From Castor canadensis (taxonomy: Eukaryota; Chordata; Mammalia; Rodentia; Castoridae): a stretch of 64,000 bases of DNA. The translations under genes and the position numbers were made by a program. The notes below the pieces were generated by a model. It had not been told where the DNA came from and made no database searches. It was given only the letters and a program-made list of their open reading frames with translations. The stretch is taken from assembly GCF_047511655.1 (NCBI RefSeq), contig NC_133392.1, forward strand, positions 162,740,542-162,804,541. Reading direction: 5' to 3'. Below are positions 1-64,000 of the stretch, piece by piece; the first letter of the stretch is position 1; the number at the start of each line of letters is the position of its first letter.

Positions 1-666
1 TTTCTGTCTCCTGAGTAGCTAGGATTGTAGGCATGAGCCACTGGTGTCTGACCTGGGGGTTCTTGATAGCTTGGTCTTACCTCTCTAGCTGGTCTTGTCC
101 TTTGCCCTTCACTGTGCTTGGATTCCCAACACACAGTGACCAGTGAGGTCTCTTTAGAGTCTCTCTTTCTTCAACCTCAGAGCTTTTCTTTCCCCCTGGT
201 GCTGTCACTTGTGACCAGTGGTAAATGTTGGATGACGTGCTTCCAGGGGGGTGGGGAAGGGCTGTGGTTGCTTGCCAATTTCCTTAGCGTAAAAGCTCTA
301 TCATTAAGGCCTTGTTGAGCACAGAGTTGGAAGACATGCATGGCTGGTCTTTGGAGCTGATCCATACTGGCTTCAGCATGCCTTCCCAGAACTCATTGAA
401 TGAATAGTCTTCACCCATGTATGTTCTTTGAGGATAGGAGTGAGGCTTCAAGGTTCTGTCTTCATATTTGTGTTCGGTTGGTTCTCAACAAGATTATGTT
501 GAATTAGTTAAGGGGGTGGAGACAGATGAAAAAAGAGAATTAGGGTCAGTGCCTGATGACTAATGGCCTACCGAAAGAAAAATGGGTACATGACTGCTGA
601 AGCTGGTTTGGGATGACAAAAACTGTACCTCTTGTTCTTTGTAAATAGAGATGTTGTTTTTAATAG
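1..666 (+). other. Upstream intron of UBE2J2
   Basis: This non-coding stretch precedes the first UBE2J2 coding exon and ends in a polypyrimidine-like tract and AG at 665-666, so it reads as the 3' part of an intron. Bases 1 to about 55 are the tail of a B1-like SINE in minus orientation. I see nothing else in it. The short ORFs here resemble no known protein. Confidence 0.6.
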
Positions 667-3600
667 ATGAGCAGCAACAGCAATAAGAGAGCTCCAACGA
701 CAGCAACGCAGAGACTGAAGCAGGACTACCTTCGCATTAAGAAAGACCCGGTGCCTTACATCTGTGCTGAACCCCTCCCTTCAAATATTCTTGAATGGTA
801 AGGCTTTGTGCTCCTGTTTGCCCTCATCACTGTTGCTCTCATGTGGGCTCTTTACTGGCCAGGCTGGTGGGTCTGGTCATGGTAACGGAGAGGCAGTCTT
901 TCACCTCCTCAACTATGGGTGGATACTTGAGAGGCCTGTGAACACTCTCAGGTCTTGCACTGGTCTTCTTCCTAATGGACAGCGTGCCAGAGACACTATG
1001 GAATCCTTCTTAGCTTAGGCTGGGGGTTCCTTAGGACAGGCTTTGGGTATGCAGAGCTTCCAGCTATTCCTCATGTGTACCCTCCAGATCAGTACTTAGA
1101 GAGAACCTGCATTTCTAGCCTGTCCTCTGCACTTTGCTTCTGAACATTGGGAATTAACCTATCTTGTCCTGTCACTTCAGTCCCTGGCATTGGCCCAGGC
1201 CAGGGGTCCCTGACACTCAGACTAACACCAAGTGGGTCTGTGGAAAGCATTTGTTTCATGACATATCTTTTGCTTTGTTGAAGTATGGAGTTACGAAATT
1301 ACACACATCTCTATGGAAAAGCACATTGCCAGGTTTGCTGGTGGTTTTGTGAAAAATTAAATATAAGACAGGTGTTAAAAAGTAGTTTCTATTTCTTTAA
1401 TGGATATTTTGTCGTGATCTTTAAGAAATTACCCCCCTCCCCCAAATCTAGGAAAACTGAGTTAAGAAGTATTTTGCAAGTTCATTGGAGTTTGCCTTCC
1501 CAGGCTTACAGGGGAGGATTCTGGTGGAAAGGCTGAGCCCTTAGCCTGAAAGGCTTCTGGGGGTCACCAGAACTCTCCTTGTCCTCAGTGACAAAAATTA
1601 AAAAATGGTCCCAGGACATAGTTGGCAGATGTGGCAACAGGTTCTGTGGGTGGCTTACCTCTTCCCTGATTAGTAGAAATACTTTCATTGTATGGGGAAC
1701 CCTTGCACGTGTTATTTAAGACACACCACCCCTGGTTCAATGATGCACTAGGAGGACTCATTTAAGATTTTTTTATGGGACTGGGGTTTGAACTCAGGCC
1801 TTTGCGCTTGCGAAGCAGGTGCTCTACTGCTTGAACTACACTTCCAGTCTGTTTTTTCTCTGGTTATTTTTGGAGATGGGGTTTCATGAACTGTTGGCCC
1901 CGGGCTGGCCTCAAACCGGGATCCTCCTGATTGCAGCCTCCTAAGCCACTAGAGTTATAAATGTGAGCTACTGGTGCCCAGCTCACTCATTAAGATTTGT
2001 TGCAATGAAAAGATTGAAATATCAGCAGAGGGAAGAGGTATGTCAGGTGAGGTTCACAGGAAGGCAGGTATAAGCTTCCAGATCTCTGGCCCTGGGTGTC
2101 ATTCACTCTGGTGCATTTAGTTCCCCAGCAGTGAGCATTGTCCAGGATGCTCACCAGAGACTTGGTGCCAATGTTCTACTGGGGCAGTCATGTAGGCACC
2201 TCTCCCTGGCACCTGTCAGAACTCTAGAGTCCCAGGAGAGCAGGGTCAGCATGAACCTTGCTGTGGGTGCCAGCCCTGGGTGTCAGTGTTGGGCCTGCTG
2301 TGAGAGTGCTGCCTGGCACTGTGCATATCTCTCTTGTAGCTGAGAGGTTTCAGACTTCAGGACTGTGGCAGTCTGAGAGCTATGCAAGGCCTGTCTTGAA
2401 CACAGTGGACCAGCCCTGATGCTCTGGGCTGCTGGCTCTTATCAGGAGGAAGTGTGTGCATTGTCTCATCCCAGTCCTTGCATATGGGCACAGTAATTGA
2501 GAGCAGTGACAAATCAGGCAGTGCTCCTGGTGTGTTGTGTGCTTATCTCTGGGCCACTTGAGGCTCCTGGGCCCCTGACATATAAATGGTGACAGTATTA
2601 TTTTTAATAATATTATTTTTAATAATATCTGTAGGTCCCATGTTCATGGGTTTAGTCAACCACAGTGAAAATATTCAGAAGAAAATTTGTGTTTATGTTG
2701 ACCATGTACAGACTACTTTGTCATTATTCCCTAAACAGTAAAGTGCAACTATTTACACAGTGTTGACATTATGTTTTAGGTATTTTAGGTAATGCAGGGA
2801 TGATTTAAAGTATGTGGAAGAAACATGTAGGTTCTGTGGAACTACTACCTTATCTTATATAAGGGCTTGACCATGCATGACTTTTTTTTTTTTTTTTCCC
2901 TTGATGGTATTGAGGGTTGAGTTCAGGGTCTTCCGCTTACTAGGCAGGTGATCTACTTGAGCCATGCTGCCAGCCCTTTTTGTTTTTGCTTTTTTTTTTT
3001 TCCCCCTCTCTGGGGCTTGAACTCAGGGCTTCTACCAACCTTCCACCAACCAACCTGTTAAGTATTTTTGAGATAGAGGCTTGAAAGCCATATGCCCAGG
3101 CTGGCTTTGAACTGTGATCCTCCTGTTCTCCACCTCCTGAGTAGCTAGGATTACAGGCGTGAGCCACTGGTGCCCGGCTTGCTTTTGTCATTTTTGAGAT
3201 AGGGTCTCGTGTTTATGTCCAGGCTGACCTGGACATTTCCTGTGTAGCTAGGATGACAGGTGTGTTCCACCATGTCCAGCTTTTATTTGTTGATAAGGGT
3301 TTTGCAAACTTTTTGCTTGGGCTGATTTTAAACCACTATCTTCCTGGTCTCTGCCTCCCAAGTAGAGGAGCCACCACGTAGATTACTGATCCTGAAGCGA
3401 ACTCTCAGATATTTAGGGACCCTCGTAAAGCATCAGCTAGCAGCTAGCATGGGTCACCTGATCCTTTACTACTAAAACTATGTACTGTGTGTTTGTAATT
3501 ACTGGTATTTCTGCCTAGTTTTACCTGCTTTGTGCTCTTCTGTTTTATTTGAGAACCTATAAAGCCTAAACTACCCAAAGCCAGTGCCTTGTTTACCTAC

Positions 3601-6600
3601 ATAGGGGAGTGTGAAGTATCTTCACTGCTGCTTCTGATTTGAGTTTGAGCTGTGCATGAGGACATTGGCTTTGGGGACAGTCAATTACAAGTTGTTCCTG
3701 CTCCTACTACTTGAGGACAGCTGGTCTGAGGCCATTTCTGTTTTTTTCAGGATCACTGACATGGGGGGGGGGTCAGTCCCACATTATAAAAGACATAAAT
3801 TATATACTTGTGTATAAAAGTTTTAAAGTACTTTTTTTTTTTTTTTTTTTGAGGTCTTCAGTTTGTCTTTGAACTCGTGGTCCACCTGTCTGTCTCCTGG
3901 TACTTTTTTTTTTTTGGTGGGACTAGGATTTGAACTCAGAGCTTTCATGCTTGCAAAGTGGGTGCTCTACTGCTTGAGCCAAACCTCCAGTGCATTTTGA
4001 TCTGTTTAGTTTGGGGATGAGTCTCACAGACTGTTTGCCTGGGGTGGCCTTAAACTGTCATCCTTCTGATCTCAGACTTACAAGTAGCTAGGATTATAGG
4101 CTTAAGGCATTGCACCTGGCTAAAATTCTTGGAAATTTCAATAGATGTTAATGTCAGGGAGGTGTGAATTCTTGCATATTGTACTGTGGAAACAAAAGTA
4201 CCTCCTGGAAGTTTAGACAATGCAGCCCCTGCAATCCTGTCACAATGTAGCTAAGGCACCTGCAGCACAAGAGACCTAGGGCTTGGGACTGTGCTGCTGG
4301 CACCTGGCTGGAGGCTGTCCACTGTCTGTTGTGAATGTAGTTTTGGCTGGTCTGTGAACCTCAGCCTTGGAGCCACTTAGGTTTTGGAGAATTTCCCGAT
4401 ACTCAAGTAACTTTCTTCTCTCTCTTAGGCATTATGTTGTCCGAGGCCCTGAGATGACTCCTTATGAAGGTGAGTAGCACAAATTCTGAATTTTTGCCTG
4501 TTCAATATTTCTTACTTGTAAACAGCAGTCTTTCTGTTTTGTGTATGTGCACCAGTCAAATTGAACTTACTTGGAACTTGTCCTCGTATTCTCTGAGAAC
4601 TAAGTGTTTGTGCAGTTTGGTTTTGCTGGTGTGTTTAAATCACCAGGGTCCGTCTGTAAGTATCCGTGTTTTAACAGCCTCTGGCATCATTTAGAGCTGG
4701 GAAGACCAAATTGGAATAAATAGTACACAGAGGCCATATTCTTCTGTTACTAAGACTCAGAGGAACCATGTCAAAGAGGCCTAGTTTTGTGTTCGGCACT
4801 TTCAGTGTCTTGTAATCCTCAGAATGGTCTTTGAGCCAAGTGGAGGCCCCTTGTATCAGTGGGGCCCCTGAAGCTTAGAGAAGATGTAGGACCTGTGCTG
4901 CTCCTTAGCTCTCCTAACTGCTGCCAGGGTAACCCAGTGGTCTGACCCCTCAGGTCACCAGATATCTCTGGGATCCTAGAGTAGGTCTGGGAGCTATCAG
5001 CCAGAAAGTTCCTGAGTGAGTGGCTAGCCTCTGGGTTTTGACTGTGTATTGTGGGAAGTCCCCTTGGGTAAATATTTAAGTGGTACTGGGGTTTGAATTC
5101 AAGACCTCTTGCTTGCTTAGTCATATCCTCTACCACTTGAGCCATGTCCCCAGCCCTTTCTTGAGTGAATCTCTAGAGATGAAGTAAAAGATAGGCTTGG
5201 AAAGGAAGAGCTGGAGGTGTGACTCCAGCAGTAGAACACCTGTCTTAACAAGCATGGAGCGCTGAGTTCAAACTCCAGTACCACAAAAACCAACAAGAAA
5301 AATGTGAAAAGACTAAATATGTGTGTGTTTAACAAGTTTGAAGAATATATACCAAAGATCTTAACAAGTGGAATTATGCTGGATTTTTAACTTACTTTGT
5401 TCTTTGTGTTTTTGTCCTCCTCCCTCCCGTTTTCCAAATAGTGAACAATTACTAGTTTTATAACACCAACCAACCCCAACCACGAGTGTTGCTGTGGAGA
5501 TGAACTGGATACAGGGAAGAGAGGGGAAACCCTGAGAGGTGTATGGCCAGGACTTTGAAGGCAGCCAGGTCCTTCCAGCCCAGACTGTTACCACTTGTGC
5601 TTCCTTCTTATCTTGCCCTCTTTCCCAGTCCTAGGGTCTTATCATCCCAGTTTTTACCTTTCTTTTGTGTTGGTCCTGTCTCTCAGGCTGCCAGTTGGCT
5701 AAATCCTCCTGGTTCCCTGCTGCCATTCTCTCCTCACTCACTGCCTTTAGGTAGCTGCAGCCTCACCTCTGCTGATACCACTCTCCCAGGGTCTCAGTCA
5801 AGGGGCTGTTCTTAGGCCTTAGTTTCTTGGCCTCTAGTATCTCATGGTGTTAATTGTTGTTTAATTGCTGCTTTCCTAATATGCTCCTTCTTTGACTTTT
5901 GAGTATTTTGGTCCTTCCTCCTCTGCTTTCCCAGTGGCTCCTCTGTGGCATTCCTGTGCTTGCCACTCTCAGACACAACTGTTTCAGCAGCTCCCTAATT
6001 GGCATCCCAAGCAAGGGATGTTGAAAAATTCTCACTAAATTGTCTGATTTTATCAAAATTATAACAAAGTTTTAGACATACTCAGACTTATTCTAAAATT
6101 TACATGGAAAAATAAAGGACCTAGACTAGGTAAGAAAAAAAAAAAACATATGTATATAAATAAATATTTTTATATATGTGTTTTTTGATGGCACTGGGAT
6201 TTGAACTCAGTGCCCAAGCTTGCTAGGCAGGCACTCTTACTGATAGGTCTTACTCTGTTAGACCTAATTTTTTCTACTTTTATTTTACCATTTTTACATT
6301 TACTTACATGTGTATACATTGTTTGTGCCACCTCCCTCCGTTCCCCGCCCCCCAAAAAAAAAAGTATGGAGTGTGTTTTTTTTTTTTGAGCAGTACTGGG
6401 TTTCTAACTTAGGGCCTCACACTTGCTAGGCAGGCACTCTACCACTTGAGCCATTCCGCCAGCCCCAGTAATTTCTTAAGTATCAAGTGGAGGAGCCACT
6501 GGTTTCCAGATTTGCTGTGTGGCTCTAGTGATGAGGACTAAGCTGTGGTTCTGGGAGACAGATCAGCAGAGCCGTATCTCTAGGCCCTGCTGTTGCTGTT

Positions 6601-7394
6601 AAAGGTGCAAAAGCCACCAGCAGGGCAGCACAGCCTGTAACAGGTGGTCAGGAGCAGTTGGATGTTTGTGGCATTGTTGTGCTCTCCTTGGGTTTCTGTC
6701 CTTCAGGCTTGGCTAAGGCTGTGCTTATGGCCCATTCTTTGTGGGCTCTGCTTCTTTGTGTTCCTCCCGTGCATGTTGGTGGAACAGGAGCTTTTGCAGG
6801 CTCTGTGTCTCCTGATAGGAGCTGTACTTTGACTTCAGAGGGAGATCTGGCTTCTTGTGGCCAGTTAGGCACCTTTTCACACTGTCAGAGAGAAATCTAG
6901 GGCTCCCCTCAAACATAAAATGTATTCTCTTAAAATAAAATACATGTCTTTGTATACAGAGAATTGAATACCTCGTGTCCTTTTTTTTTTTTTTTTACAC
7001 ATTTTTATTAGCATATGTTAGTTCAGGGTGATATCATTGTACTTTCTGGTGTTCTTTTAATATGGGCTGCCCTTGTAGCTTGCTGTTTTTCACATCTAAT
7101 TTGTACTAAGTCACGTGTGATGTAGATTCCCCTTCTGCCTGGCTCTTGCATAGAGTTCATTCATGTAACCCTTTTCTTTGAAGGCGCAAGGCAGGAGACA
7201 AGATGCCTGTCTCTCCACTACCCTCTTCTAAGCTACAAGGACCCTTTTCCTTGCTGCTTAGATTACACTGGGTCCTGGTTAGAGCTGAGCACAGAATCAG
7301 ATGTATGCTGGATGTTCCTTCTTCCTCTTTGAAAAAGTATCTGTGTGTAGCTTCTACTTATTTTCTGGTTTGGTTTCTACTGGTAATCTTGAGT

Positions 7395-7449
<55 letters not shown>

Positions 7450-10400
7450 TGTGTGTGTGTGTCTGTCTGTCTTGAGTGTGTGTGTGTGTGTGTGTGTGTG
7501 TTCTGAGCGTGTTGCCTTCTGTCAGTCAAGCTGACCTCATAGGTAATGCTTGCTCACACTGACCTTGAACTGTTGACTCTGTTACTGTTCCTGTGTGTCT
7601 TTGAGCACTGGCCCTGGGGTGGAGCACAGAGGAACTCATGGTATCCTCTTTAAGGAGAGGCAGATAGTAAAAGAGTATCTGCCTTCTTTACAGGTTGGGG
7701 GGCCCTGTACCCTATGTAGCACATGGTATTGGAGCAGAGAAGCTCTGTGGCAAGTTAGGGATTAAGGTGTCCAGTGTCCTTGAGGCAGAACCAGTGTGCT
7801 TGGGGAGCAGCAGGGAGCCCAGGTGGGGGACATAGGCCAGCATTCCTCAAACCTTAAGGTTACACAGTCCCTGAATGCATAGCCAGACTGTTCACACGTG
7901 CTGCGGGGAGTCCTTTCTGCAGCTCAGCTCTGTGTTTTCATCCATCCCCTGAGTACACCCTGAACAGCCAGGGTGTGAGCTTCTGGTATGTTGGGTCCTG
8001 GATTGATTTGAAGTAAGCCCTATAGGATTGCTGATGGAGTGGGTGTAAAATGGGGGCAGATTTTAGTCTGAATGACTACCAGGACAGGGTTGCAGTTTAG
8101 GGGAATTAGCAGGAATTCCATCTTGGAAGTGTATGTCTAGAGTATGTGACATAGATGATTAGCACACCCATTTGGAGTTTATGGAAGGGTCCCTAGGCTT
8201 TGGAGAGCCAGCATATGACTCCTGAGGGGTAGCTTCAGAAGACAAGAAGGGCTGGTGAGGGAAGAGCCAAGCCAGTTAGGGCTTCCAGGAGGGCCCTAGG
8301 AGTGGGCCTGATCAGGTCAGGCTGTGGTCCATTTTCAGGGCAGAAGTCTGAGCAGGGTGGACTTGGGAGCATAGAGGCAGAGAACTTTAGGAGGACTGCT
8401 ATGGATGTGGCTCTAGGGATTCATGTGAAGATGATGGGACAACTCATAGAAACTGAGGGATCTATGATTGAGTGTGGTTTGTTTCAGGTGGCTTTTGCTG
8501 AAGCGGGCACTGCAGGAGTGGGAGAGTCCCTGGCTCAGTACCTGGAGAAGGGAACTGCTTGCAAGTTCTCTGCTGTGCACTCTGTTCTCATGGAGAGAGA
8601 AAGGGTGTTCCATAGCTGTGTCAGGGAAAATGGTGATCTCATGAGTTCTCAGGGATATCAGGAGGTGGGCACAGGTATCACAGACTAGGAGTCAGGTTGA
8701 GAGTGGTGGTGGTCAGACTGAGGTGCTAGTGGAGTGTGGGCACTGGAGAATGAGGCCAGTGGTGGACTGGGCAGTGGGGCCAGGTCTTTGGGGAAGCCAG
8801 CTAGAGAGACTGGTAAGGTTCAGAACGTTGAGATCTCAAGCAATCACAATGATGGCAAGGCTGACAAAGTTCTTTCTGTTTTGATGTAGGTGGCTATTAT
8901 CATGGAAAGCTAATTTTCCCCAGAGAATTTCCTTTTAAGCCTCCTAGTATTTACATGATAACTCCCAATGGAAGGTTTAAGTGCAACACGAGGTAAGCTT
9001 CCAGGTGCTGTAATGCTTTTGAGCATTGGGGTAATGTACATTTCTGTTCATGGATCTGGATCCCCTTTCTTGCAGGCTGTGTCTCTCCATCACGGATTTC
9101 CACCCAGACACATGGAACCCAGCCTGGTCTGTCTCCACCATTCTCACAGGGCTCCTGAGCTTCATGGTAGAGAAGGGCCCCACTCTGGGCAGCATAGAGA
9201 CTTCAGACTTCACGGTGAGGTGTGGCAATGCCTCACCCGGGGCCTCTTGGCACCCTGGCCCCCTGCCTCTTGGCTGGGACTGTTTCTGTTCCTCAGTTTT
9301 GAGGCTACCTTTTTCTTCAGCCAGTAGAGGCTATGTGGGGCTCCCACTCATTCCTTGTTCTGGACTGAGAACAGTCTTGTGGAGACTGTTCTGTTCTGGA
9401 CACCTCTGAAGGGATCCCTAGGGCTCACTGTACACCTCTACCTCTGACCCTGCTTTTATCCATGCTAAGTCTCACTCATACCCCTGAATGTCTTCCTCAG
9501 AAGACTTGGGGAAGCTTGGGAAGGGAGAGTACAACATCTCTGCCTTCTTGTTAGGTTGTTTTATTTTTCTAATTTTTAGCTGACAATCAAGTTTAATGTT
9601 AATTGACAGAAGATAAATAAGCCTTCAAGAGATTGGTTTGTGTGAATAGCAAGTGTATTAGGTGTTTTCTGCAGCATGAAAGTGGCAGCCCTTGATCTAC
9701 AGTAGATTTTAGAAGTTTGAAAGAATTAAAATTAGCTTTCTTGCTGATATTTCCCTTCTCTTCCTTCCTAGAAAAGACAACTGGCAGCACAGAGTTTAGC
9801 ATTTAATTTAAAAGATAAAGTCTTTTGTGAATTATTTCCTGAAGTTGTGGAGGTAAGAATGCAAAAGTTGGAACTTGTTTTTTTCTTTCTCTTCTGTTAA
9901 AAAACATTTTCAGATTCTGTTCTTTCCAAAGAGAAAGCATGTTTGTCCACAACTGTTCCTGCAGACCTACCGGAGGGATTGTAGCCCCTTCTGGGAGCTG
10001 CAGGGTGGCTCACAGGGGTGCCTGTGCTGTCTATGTTTCCAGGTGTACACTCTGGCAGCAGCACAGTGGGCTCTCATCCAGGATCCAGCAGTACAGAAGA
10101 GGCAGACCTTAGGGTTGGGGGAGGACTTAAGGATAGTATGTGCAAGTATTGGGAGCTGGGCCTGTCCTTCATGGAGCTTGCTGACCAGAGGACCATTCCC
10201 CAAGTGGGCTGCAGATAATCTCAGTGGACCAGGAGTGGCCTGGAGCTGGCATCGGTTCCCTCCCGACATGAGGGCTAGGCACATACTTTGCTTTATGGCG
10301 CTGAGAGCTCCTTGGTCTTGGCACAGAGCTGAGAATGTGGCAGTGAGCAGAGGCAGCACGGTGGTGGAGGCCTCTGTGGCTCAGCTGGCTCAGGCACAGA

Positions 10401-10895
10401 GTAGTGATTTTGGCACCTTGCTTTATCCCTTCACCTGTAAAATGGGGTCAGGAACCCTGCCAGCCTGGGTGTGGGTGGGTATGTGTGTCAGTTTGGGGGG
10501 ATGGAGAGCTTCATTCTGGGTGATGGCTCTGGGCTCCTGAAAACTGGAGTGTTGTTCCTAAACAAACTGGTTTGTCAGGCCAACTGAGGTTTTTTGTGTT
10601 TTTCTCTCAGGAAATTAAACAAAAACAGAAAGCACAAGACGAACTCAGTAGCAGGCCCCAGACTCTCCCCTTGCCAGATGTGGTTCCTGATGGCGAGACA
10701 CACCGTGGACAGAATGGGATCCAGCTCCTCAACGGGCACGTGCCAGGGGCCGGCCCGAACCTCGCTGGGCTCCCTCAGGCCAACCGACACCATGGACTCC
10801 TGGGTGGCGCCTTGGCGAACTTGTTTGTTATAGTTGGGTTTGCGGCCTTTGCCTACACGGTCAAGTACGTGTTGAGGAGCATAGCACAGGAGTGA
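667..10895 (+). CDS. UBE2J2: UBE2J2, ER membrane-anchored E2 ubiquitin-conjugating enzyme (6 coding exons)
   Basis: Coding exons are 667-797, 4429-4469, 8890-8992, 9076-9214, 9772-9852 and 10611-10895. They sum to 780 nt, or 259 residues plus stop, the usual length of the family. Every junction is GT..AG and in phase. The protein starts [15 protein letters not shown]. The UBC fold covers about residues 12-165, with the catalytic Cys at 94 in the stretch [19 protein letters not shown] hydrophilic linker follows, then a C-terminal membrane anchor at about 228-250 ([20 protein letters not shown]). As a tail-anchored E2 of the UBC6/UBE2J class it is known to act on the cytosolic face of the ER in ER-associated degradation. 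The first coding exon opens directly after an acceptor AG, so the 5' untranslated exon(s) should lie left of the window. The sequence is almost identical to human and mouse UBE2J2, and identification is near certain. Confidence 0.97.
1768..1984 (-). mobile_element. Composite SINE (B1-like head + ID/tRNA-like tail), full length
   Basis: Read on the minus strand, the element begins with a 7SL/B1-like part (a GGTGGCTCA-like promoter box, then a CAGGAGGAT motif). It runs through a pre-linker ending in AACCAGAG and continues into a tRNA-like part (TTCAAGCAGTAGAGCACCTG, then GAGTTCAAACCCC) before an A-rich tail. It lies in UBE2J2 intron 1. The chimeric architecture resembles the B1-ID fusions described in non-murid rodents. 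Confidence 0.75.
2882..3375 (-). mobile_element. Cluster of ID-like and B1-like SINE copies
   Basis: Two T-rich tracts (about 2882-2898 and 2991-3002) each precede a reversed ID-like or B1-like body. These are followed by two or three further truncated B1-like segments, recognised by CCTGAGTAGCTAGGATTACAG-type motifs. The cluster looks like successive insertions into one site in UBE2J2 intron 1. Confidence 0.65.
3904..4121 (-). mobile_element. Composite SINE (B1-like + ID-like)
   Basis: The layout matches the copy at 1768-1984. On the plus strand there is a poly-T stretch, then the reversed tRNA-like half with TGCTCTACTGCTTGAGCCA, then the reversed B1-like half ending near the CACCTGGCT motif. 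It lies in UBE2J2 intron 1, about 300 bp before coding exon 2. Confidence 0.7.
5080..5290. mobile_element. Pair of ID-like SINEs in opposite orientation
   Basis: A reversed ID-like body at about 5080-5152 (TACCACTTGAGCCATG, CCCCAGCCC) faces a plus-strand copy at about 5205-5290 (GAGTTCAAACTCCAGTACC, A-rich tail). Both are in UBE2J2 intron 2. Confidence 0.6.
6181..6466 (-). mobile_element. Two ID-like SINE copies separated by an A/T-rich remnant
   Basis: Reversed tRNA-like bodies lie at about 6181-6262 and 6378-6466, each with TTGCTAGGCAGGCACTCT and a preceding T-rich tail. The sequence between them (about 6270-6360) resembles the reversed 3' end of an L1, but I hold that only weakly. Confidence 0.55.
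7391..7500 (+). repeat. Compound dinucleotide microsatellite (GA)n(GT)n
   Basis: About 28 GA units run directly into GT units. A short GTCTGTCTGTCTTGA interruption separates these from a second GT run that ends at about 7500. It lies in UBE2J2 intron 2. Length variation between individuals is expected. Confidence 0.95.
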
Positions 10896-11244
10896 GGCGC
10901 AAAAGCCACAGCCCACAGTTGCTGCCGAGGGACGCAGGCGCCAGAGCTGGACATGGGCGGGCTGGACATGCTGCCAAGTGCAGGGTGGCCTGCTGGACTC
11001 CTGGGTTTCATTTTTTAAAAACCTTTAAAAGAAAGCAAAAACCAAAATGTGTGATTTGGAGGAGATACAAGATTCTCAGTTCCCTCTTCTCACCCTGGTG
11101 TGGTATGGGGCTGGTGTGGATGAGGGCCACTCACGCTTTGGTTTATAGCTTATCTCCTTATGTTGTCTTTTGACCTGTTTAGTAAACCTGTTTTTCATTT
11201 TATTAGATTTGGTCACTTAAAAATATAAAACTCATCGCCTATCA

Positions 11245-11250
11245 AATAAA
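11245..11250 (+). terminator. UBE2J2 proximal poly(A) signal
   Basis: An AATAAA hexamer lies 350 bp after the UBE2J2 stop codon and is followed by a GT-rich stretch (TGTGTGTGTTCTTGG) that fits a downstream element. Confidence 0.75.
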
Positions 11251-11279
11251 CACTCTGTGTGTGTTCTTGGCCAGAGCCC

Positions 11280-14200
11280 CTGACACTTCAACAGGCAGAA
11301 GCTAGGCCTGGGATGGGGCCAATGCTGAGAGCTTTGCCCAGCATGGTAGACTTAGTGGGACTGAGTTGGTTGGCTGGTGACAACTGTGGATGGGGATCCA
11401 GGAGAGAAGTGATTTGACCACATTGTAACTATGTTTATGGTCAGTTGGAAGGAAGCAAATTTCTTCTAGAAAAGTGCTTGTTTTTATCAAGGTAGGAATT
11501 AAATTAAGTTGCTCTCTGGCCACAAGATGTCGCCCTTTGCTTAGAGCATCTGCTGGGATCTGCAGGTTGGTCTCCTTTGAGGAGATAGCCTTGCTTGTTG
11601 GCCATCAGCCTCATCCCTGACCCCCACCTCCTTATAACCCCTCTTGGTGCTGTGAGGCTGGGATCCCTGGGTGCCAGCAGAGCCTTCTCTCAGAATTTCT
11701 CATGTCCAGTTGACCAAAAGCCCATCCTTTGCTGGTGAGGGAGGAGACCTTTGGGGCTTCCCTTGCACTGGTCCAACTTCTTTTATTTATCTTCAGGATG
11801 GACTACACCATCCTTTCCAAGTGACCTGTGTCAGGTGTTGTTTTCCACAGATCATGGAAGGGGAAACTGCCTGGGAAGGTACATCAGGCTTAGTGTCACA
11901 GCTGGCGCAGTCTGTTTTCAGAATCTTAACTCCCTGTATGACCAGTAATATGGCCTTTCTGGCATTTGTGCCTAATGATTGTCTATCTACACTGAATATT
12001 TTGAAGATGTAGCGGTTTGACAAAGCTGACATCTGTGTGGCACCACATGGAGGCAGTGATGCCGTGCCCAGTGGTAGATGCAGCCACGGGTCACCACTGG
12101 CTGACCTTACTCCAGAGGCTAGTGGTATAGCTGAAATGCAGCCTGTGTGTCCACCCTGTTTTGTTTTTGGTAAATTTATTTAAAAGTGCTCTATAATTTA
12201 CAACTTATATGTATGTAGCCCACTTTTTTGTAAAAAGTCTTTCAATATACCTTTCTTACATGTCATACTGTGTTGGTGGAGACATATGTCACTCCCTGGT
12301 GGCTCAGAGTCAAGTGGGCTATGGACAGGGTCACACCTGCCTGGCCTGGGGGCAACATGTTGGTATTGTTGCCAACAGGTAGGTCCTCATAGTAGCACTA
12401 TATGGCTGGGCCTATGAGATAAGAGGAGCCTGTGTGTGGCATGGCAGCAGTGAGTGCAGGCCTGTGTTCTCCTCTTATGCTGGACACCAGCTTTGTCCTA
12501 GACTAGGCTTGCTTAAGGACACTTCTGTGACTGGCAGCATCAGTTCCAAACTCCCCATGTTTCCTGAGACTCTTCAGGCAGTTTTAGCAGACTTAGAGTT
12601 CTCTATATGTGAAATTTCAGCTCTAATTGCCCTTGGTCAGTGATGGAGATGGAGTCTGTGGTGCCCACAGTGTGTTGCCTGAACTGATCCCAAATAAAAG
12701 GTGACCTTTGTCCTGATGGATCAAGTGTGTCTGACCTTGTTTCTGTATTGTCCTTCCTGAGAGGAGCCACTGATAGAGTCAGTTGGGTGCCCTTTATTGC
12801 TGTCCTTGGGCAGACCCTCCATGGGCAGGAGAAAGTCCCCTGACAAAACTTACATTCCATGGACATGGAGAGTGAGCACCTTGAAGGAAAGCATTTCCAT
12901 GCTTTAGCAGCTTTAGGCTGCTCCCCTGAGAAAACTCCCAGGTAGACTTTGGGGATTTCATTACAGAATGGATGTGAGGGAACTGCTCTCCCTGTGTAGT
13001 GAACTGGTGGGGCAGCTGGCAAGACAGTTTCGCCTGGGCCTGAGGGAAGAGAGTCAGCAGCTGGACTAGAGCCTCCCTTCTGGGGGCTGCCTATGACTAG
13101 ACTGTGGGAGTGAAGGTTGATGACTCTGGGAGGTTAGGAATCTTTTGGTCATTTTCCAGGTGGTTTGTCAGGGGTGAGGACATTGAAGCTGGTCACCTGG
13201 TACCTTGTGTGGAGCCCACTTTAAGCCCCAGATTTGTCAGGGGCCCTGTTGCCATTGTGGTGCTTCCCTGTGGCACCACAATGCCCATGGGCTATAGGAC
13301 AGAGCTGAAACCCCATTGCCAGTCTCACTCTGCTTTCAGGTCTTGAAAGAGTCAGGCCACCAGGATGCAGACAGCCCCACCTATGAGGCAGGGTCTCCTG
13401 GGCTGGGGCATTGCCCTTCACCCACCCTGAGCCTTCACCAAAGGATGCAGGGACTTTACCCCATGCTGGGTAAAGGTCTCATCAAGGGATCAGTATGCTG
13501 GGGTTCTGAGGGGGTGTGTGTGTGTATGGGTGCAATGTTCCCTTCCCTTGTCATCCAGAGCTGGCTCACCGTCAGACTTGAGTGCTGAAGACATTTCCTG
13601 ATGGGCCAAGGCCTCCACAGTGTATACAGGAAACTCCTGGACTGGCCTCTGCTGTCCCTGGAAGTGATACTGCCTTGGAGCCAGGAGCGTGAGGAGGTGG
13701 GCACTTTCCCCCACATCCTCCCCACATCGCCTTTTCTCTTGGCCAGCTCTGCCTGTGGATGTGGCCTAGGCTGGGGGCTGTCTTGGTGGCCACCTTCACC
13801 TTTCTCTGGGTCTGGAAATTGGGGAGGGTCTAAAGCATTCTGTGCTATCCAGACCACTGGTCCCATGTGCCCACCTTCCTCACCTCTGGAGGGAGGTGCA
13901 GCCCATGTTTCTTCATGGGCCAGCCACACTACAGGCCATTCTGAGTCAGCTCTTAATAGTTGGGGGCAGTTGACTACTGGATCCTCCCCCAGCCTCACGA
14001 GGGCCCCAGCCTCACAGTCATTGAGTCCAAGGGGCTGTTGGCCCCTCTTGACCTGCTTATATCAGCCTAGAGGTGGTTAGGAAGAACCCTTTCTCCCTGG
14101 GGATCCATCACTGTCCCACAAGTATTGTGAAAGGAAATTTCACTGTCCATAGGTTTGAGGAGGAAACAGCTCAACTGTAGGGTTCCCCCTACCAGGGGTT

Positions 14201-14690
14201 GGGCCTTGTGCTTATCTGAAGAAAGGCTTGGGGGACTGCTGGCTGAGAGGGTCAGCCCTGTGCCCCTATGAAGGGGAGGGGACAGAGGACAGATCAACAG
14301 CCTCCCTGAGCTGTGCCTTTGTTCTGAGGTCAGTCTGTCTCTCCCTGGTAGGCCATATTCTCCCCAGTGGTGGAGGGTGACCATGGCTGAGGAGGGAGCT
14401 TGGCCTGGAAGCAGGGAGCATGGTGATTGGAGGATCCTGTGTTGGGGGGGGCGCTGCAGCTGGACCTGGGTGAGATGGACAGTGGGAAGGGGTCAGGATG
14501 GTACACTGGCACTGAGCATGTGATTGAATACCTCGCTTGTTGCTCCCAGGCTGCTGTCCTAGGGGAGGAGTGTGAGAGGTGCCAGGAGCGTTGGTGTTAA
14601 CCCCACCCTTGGCTTAGCTGGGATGGAAACCCTCCTGAGAAGGAGCCAGAGGCAGGCAGAGTTGCTTGCTTAGGACAGCCCCTGGACAGC
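11280..14690. other. UBE2J2 to C1QTNF12 interval
   Basis: No coding exon could be recognised on either strand. The left part may be an extended UBE2J2 3'UTR (see the AATAAA at 12693). The right part becomes progressively GC-rich towards the C1QTNF12 start. Open frames of up to 180 codons exist here but overlap each other on both strands, lack family motifs and look like GC-driven shadows. Confidence 0.5.
12693..12698 (+). terminator. Candidate distal poly(A) signal for UBE2J2
   Basis: A second AATAAA lies 1.8 kb past the stop, with GT-rich sequence (GTGTGTCTG) about 30 bases downstream. No other plus-strand gene ends here, so it may give a longer UBE2J2 3'UTR. Confidence 0.4.
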
Positions 14691-15075
14691 ACAGCCCCGC
14701 TCCTTAGAAAGGCGGGGACAGTGGTCATGGGGATCCCGCCCCCGTCCCGCCCCCACCTTTGGGGGAGGGGGCGGCAGATGGGCCCAGTGTGAACCCTCCC
14801 CTTGGAGCCGTCCAGGGCTGGGGAGGAGGGAGGACCCATTTAGCGGTGGGGCGAGGGCACTGTGCACCAGGGGAGGCCGGCGCCGGCCTCCAGGCCCACA
14901 GGGACTTGAGCTCTCCTGCCACGCCGTGCTCCGGCTCCTCCTGCAGACATGCACCGGCGGCAGCCGGGCGCGCCCCTGGGCTTCGCCCCCGCGCAGGGGC
15001 TCTGAGTGCCGCCACCCCCATGAGAGCACCCAGGCGCCGGGGCTCGCATCGCTGAGCGACTGTCGGAACTGAGCC
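14690..15075 (+). promoter_or_regulatory. GC-rich promoter/5'UTR region of C1QTNF12
   Basis: The 385 bp ahead of the start codon are strongly GC- and CpG-rich, with GC boxes such as CCCGCCCCC (around 14737 and 14748) and no obvious TATA element. Position and composition support a CpG-type promoter. Confidence 0.55.
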
Positions 15076-18000
15076 ATGCAGTGGTGGACCTGGGCCGCAG
15101 CTGTGGCCCTTCTCTGGCCACAGCTTGTGTTGCTTGGGGGCGTCGGGGCGCGGCGGGAGCCCAAGAGGCTACAGCAGCTGGGCCAGCGCACAGAGTCCCC
15201 CAATGCCACCACATCCAACAGCAAGGGGTTGCTGGGCTCTGCCAAGGTAGGCGCGGGCTAGGGCACACGTGGGCGCAGGCATGCACCCAGGGCACTGCTT
15301 CAGGACTCGGACTTTCAGGGCTACCCTTCTCAGACTCGGCCCCACCCCCTCTGCCTCCAGCTGACCGCTGGCCTTGTCTTTGTGGGGGCTGGCCTCTGGG
15401 GAGCCCCCTTTTGCTGGCTGCCAGCCCCTTGCCTGTAGGCAAGGGAGGGGTTGGGGAGGAGAGGGATTCCCATTGGGGCTACAATTAACCCTTTGAAGCC
15501 CAGTCTGTGTGCTTTTGGCAACCTGCTACCATTAGGTCTAATTGTTAATTTAGGGGTGTGGGGGGGTGCTGCACATAGCCTGCTAGGTGGATCAACAGAC
15601 CCCCTGTAGGGATCATAGTGCCCCACAACTCCTGAGGCTGGAGATGCCATGGTTAGTCTGTCCCTGGCGCTTCTCAGGGATCCTGGGTAGCCAGCATTTA
15701 CTGTGGTCTCTTGTATGCAAAGTGCCCTGTTCTTGAAGTTCTTTGGAGACAGGAGACTCTCCTCCTGGCCTCAGCCCTGGGCTTAGCTCTCTTGGGCCCA
15801 GAGTCTCAGAACACTAGTCTTACAGCCTTCTGATGCTGTCACTCTGGCACCCCCAGGACAGGAAGAAGAGCAGCTATTGCTCTGGGGGTGGAAAAACCTC
15901 TCATCCCTGAACCTTTGATGCTGACATCCCTCCTCCCAGGGGTGTGTCTGGTGGCCAGCCTGGTTGTCTCTCAGCTCAAGTCAAACTAGCCAAGGCCCTG
16001 TTTTCCAGGAGAGTGGACTGTGGGTTGGCCCCTGAACAAGCATGAGGGCTCCATTGGGGGTCATAGGGAACTCCAGCAGATGCAGGATCTTAAGCAATCT
16101 CAGGCATCAGGGGAGGGAAAAGGGGTCCGTCCAGTCCATTGGTGGCAGTTCACCTGCGCTGTTCAGGGCTGCCCTTCCAGAGAGAGCAGGGGCAGTCTGG
16201 GAATGAACTGTCAGTGGAGGGGCCTCTGTTGGAGGTGCCTCGGCTCTGCAATCCACTCTCCAGGTGTCCCTGCTCTTACTGATGGAGGCAGGCTTGTCCT
16301 TGTTCCCTATAACGTTTGCTCTTGACCCAGAGGTGGCTGCTACACTCAGTGTCCAGGGCCCCTGGTCTTCCAGGGCATTTGGGGCATCAGCCACAGACAC
16401 AAGTAGGGCTAGTGGTATGGCTCAAGTGGTACAGCGCCTACCTGGCAAGCAAGAGGTCCTGAGTTCAAACAACAACAAAACAGAAAAAGAAGATACTGGA
16501 TATGTGAGGACTTGGGGTACACTCAAATGTCCTTGACTCCTCTCCCTGGGTGGGGCCCAAGTCAGGGGTGAGGGGTCCTTACCTGCCCCTCCCAGTTCCC
16601 TGGGATGGACATCTCTCTGGTCCCCTGGGAAGGAACATTCCTGGACTTATGACCAGCACCCACTCAGGCTGTGTTTTTGGGCTAGGGTCTATCTCAGGTC
16701 CTACCCTGGGCCAGGAATCCTTGGCTTACCCTAGTTGGTGGGGCTCCCCTGGAGCAGCCCAGCTGTCTCCCAGCAGGTCAGTGGCTGCTATGCTCCTGTC
16801 CATTCCATGCAATACCTGCCAGACTGGCCTGCAGACTTCTCACCCATGCCTGGTTGTCCCCAGAGACAAGGACTTAGCCCCCACAGGGCACACTGTCCCC
16901 AGCCCATGCCCTGTACCTGTAGCTTCCTGACTTAATTCAGGGACAAGCCCACTGTCAGCAACATAGAAGGCTTGCAGGAGGCCCTCCAGCTCCATGTGCA
17001 CCCAGGTATACCCTTCTGCTTGGGAATAGGCCAGAGGGGTTATGGGTCACCTTGGGAAGGCCCAAGGCACCTGAGCATCAGGTCTGGCTTCTTCTACAGA
17101 GGCCCCAGTCCTTGCCCTGCCTGGCCCTTACCCATCAAGATGTCCAGGTTCTGATTCCTGGACATGGCCCCTGTGGGTCATGGCCTGTGGCATCTTTCTT
17201 GTGCCTGTTCCCCACCACTGACCTGAGGTTCCCAGCTCTTTGTGGGGTACAGCAGAACAGGGGCCAATTGGGCCTGGAGGTCAGTTCTCTAGCCCTGCCC
17301 TTCTGTCTCCAGCCACCAGAGGCCTCAGGGCCTGAGCTCTCCGATGCCCACATGACATGGCTGAACTTCGTTCGACGGCCAGATGATGGGGCCTCCAGGA
17401 AACGGTGTCGAGGCCGGGACAAGAAGTTGGTGAGCCCCTGGTTGCTGCAGGGCCAGCTCTCTCAGGACCCTCTTGGGGTCTGAGCCCAGAGCAGGGGGTG
17501 GCTGTGACTTCTAGTGGGATCCTCACTTTCTCCTGCCTCCCCCTAGCGAGGCCTCTCAGGCCCCCCAGGGCCCCCTGGACCCCCCGGTCCCCCTGGTCCT
17601 CCGGGTGCAGAAGTCACCCCAGAGGCCCTGCTGCAGGAATTTCAGGAGATGCTGAAAGGTAAGGCTGTCCCCAACTCCTACCAACTCCCAGGAGGCCCCA
17701 TCAGAAGTGGGGACAGTATGTGACCCCAAGTTGCCCTCTTCCCCCACAGAAGCCACAGAACGTCGGTTCTCAGGGTTGTCAGATACACTGCTGCCCCAAG
17801 GGCGTGGTCGACAACTGTTGGTTGAGGCCTTCCACTGCCGGCTGAAGGGCCCTGTGCTGGTAGACAAGAAGACGCTGGCAGAGTTGCAGGGATTCCAGCC
17901 TGTGAGTGGGGCCAAGGGCCAGGACAGTATTGATGTCTCAGGCACCTAAGAACCAAGGGTTCTGGTTGTGGATGGGATGCAGGGTGGGCACCCACGGTAA

Positions 18001-19314
18001 GATGGGTCTACAAGACACTACTGGACAGTAGCTAGGTACATGTGCACATAGGGTAAGGAGCAACCTTAGTCAAGGTTGGGAGTCCCAGTGTGCCCTTATT
18101 CAAGATGGGTGCAGGGTCCAGGATAGCCATCCCTGTAGAGTTTCTGGGGACCCTGTTTACCTTCTGGGAACTGGAACCTACACCCTGAGGTCCATATAGC
18201 TGTGGATATATGGGTTAGCCCTGTGCTACCCACCATGAGAGTGAGGGCCCAACAGAGGCCTGCTTGGGGTCAGGGGCTCTGGGGTGCATGGGGAGGGTCT
18301 AAGTACTCCAGCCAGCCACTCATCTGCCACTTCTCACAGCCTACTGCCCAAGGCGCCTTTCTGCGGGGGTCTGGTCTGAGCCTAGCCTCGGGCCGATTCA
18401 CAGCCCCAGTCTCTGCCATCTTCCAGTTCTCCGCCAGCCTGCATGTGGGTGAGCCAGGCTGGCCTGTGTGCAGAAAGGGTGAGGGGTGGGTTAGCCCTCA
18501 AGGGTGGGTCCCTGATACTGCAGGATTTGGACTAGTTGAAGGGGTCACTGCTGTGCTCTGGGAGCTTACACCCACCCTCCCTCAGCCTAGGCAGCTACTT
18601 CTGGGCCTGTCCTAGGCAGTGTCCTAAAGCTACCCCTGCACTCTCCACAGATCACACTGAGCTGCAGGGCAGGGGCCGGCTGCAGGCCTGGGGCATTGTG
18701 CGTGTCCTCATCTGTATTCAGTCCCTGTGCCATCGCCACTTGTGAGTGAGTCCTGCTGCCTACCACAGGCCACATCCCCCTGGGGTCTGCCCTTTAGGCT
18801 GGCATTATAGGTGGGCATTTTGAGGGCTATCTGGACCCTACAGGCCAGCAGCACCCTTACACTTGCCCTTGGTGTTGTGTCCAGGTCCCTGGAGGCTGTC
18901 TCAGGTCTAGAGAGCAACAGCAGGGTCTTCACAGTGCAGGTTCAGGGACTGCTGCAGTTGCAGGTGAGGAGCCTGGGGCTCAGACCACAGACAGCTGGAC
19001 TAGGGCCCAGGAGGGCCTCCCAGCCCAGTGTAAGTGGGACAGTATCAACCACCTGGCTGATCAAGACCCTGGAGCCCTTGTAGCCTGGACAGGTGTTGCC
19101 TGGTGGGGCTGTTCTTATACCTGCATGGATGGTGGTTCATTTGTTGAAGTGTTATTTCTGCATGTTTTCCCTGTGGGTTGGCATTTGGTGGTGATGCCCA
19201 CTATGATACCTTCAGGCTGGACAGTATGCCTCCGTGTTCGTGGACAATGGCTCTGGGGTCGTCCTCACCATCCAGAGTGGCTCCAGTTTCTCTGGGCTCC
19301 TCCTGGGCACGTGA
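15076..19314 (+). CDS. C1QTNF12: C1QTNF12 (FAM132A, CTRP12, adipolin), secreted C1q/TNF-related hormone (8 exons)
   Basis: Exons are 15076-15246, 17313-17429, 17547-17658, 17750-17901, 18340-18448, 18651-18741, 18885-18963 and 19216-19314. They total 930 nt (309 residues), with all phases consistent. A signal peptide is at about 1-25 and an N-glycosylation site at Asn43 (NAT). The conserved [16 protein letters not shown] block is followed by KKLR at 94-97, the known type of furin-like processing site in this hormone. Next comes a short collagen-like Gly-Pro-Pro run at about 101-116, then a C1q-like globular domain at about 150-309 ([24 protein letters not shown], ending SFSGLLLGT). The family product is an insulin-sensitising adipokine that circulates in full-length and cleaved forms. 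The collagen run is longer than the human one I recall. Identification is firm. Confidence 0.96.
16406..16490 (+). mobile_element. ID-like SINE in C1QTNF12 intron 1
   Basis: A tRNA-like body with TGGCTCAAGTGGTACAGCG and GAGTTCAAAC boxes ends in a CAACAACAAAACAG tail. The rest of this 2.1 kb intron shows no other feature. Confidence 0.7.
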
Positions 19315-19401
19315 GGGAGCAAGAGGGGCCCTGATGGAAGAGACCCCAAGTTGCCTCAGATTGGAGAAAAGGATCCTCCAATTGATGCCTGTGGTCACAG
19401 C

Positions 19402-19407
19402 AATAAA
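19402..19407 (+). terminator. C1QTNF12 poly(A) signal
   Basis: AATAAA lies 88 bp past the stop codon, followed by GT-rich sequence about 25-40 bases downstream (GTGGTGCTGTCTGGTT). This implies a very short 3'UTR. Confidence 0.85.
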
Positions 19408-19449
19408 AAGCCCCCAGCGTTCTCCATTTCCCGTGGTGCTGTCTGGTTA

Positions 19450-22400
19450 TTGAGTTGGTGGAGGTGGGGGCCAGGTGGTCAAGGTATGGGCAGGGGGTGT
19501 GCAGGGAGCAGAAGGGTGTGCACATGTGACCCTACAGCATGAGCATAGCCATGGAGGGACATGAGTGGAGCCCCCCCACAGCCTTGATTGAGACAGACTT
19601 CCAACTGGTGGGAATAGCAGGCTGAGCTTCCGAGTTGGCTGGGAAGCTGAGTTGACCCTGAAGATGAGGACAAATGTCCATGTAGGCCTCTACTCAGCCC
19701 TACCAATGGCCTGGGACCCCCCTCTCAGGGCCTTTCCAGCCTTGGAGTATGCTGTGGATACCCAGATGTGTTTGGCCTAAGGTTGGTGAGTAGGATGGTG
19801 CTGATGTGGAGAGTCCCAGTGAGGGGCCCTGAGAGCCTGTGTCCTGTGGGGAGGAGACCACATACTATTGGGGGTCAGGAGGGAGTTAAGGCTGTACCCG
19901 TGTTGTAGGCCACCAGTATCATGTGCCAAGCTGGAGGGCACCTGTGCGCCCAGATTACTGAGACAGTGTGAACTGGGGAATGCTGTCCAGGTGGAGATGT
20001 TTCCTTTTGCCACCTTCCCCAGTGATGGTCACCACACGCCAAAAACCAGGGACCTGTGGAGAGCGAGTGTGGTGGGCCCAACAGATCATTGGGTCCTGTG
20101 GATTTGGGGCTGCTCTACCACCATCCCATTTTGGCTCTGGCAAAGTCCGACCAAAGCATGCAAAGATGCAGGGTGTCCCTAGCATTTGCACCTTCAGTAG
20201 GTGGTGGTGGGCTTCCAGCCTGAGTCCTCTGCAGATGCTGGGAGGGGCTGTGGAAGCCCTGGAGATCCTGTCTCTAAGGCTGAGCAGGGAGGGCCTCCCT
20301 CATCCTGAGGTTTGCCTACAGGCCGCTAGCCAGAGTGGGAGGTGGGCCAGTGGATACTGGAGACGGAAGCCCCAAGTCTGTAGCCCCTCCCCTGGGGCCT
20401 TGACCCATCTGGTGGTGCCACAGGAGCACTCCTCCCCCAGGCCTGCACTAAGGTGGTGCCTGGCAGGCGCCAGTCTGTACAGCAGCAAGCTTTGCCACTG
20501 ACCCGTCTCCACCTCTCCCTCTGATCCCCCTCCCAAGGTGGCGTCAGGGACTGGGGCTGTCTGGAGGGGTCTTTGCTTCACTACAGTTTCAGCTGTCAGC
20601 CTGGTCCCATGGGGCTGTTCCAGGAACCTACAAGGGCCATTGTGGAGCACTCCTGGGGTCCTTATCAAGGAGATGGAGGGGAGGGGCCCAAGGGGGCTCA
20701 GACTTGGAACAGGTGACTGCCCCCCTCCCCTTCCCAATTACTGAGGTCCTAACAAGTTATAGAAGCCCAGATGCAAAAGTCCAGGTATGGGGAGCCCCCT
20801 CCCTGGATGGCCTGCCTCTTAGGGCCAAGGTCTGGAGCTCGGGCATCTCCCCTTCCAGAACCCAAGCCCCATGGGTCACAGCACCAGTTGGTTTTCACCT
20901 CAGTGCCACTGCCACTAAGGCAGGAAAAGAGACTGCACACTGGAGGGACATCCCAGGGCACATGGTTGGAAGTACTGAGAGGACAGGTCCTGTGAGGAGG
21001 CAGAGTAGGGCCTGGTGTGGGGGGGTGACGGGTATCTGGGTGTGGCCTGCACATCCACACCTGCAGAGCCGCAGATCCCTCACTTGCATCAGGGGTTTTC
21101 AGAGGCTGCTTCTCTGCCTGGTCTGGCCCATAGTTGCCTTGTCCATGTTTTCCTTCTCTGCACCACTAGGAGCAGCCCCCATCCTTTGCAGATCTGGCTG
21201 AGGTGAAGACTGACCACCCCGGACAGTGGACAGCACCAGCCAGACCCTTCCAAGCCATGCCCAGGGCCTGGCTGTCCTGGGTGAGGGGTCTCCTGATAGT
21301 TTTTTTTCACAGCAACCAGCCAAGGAGGTGGGGGAGGGGGGTCTTGCCTCCTCTAGGCTGCGAGCCCTGTTGGCTGCTGTAAAGGTTGTGATGACCGAGA
21401 TGAAGACCCAGAGAACAGGGCCCAGGGCCCCAAAAAGAGACAGACAGAGACAAGGAGATGAGAGATGAGGAGACACAGTGATTGGGGGCCAGCCTGCCGA
21501 GCAGTGCTTGGGCAGGTGGCCAGGGCCAGGGTGGGCGCCAAGACACAATTCCACCTGCATCTGTCTGTCTCTTCCTCCCCTTTCCTGGCCTTAATCGGAG
21601 GTCATTAGCCACTTAGCTGTAATTCCCCTGGAATGTACTGTCTCCAGCTGAGCCCCAGTGACTGGGAGTAAGGGAGTGGGCATCTGGGGTGGGGTGGGTG
21701 GCTGTAGCAGAGGGTCCAGGCCCCAGGTCCAGACCAACCATGCACCCAGCCCAGAAGACACAGGCAATTCAGGCCTTCTGCCTGACCTAGCTGTACCATA
21801 TGATTTTCTATGCCTTGCTTGGGCCATGGTGTCCCGGAGGTGTGTGGAAGATACCTGTCATGTCCATCCAGCCTGAGCATGGTGCACAGTGGGAGGCCTG
21901 AGTTGCTAGTGCAGGAGGGGGCTGGCTGGGGATCCCATGAGTGGGGAGAGTCCAGGGGAAGGTGACTCTCCTGCCTGTATGCTTCCATTTTAGAGCTGGG
22001 TTCTGGGGTGGCCCAAGTGTCTGACCATTTTTCAGGCCTTGGCTAGGGCCAGAGTCAGAGCAGCCAGTACTGTGCTGGATGGCCTCTGTTTGACCCCTGA
22101 CCCCAAGCTCTACTCTGGAGCAGCGGGAAGTGCTGGCTGGCCTTGCTGACCCCTCCACTAGGCTGACTTCCCAGAACCTTGGTCTGACCCTGTCTCCTGC
22201 CAGCCTGAGGCTGGGGGCCAGTGGGAGCCACTGCTGGGGGTTTCTGGCAGTCCTCAGAGGCCATGCTCAACATGGGGGCATTCCTTCTGGCCTCCATGCT
22301 TATACCATCCCTCAGGGTGGGGTGTCTGTTCTTGGGCCACAGCCTGGCTGAACCTGACTAGCTTCTCCTGGTAGTGAGGCCCACCCTGCTGCTGGATTGT

Positions 22401-25400
22401 GCTTCAGGGTCCAGTCAGAGCCTGTCCTCCTGGTGTCCTTGGTGCATTGACTTGGGCTTGAGCTCAAACAGGAATGTGGGCCTCCTATCCAGAGCGGCTG
22501 GAGAGTCCTCTCAGGGTACATCAGGGGGCAGGAGTGGAGAGAAATGGACAGGTCTAGGGGCTCCTGACCATGGGTGGGGAGGATGGGTCACAGCCTGGAA
22601 CTAATCTCTCAGGTATAGATGGCTTTCCTAGTACCAGTCCCCAACTCCATTTTCCCTGTGCTCCCTCTGGGGCTTTGATGTGCAGAAGAAGCCTGCTCGT
22701 GTTGGCCTGGATTCTAGGGGACCCTAGAATGAGCCCTGGAGTGAAGCTAGACAGGCTGGCTCTTTGAGGGGTCTGCTCCCCTTGGCCTGCCTATCCTCTG
22801 CCTGGCCTTCTGGGGGATGTTCAGTATATCATCCATGAACCTCAGACCCAGACCATACATCCTGACTCAAGTCCCCTGGGTGGAGGACCAAAAGTGACCT
22901 GCATCTGTGGAACCCTATGGGGGCCGCTCTTCTCCCAAGTCTGTGTACTTGGGTGCCCATGTTGATGACTATCTGTGTAGGTGATGTCAGGAACCTATGG
23001 CTGTGTCCTGGTTTGTCCCCATGCAGTTACCCCTGAGTGTGTGTATGTCCGTGTGGGTGGTGCCTGGGGTGGCTCTCTGAGTTTCCAGGGGTCTTCTCTC
23101 TGGGGGCACGTATTGCTTCAAAGAACCAGAACCACCAAACAGAGCAAGCACAGGGTGAGTGTCCAGGTAACTAGAGCCCTCGGCTGGCCAATCATTGGGC
23201 TCAGAAGTGTCTGTGTTCATGGTCCTTGGTGTCAGGGAGACCCAACAGCGTTAGTCCTGCTGAACAGAGTCCACTGGTGAGCGCAGAGTAGGGATATGTT
23301 GCTATTCAGGCCCTTGAGCTGTTTCACCATAATGGCTACCCTAGCATTTGGGGCTGCCTGGGTGGGGAAGCTGGGTGAAGGGGTCAAGGGAGAAGGGATA
23401 CTCACCCCAGCAAGGGACTCTTGGCACCCTGTCCTGGGGAGAAGGTCCCTGGGTGGCAGCATGGAACTTTGTCATCTTGTCCACAGACTACTGGCCTCAG
23501 ATGGGGTGAAGAAACCCTGGTAGGCTGAAGCCAAGAGCAGAACACAGGGCACTGTGTATAAGGGCCATTGCTCACTGATTGGACTTGGCCAGTCTGCCCT
23601 TGGGCTCCCAGTTCAGTCCTCTGTGTGCTCTGTGACTTTAGGGCCCTGTCTCTTGGCAGGACCTCTCCACAAGGGGCCTCTCGTAGCCCATGGTCTCCTG
23701 CAGCATGGTCCTTGCCACTGGGTCTAGGTGGGCTGGGAAGCACATCCAGGTGTATGAAACCCCAACCTTACCTGTACCATCTGCTGCCATCAGCATGTCT
23801 GCCTTTCTGTGTCTGATGGTTGTTTGCGTGGGACTAGACCTGAGAGCATGGGGACAAAGGGTCTTTGTTTGGGAGGATTTGGGACACAGCCCCTGCTCTG
23901 GGGCAGTGACTCACGGGTTCCTTGGAATGATAACATCAGTTTTGCAACAACGAACATGTCATACATGTGGCCCAGCCTGGCAAGTCTCCTTCCTCATCTG
24001 CACCCACAGCTTTGAGACTGCCCTTTCTAGGACCTGGGGGTATAAGGGGGCAGCCAGGACAGAAGTGAACAGGAAGCCAGGTGTTGTAGGTTGAGCACAT
24101 CCCATTTTTGGGGTGAAGCATCTCCACAAGCAGCCACTTAATCCCCCTAAGCCCGAGCCACCTCCTGGCCCCGCTGGACCCCTCCCCACCAGCCCATGCC
24201 AGCCCAGAGGGCTGTGGGAATCTCTTCTCCAGGCCTGTCCCTGCCCTTGTCCCAGTCACATCCCTCAGGAGCAACATACACAGAGGCCTGACTGTGAGGC
24301 ACTTCCAGACAGTTGTGTGTGATTCTTTCTGGGACTGGCAGGGCTGTAGCAGGCCCGTGAGGATGCAACTGGAGGTGGTGACACAGTGACGCTTCTGTCA
24401 CCACCTGCAGGGACTTGAGCTGGTGTTCGCCATCCATCACTCCCTTTCGGGATCAGAGGTGGGTGGCTGGAGGAGTGGGGGACCCTGCGGGGGAGGCCAG
24501 GCCTGCAGAGACCCACAGACGCCACTGGAGGGAGGGGCCATGGCTTGGGTTTCCTCCTCCTTGGGTCACTGGGCTGGCATCAGACCTTGGGTTAGTGGGG
24601 AGGTGAAGCTGGACACAGGCCCTGGTTGGGCTGCTGTTCCATCAGGCCTGGCCTCAGAGGGGCAGTTGCTGCCTGCAGTGTTTACTGTAGGGGATGAAGC
24701 TAACTGGTGTCTAGGCTCCCACGGCCACACTCCACAGCCCCTGGTTTCTCCCCATCCCAGAGTAGCATCTAGGTCAGCTGAGCTGAGATGGGGCTATGCA
24801 GTGTTGCTGGAGAGTCCTGGCATTGGCTTCCTTTGTGCTCCAGCCATAGGGACAGTGATGAGGCCACACTTCAGGTCTTGCTGATGGCCACACCCAGTGG
24901 ACAGGCCTGTGGCTGCCTAGGAAGTAAGACATGGGAAAAGTCCAGGTGGGTCAGGCCTTCTGGATGCTTCAGCATCTCACCTTCACCTCCCCAAGATCCC
25001 CTTGGCTACAACCACCTCTACCCAAACCCGGGAGAGGAAGGGATGAGGTAGCTTCCCGGGAGACCCATTGGAGGGACTGCAGGACATGACTGGCAGTGAG
25101 CAGGCCCAGGATGGGATGGGGGCCCAAGAGGGGTTCTGTGTCAGCATGGCAGGTGTTGTGGCTGGGGTGAGGGAAGCCGAGAGGAAGAGAGGCAGAGGTT
25201 GGTGGGGGTAGAGCTGAGGGTGGGGCCTGAAGGGGCCTAGGCCAGCAACTCCAGAGGCAAGGGGTTGTGGCCAGAGGCTGGAGGATGGGTGGGGGACCCA
25301 GGATACAGGACTTCCAGGGCTCAAAGATCTTAGAACAAGAGACCCCACGGAGGCTGTGTTGTGTCCCCTGAAGAGCCCTGTGCTTGCCTGAGGACACCAA

Positions 25401-27300
25401 ACATGGCCAGGCCTGGGAGCAACAGACATGTAAGCCTCTCACCTGTTCCCTGTCTGTGAGAAAGAGATCAGCACACCCCAGAGTGTATTAATGAGGAGGG
25501 ACAGAGCCATGCTCCTCCTGAGGCCCTGGAACCTAAGAGCAAGTTAAGTTAAACTTAACTGAGAAATTGCTTTCACTGGGCTGTGTGCCTGGGGTCTCTG
25601 TTCCTTTGGGGGTTCTGATCTAGGCACCAGGGCCCTGTCTGTGGTCAACTGTTCCCTAGGCTTCAAGTTGTGTGGCTGGAGCCAGTGACTCCTGCCTGCT
25701 CACAATGTGGGTAGGTGGGGCCACAGGAGCACTGTGGCCCCTATTAGACCCTGGCCTGGAAAGTCAACCAGGGAGCGTGGCAGGGTCTGGGTAACCTAGG
25801 CAGTAGAAGTATGGACCAGGTGGGAAGGAAGAACTGGGGGACTGGGCAGCTCAGGGGGAGGGCAGTGCTGCAGGCTGGACAGACGAAGGCCTGTCCCTGG
25901 AACAGCCCGTCTGCTGAGCCCCGGAGTGGGAGGTGGGAGGTGGGAAATGGGAGGCGAAGGCTGGGCCCTGTCACCACATGGTACCTTTGGGAAGGACAGG
26001 TTCCTGGGAACAAAGCACTATAGTTCAGGCAGCTTAAGCCACAGGTCGCAGTTCTGGAAGCCAGAAGACTGTAATCCAGGGAGACCCTCTGGTGGTGCCA
26101 CCATCCAGTGTTCATTGGCTTGTGGAGGCACCCTGCTCCCAGCCACCACGTCTGTCTTCCTTTCCTGTAAAGACCCAATCCCACAACCACAAACACCCCG
26201 TTTCTAAGTAAGGTTCTCTTCACAGGTGCTGAGGGATAAGGACTCGAACTTGGTTCTCCGGGGTACATCCCAGTCCCTCACAGGAGCCTTGGGAAGCAAG
26301 ACAACAGCAAGCAGGGCCCACAGATGAGGTAGGGACAGAGACCTGAGCTTATGCCCATCAGGCGTCCAGGGCTCTCACCAGGCTGGATGGTTCTTCTCTC
26401 CCACCAGGCTTTGCTACCAATTTCACCTCACTGGGCTATTTTGAGAAGGCTGAGGGTTGGGTAGGAACCCTGGAGGACCCAGACTCAGGCAGTACTCTGT
26501 ATGCAGGGACTGCCACCAAGGTCCAAGAATTGGAGTGGACTTTGAGAGCCTCCATGCCAGCCTCAGGGGGCAAAAGATCAGGGTTCCCTGGGAGGAGGAA
26601 GGCAAGGAAGAGGAAGGCTTTTGAGGGGTGCCATCCTCTGGCCCCATGAGAGGTCCTGAGGTGGGTCAGAGCCCACTGCTTTCAGCTTGGGTACACACCT
26701 TGCCTTGCTCTTTGCAGGCCTGTGCGTCTTGTTATGGCACTATGCTCGCTCCAGGCCTGACACCACGTCCCCCATTCAGTGTCATCCAGGGACCTCAGGG
26801 CCAGTTAGGAGAGACACCAATCTGGCCTGAGAAACACATTGTGTTCTCACAATTCCCAGTTCCCTGTGGAGATGGGGCCGGTGGCCCAACATCCTTGTCT
26901 CGAGATCCTGCTACCTTCTGGGCTTACACAGCCTGGGCTGGCCCTAGAGTGACGCCCTGTGGGTAGCAATAGAAAAGGCGGCAGAGAGGAAGGGTGTGGC
27001 TGGCATTCTAGCAGGGAGACAGCAGGACGAGCCTGGGGTGTCCGAAAGAAACATGAAAGCGCTGAGGCAGAAGCCAGCAGAAGGCAGTCCGGGCTCTGTG
27101 AAGTCCATAGTCCGTGGTCTATCCACTGACTCCAAGACCACAGAGAGCAGGTGGCTGCAGGTGGCTGAGGGCCAGCCACTCCATGGAGGGCCAAATTTTA
27201 GCTGAGAGGTGTCCCCTGAATCCTGACACCATGTTGACAGAAGTTTCCAGTTTTGTAGGTCAAAACCACTTGCATGTTGGCACTTCCAGCGGCCCATTTG
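19450..27300. other. Gene-poor interval between C1QTNF12 and B3GALT6
   Basis: Across nearly 8 kb I find no exon with a recognisable protein family, no tRNA or rRNA and almost no SINEs, unlike the introns on either side. The open frames are short, present on both strands at once and lacking motifs. The repeat-poor character would fit retained regulatory sequence. A TAAT-containing, AT-balanced patch at about 21585-21640 (TTAATCGGAGGTCATTAG) stands out from its GC-rich surroundings. The right end may include the B3GALT6 3'UTR. Confidence 0.45.
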
Positions 27301-28538
27301 AATCCCAAAGCTCACAAGACCTGATGAAGATGTTCACTGGGCTGGGGGCAAGCCTTCTAGATTTTTAAACTGTAGGTTAAATGTTTTCCCTGAACAGAGC
27401 TGGAGGGTGAGGCCAGCGTAGGGTCACCCACTTGTCCTGGAGCCATCTCATTCCACTTGTGCAAAAACCACAGCGTACACTTTTCACGTTAAATTGGAGG
27501 GAGGCGGGGGAGAGAAATGTGTTAACTGTATTAAGGTTTGTGTGGTTGGGTGCCGGCTGGAGAATCCTGTTTTCTTAAGACAGAATCTGGGAAGTCTCGT
27601 CAACACTCCAAGGGTTTGGATTCCTGGAACTCAGGCTGTCTGAGCAACAGGGAATCTCGTGGAGGCCTTAAAAGGAAAGTCTGTTCAGAAAGAGACAAAG
27701 GGACTGACTTATGTGTAAACTTAAAAGAGAAATGGACAGTTTAAAAATTCCTCCATGTTTAAACACACCGGGGTTGGCCACTCAAGTTGTTGACAGATTA
27801 ACACACAAACTCCAAGTTCTGATAAAAATCTTTTCTTAAATAATTAAAAAAATATTGAGACCCGCACACTTCCAACTCAAAACTTACCTATACAAATATT
27901 TATAAATAATTCACAGGCAAACTAAGTTACATTTACCACAAAGTCACTCCATGATACAAAAAGACCATCAAAAGTAGTTCATGTGCCACCAACTCAAATC
28001 TTACCACATATGTGACAAAGAATACTGACAAGACACAGAAGAATGTAACTTATCCAAAGGATACAGTAATTTTGGCTTACGCCTTTTGGATGACACAGGT
28101 GAGTTGAACACTCTTCCTACACATCAGTTTGTGCTGCACAGCTCTATGCAGCGTGTCCTAAGTATCAGTGAGCCCCATAATGCCGGTGGGGAGGAGGCTG
28201 GGGAGTTGCAGGTCCGGCATAAGTTCCTGTCACCCTCATGTTCGGTGGCACTCCCTAGCTAGGCTCATGCTCACTGACAGGATAACGTTGGACTAGCATC
28301 CTCTAGGGGGTCTCCAAATCCACAGCCAGATGCCCTTGGTCGACCTTAGGATGGCTACTGTATGCAACAGAAGCAGCGATGGGGTGGGACCTGGGTGCTG
28401 CTGGCTGCTGCTAGGCATCAGCCCCAAAGCCCTGCCGTTCACGGATAAACCAGGTTCCCTTGGAAGACCACCGAGCTCTGAGAGACAACTGGCCAGGACC
28501 TGACAGCTTGGCGCATGGTGGTGGTGGGGTGGTGAGGC
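27300..28538 (-). other. Probable B3GALT6 3'UTR (minus strand)
   Basis: This A/T-rich stretch follows the B3GALT6 stop on the minus strand. The human transcript is known to have a long 3'UTR. I could not find a canonical minus-strand AATAAA here (no TTTATT on the plus strand). A variant TATAAA can be read around 27899-27904. The end of the transcript is therefore unresolved. Confidence 0.4.
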
Positions 28539-29510
28539 TCAGGGAATACCCTCCTTGCGCTGGCAGCACTGTGAGGGCGGTGCTGACCAGTCATAGACGT
28601 AGGAGAGGCGCAGCTGCACCTCACGCTTGCACAGCCGGCCTTCGTGCAGCAATGTCTGTTGCTTCTCCAGCATGTCTTCCGGACTCTGCTTGTGCGTCAC
28701 CAAGTACTGGTTGCTGCAACCGCGCGACTTGTACTCGGTGTCGAAGCGTGGGTCGTGCTCACGCTGCACGTCCACGGGCGCCAGCCAGGCGCCAAGCGAC
28801 ACGTCCTCGCTGTGCCACGCGCGTAAGTACTCGCGGCTGAGGTGCAGGTAGTGCACCAGGTCAGCGGAGAGCACGTAGCCGCCGCCCAGGGCGTAGGGCA
28901 GGTAGTGGTCACAGAGCTGCCAGGCCGCCTCGCGCCAGCGGCCCCCGGGCTTGACACGGCCGCGCCCAGAGAAAAAGCCCCAGTAGAGGCGGTGGCGGCG
29001 CGCAGGGTCGCGCGCACGCAGGTCGGCCCGCAGCGCATCCAGCCGCACGAACGAGTCGTCGTCCGCCTTGAGCACAAACTCGAAGGCCAGGTGCTCGTCC
29101 AGCCAGGACAACATGGCCAGCACCTTCGCAGTGAGGTTCTCGTAGGCGTCGCGCAGCGTGGGCAGCAGCAGGAGGTCCCCGTGCTGCACCTGCTCGCGCT
29201 CCAGTGTGCGCCGCTCCTCGGAGCCCAGGCCACCCGTGCCCACGACGAAGCGCGCCCACACGTCGCCGGGGCCGCCGCGCCTCCCCGCTGCCAGCCACGT
29301 GCTGCGCACTGCACTGCGGCGTTCAGTAGCGCGGGGTGCGCTGACCACCAGCACGGCCAAGAAGGCCGTGGCTCGGGGCTGGACGGCGGCGGCGGGCGTG
29401 GCGCCGTCGGACACGCAGCGCGCCAGGTACAACAACGTGGCGCCACAGAGCGCGAGGCCGCCCAGCCCTAGCACTGCCCGGCGCCGCCACGCACGCCGCA
29501 GCAGCTTCAT
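28539..29510 (-). CDS. B3GALT6: B3GALT6, beta-1,3-galactosyltransferase 6 (galactosyltransferase II), single exon
   Basis: One uninterrupted frame of 323 residues, where the human protein has 329. A short cytoplasmic tail ([11 protein letters not shown]) is followed by a signal-anchor membrane segment at about 12-30, giving a type II Golgi protein. The GT31 catalytic domain covers about 48-315. It holds the metal/UDP-binding DDD motif at 150-152 (KADDDSF), the conserved block [16 protein letters not shown], the EDVSLGAW motif at 235-242 and a conserved Cys-rich end ([11 protein letters not shown]). Asn125 (NLT) is a glycosylation site. The enzyme adds the third sugar, the second galactose, to the GlcA-Gal-Gal-Xyl linker of glycosaminoglycans, so it is needed for heparan and chondroitin sulfate chains. 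It differs from the human protein mainly in the low-complexity stem (about 33-48). The coding sequence is CpG-rich and lies in the CpG island shared with SDF4. Confidence 0.98.
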
Positions 29511-30180
29511 GGCGCGGGCGGGCAGCAGGCAGGCGCGTGCGCGCGGCGGCCTTCTCCGGGGCGCAGGCCCCAGACTGCAGGCCGCGCTCTGCGCAGCAGT
29601 GGGAGGAACTCCAAGGCGGCGACTCCCGGGGTGCTCGGAATCCCGCGATCTGGCAAGCAGCGGCGGCGGGAAGGGCTGAGCCCGGGACGGCTGTCACGTG
29701 ACCTCGCGTGCCTTTCTCATTGGCCGTCTCCAGGCAGTCGCTTTAGCCGCTTCCGCCCGAAGGAAAGATGACCGTGGCGGCGTCAGCACTGGAGCCCGCG
29801 CCCATTTGGGCAGTTCTCGGCCAGCTTGCCCACCCCTTCCCGGAAGAAAGATGGCGGCTGCCTGAGCCGAGGTGCGCTGGCTGCGTCGCGGATGCTCCGC
29901 TGCGCTCTCCGAACCCGGCGCGGTAGGAGGCCGGTGAGTGAGGGCCTCGCCGGCCGCCGCAGGACCCAGCCCGCGGTCCCTGCGGCTGTACCGCGAGGGG
30001 CGAGTCCAGAGGCCGAGGCGTCGGGCACCTTGAACTGGGCCAGGTCCGCGGGTCCTGCCACCCGATCTGAACCTGATCTAACCCCGCCCCGCGTCCGGCG
30101 CGCCCCCGCCCCCGAACCCGGGGTCGTCCAGCCGGAACTCTCGGTGCCGCGGGAAACTGAGGCCCGGGAAGTCCCGACTG
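28560..30180. promoter_or_regulatory. CpG island with bidirectional B3GALT6/SDF4 promoter
   Basis: CpG dinucleotides are dense from the B3GALT6 coding exon through to about 30180 and fall away sharply after that. Between the B3GALT6 start (29510, minus) and the likely SDF4 first exon (plus) are a perfect GTCACGTGAC palindrome at 29693-29702, an inverted CCAAT box (ATTGG, 29719-29723), an ETS-like CCGGAAG (29840-29846) and a YY1-type AAGATGGCGGC (29848-29858). No TATA box is seen. The layout is a typical divergent housekeeping promoter. Confidence 0.8.
29760..29933 (+). other. Probable non-coding first exon of SDF4
   Basis: A strong donor, CCG|GTGAGT, occurs at 29934 within the CpG island. 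The first SDF4 coding exon at about 32605 has a good upstream acceptor (CTTGCAG), so a spliced 5'UTR of this kind is expected. The left boundary is a guess. The exon contains a minimal upstream ORF, ATG GCG GCT GCC TGA, at 29851-29865. Confidence 0.5.
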
Positions 30181-30384
30181 GTGTCGGAACCTCGGACTGC
30201 TGGACTGTCTTCTCTGCCTCGGTAGAATGTGCGCCATAATAATCCCTAGTAGTAGGATTTGGAGAGTCCGAGCTGTAAGACCCTAGATGTTTGGCTCCGA
30301 CCAGGTGGCAGTTCTCCTTGACACTATTACTGCTGTTCCTAAAGCAGCAGGATTTTATTTTGTTTTATTTATATAATTAGTGGT

Positions 30385-31016
30385 GCCGAGGATCGAATGC
30401 TAGTCAAACAAATGCCTTAGCGCTGTGCATCACTCCCAGGCCCCCAACAGAGCTGTTTTTAACCACAAGAAGTGTTGCACCAGAACTGAAACCCAAGGAT
30501 GGCAGAGAAATAAAGGGGTCCTCCCGATCCACGGGGGATCTGAGATCTGCGTACATTGTTTTTTCCTATATATATGTCTACGGCAAAGTTTAACTTATAA
30601 ATTAGGCCCAGGCAGAGATCAAAATAGTAACTAATAATAAAATAGATCAATTGCAGTGACATTCTGTGATAAAAGTTACTTGTGATCCCTCTCCAGAGTC
30701 AAGACACGTATTAATATTTTGGGATTGTGGTTAACAGCAGGTAAGGGAGTACCACCCTTTTGTGAGGATTTATTGACTACTGTAGAACTGATGCATCTAG
30801 GGGCTGTGACAAAACCCAAGTCCCCACTCCCTGAAATCCTGACCTGGTGGGACAGGCAGAGGCGAAGGAAAAGAGCAGTTGTCCAACTTGGTCAGCCACA
30901 TAGTTGCTTCCACAATACAATAAATGACCACTGTAAGCTGGAGGTGGGGTAGCTCAGTACTAGCCTAGCATGTGTGAGGCCCTGGGTTCCATCACCAGCA
31001 CCACAAAAAAAAAAAA
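30385..31016. mobile_element. Two ID elements in SDF4 intron 1
   Basis: A reversed, diverged copy lies at about 30385-30445. A better preserved plus-strand copy at about 30937-31016 (GGTAGCTCAGTACTAGCCTAG, GGGTTCCATCACCAGCACC, then a 12-A tail) is close to classical rodent ID/BC1-type sequence. Confidence 0.7.
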
Positions 31017-32221
31017 GGCCCCTTCAAAACTACTGTGAACTGAGGAGAGGAAGTTTCACTTGATGGATTCCTGATATTTGTCGTTATTTTGGGTTGCTGT
31101 TTATGTAAAACATTGCATGAGTAACTCTTCCCCATAATTCATCAAGATAAGTAGAGTCGAGAACTGACTGTTCTTATAAGGAGCAAAGTACACTCTGTTT
31201 GCACATAGCATGTATTTTTATGAAGGTGGTGAGTGGAATTAACATCAGGAGGAAGTTGTCTTGTTTACCAAGTAAGTGCTTCCCTGACCAGGACAGCAGA
31301 CATGAGAGTCACACGTCAGCAGAAAGGAGAGAGCTGTTGGCAGTGCCAAGAACATCAAACATGAGTACGTGTTTCAGGGTTCCCCTCTTTGGGTGACCCC
31401 AGGCTCCATCAGCTCTTGGTATCTGGGCCCACCTTAAGGGCAGCCCTACAAAGCATCATCTTGTGCCTTGGAGTGTCACTTCTACTGTTTAATGTTCCTG
31501 GAAACAGCATTTGCTGAGCAAATGTCTGCTGTACACTGACAGCCTGGCAGTGCCAGGGTGCAGAAGCTGAGTAAGATGAGGTCCTTGCTGTGCAGAACAG
31601 GAGACAGCTACATCTGGAGGCCCAGCAGGTATTTGCCAGGAAGACAGATTGGGGAAGGAATAAAAGTGCCGTCCATGTGCCAAGACAGACTTCTTGGACA
31701 CTTTAGCATTCCTGGTGCTCCTCAGTGAATGTGAGCATGGACATGTGTGTTGGTGCACACGCAAGAGTAGATGTGTGTACCCACACACATTCATGTACAG
31801 GGTTATTAGGATGGGATAGTGTGTGGGGCTGGTGCCTGCTTGGTGGGTGTAAGTGTTTGCTGGTGACCAGCCCTGTTAGAGATGTCAGTGCTGTGCACCG
31901 AGGGCCCCCAGTCTATATAAAAACTCTGGGAGGGAGGTGGGGAACCTCCTGATTCTAAGAAACTGGGGCCAAGAAGGTTTGGTGACTTAGCCAAGGTCCC
32001 AGAGCTCACACATGCTCAAGTTGGGAATCTGTCAAGTGAGTGACCACAGCCCTACTATGGTGAGTGTCATGACATGGGAAGGGCAGAGTCAGACTTACTG
32101 TGCTGGCAGGCTGTACTATGGGCATGAGGAACAGGTTAGTTCCTGGGGGTAGTAACAACTTTGAGCAGGGGCTAGAAACCTAGTGTTTGTGAAAAACGGA
32201 AACAGCACCATGTGTGGTGTT

Positions 32222-32345
32222 TTGGCTTGGTTTAGTAGTTTGAGAAAGGATCTCACCGTGTAGCCCAGGCTGGCCCAGAACTCACAGTACTCCTGCCCCC
32301 CTCCCAAGTGCTGGGATTACAGGCTGTATCACCACACTGTGCTTC
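32222..32345 (-). mobile_element. B1 SINE in SDF4 intron 1
   Basis: The reversed B1 body is recognised by CTCACCGTGTAGCCCAGGCTGG-type sequence and CCCAAGTGCTGGGATTACAG. It ends about 280 bp before the first SDF4 coding exon. Confidence 0.8.
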
Positions 32346-32629
32346 ATGTGTGGTCTTCATCCTATAAATCAAACTTCTGTTTCATGTAAAATGAACATGT
32401 TTAATGAAGTATTTGCTGGGTTCCACTAAATGTTGGGTCTCTGTGTTTTTTGTTTTTTGTAGACTGTTATCTACTTGTTGGGGTCTGGAGCCTGGCATTT
32501 GCATTCAGCTTTCTCTCGGAGGCACCTGGGGTTCGGGTTTGAGTTGTGATCTCCCTTCCTTCCCTGAGGCGCCCTGTCCCCACCTCCTGGCCCACATCTT
32601 GCAGGCATTCTGCAGTCTGACTGACAGTG

Positions 32630-35600
32630 ATGGCATCCAGGCAGGGTCCCCTCTGTGGCCTGGCTGCACGTGGTCTCTGGCTCCTTGGCCTCATCCTTCT
32701 GATGGATGTGTCTGCACGACCAGCTAATCACTCATCCATTCGGGAGAGAACAGCCAACAGGGAGGAGAATGAGATCGTACCCCCAGACCACCTGAACGGG
32801 GTGAAGTTGGAGATGGATGGACACCTCAACAAGGACTTCCACCAGGAGGTCTTCCTGGGGAAGGACATGGACGGATTTGATGAGGATGCAGAGCCACGAA
32901 GGAGCCGGAGGAAGCTGATGGTCATCTTCTCCAAGTAGGTGCCCCATGTGCCAGCTGAGGGGCACCCACGTTTGTTTGCCTGTGAGGTCCAGTCCAGCTG
33001 CAGTGTGGTAGGAGACAAGGGGTTCACTTCAGGACATGCTGTGGGGGAAGCTGCTGCAAATCTCTGCTCAGGTGTGCAGTGTTTCAGCTGAGGGCCCAGC
33101 TGGCATCCCAGAGCCATTCCTCTGGGTAGGCAGAGCTTGGAAATCCAGAGCTGGGCTGCCCCACTGTGCCTCAAGCCTCACAGCCGGGAGAGCTCAGGAC
33201 AGACCCCCACCCCACTGCACTGCCTGGGGGCTTGTTCAACTGAAAGGGCTGGGGTTGGATCTGCTATAGTGAAAGACACAGTTGGATGTGGAAGTGGTCC
33301 TTTAGGCTGCAATGATGCTTAGAGGCCAAGAGCTACCTGGGGAAAGGCCTGACAGTCAATGAGGTCAAGAGAGCCGGTGAGGGATACTTGGGCTCCTTCT
33401 AATGTCCCCTACATGTCGTGTGTTTGGGGATTCTTATAATCTGTCTTGGAGTTCTGGGGTCTCTGTCCCTGAAGTTTTGGTCTCTTCCCTCTTGGATACA
33501 ACATTAGTCCCCAAAACATCTTTGCCCTGAATGCTATAACTTCTTGTATGTGAAGGTGTTTGTATGGTTACCTGAAGCACGTAAAATGTCATGACCATAA
33601 TCTGGGGCTGGAGATGTGGCTCAAGTTTTAGAGTACCCGCCTAGCATGTGCAAGGACCTGGATTCAATCCACCCCCCCCCTCTAAAAAAAGCCAGATGTG
33701 GTGGCTCACATCTGTAATCCCAACTATTTGGACAGCAGAGATCCAGAGGATCATGGTTCAAGGCCAGCCTGGGCAAACAAAGTTTGTGAGACCCCTTTCA
33801 ACCAATGGCTGGGTGTGGTGGTACATGCCACTCATTGTGGGACAGCACAAATAGGATCATGGTCCATGCTGGCCTGGCTATAGATTGAGATCCTAGCTCA
33901 AAGGTAACCAGTGGCTCAAGTGGTAGAGCATCTGCCTAGCAAGTGCAAGGCACCCTGGGTTCAATCCCCAGTACTGCAAAAACAAAAAAAAGAACAAAGG
34001 AAAAAAGACCATGATCTGGAAGGTATGTTGGGTGATGTTTGTGCCTCAAGGGTGAGGGAAGAGGGTCCATCTGGTTCTGCTGATATACTCTGTCACCAGG
34101 TAACAGCTCTTGACCCAACCATCCTCCTCTCGACCATATCAACAGCCCCTGGTGTTGCCTAGCAAGCCCCCAGTCCCCTGGTTTTCCACATCACTGCTGG
34201 GTGGAGCAATGTTGTCGTTTGTGGCAGGTTTGCAGCTGCCTATGGAGTCCCTGGGGCCAGTAGCATCAATCCGTTTCTGTTGAGGGTCCCAGGGTCTTAT
34301 CTGGTGCTTGCCCACCATCTGCCTGCCTGCCTGCAGGGTGGATGTAAACACCGACCAGAGGATCAGCGCCAAGGAGATGCAGCGCTGGATCATGGAGAAG
34401 ACAGCTGAACACTTCCAAGAGGCTGTTAGGGAGAATAAACTACATTTCCGGGCTGTGGACCCTGATGGTGACGGTATAGTGGGCCCACATGGCTGAGCCA
34501 GGGCAGGTGGTACAGTGGGTAGGGACAGGGAGCATGCCCCAACCTTGACAAGTGGGACCTAGCAGACAAGGGACTAGAGCTCTAGGCCAAGGGACTGGAG
34601 AATGAAGGTTAGAGTTGGAGGCTGGAGGCAGGCAGAGGCATGAACTGATCTCAGTCAGAGTGGTGTTTGTTGAAGATGTAGGACACACAGAGCAGGTAGC
34701 TAATGTGCAGGCACTTTACCACTTGGGCCACTCCACCAGCCCTGTGACCCAAGTATTTTAAACTGAAAGTAGCATTAGCTCCACATGCCTGTAATCCCAG
34801 CATTTAGAGGCTGAGGCAGGAGGCCAGCATGGGAAGACCTCCATCGCAAAAAAAACAAACCAAAGAAAACACTAGCTTAGAAGTTTGGAGTGCATTCCTT
34901 GTGCTCTTGGCCCTTTCCACCCTATGTGCTACCAGTCTCTGCCTCTCTTGGCCCCAAGAGATAGAGGCCCCAGCTGGTTCTGCAGGTGAGGAATTGGGTT
35001 CGAGGTTCTGCCTAGAACCAGGGTCTGGGTGCTGGCTACTCCACCCCTGATCGCTGCCCTGGAAGGCTGTGTAGAGCTGGTGGTTTGCATCCTCTGTCCT
35101 GCAGCTGCCAGTTGCCCAAGGATTTGTAGCAGATGTCCTAACATAACTGTCTTTTTTCACTACCTTCTCTTTTAGGTCACGTGTCCTGGGATGAATATAA
35201 AGTGAAGTTTTTGGCGAGCAAAGGCCACAATGAGAAGGAGGTTGCTGATGCCATCAGGAACCATGAGGAGCTCAAAGTGGATGAGGAAAGTTAGTGATGG
35301 GTCACCCCGATGCCAGGTTGCTGTGCTGGGGTGGGCTGGGCTGGGCTGGCTTAGAGTTGGAGAGATACTGGGTGCATGGTTCTGCTCAGGATGCCAGGCC
35401 AACCTTGCTGGGCTAGGGCCTTGGGGACCAAGCTTGTTGGACTGTCAGGAGGTGTGAATGCCTCCCTGTACAGGTGTGTACATACATACATACGTCAGGA
35501 CAGCATGGGTGGATGTTGGCCATCAGAAGGGAAGTGGGAGCTCCCTGAGGGTTTGGTATGCGATTGGTGAGTGGCTGACTGGCTGCCCTTTGGGGCATGG

Positions 35601-38600
35601 TCCATTGGGGCCACCACCTTCAAGAGCGAATTGTATACATCATGGTCTTAAGGAGAAATCTGAGGCTGTAAAGCAAAGGATGAAACTCTGCCCTGGCTTG
35701 GTGCTTTACTTTGGAGGTCAGCAGGATCTGGACCCAGGAGGGTGAGGTTCCCAGTAGAGGGAGCAGCCTGTGTCAAGCTTCTGAGGCAACAGGGCAGGGA
35801 GAGGAGGAGGGCCTGGCAGAGATGTCTTAAGAGGCAGCAGTGGGCAGTGCCCAGGACCCTCTGAAATGATCCCCACCTCTCTCTGGTGGGGAGTTGGGGG
35901 CAGGCTTCACCTGTTGGTTCCAACTCAGGGCCCTTCTCCTCTGCGGTGGCCCCCAGTCATACCTGGTGATTTACTCACAGCCCTTGTCTGGTTCAAGGCC
36001 CGCGGTGTCCTGTTCCCCCATCTGTCACTTGTGGGCTATCATCCCACTGCTGTCCCCAAGGACTGGTCACATTGTATGGTGGTTGTTCCTGGCAGGAACA
36101 GGTGCATATCTGGCACCTGTGCTCTTTTGCCTATTCCATCCATCTGGCCAGCTGACCGCAGTTGGAGAAGTAGCACCTCAGTCCTTCCTGACAGCGCCAT
36201 GGCCCTGTAAACCTCCAGTTAATCATCTCCTACTGCTTGCAATGCTAGTATTTTACCTCTGCCCACAAATCGTACATCATTCTTTTGTTGCAGAATGCTC
36301 GTCTGCTTCCTCATTCTGTTTGGTGTTTCCATCACTTATCCTGTGTGTCCTGCTGCCTTCTGAAGGTGACCTTGGTCCTGGGGCTCTTGTCCTTTTGTGA
36401 GGCTCCCATGTACCATTCCACTCATTGGTGATTTTGGAGCTACCTTTTGTGACACCTAGGAGCTTGGTGCCCTTGTGCCTGTTCTTATCTGAAATTCCTT
36501 TTGGATCTAGTCAGTTTCTGGCTATTTTACTTGTGTGTCCTGTCAGAACAGGTCTTCCTGGACCTGGAGCCTCAGAGCTTCACCATGAAGCTCTGTCCAC
36601 CCTCAGGACCCAGAGGAAGTGTATTTACAATTCACTCTGTGTTCTGAGGTCTCTGTGCCCCAAGGTAACAGTCCCTGCTCAGCCGCCTGTGACCTTCCTG
36701 TGAAGGTCTGTGGGTGACCGCCTGTGGGTTGATCTTTTTGACCTCAGAACACTGCAGGGCCCTTGTTTGGTTGTTCAGGCGAAGGATCTGAGTAGCTGCT
36801 GGGGGCCTGGGAGGGCTGTGTGTGTATCTCCTCCTGTGTAGCTCCTGAATGACACCCTTGGCACACAGTGTGAGTTCTGGGGGGAGTCTCCTCTGAATCC
36901 CTCTCTAGTCTCTGACAGCCATATCGCTCTGACCCCTCTGGTCATTGTGTGACTGACTTCGCTGTTGGGATTTTCCTTATAGGGTCACAGGTTTTTAGGC
37001 CTCACCTGGATCTAGAAGGGCTCATCTCCAGATCTGTAACAGCTGTGCCTCCAAGATTCTCCTTCCAAACAAGGGCCTGCTCAGAGGCTGAGGGGCAGGT
37101 GTGTCTTTCAGATGTGGGGAGTTGGAAAGTGGAGTTTCCCTTCAGATCTTAGCACAGCTGTGCTGGCCAGCAACTGTGAGAATCCTGTGCTATCTTCTGA
37201 AATGATCCTGACTAAAGCAAGGGCTTGGAGATGGCCTTACCCAACATGTCTGCCTGTTCTGATTGGGGCTTGAGATGGACTGTCTCTCTGTCCCTGGAGC
37301 AGGTGGGAATGGAGCAGTGTGTGACCTCCAAGCCCCATTGCTCTCTCTCCTTCCTTTAAATGAATATGTCGTTTAAGTTAGGTTGCCACAGGGTAGTCTA
37401 TTGACTAGAAGACACAAAGGGCCATCTGGTGACAGAGGTTGATTGGGTTTGTGGAGGGGCCACTGGAGCTAGGACTTGGCCGTCTGACAGAGTCAGGACC
37501 CTGGGGTGAAGCCTCATGATGGCTGTGCTTTGTCAGGGCTTCTGGGGCTAAATGACCTGCTTTTTGGCAGAGGCCTGTGCACCAGGACTTGGTCACTGAC
37601 TACAGTGAGTCCCAGGATGGGTGAGGATGGCACTTTTCTGCCCTGGGAACATGGAGGATATCAGGGGATGCTCCAGAGACCAAGGGCCATGTACCAGAGT
37701 TGTGCTTGGCCTGGATGGGAGGGTCTGTGGGAAGTTCTGCTTGCCGCTTCAGTCATTTCTAGAAACTGGGTTTTCTACAGCGCTGCGTCCTGCGTGTGCT
37801 ACTGCACGTGGAAGTAGAGAGGAACGAAAGTGATGCCTTTGTTCCTATAGCTGTTACTGGTGAGTCAGCCTGGCAGTGAAGTTTCCATTTCTGCCAAAGA
37901 ACAAACAGCTCGGAGTGTGCTGGGAAGATGGGGGGCCCAGGCAGAGTCTGGGAGGATCTGTTGCCTCCCCAGGGCCAGGCTGTCCTGGATCAGCCAGCTC
38001 TTTGACGTTGAGCCCAGCATGTCCTATCTGCTGGTCTTTCAAGTTCCCTCTGGGAACCGTCTGGATGTGCCCACCCATGTCCCACATGTTCAGGTGCTCA
38101 TGGACGTACCTCTCTTAGCACAGGAAGTCCTTGAGAATCTCAAAGACCGCTGGTATCAGGCCGATAATCCCCCTGCAGACCTGCTGCTGACTGAGGATGA
38201 GTTCCTGTCATTCCTTCACCCTGAGCACAGTCGGGGCATGCTCAAGTTCATGGTCAAGGAGATTGTCCGGGACTTAGGTAAGACCTGTCCCCCACTGGCA
38301 TGTCCATCCCTGCAGTGTTCCAGGACTGGAGGCAACCAATGGCTGGGAGTGCTGTACCTCCCGGGTGGGCAGTGACCTCCCTGCCCAGAGGCCAGGGTGG
38401 GCAGCCAGGTTCTGCTGAGGTTTGTGCTAAAGCCCAGACAACACCTGCAGCACAATGCATTTGGCATCTGATGTAAGGTCCCCTCAACTCCATGTCCACA
38501 GACCAGGATGGTGACAAGCAGCTCTCTCTGCCTGAGTTCATCTCCCTACCTGTGGGCACTGTGGAGAACCAGCAGGGCCAGGACATTGATGACAATTGGG

Positions 38601-39033
38601 TAAAAGACAGGAAAAAAGAGTTTGAGGAACTGATTGACTCGAACCATGATGGGATCGTGACCATGGAGGAGCTGGAGGTGAGTGGGTGCACTAGAGGGAT
38701 GTAGGTGTGTCCTGTGCATGGCTGAAGCTTGGGCTGAGACCACAGCAGTGACCCCAAGGAAAAGGGACTATCTGCAAGATGGGCCTGACCCAAGAAGTCT
38801 GGCCTAGTAGCCATGGGTCTGGGTGAGAGGGTCACTGAAGCACCTCCTCTGGTGTCTGGCTGTGTGGCTCCCAGGAGTCCCCAGGCCACCATGGGTGTCA
38901 GTGCTAATGTTCAGATAGCTTGGAGAGTCAGGAAGGCCTCTCGACACCCCGTCCCCTATCAGTTGGCCACTCGGGTCTGGGAACAGTTCCCAGCCTGCTC
39001 CCTATGTGGCAGCACCCTCCGTGAGAGGTATTG

Positions 39034-39064
<31 letters not shown>

Positions 39065-40318
39065 CATTTTAGTGCTGGGGGTGGAACCCAGGGCCTCACA
39101 CATGCTAGGCAGTGACAAATGCTCTGCCCTGTGTCAGGGGACTTTTTATTTTTTTTGGCACTGGGGTTTGAGCTCAGGGCTTTGGGTTTGCCAGACAGGC
39201 ACTTGATCCATGCCTCAGCCCTTTGTGCTTTAGTTATTTTTCAAATAGGGTCTTGCCTTTATGCCCAGGCCAGCCTGCACCTTGATCCTTCCTTTACGCT
39301 TCCCATATAGCTGGGATTATAGACACTCACCACTCAGATGCTTTTATTGGTTGAGATGGGGTCTTGTGGACAACCTCCATCCCCTCCCCTTCCACCTCCC
39401 CAGCCTCAAACTTTGATTCTCCCAACTCTGAGTAGCTAGTATTAAAGGTGCTAAGGGATTCTTTATCGCTGTTTTTTTTTTTTTTGTTTTTGTTTTTATA
39501 AAACTAGAAGGGAAAGCACACATTAGACCCAGTTCCAAAGTGACCCCTGGGCTGATGCCCAAGTGTCTGAGCTCTGGGCACAGGGCTCTCTGCAGATAAG
39601 AACTGCCTTCTTGGCTGGTATCACTGGTGTCCTTGTAGGGCCTCTTGGGCTTGTTTTTCCCACTGCTGAATGAGCCATTTGGTTTTATACACAGTCTGTC
39701 GACTCTGTTGATAGCATAACAGGGCATGGCTAGGATTTAGGGATCTTGTCAGCCCCAGGTCTTAATGGCCACCTGGACCCTCCCTGCCCAGTAGCTGAGT
39801 CAGTCTCTGCGCTGTGTGTCCTCCTGCAGCCTTAGGTGGGCGTTCCAGGGGTCCTGGCTTTTCCACCCATGTCTCTCCGTCCATCATTATGTTCTGGAGG
39901 TTCTGGAATGTTCCAGAATATGCCACATCACTGTCCTGCAGCCCATGGGGCATTTTAAACAAGGAATTGTTTTTATGGGCAGTTACAGCAGTAAAGCCTG
40001 GATGCCTCCCCCTGAGGCAGAAAGTGCTGCTGTTCACCTTGACCCAATGCCTGTGGCAGTCTCATGGCCATGTTTCCAAGTATGGGGACAAGCTGGCCTG
40101 GACTGCACAGAATTTCTGTATTTGTGGGGTTCCTGCCACAGAACTACATGGACCCTATGAATGAGTACAACGCCCTCAACGAGGCCAAGCAGATGATCGC
40201 CATCGCCGATGAGAATCAAAACCACCACCTGGAGCCTGAGGAGATCCTCAAGTACAGTGAGTTCTTCACGGGCAGCAAGTTGATGGACTATGCCCGCAAC
40301 GTGCACGAGGAGTTCTGA
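32630..40318 (+). CDS. SDF4: SDF4 (Cab45), Golgi-lumen EF-hand calcium-binding protein of the CREC family (6 coding exons)
   Basis: Exons are 32630-32934, 34337-34473, 35176-35289, 38119-38277, 38502-38677 and 40142-40318 (1068 nt, 355 residues, phases consistent). A signal peptide occupies about 1-29 and is followed by an N-glycosylation site at Asn33 (NHS). Six EF-hand units follow, with loops starting near residues 104 ([12 protein letters not shown]), 143 (DPDGDGHVSWDE), 200, 238 ([12 protein letters not shown]), 284 ([12 protein letters not shown]) and 320 ([12 protein letters not shown]). The C-terminus is VHEEF, conserved in mammals. Cab45 is known to bind Ca2+ in the trans-Golgi and sort secretory cargo. 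The ATG at 32630 is the first in frame, because a TGA lies at 32618-32620. The longer human N-terminus (MVWPWVA...) is therefore not available here. The sequence is very close to mouse Sdf4. Confidence 0.97.
33601..33995 (+). mobile_element. Tandem SINE array in SDF4 intron
   Basis: An ID-like copy (about 33601-33680, GCTGGAGATGTGGCTCAAG) is followed directly by a longer composite element. That element has a B1/Alu-like head (GTGGTGGCTCACATCTGTAATCC), a second B1-like monomer (GGGTGTGGTGGTACATGCC) and an ID-like tail (GTGGCTCAAGTGGTAGAGC, A-rich end at about 33995). Confidence 0.75.
34700..34862. mobile_element. SINE fragments in SDF4 intron
   Basis: A short reversed ID-like fragment (TTTACCACTTGGGCCACTCC) is followed at about 34770-34862 by a truncated plus-strand B1-like fragment (CATGCCTGTAATCCCAGCA, A-rich end). 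Confidence 0.55.
39030..39470 (-). mobile_element. Nested reversed SINE cluster in the last SDF4 intron
   Basis: A 26-base poly-T run (about 39039-39064) precedes a reversed ID-like body. A second T-rich stretch then precedes a composite body whose B1-like half ends at about 39460, where another T-rich tract begins. The boundaries of individual copies are approximate. Confidence 0.65.
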
Positions 40319-40500
40319 GCGCCCTGGGCCTGGCCTCCTCAACCCTCCACACACCTCAAGCATCCAACCTCTAGTGAGGGCCACAGTTGACTGGGGGAGC
40401 TGCCACCGTGGGCCCCCAATACTGTCCTGGAACCTTTCTCCTCCTGCTGCCTTGTGACCACACACTGGCTCAGCTCACGGCCACAGTGTGGCCCAGGTTT

Positions 40501-40506
40501 ATTAAA
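40501..40506 (+). terminator. SDF4 poly(A) signal (ATTAAA variant)
   Basis: ATTAAA lies 183 bp after the stop codon and is followed by GT-rich sequence (GGTCGTGTGTCC). No AATAAA is seen close to the stop, so this common variant is the likely signal. Confidence 0.65.
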
Positions 40507-40529
40507 GATGTGCTTAATAGGTCGTGTGT

Positions 40530-42680
40530 CCCCCTGTACAACGTGTCTGAGGCAGGCAGCCCTCCCCACCCCAGTTGCTGGGCTCAGCTGCGTGTGCTTT
40601 GCTAAATCTCTTTCCTCCTGTCCCTTGATTGCTACATCTTGCTTCTGAGAACTGCTCAGAGTTGATCTGCTGAGGGCGCTGACCACATCAGGGCCCAGAG
40701 CTCTGGGCTGGGCCCCTCCGTGGGCTCACCACCCCGTGGGAAATAATGCAACTCCTGCTATTTCCTTGAAAACTGAAAGATTAAGACAAAACTAGAACTT
40801 GCTTTGCTGGAAGTGAGCAGCCCAGCAGTTCAGGGGAGGAACCACCTCCTTCTTGGGTAGGGGCCCACAGGCTATTGCGGTGGGGTCCTCCCTAAGCTCC
40901 TCAGAACTACACAGGATCCCAGACTGCTGTCTGAGAAAATGAAGATATTTGTTGTCACAAAAATCATTAATTTAAAATAGAGTTGCCTTTTTCTCGCAGC
41001 TTCTTTTTTTTTGGTGAAAAACAAAAACAGTTGGGAACTTTGTGGCTGGGTTGTTTCCACTAGAAGCTTTTGAGGTGGGCGACCTGGTTAACAGAAGGGT
41101 TTGGAGCTCATGCTAAACATTGATTTGATTCTCCCAGGGTAGAAGTGAGAGCAGAGCTGACAGGGGAAAAGGGGTAGTGGGAGCATCTGTGAGGAGGTCT
41201 GGGTAGGGTTGGGGGCGGTTCATGTCCGGGCCTTGAGGTTGGGGTCAGCAGCAGAGCCTGGGCTGGGCAAGGTCCCCAGGCCTCGCCATCCTGGGCCTGC
41301 CCTGGGTGCCCCTGTAAACTAGCCTTTTCCACAGGGACTCACTTCTGTGCAGCGGGGGGCTCCTAACTGCCTGTGAGGGTGTGGTGGCACCTGGGCTGGT
41401 TTCTAGAACCCAGACGGGTGGTATGGGCAGGAAGCCCCTACAGGTCATGGCTTCTGTGGGTATCCCCAGATGGCAGTTCCTGCCTCTGTGGGATATGATC
41501 CACCTCAGGCCAACTTGTATCTTGCCATTTCCAGTGAGTGCCGATGGACACCCTTTAGCTTGTGGCCCTGGGTCAGAAGGGCCATGCCTGGAGATGGTAC
41601 AGCACAGCCTCAAGGGTGAGCTGAGGCCCAGCTGGATGCAATGCTGTGCAGCTGGGTGTACTGTGGCGCCTGGGCCTTCAGAGGCTCCAGCAACCTCTCG
41701 TCTAGTACCCAAGGGCAGCAGCTTGTGGGGGATTTTCTGGCTATTCCCCCATGACCCTTTCAGACTAAAGTGATGAGGGTCCCTGTCCTAACCCCTGTGC
41801 CTTTTCCCAGAGCTGTAGTCTTCCCTGAAGACTTAAGAGACCCCAGTTCACTGGACACAGTGAGACCAGCTCCTGGCAGTGCCTCTCAGACTTGTGACCT
41901 CAGACCGAGGACCATGAGAGCCACCCTGCCCCAACATGGTTGAGTGGGGTCAGTTTCAAGCAGGAGGGGCTGCTGCCCGCATGGATCCCCTGGGGGATGG
42001 GTGTGGGGTATAGGTGCGTCCAGGCTTCTGTGCATCTCTGGTTACCTGTGGGCAGGTGTCAGTCATCTGGCCAAGTGTGACAGCCATGGACAGCAGAGAC
42101 TTGCCCTGCCAGAGGGCAGACAGGTCCCCACATGGATCCCTAGGGGAGGAGGGGCACTTCAGGATGAATCATTGCCCACCAAGACTCTTGAGTTTACCTC
42201 AGAAGAGACCATGTGCAAATGTAAGACTTCTTCTGTACATGGGTGGTGGGTCAGAGAGCTCGGTTGGATCTTTCCTTGCCTGCTAGCAGGACCTGGGGTG
42301 GTATACTCCCTGGGATGTCCTCAGACCCCTCCCATAACCCTCACAGCCCTTCTGAGGCTTGGGGAGGGGGCTGTATTGTGGCACCTCTGCCTATCAAGTC
42401 TTCTCTACCCAATTCCCAGCTGCAGCCTGGCCCCCTGCCTGGCCCAGCCCTCAGGCTGGGAATTTCTGCAGGTGGGCAGGGGCCTCAGCTCTCACCTGTG
42501 CTCCTGGGTGGGGGATTTCCACCCTCCAGCAGGGCTCTCCACGTGCAGCTTCTAAATTGGGAAGATTTTTTCCTGTCAATTACAATTTAAAAGTTACAAA
42601 AGGGACACCAGCAGGCCTCCTCCAACCCCTTTGCCAGCCTACTTCTTCAGGGCAGTGGTAGAGTTGGGTATTCACATGTA
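40530..42680. other. SDF4 to TNFRSF4 interval, unique part
   Basis: I see no recognisable exon, RNA gene or repeat in this 2.1 kb. Short ORFs on both strands carry no family motifs. Confidence 0.5.
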
Positions 42681-42689
42681 AGAAAAGAA

Positions 42690-43200
42690 AGCGTGAACTG
42701 GATGTGATTGGAGATAGGGAGGATTGTGGATCAAGGCCAGCCCAGGCAAAGTTTGTGAGACCCCACCCCCCACCTCAACCAAAGGCTGGGTGCAGTGCAT
42801 GTACCTATCATCTTCAGGTGAAGCACGAATAGGAGGACCATGATCCAGGCCAGCCCTGGCATGAAGTGAGACCCTTTCTCAAAAATAACCAATGCAAGCC
42901 AGGTGCCAGCGGCTCACACTTGTAATCCTAGCTACTCGGGAGGCAGAGATCAGGAGGATCACAGTGTGAAGCAAATCGTTCACAAGACCCTATCTCAAAA
43001 AAAAAAAAAAAAAAAACCCATCACAAAAAAGGACTGGTGGAGTGGCTCAAGGTGTAGGCCCTGAGTTAACCCCACCCCCTGCAAAATAAATAACCAATGC
43101 CAAAAGGACTATCGGAGTGGCTCAAGTGGTAGAGCACCTGTCTAAGCAAGCACAATGCCCTGAGTTCAAACCCACAGTACTACCCCCTCACCAAAAAAAA
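42690..43200 (+). mobile_element. SINE cluster upstream of TNFRSF4
   Basis: At least three adjacent plus-strand elements can be seen: a truncated B1-like copy, a full composite with CCAGGTGCCAGCGGCTCACAC head and poly-A linker (about 42995-43018), and two ID-like tails with TGGAGTGGCTCAAG and AGTGGCTCAAGTGGTAGAGC. The cluster ends about 450 bp before the TNFRSF4 start. Confidence 0.75.
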
Positions 43201-43556
43201 GTCTGTGTGTGCATGTGTACATGCATCTTTGTGTGTCCTTGTGCACATCTGTTGCATGGTATGAGCACACGCATGTGCTTGTGCCTGTTCCTCTCTTCAC
43301 ATGCTCCAGTGGCACTCTGACTGGTTGTGGGACTGCCCAGGCCCAAGCCCAAGAACAAGGCATTCCCCAGGGTTCCCATGGAACCCTAAACACAGGATGG
43401 CGTAGTGTGACCTTAAGGTAGCCCTGTGCCCTGGGGACTTGCGGCCAGTGTTTTCTGGGAGCCAGACCATCAGGGGAGACACCCATGCACACATCCCAGC
43501 TTGGGGGCAGAGACACAAGGACACACGTGTACACAGGCATGAACATGCTCTCATGC

Positions 43557-43594
43557 CTCCCTCCCCGCCCCTCGCCCCTCCCACCCCTCCCTCA
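43557..43594 (+). promoter_or_regulatory. C-rich tract in the TNFRSF4 proximal promoter
   Basis: A nearly pure pyrimidine run containing CCCCGCCCC and several CCCTCCC repeats lies 60-100 bp before the start codon. This is a plausible Sp/KLF-binding segment. I see no TATA box at the expected spacing apart from a weak TTATAG at 43600. The regulatory role is inferred from position. Confidence 0.4.
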
Positions 43595-43660
43595 CAGCCC
43601 TTATAGCCACATCCTGCAAGGAAAAACCCAGACTCCTGCAAAGGCAGAGAGCAGATGAGG

Positions 43661-46341
43661 ATGTGTGTGGAGGCTTGGCGGCCCACAGCCCTTCTGCTGG
43701 GACTTGTGCTTGGAGCTGTGGCAAAGCTCAACTGTGTTGGGGACACCTACCCCAATGGCCTTCGGTGCTGTCATGATTGCCAGCCAGGTGAGTGACCTGG
43801 CCTCGGTGGGGGTCTTGTCTGGGAGGAACAGCGATGGAGACAGAGGTGCAGGCATCCTGGGGTGAGTGGATTCAGGTGACACTGGGTAACACTCCCGAGG
43901 ACCTGGTCCCAGGCTTAAAACAGAGGAGACTGGTCCTGGGGGAGTGGGCCAGGCCCTGCCACAGCCCAGAGGAGCCAGTGTGCTGAGTTGCCACAAGCTT
44001 GGTCCACAGCTGACCCTGTTTGACCTAGTGGTCCTGCTGCAGGCAGTGGAATGGTGAGCCGATGCGACTTTGCCAGGGACACAGTGTGCCACCCATGTGA
44101 GCCAGGCTTCTACAATGATGCTGTCAACTATGAGCCTTGCAAGCAGTGCACACGGTGCAACCAGGGTGAGCACCGCCCATCCCAACTCCACCGTCCCACC
44201 CAGCACAGGGGGGAGGATGAACGGCCACTACCACAATGGGTGCCCACATTCCAAGGAGGCTGCAGAAGCAAGCCCCAAATGACTGTACAGCCTGCTTCTT
44301 CTGGGGAGCCCTGAGAAGCCAAAGCATCTCCCGAGGCACCTCCCACCTCTGGGGGCCAAAGCTCAACAGGACCACATAGAGCTGGTGTGGACCACATGTT
44401 GGTTTGTGGTCTTGCCTGTGCTGGCCTGGGTAGGGACTTTCTGGAGTGGGAGCCTCAGAGGGTCCTGATTCATGTGCTGGAGGCAAGTGGAGGGAGAGTG
44501 GAGAAGGGAGGTCAGGTGGCCATAGAGCTGTCCCCAGGGTCACATGATCAGGAGGGACAGCGTGGCCACCAAGGTGGTCTCAGGAGGAAAGGGCCTCAAG
44601 GCCTGCAAAGTGGTCTGGAGCAGGCTGTGTCAGCCTCTCAGCCTTAACTCTGTGCCTGCACCTAGGGAAGGCAAGCCCACCTTTCCTGGGGCCCTGTACG
44701 CAGGGCTGGGCCAGTCAAGCCTCCTCCACAACCCCTGCCTCTCCTCCCCCACCCCAGGAAGTGGGAGTGAACTCAAGCAGAACTGTACACCCACTCAGGA
44801 CACTGTCTGCCACTGCAAGCCGGGCACCCAGCCCCGGGGGGACGGCTACAAGCGTGGAGTTGGTGAGCTTCATGGTGACCTCTGGACTGGGGTGTGTGTG
44901 TGTCTGTGCATGGTCAGTGTTTGTGAGGTGGTCAGGGTCTGTATGCTTTGACCACCTCGAGTCACAGACTTGGTGTAAAGGAACCAGGTCTCTAGCTCTC
45001 ACACTGTCCCCTCCTCCGCCATTTTCCCTACGAGGCTGAATCAAGAGCCCCTTCCCAGTAAACTATGCCAAGAATGGGGCTCCTGGTCAGCTCCCCAGTG
45101 GGTGGAATCCAGGCAGGGAGGAGCACCGTGGGGGTTGAGCACCATGGCGGGTAAGCACCAAGCCCCATAGGCATCATCTCCAGCAGCCTCAGCATCCAGG
45201 GCCCCACCTGGCAGCATTAGGCAGCTGACCTGTCCAGTGTCTTTGCTGCAGACTGTGTCCCCTGCCCTCCCGGCCACTTCTCCCCAGGCAACAACCAGGT
45301 CTGCAAGCCCTGGACCAAGTGAGTGCTGTGGTGGGGGACTTGGGTACGAGAGGGGATCTGGGCTCAGGAGCTAGGGGTTGGGAGGGCCTGGCTGTACCAT
45401 GGGCCAGATCAAGAAGCAGAAAGCCACCGGCCAGAGGAGCTCCTGACACCTGCCCCTCAACACACACCGTCTGGGTGGAATGGGTGCACAAGACCCCAGC
45501 CCAGGCTTAGGAGATGTGTGAGAATGCATCTTCATTGGGCTTCCACTCTAGGGGGCAGTGGAAGAGGTGCAGAGTGAGGGGTTGGGAGTGCAGAGAGCAG
45601 GACTGGAAGGGAAGAGGGCACAGAGGCAGGGGCAGGCCTGTGGCCTGTGGGTAGAGGCCTGGGCTGCCTTTGGTCTAGAGTCAAGGGTTACCCAGTATCA
45701 ATCCCACTGTCTGTGGCCTAACTCACATCTCTACCCTCAGCTGCACCTCTGCTGGGAAGCAGACTGCACGGCCAGCCAGCACCAGCTCAGACTCTGTCTG
45801 TGAGGAAAGGAGGAGCCCCCAGGCCACATTGCCCTGGGAGACCCAGGGTCCCACAGCTAAGTCTACTGCAGCCACGCCCACCACGGCCAGGTCCACCATA
45901 GCCCAACCCACCACAGTCTGGCCCAGGACTTCTCTGGGACCCTCAGCACCTCCCTCAGAGGTCCCCAGAGGTAAGGGGGCCTCACCAGCAGGGGAGCGGG
46001 GAGGAGAGAGGGATGGCAGACTCACTCAGCTGGATCCTTCTCCTAGGCTCCACGTTGGTTACCATCCTGGGTGTAGGCCTGGGCCTACTGGCCCCCCTGG
46101 TCTCTCTGCTAGCCCTGTACCTGCTACGAAGAGCCTGGAAGTGGCCTGATGCCCTCAAACCCTCTGGTGAGTGCCTGCTGTGGACCCAGCCTAGCCCAAC
46201 TTCTGGAGAGGTGAGACCCACCCACCCACTCACAACCCGCTGCCTCTCACTCACTCTTTCCTCCTCCCAGGGGGAAACAGCTTTCGGACCCCCATCCAAG
46301 AGGAGCAGGCCGACATGCATTTCACCCTGGCCAAGATCTGA
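43661..46341 (+). CDS. TNFRSF4: TNFRSF4 (OX40, CD134), T-cell costimulatory TNF-receptor family member (7 exons)
   Basis: Exons are 43661-43787, 44043-44165, 44758-44862, 45252-45318, 45741-45970, 46047-46166 and 46271-46341 (843 nt, 280 residues). A signal peptide at about 1-22 is followed by TNFR cysteine-rich domains at about 25-160 (NCVGDTYP, CCHDC, GMVSRC, DTVCHPC, PCPPGHFSPGNNQVCKPW). A Thr/Pro-rich stalk covers about 165-216, a membrane segment about 221-243, and a short tail contains the TRAF-binding motif FRTPIQEEQAD (262-272) and ends TLAKI. OX40 on activated T cells binds OX40L and signals through TRAF2/5 to NF-kB. An in-frame ATG six bases upstream (43655) would add Met-Arg. I chose 43661 because it has A at -3 and matches the human MCV start. 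TNFRSF18 follows 4.6 kb downstream on the same strand, as in other mammals. Confidence 0.96.
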
Positions 46342-46486
46342 GCAGTACCTCGTGGGAGGGCTTTGCAGAACAGAAGCACCCTATGTACAGGCCACCCACC
46401 TGCACCCTCTGCACCGTTCTAGGTGCTGGTCTGGTGCCGGGCTTTCCTACGTATGCTGTGCATACTACACACCTGGCGGCACCCCT

Positions 46487-46492
46487 AATAAA
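46487..46492 (+). terminator. TNFRSF4 poly(A) signal
   Basis: AATAAA lies 146 bp after the stop codon, with GT-rich sequence (GTGAGTCTGTGACTGG) starting about 12 bases later. A second AATAAA lies at 46841-46846 inside the left arm of the inverted repeat and could serve as an alternative. Confidence 0.85.
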
Positions 46493-46685
46493 CACATAGG
46501 TAACTGTGAGTCTGTGACTGGCACTACTGGGCTGGGGAGGGTCTTGGGCCGAGGTGTAGTGGGGTCTTCTCAGAGCCTCATCCCTGTGAGCAGCACATTC
46601 CAGTTTGAGTAGGGGTATGGAGTGCAAGGGGCCTGAAGTGCCACAGGGCAAGTTCTGGTGCTCAGCTGGTAGCTTGTTGAGAAAG

Positions 46686-47513
46686 CAGAGCTTCTGCCTC
46701 AGTGAACCCTAAAACCTTGGCTGAATGGGATGGGGGTCCAGCCAGGTGCTGACAAGAGCATGCATGGCCCTGAGTGTCCTGGTCACCAGAAGGGCCTGTG
46801 ACCATCGTCCCCCTTCAGTTGGTTTGTCCTCTCTGCTGTCAATAAACACTTGAGCTTTTTCACCTTGAGACTATTTTACATAAAGTTGCTGAGGATACTC
46901 TTTGACGCTCCAGGGCACCTGTTTCTGTGGGGTAAATGCCCTGGAGTGATATCCCTTCTGGTCTCCATAGCTCATGGGGAATATAATACATAGCACTGTT
47001 GTTGCCTCCACTCCCCCCCCCACACCAAACACACATACCTGCTGGGTAGTGGCTTCAGGACCCCCACTGGGCATCACCCTGGGAGTCCCTGGTAGTAGAT
47101 GGCATCTGATGGACCAACCATGTAGGAAAACCAGAACTTCTGCTTGAGCCAAACTTGGTCTGCCCTGAGTCCCAGCCATCCACTTACCCCCATAAAAACA
47201 AGTGCCTTTGGGCCTGAACAAGAGTGTCCTCAGAAGAGAGGACAAATCAATTGTAGTGAGTTCAGGTGGGCTCTGGGGCTGGCAGTAACTCAGTGATGAG
47301 GGACAGAGAGGCTATAACCCCACCTCAAAGTTCCAGGGTCCCAGAGCTGTCTCCAGACACATGGGGTCCTAGGGCCACCATCTGGAAGTGGGAGCATCCC
47401 TTAGGTGACACAGGTGTCCTATGGAAGCTCAGTGAACTAAAGAAAAGAGACATGCATGGGGGCTCTGATCCTGTGCGGAAATGGCCAACAGCTAGGTGAC
47501 TGACCATGTGAGC
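46686..47513 (+). repeat. Long inverted repeat, left arm (828 bp)
   Basis: This segment is the reverse complement of 49770-50599 at about 99% identity by eye. It begins about 195 bp after the TNFRSF4 poly(A) signal. Long stretches, including about 330 bp around 47160-47480, differ at only a handful of positions. The differences I saw are about five substitutions, a 4-base insertion in the right arm and a 2-base gap in the right arm. The segment matches no SINE or L1 type seen elsewhere in the window, has no convincing gene, and contains an AATAAA at 46841-46846. Confidence 0.93.
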
Positions 47514-49769
47514 ACAATCAGAGGCCAGGAGAGTCCAGGTCCATCGTGTCACAGGTTAGGAGCTATCAGGACACTGGGCCATCTCAGCTGCCCTGTGAGG
47601 TTGCATGCAAAGCCTGAGGTAGATAGCAGGGACAGCCTTGCCCACTCCTGCCACCCTGTGGCCACTGGCTTGGCACTGCACCTGTACCTTGCAGCCACAC
47701 CCCCCTGGAACAGGGTGACCCAGCCCCTTGGCATTTACTTGAAGCCCAAGGCTCTATGGAAGAATCCAGTCCTGCACCCCCCTGCCCCATCACCGTCTCG
47801 TTCCCCATTGTCCTTCACTTTCTCCTCAAACCGGATTCCACTCTTTCCCTGTTCTCCAGCGTCCTCCAGGGAGAGTACAGCCACCTGGTCTATTCAGCCA
47901 CCTTCCCTGTGTACAGCCCTGCCCTAAGCCTGGGCAGGGGCAATCGACACATATCTGCAACCCTTGCCCTGTGGTGAAGGCCATCCCTGGAGGGGAAGGC
48001 CAGGAGGCCTGGAGTGGGGTGAGGGGAGGACTAGGAGGGGGATAACTTGGAAGGCCTGGGAGGTCAAAGGTTGTGGGAAAGGTGCCTCCTCCCCATACAT
48101 CCTCTACCTATACCCCTCTGGGTACAGCTCTCCAGCCTTCTAGATGCCCCCTGCCCACTTCAGGCTTCCTGGGCCTCTTCCCCAGCCCATACACCCCAGC
48201 CCCGCCCCCGTGGGCACTAGGGCCACCTCTCTTTGCTCTTGTGCTGTACCCTAAGCACACTGATCATTCCCCTTGCCCTGAAAACTCTGCTTTCACCTCT
48301 TTCTACGCAACAAGGGGATTCCCAGAGGGATGAGCTGCCGGGACCCTCTGCTGCCTCCTACACAAGACACTATGTCAAACAGAGCTGCTCACAAAATATA
48401 GGAAAACAAAGGCACACAGATAAAAATCACCCCTCAGCGGAGCCCAGGAGGGCCTTCAGAGTGGGTGGGACAGGAAGGCAGACAAGGTCACTGACATTTG
48501 CTGATGTCATCTGCTCACAAGCTTCTCCCCAGGTGTATGACCAGATCTTTGATCTCTGTTGCCTGCATGTGGCTGTCACACACAGGGGACCAGGTCTCAA
48601 GGAAAGACCCTCTATTCAGCTCTCTGACAGCCCATACCCCTCAGAGTCTGAGCTGCCCTGCTCTGCAGGACTGCATCAGTCTGTCACTGCCCATGGCCAA
48701 GTTGGGAGGCAACACCAGGGCCATGACCCCCACAAGGGTCACTGCACAGACCTGCTCCTGGGGCTGGTCAAGACTTGTCAACTCCACATGGCAGAGGGGG
48801 CTCCTCACACTGGAAGAACAGGGGACTTGGAGGGCAGTTGACAGTACCATCTGCAGGGAATGCAATGCATTTTCTAGGGCCATGGTGTACTGCTGTACTG
48901 GGCATTCACCATGACTGGGGTGACACTGTGCTGGCTGGCCTCTTTGGTCTTTAAAATGGGTTAGAAGCAAGGTCCAGATTGCCCTGTCCCTCTTCCCTCA
49001 ACTGTCCCAGTGCTCAGATACACCTCCTGGTCTGGGGATTGACAGAGACCTCTAGGCCCTTCAAGATTTCTGACCTGGGCAGCCTGGAATGCAGCATCAC
49101 TGAGACCCCTCCCTGTCCTGTAGTAACCAGGGTTCCCTCTCTGAGGGGCTCTCAACATCTGAGGCTTGAGAAAAATAGGGAGCCACAGCTGATAACACCT
49201 GAAATTTCCTGCTTCCTCAGCCTCCTTCAGCTGCGGTTCTCAAAAGGGCTTTTGTCCAGATGTCCTGGATCTGCCTACTTCACAATGGTCACCCACCTCC
49301 AGCTTGTGGGCAAAACCAATCACATCCTGTGATATCTATGCTCACCTCCAGCACTTCCAGAAGTCCCCACCGGCTTCCCCTGCACAAAGCCTCAACTGAA
49401 GGGCTGGGAAATAAGGCTGAGGAGAAAGGCTTCCTGGTGGAGGCAGGGTTCCAGAAACCCACACGGGGAAACTGAGGCTCCAGTGTGCCTCTGAGGAGAG
49501 ACTGAGACTCAGACATAGCACAGTCTCACCATGAGGTGGCTTTTCCTTTACTTCCTCTCAGACACATGGATTTGTCTGGGTGATAGAAGGTGGCTTGAGA
49601 GAGAAAGAGAATCTCAAGTTGGAACCTGCTCCGAATAGGGCTGGACTGGGCAGCCCATGCTGCCCTTGGTTTCAGGTGCCTGCTGGGGATGATGACCTTT
49701 GTGGAAACACACTATACATGCTCTGGTCAGTCCTCTCAGACCTTCTGCTGGTCCCCCAGGCCTGGAGGA
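47514..49769. other. Spacer of the inverted repeat
   Basis: This 2256 bp of single-copy, moderately GC-rich sequence lies between the arms. The longest frames (143 and 202 codons) carry no motif I recognise and overlap other open frames. No SINEs or RNA genes are seen. Because the arms are inverted, recombination between them could flip this block. Confidence 0.6.
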
Positions 49770-50599
49770 GCTCACATGGTCAGTCACCTAGCTGTTGGCC
49801 ATTTCCACATAGGATCAGAGCCCCCATGCATGTCTCTTTTCTTTAGTTCACTGAGCTTCCATAGGACACCTGTGTCACCTAAGGGATGCTCCCACTTCCA
49901 GATGGTGGCCCTAGGACCCCATGTGTCTGGAGACAGCTCTGGGACCCTGGAACTTTGAGGTGGGGTTATAGCCTCTCTGTCCCTCATCACTGAGTTACTG
50001 CCAGCCCCAGAGCCCACCTGAACTCACTACAATTGATTTGTCCTCTCTTCTGAGGACACTTGTTCAGGTCCAAAGGCACTTGTTTTTATGGGGGTAAGTG
50101 GATGGCTGGGACTCAGGGCAGACCAAGTTTGGCTCAAGCAGAAGTTCTGGTTTTCCTACATGGTTGGTCCATCAGATGCCATCTACTACCAGGGACTCCC
50201 AGGGTGATGCCCAGTGGGGGTCCTGAAGCCACTACCCAGCAGGTATGTGTGTTTGGTGTGGGGGGGGGAGTGGAGGCAACAACAGTGCTATGTATTATAT
50301 TCCCCATGAGCTATGGAGACCAGAAGGGATATCACTCCAGGGCATTTACCCCACAGAAACAGGTGCCCTGGAGCGTCAAAGAGTATCCTCAGCAACTTTA
50401 TGTAAAATAGTCTCAAGGTGAAAAAGCTCAAGTGTTTATTTATTGACAGCAGAGAGGACAAACCAACTGAAGGGGGACGATGGTCACAGGCCCTTCTGGT
50501 GACCAGGACACTCAGGGCCATGCATGCTCTTGTCAGCACCTGGCTGGACCCCCATCCCATTCAGCCAAGGTTTTAGGGTTCCCTGAGGCAGAAGCTCTG
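49770..50599 (-). repeat. Long inverted repeat, right arm (830 bp)
   Basis: This is the inverted partner of 46686-47513. It ends about 380 bp before the TNFRSF18 start codon, so its outer edge lies in or next to the GITR promoter region. Relative to the left arm, the region corresponding to the AATAAA motif has a 4-base duplication (TTTATTTATTG on the plus strand). Confidence 0.93.
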
Positions 50600-50819
50600 G
50601 GGTGGGAGGTGAGGAGGGCCCCCTGAGGGCTCTAAGTGGAGAAAGGACACCTGCAAGGCTGCAGCCTGCAGGTGTGTGTCTGGGGCACCCTTCTGTCTGC
50701 AGTGCACCCAGGGTGAGTGGGCTGTGTGAGGAAGCTTGTCCTACTTTCCTGGATGGCCCTGGGATAAGATTGCTGAGGTACTTTGGAGATGTCATGGAGA
50801 ATGAGCTATTTACTTAATC

Positions 50820-50978
50820 TCAGCCCCAGAAGGTCTTTGAAAGCCCCGCGGGATGCCCCCAGGAAGTTGGAGGTGGAGTGGCTGGAGGTTTTGAAGGCGG
50901 TAGTGGGGCGGGGGCAGGGCGTGTCAAAGCAGGTCCCAGCCTGAAATTCTCAGGTCAGAGGACACCACCAACGGCACA
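50820..50978 (+). promoter_or_regulatory. TNFRSF18 proximal promoter/5'UTR
   Basis: The 160 bp before the start codon contain a GC box (GGGGCGGGG, 50905-50913) and a second G-rich run, with no TATA box. Promoter function is inferred from position and composition. Confidence 0.45.
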
Positions 50979-53268
50979 ATGGGAGCACAGATGGCCCTGT
51001 GTGGGGTCGCGCTGCTCTGTGCACTGGGCCTGAGTCAGCGCCCTGTCAAGGGGGCGAGTTGCCGCCCAGGTCACTTCCTGCGCGGATCGGGCACCGACCA
51101 GCGCTGCTGCCACTCCTGCACTCCAGGTAAGTGGTGGCAAGGAACAGGGGTGGGTGGTGGTGCCCCACCCCAGGCTCAGACCTGGCCACTGTCTCCCAAC
51201 AAGGGTGGGCACAGGGCAATCACACAGCCCGGGGACAAACTTTCTCAGCTTTGGCTGGTGAGATCTCAGAGGGAGGTAGAGGTGCCCAGCTGGGCCAGTG
51301 GCCCCAGGGCCAGGAAGCAAGAGTGAAGGGGGTGGGAGCTATCCCCTCAAGAGGAACCTGGGGTCCAAGGTGAAATAGGGCTGTCTCCAGTCCTGCTGAG
51401 TTGGCTGAATTTTGGTCCTCACCCAGACCACCTCCTGCCCAGTTTGGGGCCCCGACTCTGGCCTTGTGCCTTGTCTGCTGTTGTCTGTGACCTGCAGCTG
51501 TGGGTGTGAGGCAGTCTGAGGACCCAAATCACATGAAAACACCTAGAGTCTCACCCACCAGGCCTGGGGTGGGGGTGGAGAGGTACAGTTCTGGGGGTCC
51601 ACAGCTGGTGTGGACAGTGATGCAGACAGCTACTGAGGTGTCCCTGGGCAGTATAGGATGGGAAGGGGGCAATGTAGGCTCAGGATCCTTGGAAACCCCA
51701 GGAGAATCCCATATTTTGTGGGACGTGCAAAGGCAGCTGCTTCAGAGTAATGTAGGGGGTGTTCTGAGGAGCCCACCACCTGGGAGGGAGAAATTGATCT
51801 GGGTGAAGCCCAGTCCTGGTCTGGGGCTGACTGAGGGTAAGAGTCTGACATCCCCATTGGGGGCCAGGAGGAGCCCCGGAGAGGGAGGGGCTCAGCTCAG
51901 TGGATGAGAGGCTGGCTTATCCCCTTCCAGATGAGGAGACCTGTCCTGAAGGGGACTGTATGTGTATCCAGCCGGAATTCCACTGTGAAGACCCTCAGTG
52001 CACAATCTGCAAGCACCACCCGTGTCCACCTGGCCAGGAGGCAAGGCCTCACGGTATGTCCCTTGGAGGCTGCTATAGGCCCTGTAGGTCCCTGAGCAGA
52101 CCAGGGGTGTGTCCTGGGGCCAAACTGGAGCTTAAGGCATGGGCACATCCTCTGGGCAGGCAGAAGACACCAGTGTCCTGGGTCCTAGAAGGACTGGCCA
52201 GACCAGGGCATTTTTGGTGCCTGTTGGTGTACAGCATTCAGGGAGCCCTCACCTTTTTAGCCTGGGCTTTTCCATCCTGAATGAGGGTGCTGATGCTCCT
52301 TCAGGATTGGCTGTGAGGGCCCATGCAGGAGTGTCCAGGGGCTGTTCTGCTCTCAGACCCCCACTCTGTGGCTCAAGTCTTACCACATACCCTGTCAATC
52401 TTTATAAGGATAGATGAACAGTGCCAGGTCTGGACCAGGCACATGTGGGTGCAGATTATTCAGGTCCTAGCTGTACCGGTGTCAGAGAACTCTGGTGAAT
52501 GAATGACATGTGGGGCCAGGCCATAGATGGACCCATGCACCAGCCTGATCCTCTTCCTTGTTCACCCCAGTAGACCCTGCAGTCTCTGTCTGTCCCTAGG
52601 GAATTTCAAGTTTGGCTTCGAGTGTGTCGACTGTGCTGTGGGTACCTTTTCCACAGGGCGAGAGGGCCGCTGCAGACCTTGGGCAGAGTGAGTCCTGAGT
52701 GGGGCCCTGACTGGGTGGTCCAGGCCCAACCCAAGGAAGCCTTTCCTGTCCCTCCCAGTGGGTGACCCCTGAGGGCCCCCAGTGATCCTCCAAATGGCTC
52801 AGAGGACACTAGTCTTCCCAGTGGGGCTGCTTGAGTGGCAGAGGCTGACAGCTTCCATGTCCATGTATCATAGCTGTGCCCAGTTTGGGTTTCTAACCAT
52901 GTTCCCTGGGAACAAGACCCACAATGCTGTGTGCATCCTGGAGCCACTGCCCACTGAGCCACATGGCCAGCTGACCATCATGTTCCTTGCTGTGGCCATC
53001 TGCATCCTTGTCCTAACTACAGCCCAGCTTAGCTTGCACATCTGGCAGCTGAGGAAGCAGCGCATGTGGTCTCGAGGTCAGTTGTGTCCTGGGGAAGTGG
53101 GAGGTGGGCCCCAGGCCACCTGTTGACCACAGCTCCCCTGCAGAGACACAGCCATTCCTGGAAGTACCACTGCCACCAGCTGAGGACGCCTGCAGCTGTC
53201 AATTCCCTGAGGAGGAGCGGGGGGAGCGGTTGGAGGAGAAGGGCCGGCTGGGGGATCGGTGGATGTGA
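50979..53268 (+). CDS. TNFRSF18: TNFRSF18 (GITR, CD357), T-cell costimulatory TNF-receptor family member (5 exons)
   Basis: Exons are 50979-51126, 51931-52053, 52600-52687, 52874-53076 and 53144-53268 (687 nt, 228 residues, the length I recall for mouse GITR). A signal peptide occupies about 1-20. Cysteine-rich repeats run from about 28-140 (RCCHSC, CPEGDCMCIQPEFHCEDPQC, FGFECVDCAVGTFS, CAQFGFLTMFPGNKTHNAVC). Asn133 (NKT) is a glycosylation site. The membrane segment is at about 152-174 and the tail carries the conserved acidic TRAF-binding stretch FPEEERGE (208-215). GITR is high on regulatory T cells and costimulates effector T cells through TRAFs on binding GITRL. The start matches mouse MGAWAM. 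It shares phase-1 exon boundaries and orientation with neighbouring TNFRSF4, fitting an old tandem duplication. Confidence 0.96.
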
Positions 53269-53585
53269 GGCCTGGGCGTCCTCAGGAGCAGCTGCACCCG
53301 GAGCTAGACTCAGGAGCTTGCCCAGACTGACCCTTGGGAACAAGGGCTCTGCTCTGTGTCCTGCTCTGGGCCCGGCCCTGCTCCCCTCAGTGGTGGAAGT
53401 GGGTGTAGAATGATGACAGTGACGAGTCCCCAGACCATGGAGAAGGGTGGTGGCCATGGCTCGGCCCTGTGGGAGAGACAGTTACCCATGGCAGCCCCCC
53501 CCCTTGCCATCTCTGCTGGGGTGGGATCTGTGGGCCCCTCATGGGTGTGTATTGTCTAGTACAGGACCTGGTGCAGGTGGTGTTC

Positions 53586-53591
53586 AATAAA
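53586..53591 (+). terminator. TNFRSF18 poly(A) signal
   Basis: AATAAA lies 318 bp after the stop codon, followed by GTGTGTAATGGGG about 20 bases later. Confidence 0.85.
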
Positions 53592-53619
53592 CACTTGTCC
53601 AGTGACTGGAGTGTGTAAT

Positions 53620-56480
53620 GGGGATAGAGAGGGTAGAGGGCCCAGGGTTTGGCCTCTGGGCACCTTGACCACCCATGCTAGGCACAAAGGGGAGGGAGGC
53701 AATCGTCAGGGCCTGTTTTGACATTCCCACTTTGAGGTGGGAATGGGTGATACAGTCAGAGCCATTCTAGTCCTGGGCACAAGCACCTGGCAGGGACCAC
53801 AGGGCTCGGGAGGCTACTGGGAGGAGGGGATCCATACTGGACACCTACCCTCTTGGCCTGGCCCATGCTGGACAGCTGTGTCTTGGGCCTGTGGTCTCTG
53901 GGTCACTGCCCCTATGGATGCCTGTGGGGACTGATTTCTAGCTGTATTTCAAGACATCTGCCCTGTTTTCACTGCCCCAAATGCAGGGCTTGGTCAGTAT
54001 TTCTGATGTGGGGGCAGCCTCTGAGTGGCTTGGCTTTGGCCCTGGGCCCTCTCTCCTCATGGATTCCTCTCTAGGGCATGGCTCTGGGGTCCTGCCCAGC
54101 TGAGTACCCTCCTTGTTTTTTTTGGCAACAGCAGCAGCAGCTGCTCCTAGAGAGATCTGATAGGGATATCTTGGCACAAGTGTCCAGGGAGTGGCAGGCC
54201 AGTGAGAACCAGTCTCAGCAGCACCCTGGAGGCAGCTGCATACCTGGCTCCAGTCAGTGCCCCGTCTCATCTGCCCTTGCCTCTTTCCGCTCTCAGTGGC
54301 AGTGGGCACTAGGCTTGGCTCACAGCAGGTAGATCTGGGTGGGCAGATCTGCACCTTTCAGGTGTCACAGCCCCCAATCCCCCAGCACAGCACACAGGCT
54401 CATGGGAGAGACTGGAGGAGGGACAGCTATTCTGATGGAGGTGGATGATGTTGGGACCCAGAATATGAAGAGCCCAAGGGTCACACAGGGACCGCTGGGG
54501 ACATGCTGGACAGTGGACAGCGATCTACCCTGGGTCATTCATTCATCACTAGTTACATAGGAAGCACTTCATTAGTATCATCTCTGTTTCACCAGGAGCT
54601 GCCACAGAGCTCACCCTCACCTTGAGGGTGAGGGAGTGAGGCAGACACAGGCCTCAGTGCAACAAAGACCCACGAGCTCTGGTGGCCTCTCCAGGCCTGC
54701 TGTTCCACCCTCAGCTGGTCTTCAGCCAGTCCTTTCCCTTGCTTCAGATTGACACAGTTGGAGCGTCCCCAGAAAGTACCAAGGCACGCAGCTGCCCGTG
54801 GACTGAGTCAGCTGGAAATTCCTTGTGGGTGGCCCACAGGGCGACAGGACTAACGTCAGCACTTACACAGACCGGGTGGGGGATTCTGTGTCACAGCAAC
54901 AGGCTTGGGGCGGTCCCTCACCCACTGGCCTAGCTCCCTCCATGCACCTTGGCCCGGGTGCCTCCCCAGACTGCAGTTTCTGCAGCCTCTCACCGCAAGT
55001 CCACCTGTGTGGGTCCACCCCAGGGCTGAGATGAGCTGGGCAGAGCCAGTGCTTTCTACAGAGCTGTGTGCTGGGTGGAGGCCCCCAGCTCCTTCCCACA
55101 CTGACCCAAGCCTCCTACCAGGGGTGGGGCAGGCATATGCTCACCTGCAGAGCTTGAACTTGGGTGACTTTACCTGGCCTAGGCCAGTGTAGGGGGGAGC
55201 TTTCATTACCCCCTTCCCCTGGAAACTCCCACTCCACAGGAGCAGCTCTCCAGCTCTTGCGGAAAACCACAGCTTCTCCCCATCCCCCAGGTTCAGCCTC
55301 AGATAAGGGCCCAGAGGGCCGATACCCAGAAATGCTTCCGGCCACAACTGGTGCCCAGCCTCCACCCCTTCACCTTGGTGAGAGAGACTCCTCCCTTCAC
55401 TTAGCCAGTGTGAGCTCCAGCCCCAGCTGGACTGAGACCTATAGTGGGGGCAAAGAGGAGACCCTTTCCTGACAAAACGGGGCTCAAGCCCTGTCCTCCT
55501 AACCAACCCAAATCCCAGGACAGCTGCAGGGGGCCCGTCAGGTGCAGGTGGTTCCTGGCTGCCTCCAGCTGCCCTCCTAGACCAGGTAGGCACTGGCACC
55601 AGGCCTGGCCACCAGGACCTGGACCATTACTCCTGGGTCATCCATCTCCCTTTACTGGACTGAACCATTTCTGAGGGACTGCCTCTCAGGCACCCTCTAA
55701 CCCCTCCATGGGAAGCGGCTGTTTGGGAGGCAGGCACTCCTCACCTACCTCCTCTTCCCAGGAGGCTTCAGGAATTGGGGTGCTTTCCAAGATCCTGATT
55801 CAGGCTAGGGGCTGCTCTGGCCTCTTGTTAGAGGGGGAGACAGGCTGGAGGGATAGGGTGTGCAGGTTGCTCCACAGCTCTTGGTCTAAGACAAAGGTGC
55901 TCAGTAGACCCCAGACCCTGACTAAGGGAGGCCCCAGAGTGTGCCAGGTGAGGGTCTGTGCTAGCCCGCTTCCAAGATGGAGGCTGAAAGGATGGAGGCA
56001 GTAAGGAGTGCCTGGATCAGAGCTGGGGGCAGCTTGACTCCCCTTACATCTGCTGGTAGAAGACACTATTTGAATTCCCCACCTACCTGCAGGACCCAGG
56101 ATTCACCCCCTGGAGGAGAGGAGGAGAGGGAGAAAGAGGAAGAGTGGGAGACACACTCAGCAGTCAGGAGCCCTATTTTCCTTGGGTCACCAACTCCTGC
56201 TGCAGTCAGTCTCCCTGTGGGGCCAGCCTGGCTTTGCATGCTGTCACCTGCTTCTCAAGCATAGTCCTGCCCATCACATATTTGAATTTTGGAGAATACC
56301 TGGCACCTGCCAGATACCCAGGTGTTCAGGTGCCCCACAGACCCCCTCTATCCAGGGCTCTGTTGCAGTCCAGGACTTAGGGTATCTCTGGGCCTGCATA
56401 TGGGCTGAGAGGGGCTAGGGACGACCTGGATGGGGTTAATGTGGCCATGACTCTGGAGGGGCAAGTGAGCAGCAGGTCTC
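53620..56480. other. Interval between TNFRSF18 and TTLL10 3' ends
   Basis: The two genes converge here. I see no recognisable exon, SINE or RNA gene in this 2.9 kb. The ORFs on both strands, up to 152 codons, are mutual shadows without motifs. Confidence 0.5.
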
Positions 56481-56487
56481 AGAAACC

Positions 56488-56493
56488 TTTATT
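56488..56493 (-). terminator. Minus-strand poly(A) signal, candidate TTLL10 3' end
   Basis: TTTATT on the plus strand reads AATAAA on the minus strand, 1.84 kb beyond the TTLL10 stop. It is the first canonical minus-strand signal I found past that stop. It could end a long TTLL10 3'UTR or serve the unassigned open frame just upstream of it (56617-56880). Confidence 0.5.
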
Positions 56494-56616
56494 CATTGAC
56501 TTGTGGGCATTGGAGCTGCCAGGCACAAAGGGTAACAGACACAGCTCGGGCCTTTAGGAAGCCCAGGCTGGGGCTTGGTCAGGACAGGGCAGGCCTCAGC
56601 CAATAGACACTTCTTG

Positions 56617-56880
56617 TCACATCATCACAGGCTCCATGTCCCCAAGGTATCTCCCAAGGGCTCTGTCATCTCTGCTGACATTGACATTGCTCCCTGAGTC
56701 TGGGCTGTACTTCCTCTGAGGCAGCTGAGAGCCGGAATGTTCCATGGCAGTGTTGATACCACCACAGGACACAGCCCTGACCTGAGTGGAGCTCTCTGAG
56801 CAGGGGGAGACGCCTGTGGGGCACAGAGACCCTGGGGTATCAGGGTGGCACAGCAGAGTGGCCTGAGGTGATGTGGCCAT
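56617..56880 (-). other. Unassigned minus-strand open frame, possible terminal exon
   Basis: An 87-codon frame runs from an ATG at 56880 to a TGA at 56617-56619. Inside it, a good splice acceptor (TGTGCCCCACAG, AG at 56815-56814) would open a phase-1 exon of about 64 codons starting at 56813. That exon is polar and Ser/Asp/Arg-rich (SQLPQRKYSPDSGSN ... LGRYLGDMEPVMM), with the look of a cytoplasmic tail. A minus-strand AATAAA lies 124 bp after the stop. I do not recognise the protein. It may equally be untranslated TTLL10 3'UTR. Confidence 0.25.
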
Positions 56881-58331
56881 GTAGCACTTGGATGCCAGCA
56901 GAAATGTGGCCTTTACAACAATGGACAGGTGTGGCTCACCTGGGTACTTGGCCTCAAGGAGGCTGGTCTTTACCCCTCCCTGGCCTCAACGGCCTTCCAA
57001 GCAGACTGACTGAGCTGGGCTCCTCAGAGAAGAACCATAGACTTATCGCATGGGACTTAGGGTTCCTGGACCCTTGTCACACAGGGACCAGCATGTGCTT
57101 CTCACTGTACTTGGGACCTCATACTTTGTCACAGCAGGAGGATTGAATTGGGGACTAGGTAGGCTGGAGCACCTGGGATGGGAGGGTTGTGGTATGAGGA
57201 CTGTGCAGAGGCTGGTCTCCATGACCAATGCCTCTGGACCTGGGAGACCTAACTTTACCTCTCTGAACACCAATTCCCTCTCTGTTCCACTCTGTCCCTG
57301 GCTCTCTGGCTGTACCCCTCTCTGTGAGCTGGCCAGATGCACAGCGGCAGATGGCGCCCTCTAGTTGTATCAAGGCCACTTTGTCTTGGGAATGGGGCCA
57401 GTGGTGGGAAGCCAGTGCTAACAGACTCCCTTGCCGTCTCAGGAGTTGTAAGGCTCCAATGCAAGGATGTCTGTGCTGGGCCTAATGTCTGGGGCCAATA
57501 GGAGTTCAGAAGGACGGACAGGTCAGGAGGAATTTGCCACCTGGCCTTGACTATTCCAAGAGCGGTTAGGCAGGACATAGATGAGACTGTACAAGCTGGG
57601 GTGGGTCGGCTAGAAGCCAGTGGGAGAGAGCCTTTGTACTTGAATTTTGCAGGGGGGGCACGTGGCTGAGGGGGCAGGGGTAGGGTGGAAGGGCTTACAG
57701 GAAGTACCCTGACCCCTTGATGGTGGTGGTGGTGGGGGCTTGGACCCCTCAGAGGCCCAGAGCTGTCAGAGTTCTCTCCTCAAACCCCCAGGTCCATGAT
57801 GGGGAGAGACACTGGGAGGAGCCAGTTCTGTCTCAGCCTGATCCTCCCTGGGACTCTCCTGTCATGACCAACAGCTCTGTGCCCCTTATGCCTACCAGTG
57901 TCCCAACCTCTGCAGGGAAGTGGGGGCTGTGGACAATGGGGAATGTCCCACCTGGTGTCTGAAAGGCCAGAAAACAAGTGTCAAGCAGGGAGCTTAGAGG
58001 AGTTTCTGGGGATCCAGCCCTTTCATGGGGGACTCCACACAATGGTGGATCCTAGTGTCAGACTGTGCGGTTTCGGAAAGACCCTGGGGCGTGACGGGCA
58101 GAAGGCCACTGGTAGCCCAGGAGCTGGTGGGTTGCCCCAAGAAGGGGAACAGGCTCATATCCCGCAGTCACGCCCTATCCTCTCCCTAAGGAGTGGAGTG
58201 GGGTCTGGTGGGACAGAGGGAAGGGCCCACCTGACCCGCTGCGGAGGCCGCGTTTGTCACAAAGTAGCCTTTATAGGTCCCCAAGAAGGCGCGGCCGCGC
58301 AGGGGGGCCACAAGTTGCTGGTGGCCGCGGT

Positions 58332-59646
58332 CTAGGAGCCTCGGTGGCTCGAGCGCCTCTGTTCCTCCTCGCGCTCCTCCTCCGGCGGCCCCGGGGAAGG
58401 CTCTGGTGCCGAGTCCCTGCAGCCCGTCTGCGGCCGCTCTGCGTCCAGAGCCGCGGGTTCCCTGCCAGGGCTGCTGCTGGAGCTGGGGCCGGGCGGCCGC
58501 GGACGGCGTGGAGAGGACAGCGGCCTTCCAGGCGCGCCCCGGAGAGGCGCGGGCCTGCGTGCGCCCGGCCTGTCTGCGGCGCGCGGCGCGGGTGGCGTGG
58601 AGGGCGCGCCCTCGCAGGCAGACCTGGGCGCCTGCGGCCGGCGGGGGAAGGTGCGGGAGCTCCCCAAGCGCGGCCACAGGTCCCCTTCGCCGTTGTGCAG
58701 GAGCACGAAGCGGTGCTGCGACAGCAGAGGAAGCATCTTCTGGTTGCGCAAGCTCTTCTGGAAGGTCTCCAGCGCCAGGTCTGCGGGGAGGCGCAGGGTG
58801 AGTGGGGGACTCAGAAGGGACAAAGGTCCCGACTCCCCAGCATGTGTGGGCTGGGGGTTCTGGAGGTAGGGGAAGAAGAGAGAGAGGCAGTGAGGTGTGG
58901 GACCCAGATGGGAATAGGGGTGTGTGTGCACTTCCTTAGGTGAGGAGATTAGGACAGGGGAGTAAGCAGCACTCAGGGTCCTGGGATGTTGGAAAGTTCA
59001 GACTTGAGGGGTCTGAACGTGGGAAGATGGGATACCCAGCACTGGAAGGCAGAAGGCTATATGGGAGGGCTGTGGTGTGGGAGCTACCCAGAGCTCACCC
59101 AGGGTCTCCATGACCACTCCAGGGATCACCTCCTTCAGGACTTCACAGTTGGTGTGCAGAGCAGGGTTGGAGTTCATCTCCAGTAGCCACACCTGGGCAG
59201 GACACTGGTCAACATCTCTCCTCACCCACCCATTGCCCATTTAGACAGCAGGAAACTGGAACCCTTGTCCCCATTAAGCCATGTGACTCTGGCAGACTGT
59301 TTCTTTCCCCTGCTTCTCTTTCCTAGTTTGTCCAAATCGCTGGGGCCCTGAAGGTCTGTCCTTGAGGGCTGCTCAGCTGCAGTAGGAGCTGAGCCTTAGG
59401 GACCCAGAGCTGGGTGCAGGCAGAGTGGGGTCTGATGATAGACTCCATTCCATGGGCCTGTTTGTGTTGCCAGGATATACAGTTGGCCCCTGCCTCCTTG
59501 CACCTGTCTACCAGGCTTCATCCGCCTACCTTGAAGTTCTCATCAATCAGAAAATCACAGCCAATGAGGTCAAAGTATCCCAGCTTGCACTCCAGCTTGG
59601 ACTTGACAGCCAGGAAGCAATGGGCCATAATCTGTTGCATCCGCTT
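58332..59646 (-). CDS. TTLL10: TTLL10, tubulin tyrosine ligase-like protein 10 (3'-terminal exons, partial)
   Basis: Three minus-strand exons, 59646-59530, 59192-59099 and 58780-58332 (660 nt with stop), encode the last 219 residues. Phases join cleanly. The first two and the start of the third complete the TTL/ATP-grasp domain: KRMQQIMAHCFLAVKSKLEC, GYFDLIGCDFLIDENFK, VWLLEMNSNPALHTNCEVL with the metal-binding Glu and Asn, then DLALETFQKSL. The last exon continues as a low-complexity Pro/Arg/Ser-rich tail ending EEEREEEQRRSSHRGS. TTLL10 is known as a polyglycylase that lengthens glycine side chains on tubulin and other proteins, but the human enzyme is reported inactive. The residues said to decide this should lie upstream of the visible exons, so activity cannot be judged. 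Upstream exons are presumably beyond 64000. TTLL10 converges on TNFRSF18, as in human. Confidence 0.93.
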
Positions 59647-59649
59647 CTG

Positions 59650-60090
59650 TGGGCAGAGCAGGGAGGGATTCTGGTTGTCATCTGTAGGCCCTGCACCCCA
59701 TTTTCTCCTGTACCTTCACCTGCATTGCAACCTTACCCACACCTGTACTTCCCAGCTGTACTTTCACCTACACAACCATGCCAGCTTACACCTTCACATG
59801 CTCAGAGTCACATCCAGAGACTCATTCAACAAACTCACAGAGCTCCTACTGTGTGATAGGCACTAGGGATATAAGAGTGAAGCTCACTCACAGAAGGAAA
59901 GACAGTCAACTGGGATATGTGAAATCTTGGTAAGAATGGAGAGCTTTATAACAGTCTAACTTGCACTAGTTTCATCCCTTGTTGCCAGCTCAGTGGTAGC
60001 CTAGAAAAAGAGCTCATTTACAGAGAGTTGCAATTGTTTGTTTTTCTAAGTCTGGTGGTTCCTTGGAAGACGTCACTTAACAGGACCAAA
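59650..60090 (-). other. TTLL10 intron, unique part
   Basis: Non-coding sequence between the most upstream visible TTLL10 exon and the L1 fragment. No feature was recognised. Confidence 0.5.
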
Positions 60091-60211
60091 GCAAGGTATG
60101 AAGATGATGTCTCACCAAATAGAGAATGTCAATGAAGAGGTAGAAAGTATAAAAGAGAACTAAGTAAAAGTTCTAGAGTAGAAAAGTATAATAATGGAAA
60201 TAAACAATTCA

Positions 60212-60345
60212 CCAGAGCCAGGTGTGGTGGCCCATGCCTGTAGTCTAGGTACTTGGGAAGCTGAGGCAGGAAGATTTCTTGAGTCCACAAGTCAGAGACC
60301 AGTCTGGGAAACATAGCTAGACCCCATTCTCAAAAACAGAAAAAA
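60212..60345 (+). mobile_element. B1/Alu-like SINE nested in the L1
   Basis: The monomer opens with GCCAGGTGTGGTGGCCCATGC and contains GGGAAGCTGAGGCAGGAAG. It has an A-rich tail at about 60331-60345 and interrupts the L1 ORF1 region. Confidence 0.75.
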
Positions 60346-61077
60346 GAAATCTCTGGAAGAGCTCAGAGATTTGAGTTGTTTGAAGACAGGTCAACTGAAA
60401 TTGTCCAGTCTGAGGAAAAGAAAGAAAAAATAATGAAGAAAACAAAGCCTCAGATTCCCAGGGGTAAGACAACATGAAGTGGACATTTATGCATAATGGA
60501 AGTCACAGAAAGTGGAAAGGGACAGAAAGAATCTTTGATGAAATAAAGATAGAAAACTTCCCAAGTTTGATGAATAAAATATTAATTTATACATTCAAGA
60601 AACTCAATGAACTTCAAGTAGGATAAATTCAACGATTAATTGCATCACAAGCAAATTTTCAAAAGACAAAGAGAATGTCAAAATCAGAAAGAGAGAAGCA
60701 ACTTATCACATACAAGGGGTCTTCAATAGGATTAACACCATGGGTCCAACCATGAATTCTGAATCCAGCAAAGCTATTCCCAGATAAGCAAAGGTAGGGG
60801 TAGAGCTGCCCTGCAGTCCTTCAGGCTGAAATGAACCCAGCCAGTCACCTGAATTCATAAGGGGAAAGAGCCCCAGGTGAATGTAACTACACAATTAGAT
60901 AGGAAAGACAGCATACATGGCTTTTCCATTTGTAATTGTTTTTTTCCTAAAGGAAAACAATAATCATAAATCATAAATGTATCATGTCAGTCACAAATGT
61001 ACAGAGCTGCAACTTGTTACAATAACAACATAAGGAAGCATGGAGCTATATGCGAACTATGGAAATTAGCTTTAAGC

Positions 61078-61520
61078 CCAGTGCTAGTGGCTTCTGCACA
61101 GCTATAATCCTAGCTACTTGGGAGGCTAAGATTGGGAGGATCATAGTTCAAGGCCAGTCTGAGCAAAAACTGTGTGGCTCCCATCTTAACTAACAGCTGG
61201 GCACAGTGGCACACGCCTGTCATCCCAAGCTACACAGAAGGCTGAGATCAGGCCAGTGGGGCAGGGAGTGGATAGGCTGGAGTGGTGGGAAGAATTTGTG
61301 AGGCCTTATCTCAAAGGAAAAAAGCAAGGCGTGGTGGTACATTCCTGTTATTCCAGCGATCCTTATATAAAATAGGAGGATCGAAGTCCAGGCTGGCCTG
61401 GCAAAAAAGCCAGACCCTGTCTCCAAAATAACCAAAGCAAAAAGGGCTGGAGGTGTGGTAGAGTGCCTGCGTGGAAAGCACAAATCCCAGAACCAAACCT
61501 CAGGACAACCAAAAGAAAAG
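61078..61520 (+). mobile_element. Run of composite SINEs nested in the L1
   Basis: Several B1-like monomers (GTGCTAGTGGCTTCTGCAC, GGCACAGTGGCACACGCC, GGCGTGGTGGTACATTCC) are followed by an ID-like tail (GGTGTGGTAGAGTGCCTGCG). Together they separate the ORF1-side and ORF2-side parts of the L1. Confidence 0.7.
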
Positions 61521-61846
61521 AACTTTTTATTAATCTAAATACTTATAATTAGGATGTTAATGGCAATCTCCAGAACAACTACTAAGAAAATAACTAAAAA
61601 TATACACAATAAAAGAAATGACAAGTAATTAAAATGGTACACTAGAAGATATTTAACACAATAGGAGGCAGAGGAATTGAGAAACAAAAAAGACATAATA
61701 CATATAGAAAATGAGTAGCAAAATAGCATATGTAAACCCTACATTGTTGGTAATTATATAAGAGATTAAACTTTGCAATTAAAAGAAAGATATTGGCAGA
61801 ATGAATTTTAAAAAAAACCATGATATTCTGTCTATAAGAGACTTGT

Positions 61847-61922
61847 TTGGGGGTGGGTCAAGTGATAGAGCAACTGCTGAGCAAGCACAGGCCCTTAGTT
61901 CAAATCATAGTGTGGGTGGGGT
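61847..61922 (+). mobile_element. ID/tRNA-like SINE nested in the L1 ORF2 region
   Basis: A short tRNA-like body (GGTCAAGTGATAGAGCAACTG, TTAGTTCAAATC) splits the L1 motif that begins with the CTATAAGAGACTTGTTT stretch. Confidence 0.65.
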
Positions 61923-62385
61923 GAGACTCATTTTAGATTCAAAGACAAAAATTGGTAGAAATTAAAATGATATAATGTGAACAGTAACCAAAAGAGAACT
62001 GGAGTGACAGTACTAATGTCAAAGAAAACAAACTTTAATATAAAAAAACCAAAAATTGTTACTAGTGAGGAAAAAGGTTATTTTATAATGATAAATTAAG
62101 AGGATATAAGTTATAAACATACACATATCTACAACAGAGCTTTAAAAAACCTGACAGAATTGAAGGGCAATCCAGCATCTCACATTCACGTTTCAGTAAC
62201 CGCAGGCTATATATGTACAAGGGTGAAAGTAAACAGAAGCCTTGAACATGATAAACCAGTGAGGTGGACATGGGACACTCCACCCAGCAAAAGCAGGTAT
62301 ATGTCCTACTAGAGAACATAAAGAAAAAGAATGTTTTCAAGACAGATCATAGGCTGGGATAAAAAACAGTTTTCATGAATTAATG

Positions 62386-62628
62386 ATTTTCTGGTGTTGG
62401 GGATGAAACCCAAGGACTTGTGCATGCAGGCAAGTGCTCTAAGCACAGAGCTACAACTCCAGTCCTCAAAAATTTTAAAGGGCTGAAATTATAAAGTATA
62501 TGCTCTGATGTACTGGAATGAAATTAGAAATCAGTAGTAGATGGGAGAGGGTATGGCTCAAGTGGTAGAGTGCCTGCCTAGCCAGCATGAAACCCGGAGT
62601 TAAAATCCCAACACTGAAAAAAAAAAGT
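62386..62628. mobile_element. Two ID-like SINEs in opposite orientation
   Basis: A reversed ID copy lies at about 62386-62466 (GGTGTTGGGGATGAAACCCA on the plus strand). A plus-strand copy lies at about 62541-62628 (GGCTCAAGTGGTAGAGTGCC, A-rich tail). Both interrupt L1 sequence. Confidence 0.7.
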
Positions 62629-62681
62629 AGTAGATGGGAAATTGGTAAATTCATAAATAGTGGAAATTAAATGATATCTTC

Positions 62682-62683
<2 letters not shown>

Positions 62684-62712
<29 letters not shown>

Positions 62713-62853
62713 TTTCTTGAGACAGGTCTGGCTACATAACCCAAGCTGGCCTGAAGCTCACTGAGTAGCCCAAGTTGGCCTGGAACTTGTGTTCCTCCTG
62801 TACCTCAACTTCCTGAGTGCTGGGATTATGGGCATGTACCACTAAGTCTGCAG
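62684..62853 (-). mobile_element. (CT)n tract followed by a reversed B1 SINE
   Basis: A pure CT run at about 62686-62712 precedes a minus-strand B1 (GAGACAGGTCTGGCTACATA, CCTGAGTGCTGGGATTATGG). The microsatellite probably grew from the tail of the B1. Confidence 0.75.
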
Positions 62854-63152
62854 TAACATACTGTTAAGCAACCAGTGGGTCAAAGAGGAACTGATAAAGG
62901 AAAGTAAACGATACTTCGAGACATATTAAAATGAAGACAGAATTCAAAATCTTATGGGATGTAGCAAAAGCAGTGACTGGAGGAAAAGTTACAGCTATAA
63001 AAGCCTCCATCAAATAAGAAGAAACATATCAAATCAATAACCTAAACTTTGACCTTGAGAAACTAGAAAAAAAGAGAACATTAAACCCAAAGCAAGCAGA
63101 AGGAAGTAAATCATAAAGACTAGATTGGGAATAAATGGGATTAAGAGTAGAA

Positions 63153-63385
63153 AACAGTGACTGGATGCTGGTGGCTCACACCTGTAATCCTAGCAACTTG
63201 GGAGGCTGACATTGGGAGGATTGTGGTCCCAAACCAGCCCAGGTAAATAGTTTGGTGTGAGACCCCATCTCCAAGATAACCAGAGCAAAATGGACTGGAG
63301 GTGTCTCAATTGGTAGGGTGCCTGTTTTGCGATTATGAAGCCCTGAGTTCAAACCCCAGTCCTGTCAAACAAAAACAAAATAGAG
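63153..63385 (+). mobile_element. Composite SINE (B1-like + ID-like), well preserved
   Basis: The head (GATGCTGGTGGCTCACACC), the middle (GTGAGACCCCATCTCCAAG, AACCAGAGCAAAATGG) and the tRNA-like tail (GAGTTCAAACCCCAGTCCTG, A-rich end) are all present in about 230 bp. This is the clearest copy of the chimeric family in the window. Confidence 0.8.
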
Positions 63386-63704
63386 AACAGTGGAGAAAAT
63401 TAATGAAACCAAAAATTTGTTCATTGAAAAGATCAACAAAATCAATAAACCAAGAAAAAAAGGAGAGAAGGCTCAAATTACTAAAATCAGGAAAGACTTT
63501 ATGTAGGTAAAATAAGAGAACACTGAACAGTTGTACATCAAACAAATTATATAACTAGAAGAAATGGATAAATTCCTAGAAAAGCTAACAAACTAAAGAA
63601 TAAAAACCTGACTAGACTTATGCCAACCAAAGACTGAGGTAGCAGTGGTATCAGTACCGATAGTAACACTTTCCCACAAAGACAAACACAAATGGCTTCA
63701 CCAG

Positions 63705-63800
63705 CTGTGTTAGGCAACTTTCTGTTGCTGTGACACCACCCAAGAGAATCAGTTTACAGCTCATGATTTCAGCGGCTTCAGTCCACAGGTGGCTGGATCC
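63705..63800. repeat. Unclassified interspersed repeat fragment
   Basis: A short block (GCAACTTTCTGTTGCTGTGA ... TTTCAGCGGCTTCAGTCCAC) breaks the L1 match. It resembles a widespread rodent repeat whose family I cannot name with confidence. Confidence 0.35.
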
Positions 63801-64000
63801 ATCACTGTGAGTATAGACACAAAGGTCCTTAATAAAAACGCAAGAAAATAAAATTAAACAGCATATTGAAATTATACCATCACCAAGTGGGATTTGCCTC
63901 AGAAATGCAACAGTATTCACGTATGAAAGTTAACCAACAGAATGGAATTAAGAGTGCAGAAATGAACTCAAATACATACAGTCCATTGATTTTCAACAAT

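What the first reader, a model, noticed from the sequence alone, without database searches (positions are those of the whole stretch)
46686..50599. Long, near-identical inverted repeat spanning the TNFRSF4-TNFRSF18 intergenic region
Seen directly: 46686-47513 is the reverse complement of 49770-50599 over about 830 bp with roughly 99% identity by eye (about five substitutions, one 4-base and one 2-base indel), around a 2256 bp spacer. The arms match no repeat family I see elsewhere in the window. One arm starts just after the OX40 poly(A) site and the other ends about 380 bp before the GITR start, so GITR promoter-proximal sequence has an inverted twin downstream of OX40. Such identity implies a very recent inverted duplication or ongoing arm-to-arm gene conversion. 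Inference: the structure could extrude as a hairpin, let the spacer flip, or duplicate a shared regulatory element for these two T-cell receptors. An assembly artefact is also possible.
Basis: partly seen in the sequence, partly recalled or inferred. Interest (0 to 1): 0.75.

Follow-up and report, generated by a model that had tools for sequence, protein, structure and literature searches.

The report
Recent inverted duplication between OX40 and GITR
In this rodent-like genome a stretch of about 830 letters of non-coding DNA between two immune receptor genes is present a second time in reverse orientation about 2.3 kb away; it is a real and tidy but ordinary kind of duplication, with no sign found of a special function.

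Summary
Window 46686-47513 (828 bp) is the reverse complement of 49770-50599 (830 bp), with 4 substitutions, one 4-bp and one 2-bp indel (822 of 832 columns identical), around a 2256-bp spacer. The arm was found at exactly two places in the 2.81-Gb host assembly and the spacer at one, so this is unique sequence duplicated once, not a dispersed repeat. Homology stops at both arm ends. The genes either side are OX40 and GITR. Best reading: a local dispersed inverted duplication of neutral intergenic DNA, either young (about 0.3-2.8 Myr at a recalled rate) or older and kept alike by arm-to-arm conversion; without outgroup or population data these cannot be separated. Cruciform extrusion is unlikely with a 2.26-kb spacer. 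A duplicated regulatory element has no support: no clear motif excess, strong CpG depletion, no Pfam match in six frames given, no Rfam match. Assembly error is unlikely but not excluded, as no reads were available. Known kind of structural variant; low interest.

The parts
46686..47513 (+). left arm of the inverted repeat (828 bp), unique non-coding sequence
49770..50599 (-). right arm of the inverted repeat (830 bp), reverse complement of the left arm
47514..49769 (.). spacer, 2256 bp, one place found in the genome
46841..46846 (+). AATAAA inside the left arm, downstream of OX40 and pointing into the spacer (may be chance)
50435..50444 (-). AATAAATAAA inside the right arm on the minus strand, pointing into the spacer; carries the 4-bp difference between the arms
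46487..46492 (+). AATAAA at the end of OX40 (TNFRSF4), outside the repeat
44024..44176 (+). stretch holding an OX40 (TNFRSF4) exon, used to confirm the gene
   Evidence: TNFRSF4, E 2.1e-14
50979..51128 (+). GITR (TNFRSF18) first coding exon, ATG at 50979
   Evidence: TNFRSF18, E 7.8e-06 for this stretch and 2.7e-15 for 51918-52063

Best explanation
A single local dispersed inverted duplication: about 830 bp of unique, CpG-poor intergenic DNA was copied once, in reverse orientation, to a site about 2.3 kb away in the OX40-GITR intergenic region (shown: structure, copy number, abrupt ends; inferred: the event). The joints show 0-1 bp of microhomology if no target bases were lost (read by eye from the sequences), which fits a replication template switch or end joining. 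A 2.3-kb inversion made through staggered breaks would leave the same end product and is listed as a rival; the two overlap as accounts of one event. The structure most likely does nothing; its high identity reflects youth, perhaps helped by arm-to-arm conversion.
For: Exactly 2 places found for the arm and 1 for the spacer in the 2.81-Gb assembly. Flanking sequence beyond the arm ends aligns about as shuffled sequence does: outer flanks score 13, reached by 74 of 300 shuffles; inner flanks score 14, reached by 16 of 300, and that best match is not in register with the arm end. Divergence 4 in 826 sites; at recalled rates of 2.2e-9 and 4.5e-9 per site per year this gives about 1.1 Myr (0.3-2.8) or 0.5 Myr (0.15-1.4). 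The indels are tandem-unit slips, not homopolymer errors. No Pfam match in the 4 arm and 2 spacer frames given, 6 of the 53 frames listed, and no Rfam match in the window. Dispersed inverted duplication is a named structural-variant class (PMC6302372, passages), and inverted duplications recur in human genomes (PMC4901421, passages).
Against: No outgroup or second haplotype shows the unduplicated state. Three of the 4 substitutions lie within 41 bp of an arm end (P 0.004 for four independent events, 0.027 if the two neighbouring ones are one event, 0.015 if the two indels are counted as well; chosen after seeing the data). That pattern would fit conversion of the arm cores, and so an older event, better than plain youth.
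Confidence: 0.7

Rival explanations
1. An older inverted duplication whose arms are kept alike by ongoing arm-to-arm gene conversion, as in sex-chromosome palindromes but small and apparently autosomal.
For: Substitutions cluster near the arm ends (3 of 4 within 41 bp); a run of nine C, expected to slip quickly (recalled), has the same length in both arms. The locus lies about 284 kb from the end of its 163-Mb contig, and chromosome ends often recombine more (recalled), though the contig end shows no telomere repeat.
Against: Only 4 substitutions, so the edge clustering is weak and post hoc. No decayed homology in register is seen outside the arms, whereas an old converted repeat may be expected to have frayed ends (inference). 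No outgroup to date it.
Confidence: 0.15
2. Assembly artefact: a false inverted copy joined in from the other haplotype or a chimeric read.
For: A difference of about 0.5% is within the range of allelic differences (recalled). No reads were available here. The 50 kb just upstream of the window reads as N, though whether that is an assembly gap or withheld sequence cannot be told.
Against: The window has no N and the assembly is highly contiguous (181 contigs for 2.81 Gb). Missed-adapter or fold-back read chimeras give arms with almost no spacer (recalled), not two arms around 2256 bp of single-copy sequence with single-copy outer flanks.
Confidence: 0.08
3. A by-product of a small inversion through staggered breaks: the spacer is inverted relative to the ancestral order and each end carries one copy of the stagger. 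(This overlaps with the best explanation as to the outcome and differs in mechanism, so the confidences do not sum to 1.)
For: Same final anatomy; inverted duplications at the breakpoints of the inverted arrangements only are described for Drosophila subobscura inversions (PMC5080602, passages). 0-1 bp of microhomology at the joints, read by eye, fits end joining.
Against: Spacer orientation in relatives is unknown; an 830-bp stagger for a 2.3-kb inversion would be unusual (inference).
Confidence: 0.15
4. A functional duplicated element: shared enhancer or paired convergent poly(A)/terminator signals that insulate OX40 from GITR.
For: Each arm carries an AATAAA on the strand that points into the spacer: plus strand after OX40, minus strand upstream of GITR.
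Against: AATAAA counts of 1 and 2 against 0.28 and 0.38 expected from base shuffles are not remarkable, and they are one signal copied with the arm. In the arms NF-kB, AP-1, RUNX, STAT, GATA and CTCF-core patterns are absent; ETS is 1 and 0, NFAT 1 and 1, and the FOX pattern 1 and 2 (0.31 and 0.33 expected), a pattern that can overlap AATAAA. CTCF-like sites in the window are at chance. No expression or chromatin data.
Confidence: 0.05

Closest known systems
Dispersed inverted duplication (DIDUP) structural variants (PMC6302372, passages)
   Same: One unique segment copied once in reverse orientation a short distance away, with sharp joints and a unique spacer
   Different: Here seen as a state of one assembly; polymorphic or fixed status unknown
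Palindromes of mammalian sex chromosomes (PMC8981503, search listing with start of abstract)
   Same: Arms around 99% identical in inverted orientation; arm-to-arm conversion is possible
   Different: About 0.8-kb arms instead of large ones, no gene found in the arms, contig looks autosomal (inference)
Inverted duplications left at staggered-break inversions in Drosophila (PMC5080602, passages)
   Same: Inverted copies at both ends of a middle segment
   Different: No outgroup to show that the middle segment is inverted; very small scale
Recombinogenic long inverted repeats (Wang and Leung criteria as quoted in PMC4319165, passages)
   Same: Stem far above 30 bp and identity far above 85%
   Different: Spacer of 2256 bp is above the 2-kb limit

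Membership tests
Dispersed inverted duplication | two copies in opposite orientation separated by non-duplicated sequence | tested here: met
Dispersed inverted duplication | source is unique sequence, not a mobile repeat | tested here: met
   2 genome places found in all (the search skips very common words)
Dispersed inverted duplication | sharp joints without homology beyond the copies | tested here: met
   (74 of 300 and 16 of 300 shuffles score as high)
Dispersed inverted duplication | unduplicated state in a relative or other allele | not testable with these tools
   the genome has no relatives here
Recombinogenic long inverted repeat (PMC4319165, passages) | stem above 30 bp and identity above 85% | tested here: met
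Recombinogenic long inverted repeat (PMC4319165, passages) | spacer below 2 kb | tested here: not met
   spacer 2256 bp
Segmental duplication in the usual sense (length limit recalled) | at least 1 kb and 90% identity | tested here: not met
   arms 828 and 830 bp
Sex-chromosome-type palindrome | identity maintained by arm-to-arm gene conversion | tested here: inconclusive
   edge clustering of 3 of 4 substitutions, post hoc
Terminal inverted repeats of a mobile element | many copies in the genome, or target-site duplications and an element gene between the arms | tested here: not met
   arm 2 places, spacer 1 place; no Pfam match in the 2 spacer frames given; by eye the two outer flanks share no direct repeat at the joints (sequences)
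Staggered-break inversion duplicate | middle segment inverted relative to the ancestor | not testable with these tools
   no outgroup held

The most novel reading that the evidence does not exclude
The arms recombine with each other in this species, so that the 2.26-kb spacer exists in both orientations in the population and sequence 0.4 kb upstream of GITR is repeatedly exchanged with sequence 0.2 kb downstream of OX40: a small autosomal inversion switch between two co-stimulatory receptors.
Probability: 0.07. Interest if true: 0.45.

Novelty: new member of a known kind. Interest (0 to 1): 0.17.

Why it matters
It is one well-resolved example of a sub-kilobase inverted duplication of unique DNA next to a promoter. 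Its main practical value is a warning: short reads, primers or guide RNAs that fall in either arm will hit both places, and small inversions of the spacer could be missed by short-read calling.

Tried and rejected
Regulatory element: a motif scan of arms, spacer and GITR-proximal stretch found in the arms only single matches besides AATAAA: ETS 1 in the left arm, NFAT 1 in each, FOX 1 and 2 (0.31 and 0.33 expected), the FOX pattern being one that can overlap AATAAA (expectation from 200 base shuffles). In the spacer NFAT-like sites were 4 against 1.33 expected, not followed. A CTCF-like core in the spacer at 49529-49540 looked interesting (0.03 expected in the spacer alone), but the whole window holds 2 against 1.66 expected and the fuller consensus with up to 2 mismatches 42 against 37.7, so it was dropped. 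Coding content: 4 arm frames and 2 spacer frames of the 53 listed were given to Pfam and gave no match; of 4 OX40/GITR frames in the same call only one (OX40) matched a TNFR domain, so Pfam misses short exons. RNA families: no match in the window. One site (47476 in the left arm) is a CpG where the right arm has TpG, and 3 of 4 substitutions are G/C in the left and A/T in the right arm; this hints that the right arm took most of the mutations, but it does not say which arm was the source. Species: the window is rich in an ID-type tRNA SINE (18 copies aligned). The beaver paper PMC5335264 (passages) lists SINE/ID elements among beaver SINEs; the word consensus does not occur in its main text, so the species was not identified; rodent is recalled judgement. 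Background rate of such repeats: 258,555 readable bases in all, the window included, could be looked at, too little for a genome-wide rate. The 1000 Genomes structural-variant paper that I recalled is not held.

Full report
Observation. Arms 46686-47513 and 49770-50599 align over 832 columns with 822 identities: 4 substitutions, one 4-bp indel (a tandem AATA unit) and one 2-bp indel (an AG unit), around a spacer of 2256 bp. In the whole window it stands alone; the next inverted pair found is 105 bp at 84% with arms almost 40 kb apart.

Genome context. The own assembly is held: 2.81 Gb in 181 contigs, the window at C7:162,740,542-162,804,541. C7 is 163,075,497 bases long, so the repeat lies about 284 kb from the contig end; the last 5 kb of the contig hold no TTAGGG or CCCTAA, so this end is not shown to be the telomere. 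The left arm as query finds 2 places, the two arms. The spacer finds 1, the OX40-side boundary stretch 1, the GITR-proximal stretch 1. The search skips very common words, so counts of abundant repeats would be lower bounds (stated in those outputs); with that limit, the arms are unique DNA present twice. In the readable 164 kb around it (window plus 100 kb downstream; 50 kb upstream reads N and was dropped) it is the only inverted pair of at least 200 bp and 85% identity, and no direct pair of that size and identity was found. Of 20 fetched stretches (194,555 readable bases, ten of the stretches being those 100 kb downstream) none had such an inverted pair.

Genes. A stretch at 44024-44176 matches TNFRSF4 (OX40; best E 2.1e-14). 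Stretches at 50979-51128 and 51918-52063 match TNFRSF18 (GITR; best E 7.8e-06 and 2.7e-15). Both genes are on the plus strand, OX40 upstream. The left arm begins 199 bp after the first base of the OX40 AATAAA (46487), and 379 bp lie between the right arm and the GITR ATG (50979). None of the exons matched here lies in the repeat; I did not annotate every exon.

Nature of the arms. G+C is 0.52-0.53 and CpG observed/expected 0.05 (left) and 0.04 (right), against 0.09 for the spacer and 0.185 for the window: strongly CpG-depleted, as expected for methylated neutral DNA, unlike a promoter island (inference). Four arm frames gave no Pfam match; Rfam gave none for the window. Motif counts in the arms show no clear excess over shuffles; the patterns that stand above expectation are AATAAA and a FOX pattern that can overlap it. 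Each arm holds a 26-nt internal inverted pair at 85%, which may be chance or a remnant of an old repeat.

Joints. Homology stops sharply: 600-bp flanks outside and inside the arms align about as shuffles do (outer 13, reached by 74 of 300; inner 14, reached by 16 of 300 and not in register with the arm end). If nothing was deleted at the target, the joints share 0-1 bp with the source, which fits template switching with minimal homology or end joining; it does not point to recombination between pre-existing repeats. This reading of microhomology is mine, by eye, from the sequences printed.

Age or conversion. Four substitutions in 826 sites give K = 0.0048 (0.0013-0.0124). At recalled rates of 2.2e-9 or 4.5e-9 per site per year the event dates to about 1.1 (0.3-2.8) or 0.54 (0.15-1.4) Myr, if the arms evolved independently. 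Three of the 4 substitutions lie within 41 bp of an arm end (P 0.004; 0.027 if two neighbouring ones count as one event; 0.015 for 3 of all 6 differences). This was noticed after the fact, but it is what conversion of the arm cores would leave. So recent duplication is preferred and older duplication with conversion stays open.

Mechanism of any effect. Extrusion as a cruciform falls off with spacer length: in the passages read, widening a spacer from 12 to 20 bp cut Alu-repeat recombination about 40-fold (PMC10164571), and the risk is said to rise with arm length and similarity and with a shorter or absent spacer (PMC7999016, passages). A 2256-bp spacer also misses the below-2-kb criterion quoted for recombinogenic repeats (PMC4319165, passages). 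Against this, the same yeast work found that raising the spacer to 30 kb had little or no effect where long single-stranded DNA forms (PMC10164571), so rare inversion of the spacer or arm exchange remains possible.

What is known. Dispersed inverted duplication is a named structural-variant type (PMC6302372, passages). Inverted duplications recur in human genomes and are thought more common than earlier believed (PMC4901421, passages). Inverted duplications at inversion breakpoints through staggered breaks are described in Drosophila (PMC5080602, passages). GC-biased conversion in X palindromes is described in PMC8981503 (search listing with start of abstract only). I saw no title or abstract start reporting an inverted repeat at this locus in the listings (9 of 9, 8 of 137, and 8 of 90 papers listed); that is a narrow search of open-licence papers.

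Verdict. A real, cleanly bounded, probably recent inverted duplication of what looks like neutral intergenic DNA next to two interesting genes. The neighbourhood makes it eye-catching; I found no evidence for a function beyond a duplicated AATAAA. 

Noticed in passing
window 46813-46838 and 47231-47256 (and the same pair in the right arm, 50027-50052 and 50447-50472): A 26-nt internal inverted pair, 85% complementary, about 390 bp apart inside each arm; it could be the ends of an old DNA transposon or chance.
   Followed up: no
window, 11 places such as 5128, 6437, 33912, 43118, 62554: Copies of an ID-type tRNA-derived SINE with core TGGCTCAAGTGGTAGAG (11 matches with up to 3 mismatches against 0.28 expected), which suggests a rodent outside the mouse-rat group (recalled judgement; species not identified).
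   Followed up: partly
G000:C7:162690542-162740541 (L003-L007): The 50 kb just upstream of the window reads entirely as N: an assembly gap or withheld sequence, which cannot be told apart here.
   Followed up: no
L023 (last 5 kb of contig C7): The contig end carries no TTAGGG or CCCTAA although the locus corresponds to a chromosome-end region in human (recalled); the contig may be incomplete there.
   Followed up: no
window 50600-50979: The stretch between the right arm and the GITR start has 2 NF-kB-like sites on the minus strand against 0.09 expected, in keeping with a GITR promoter outside the repeat.
   Followed up: no
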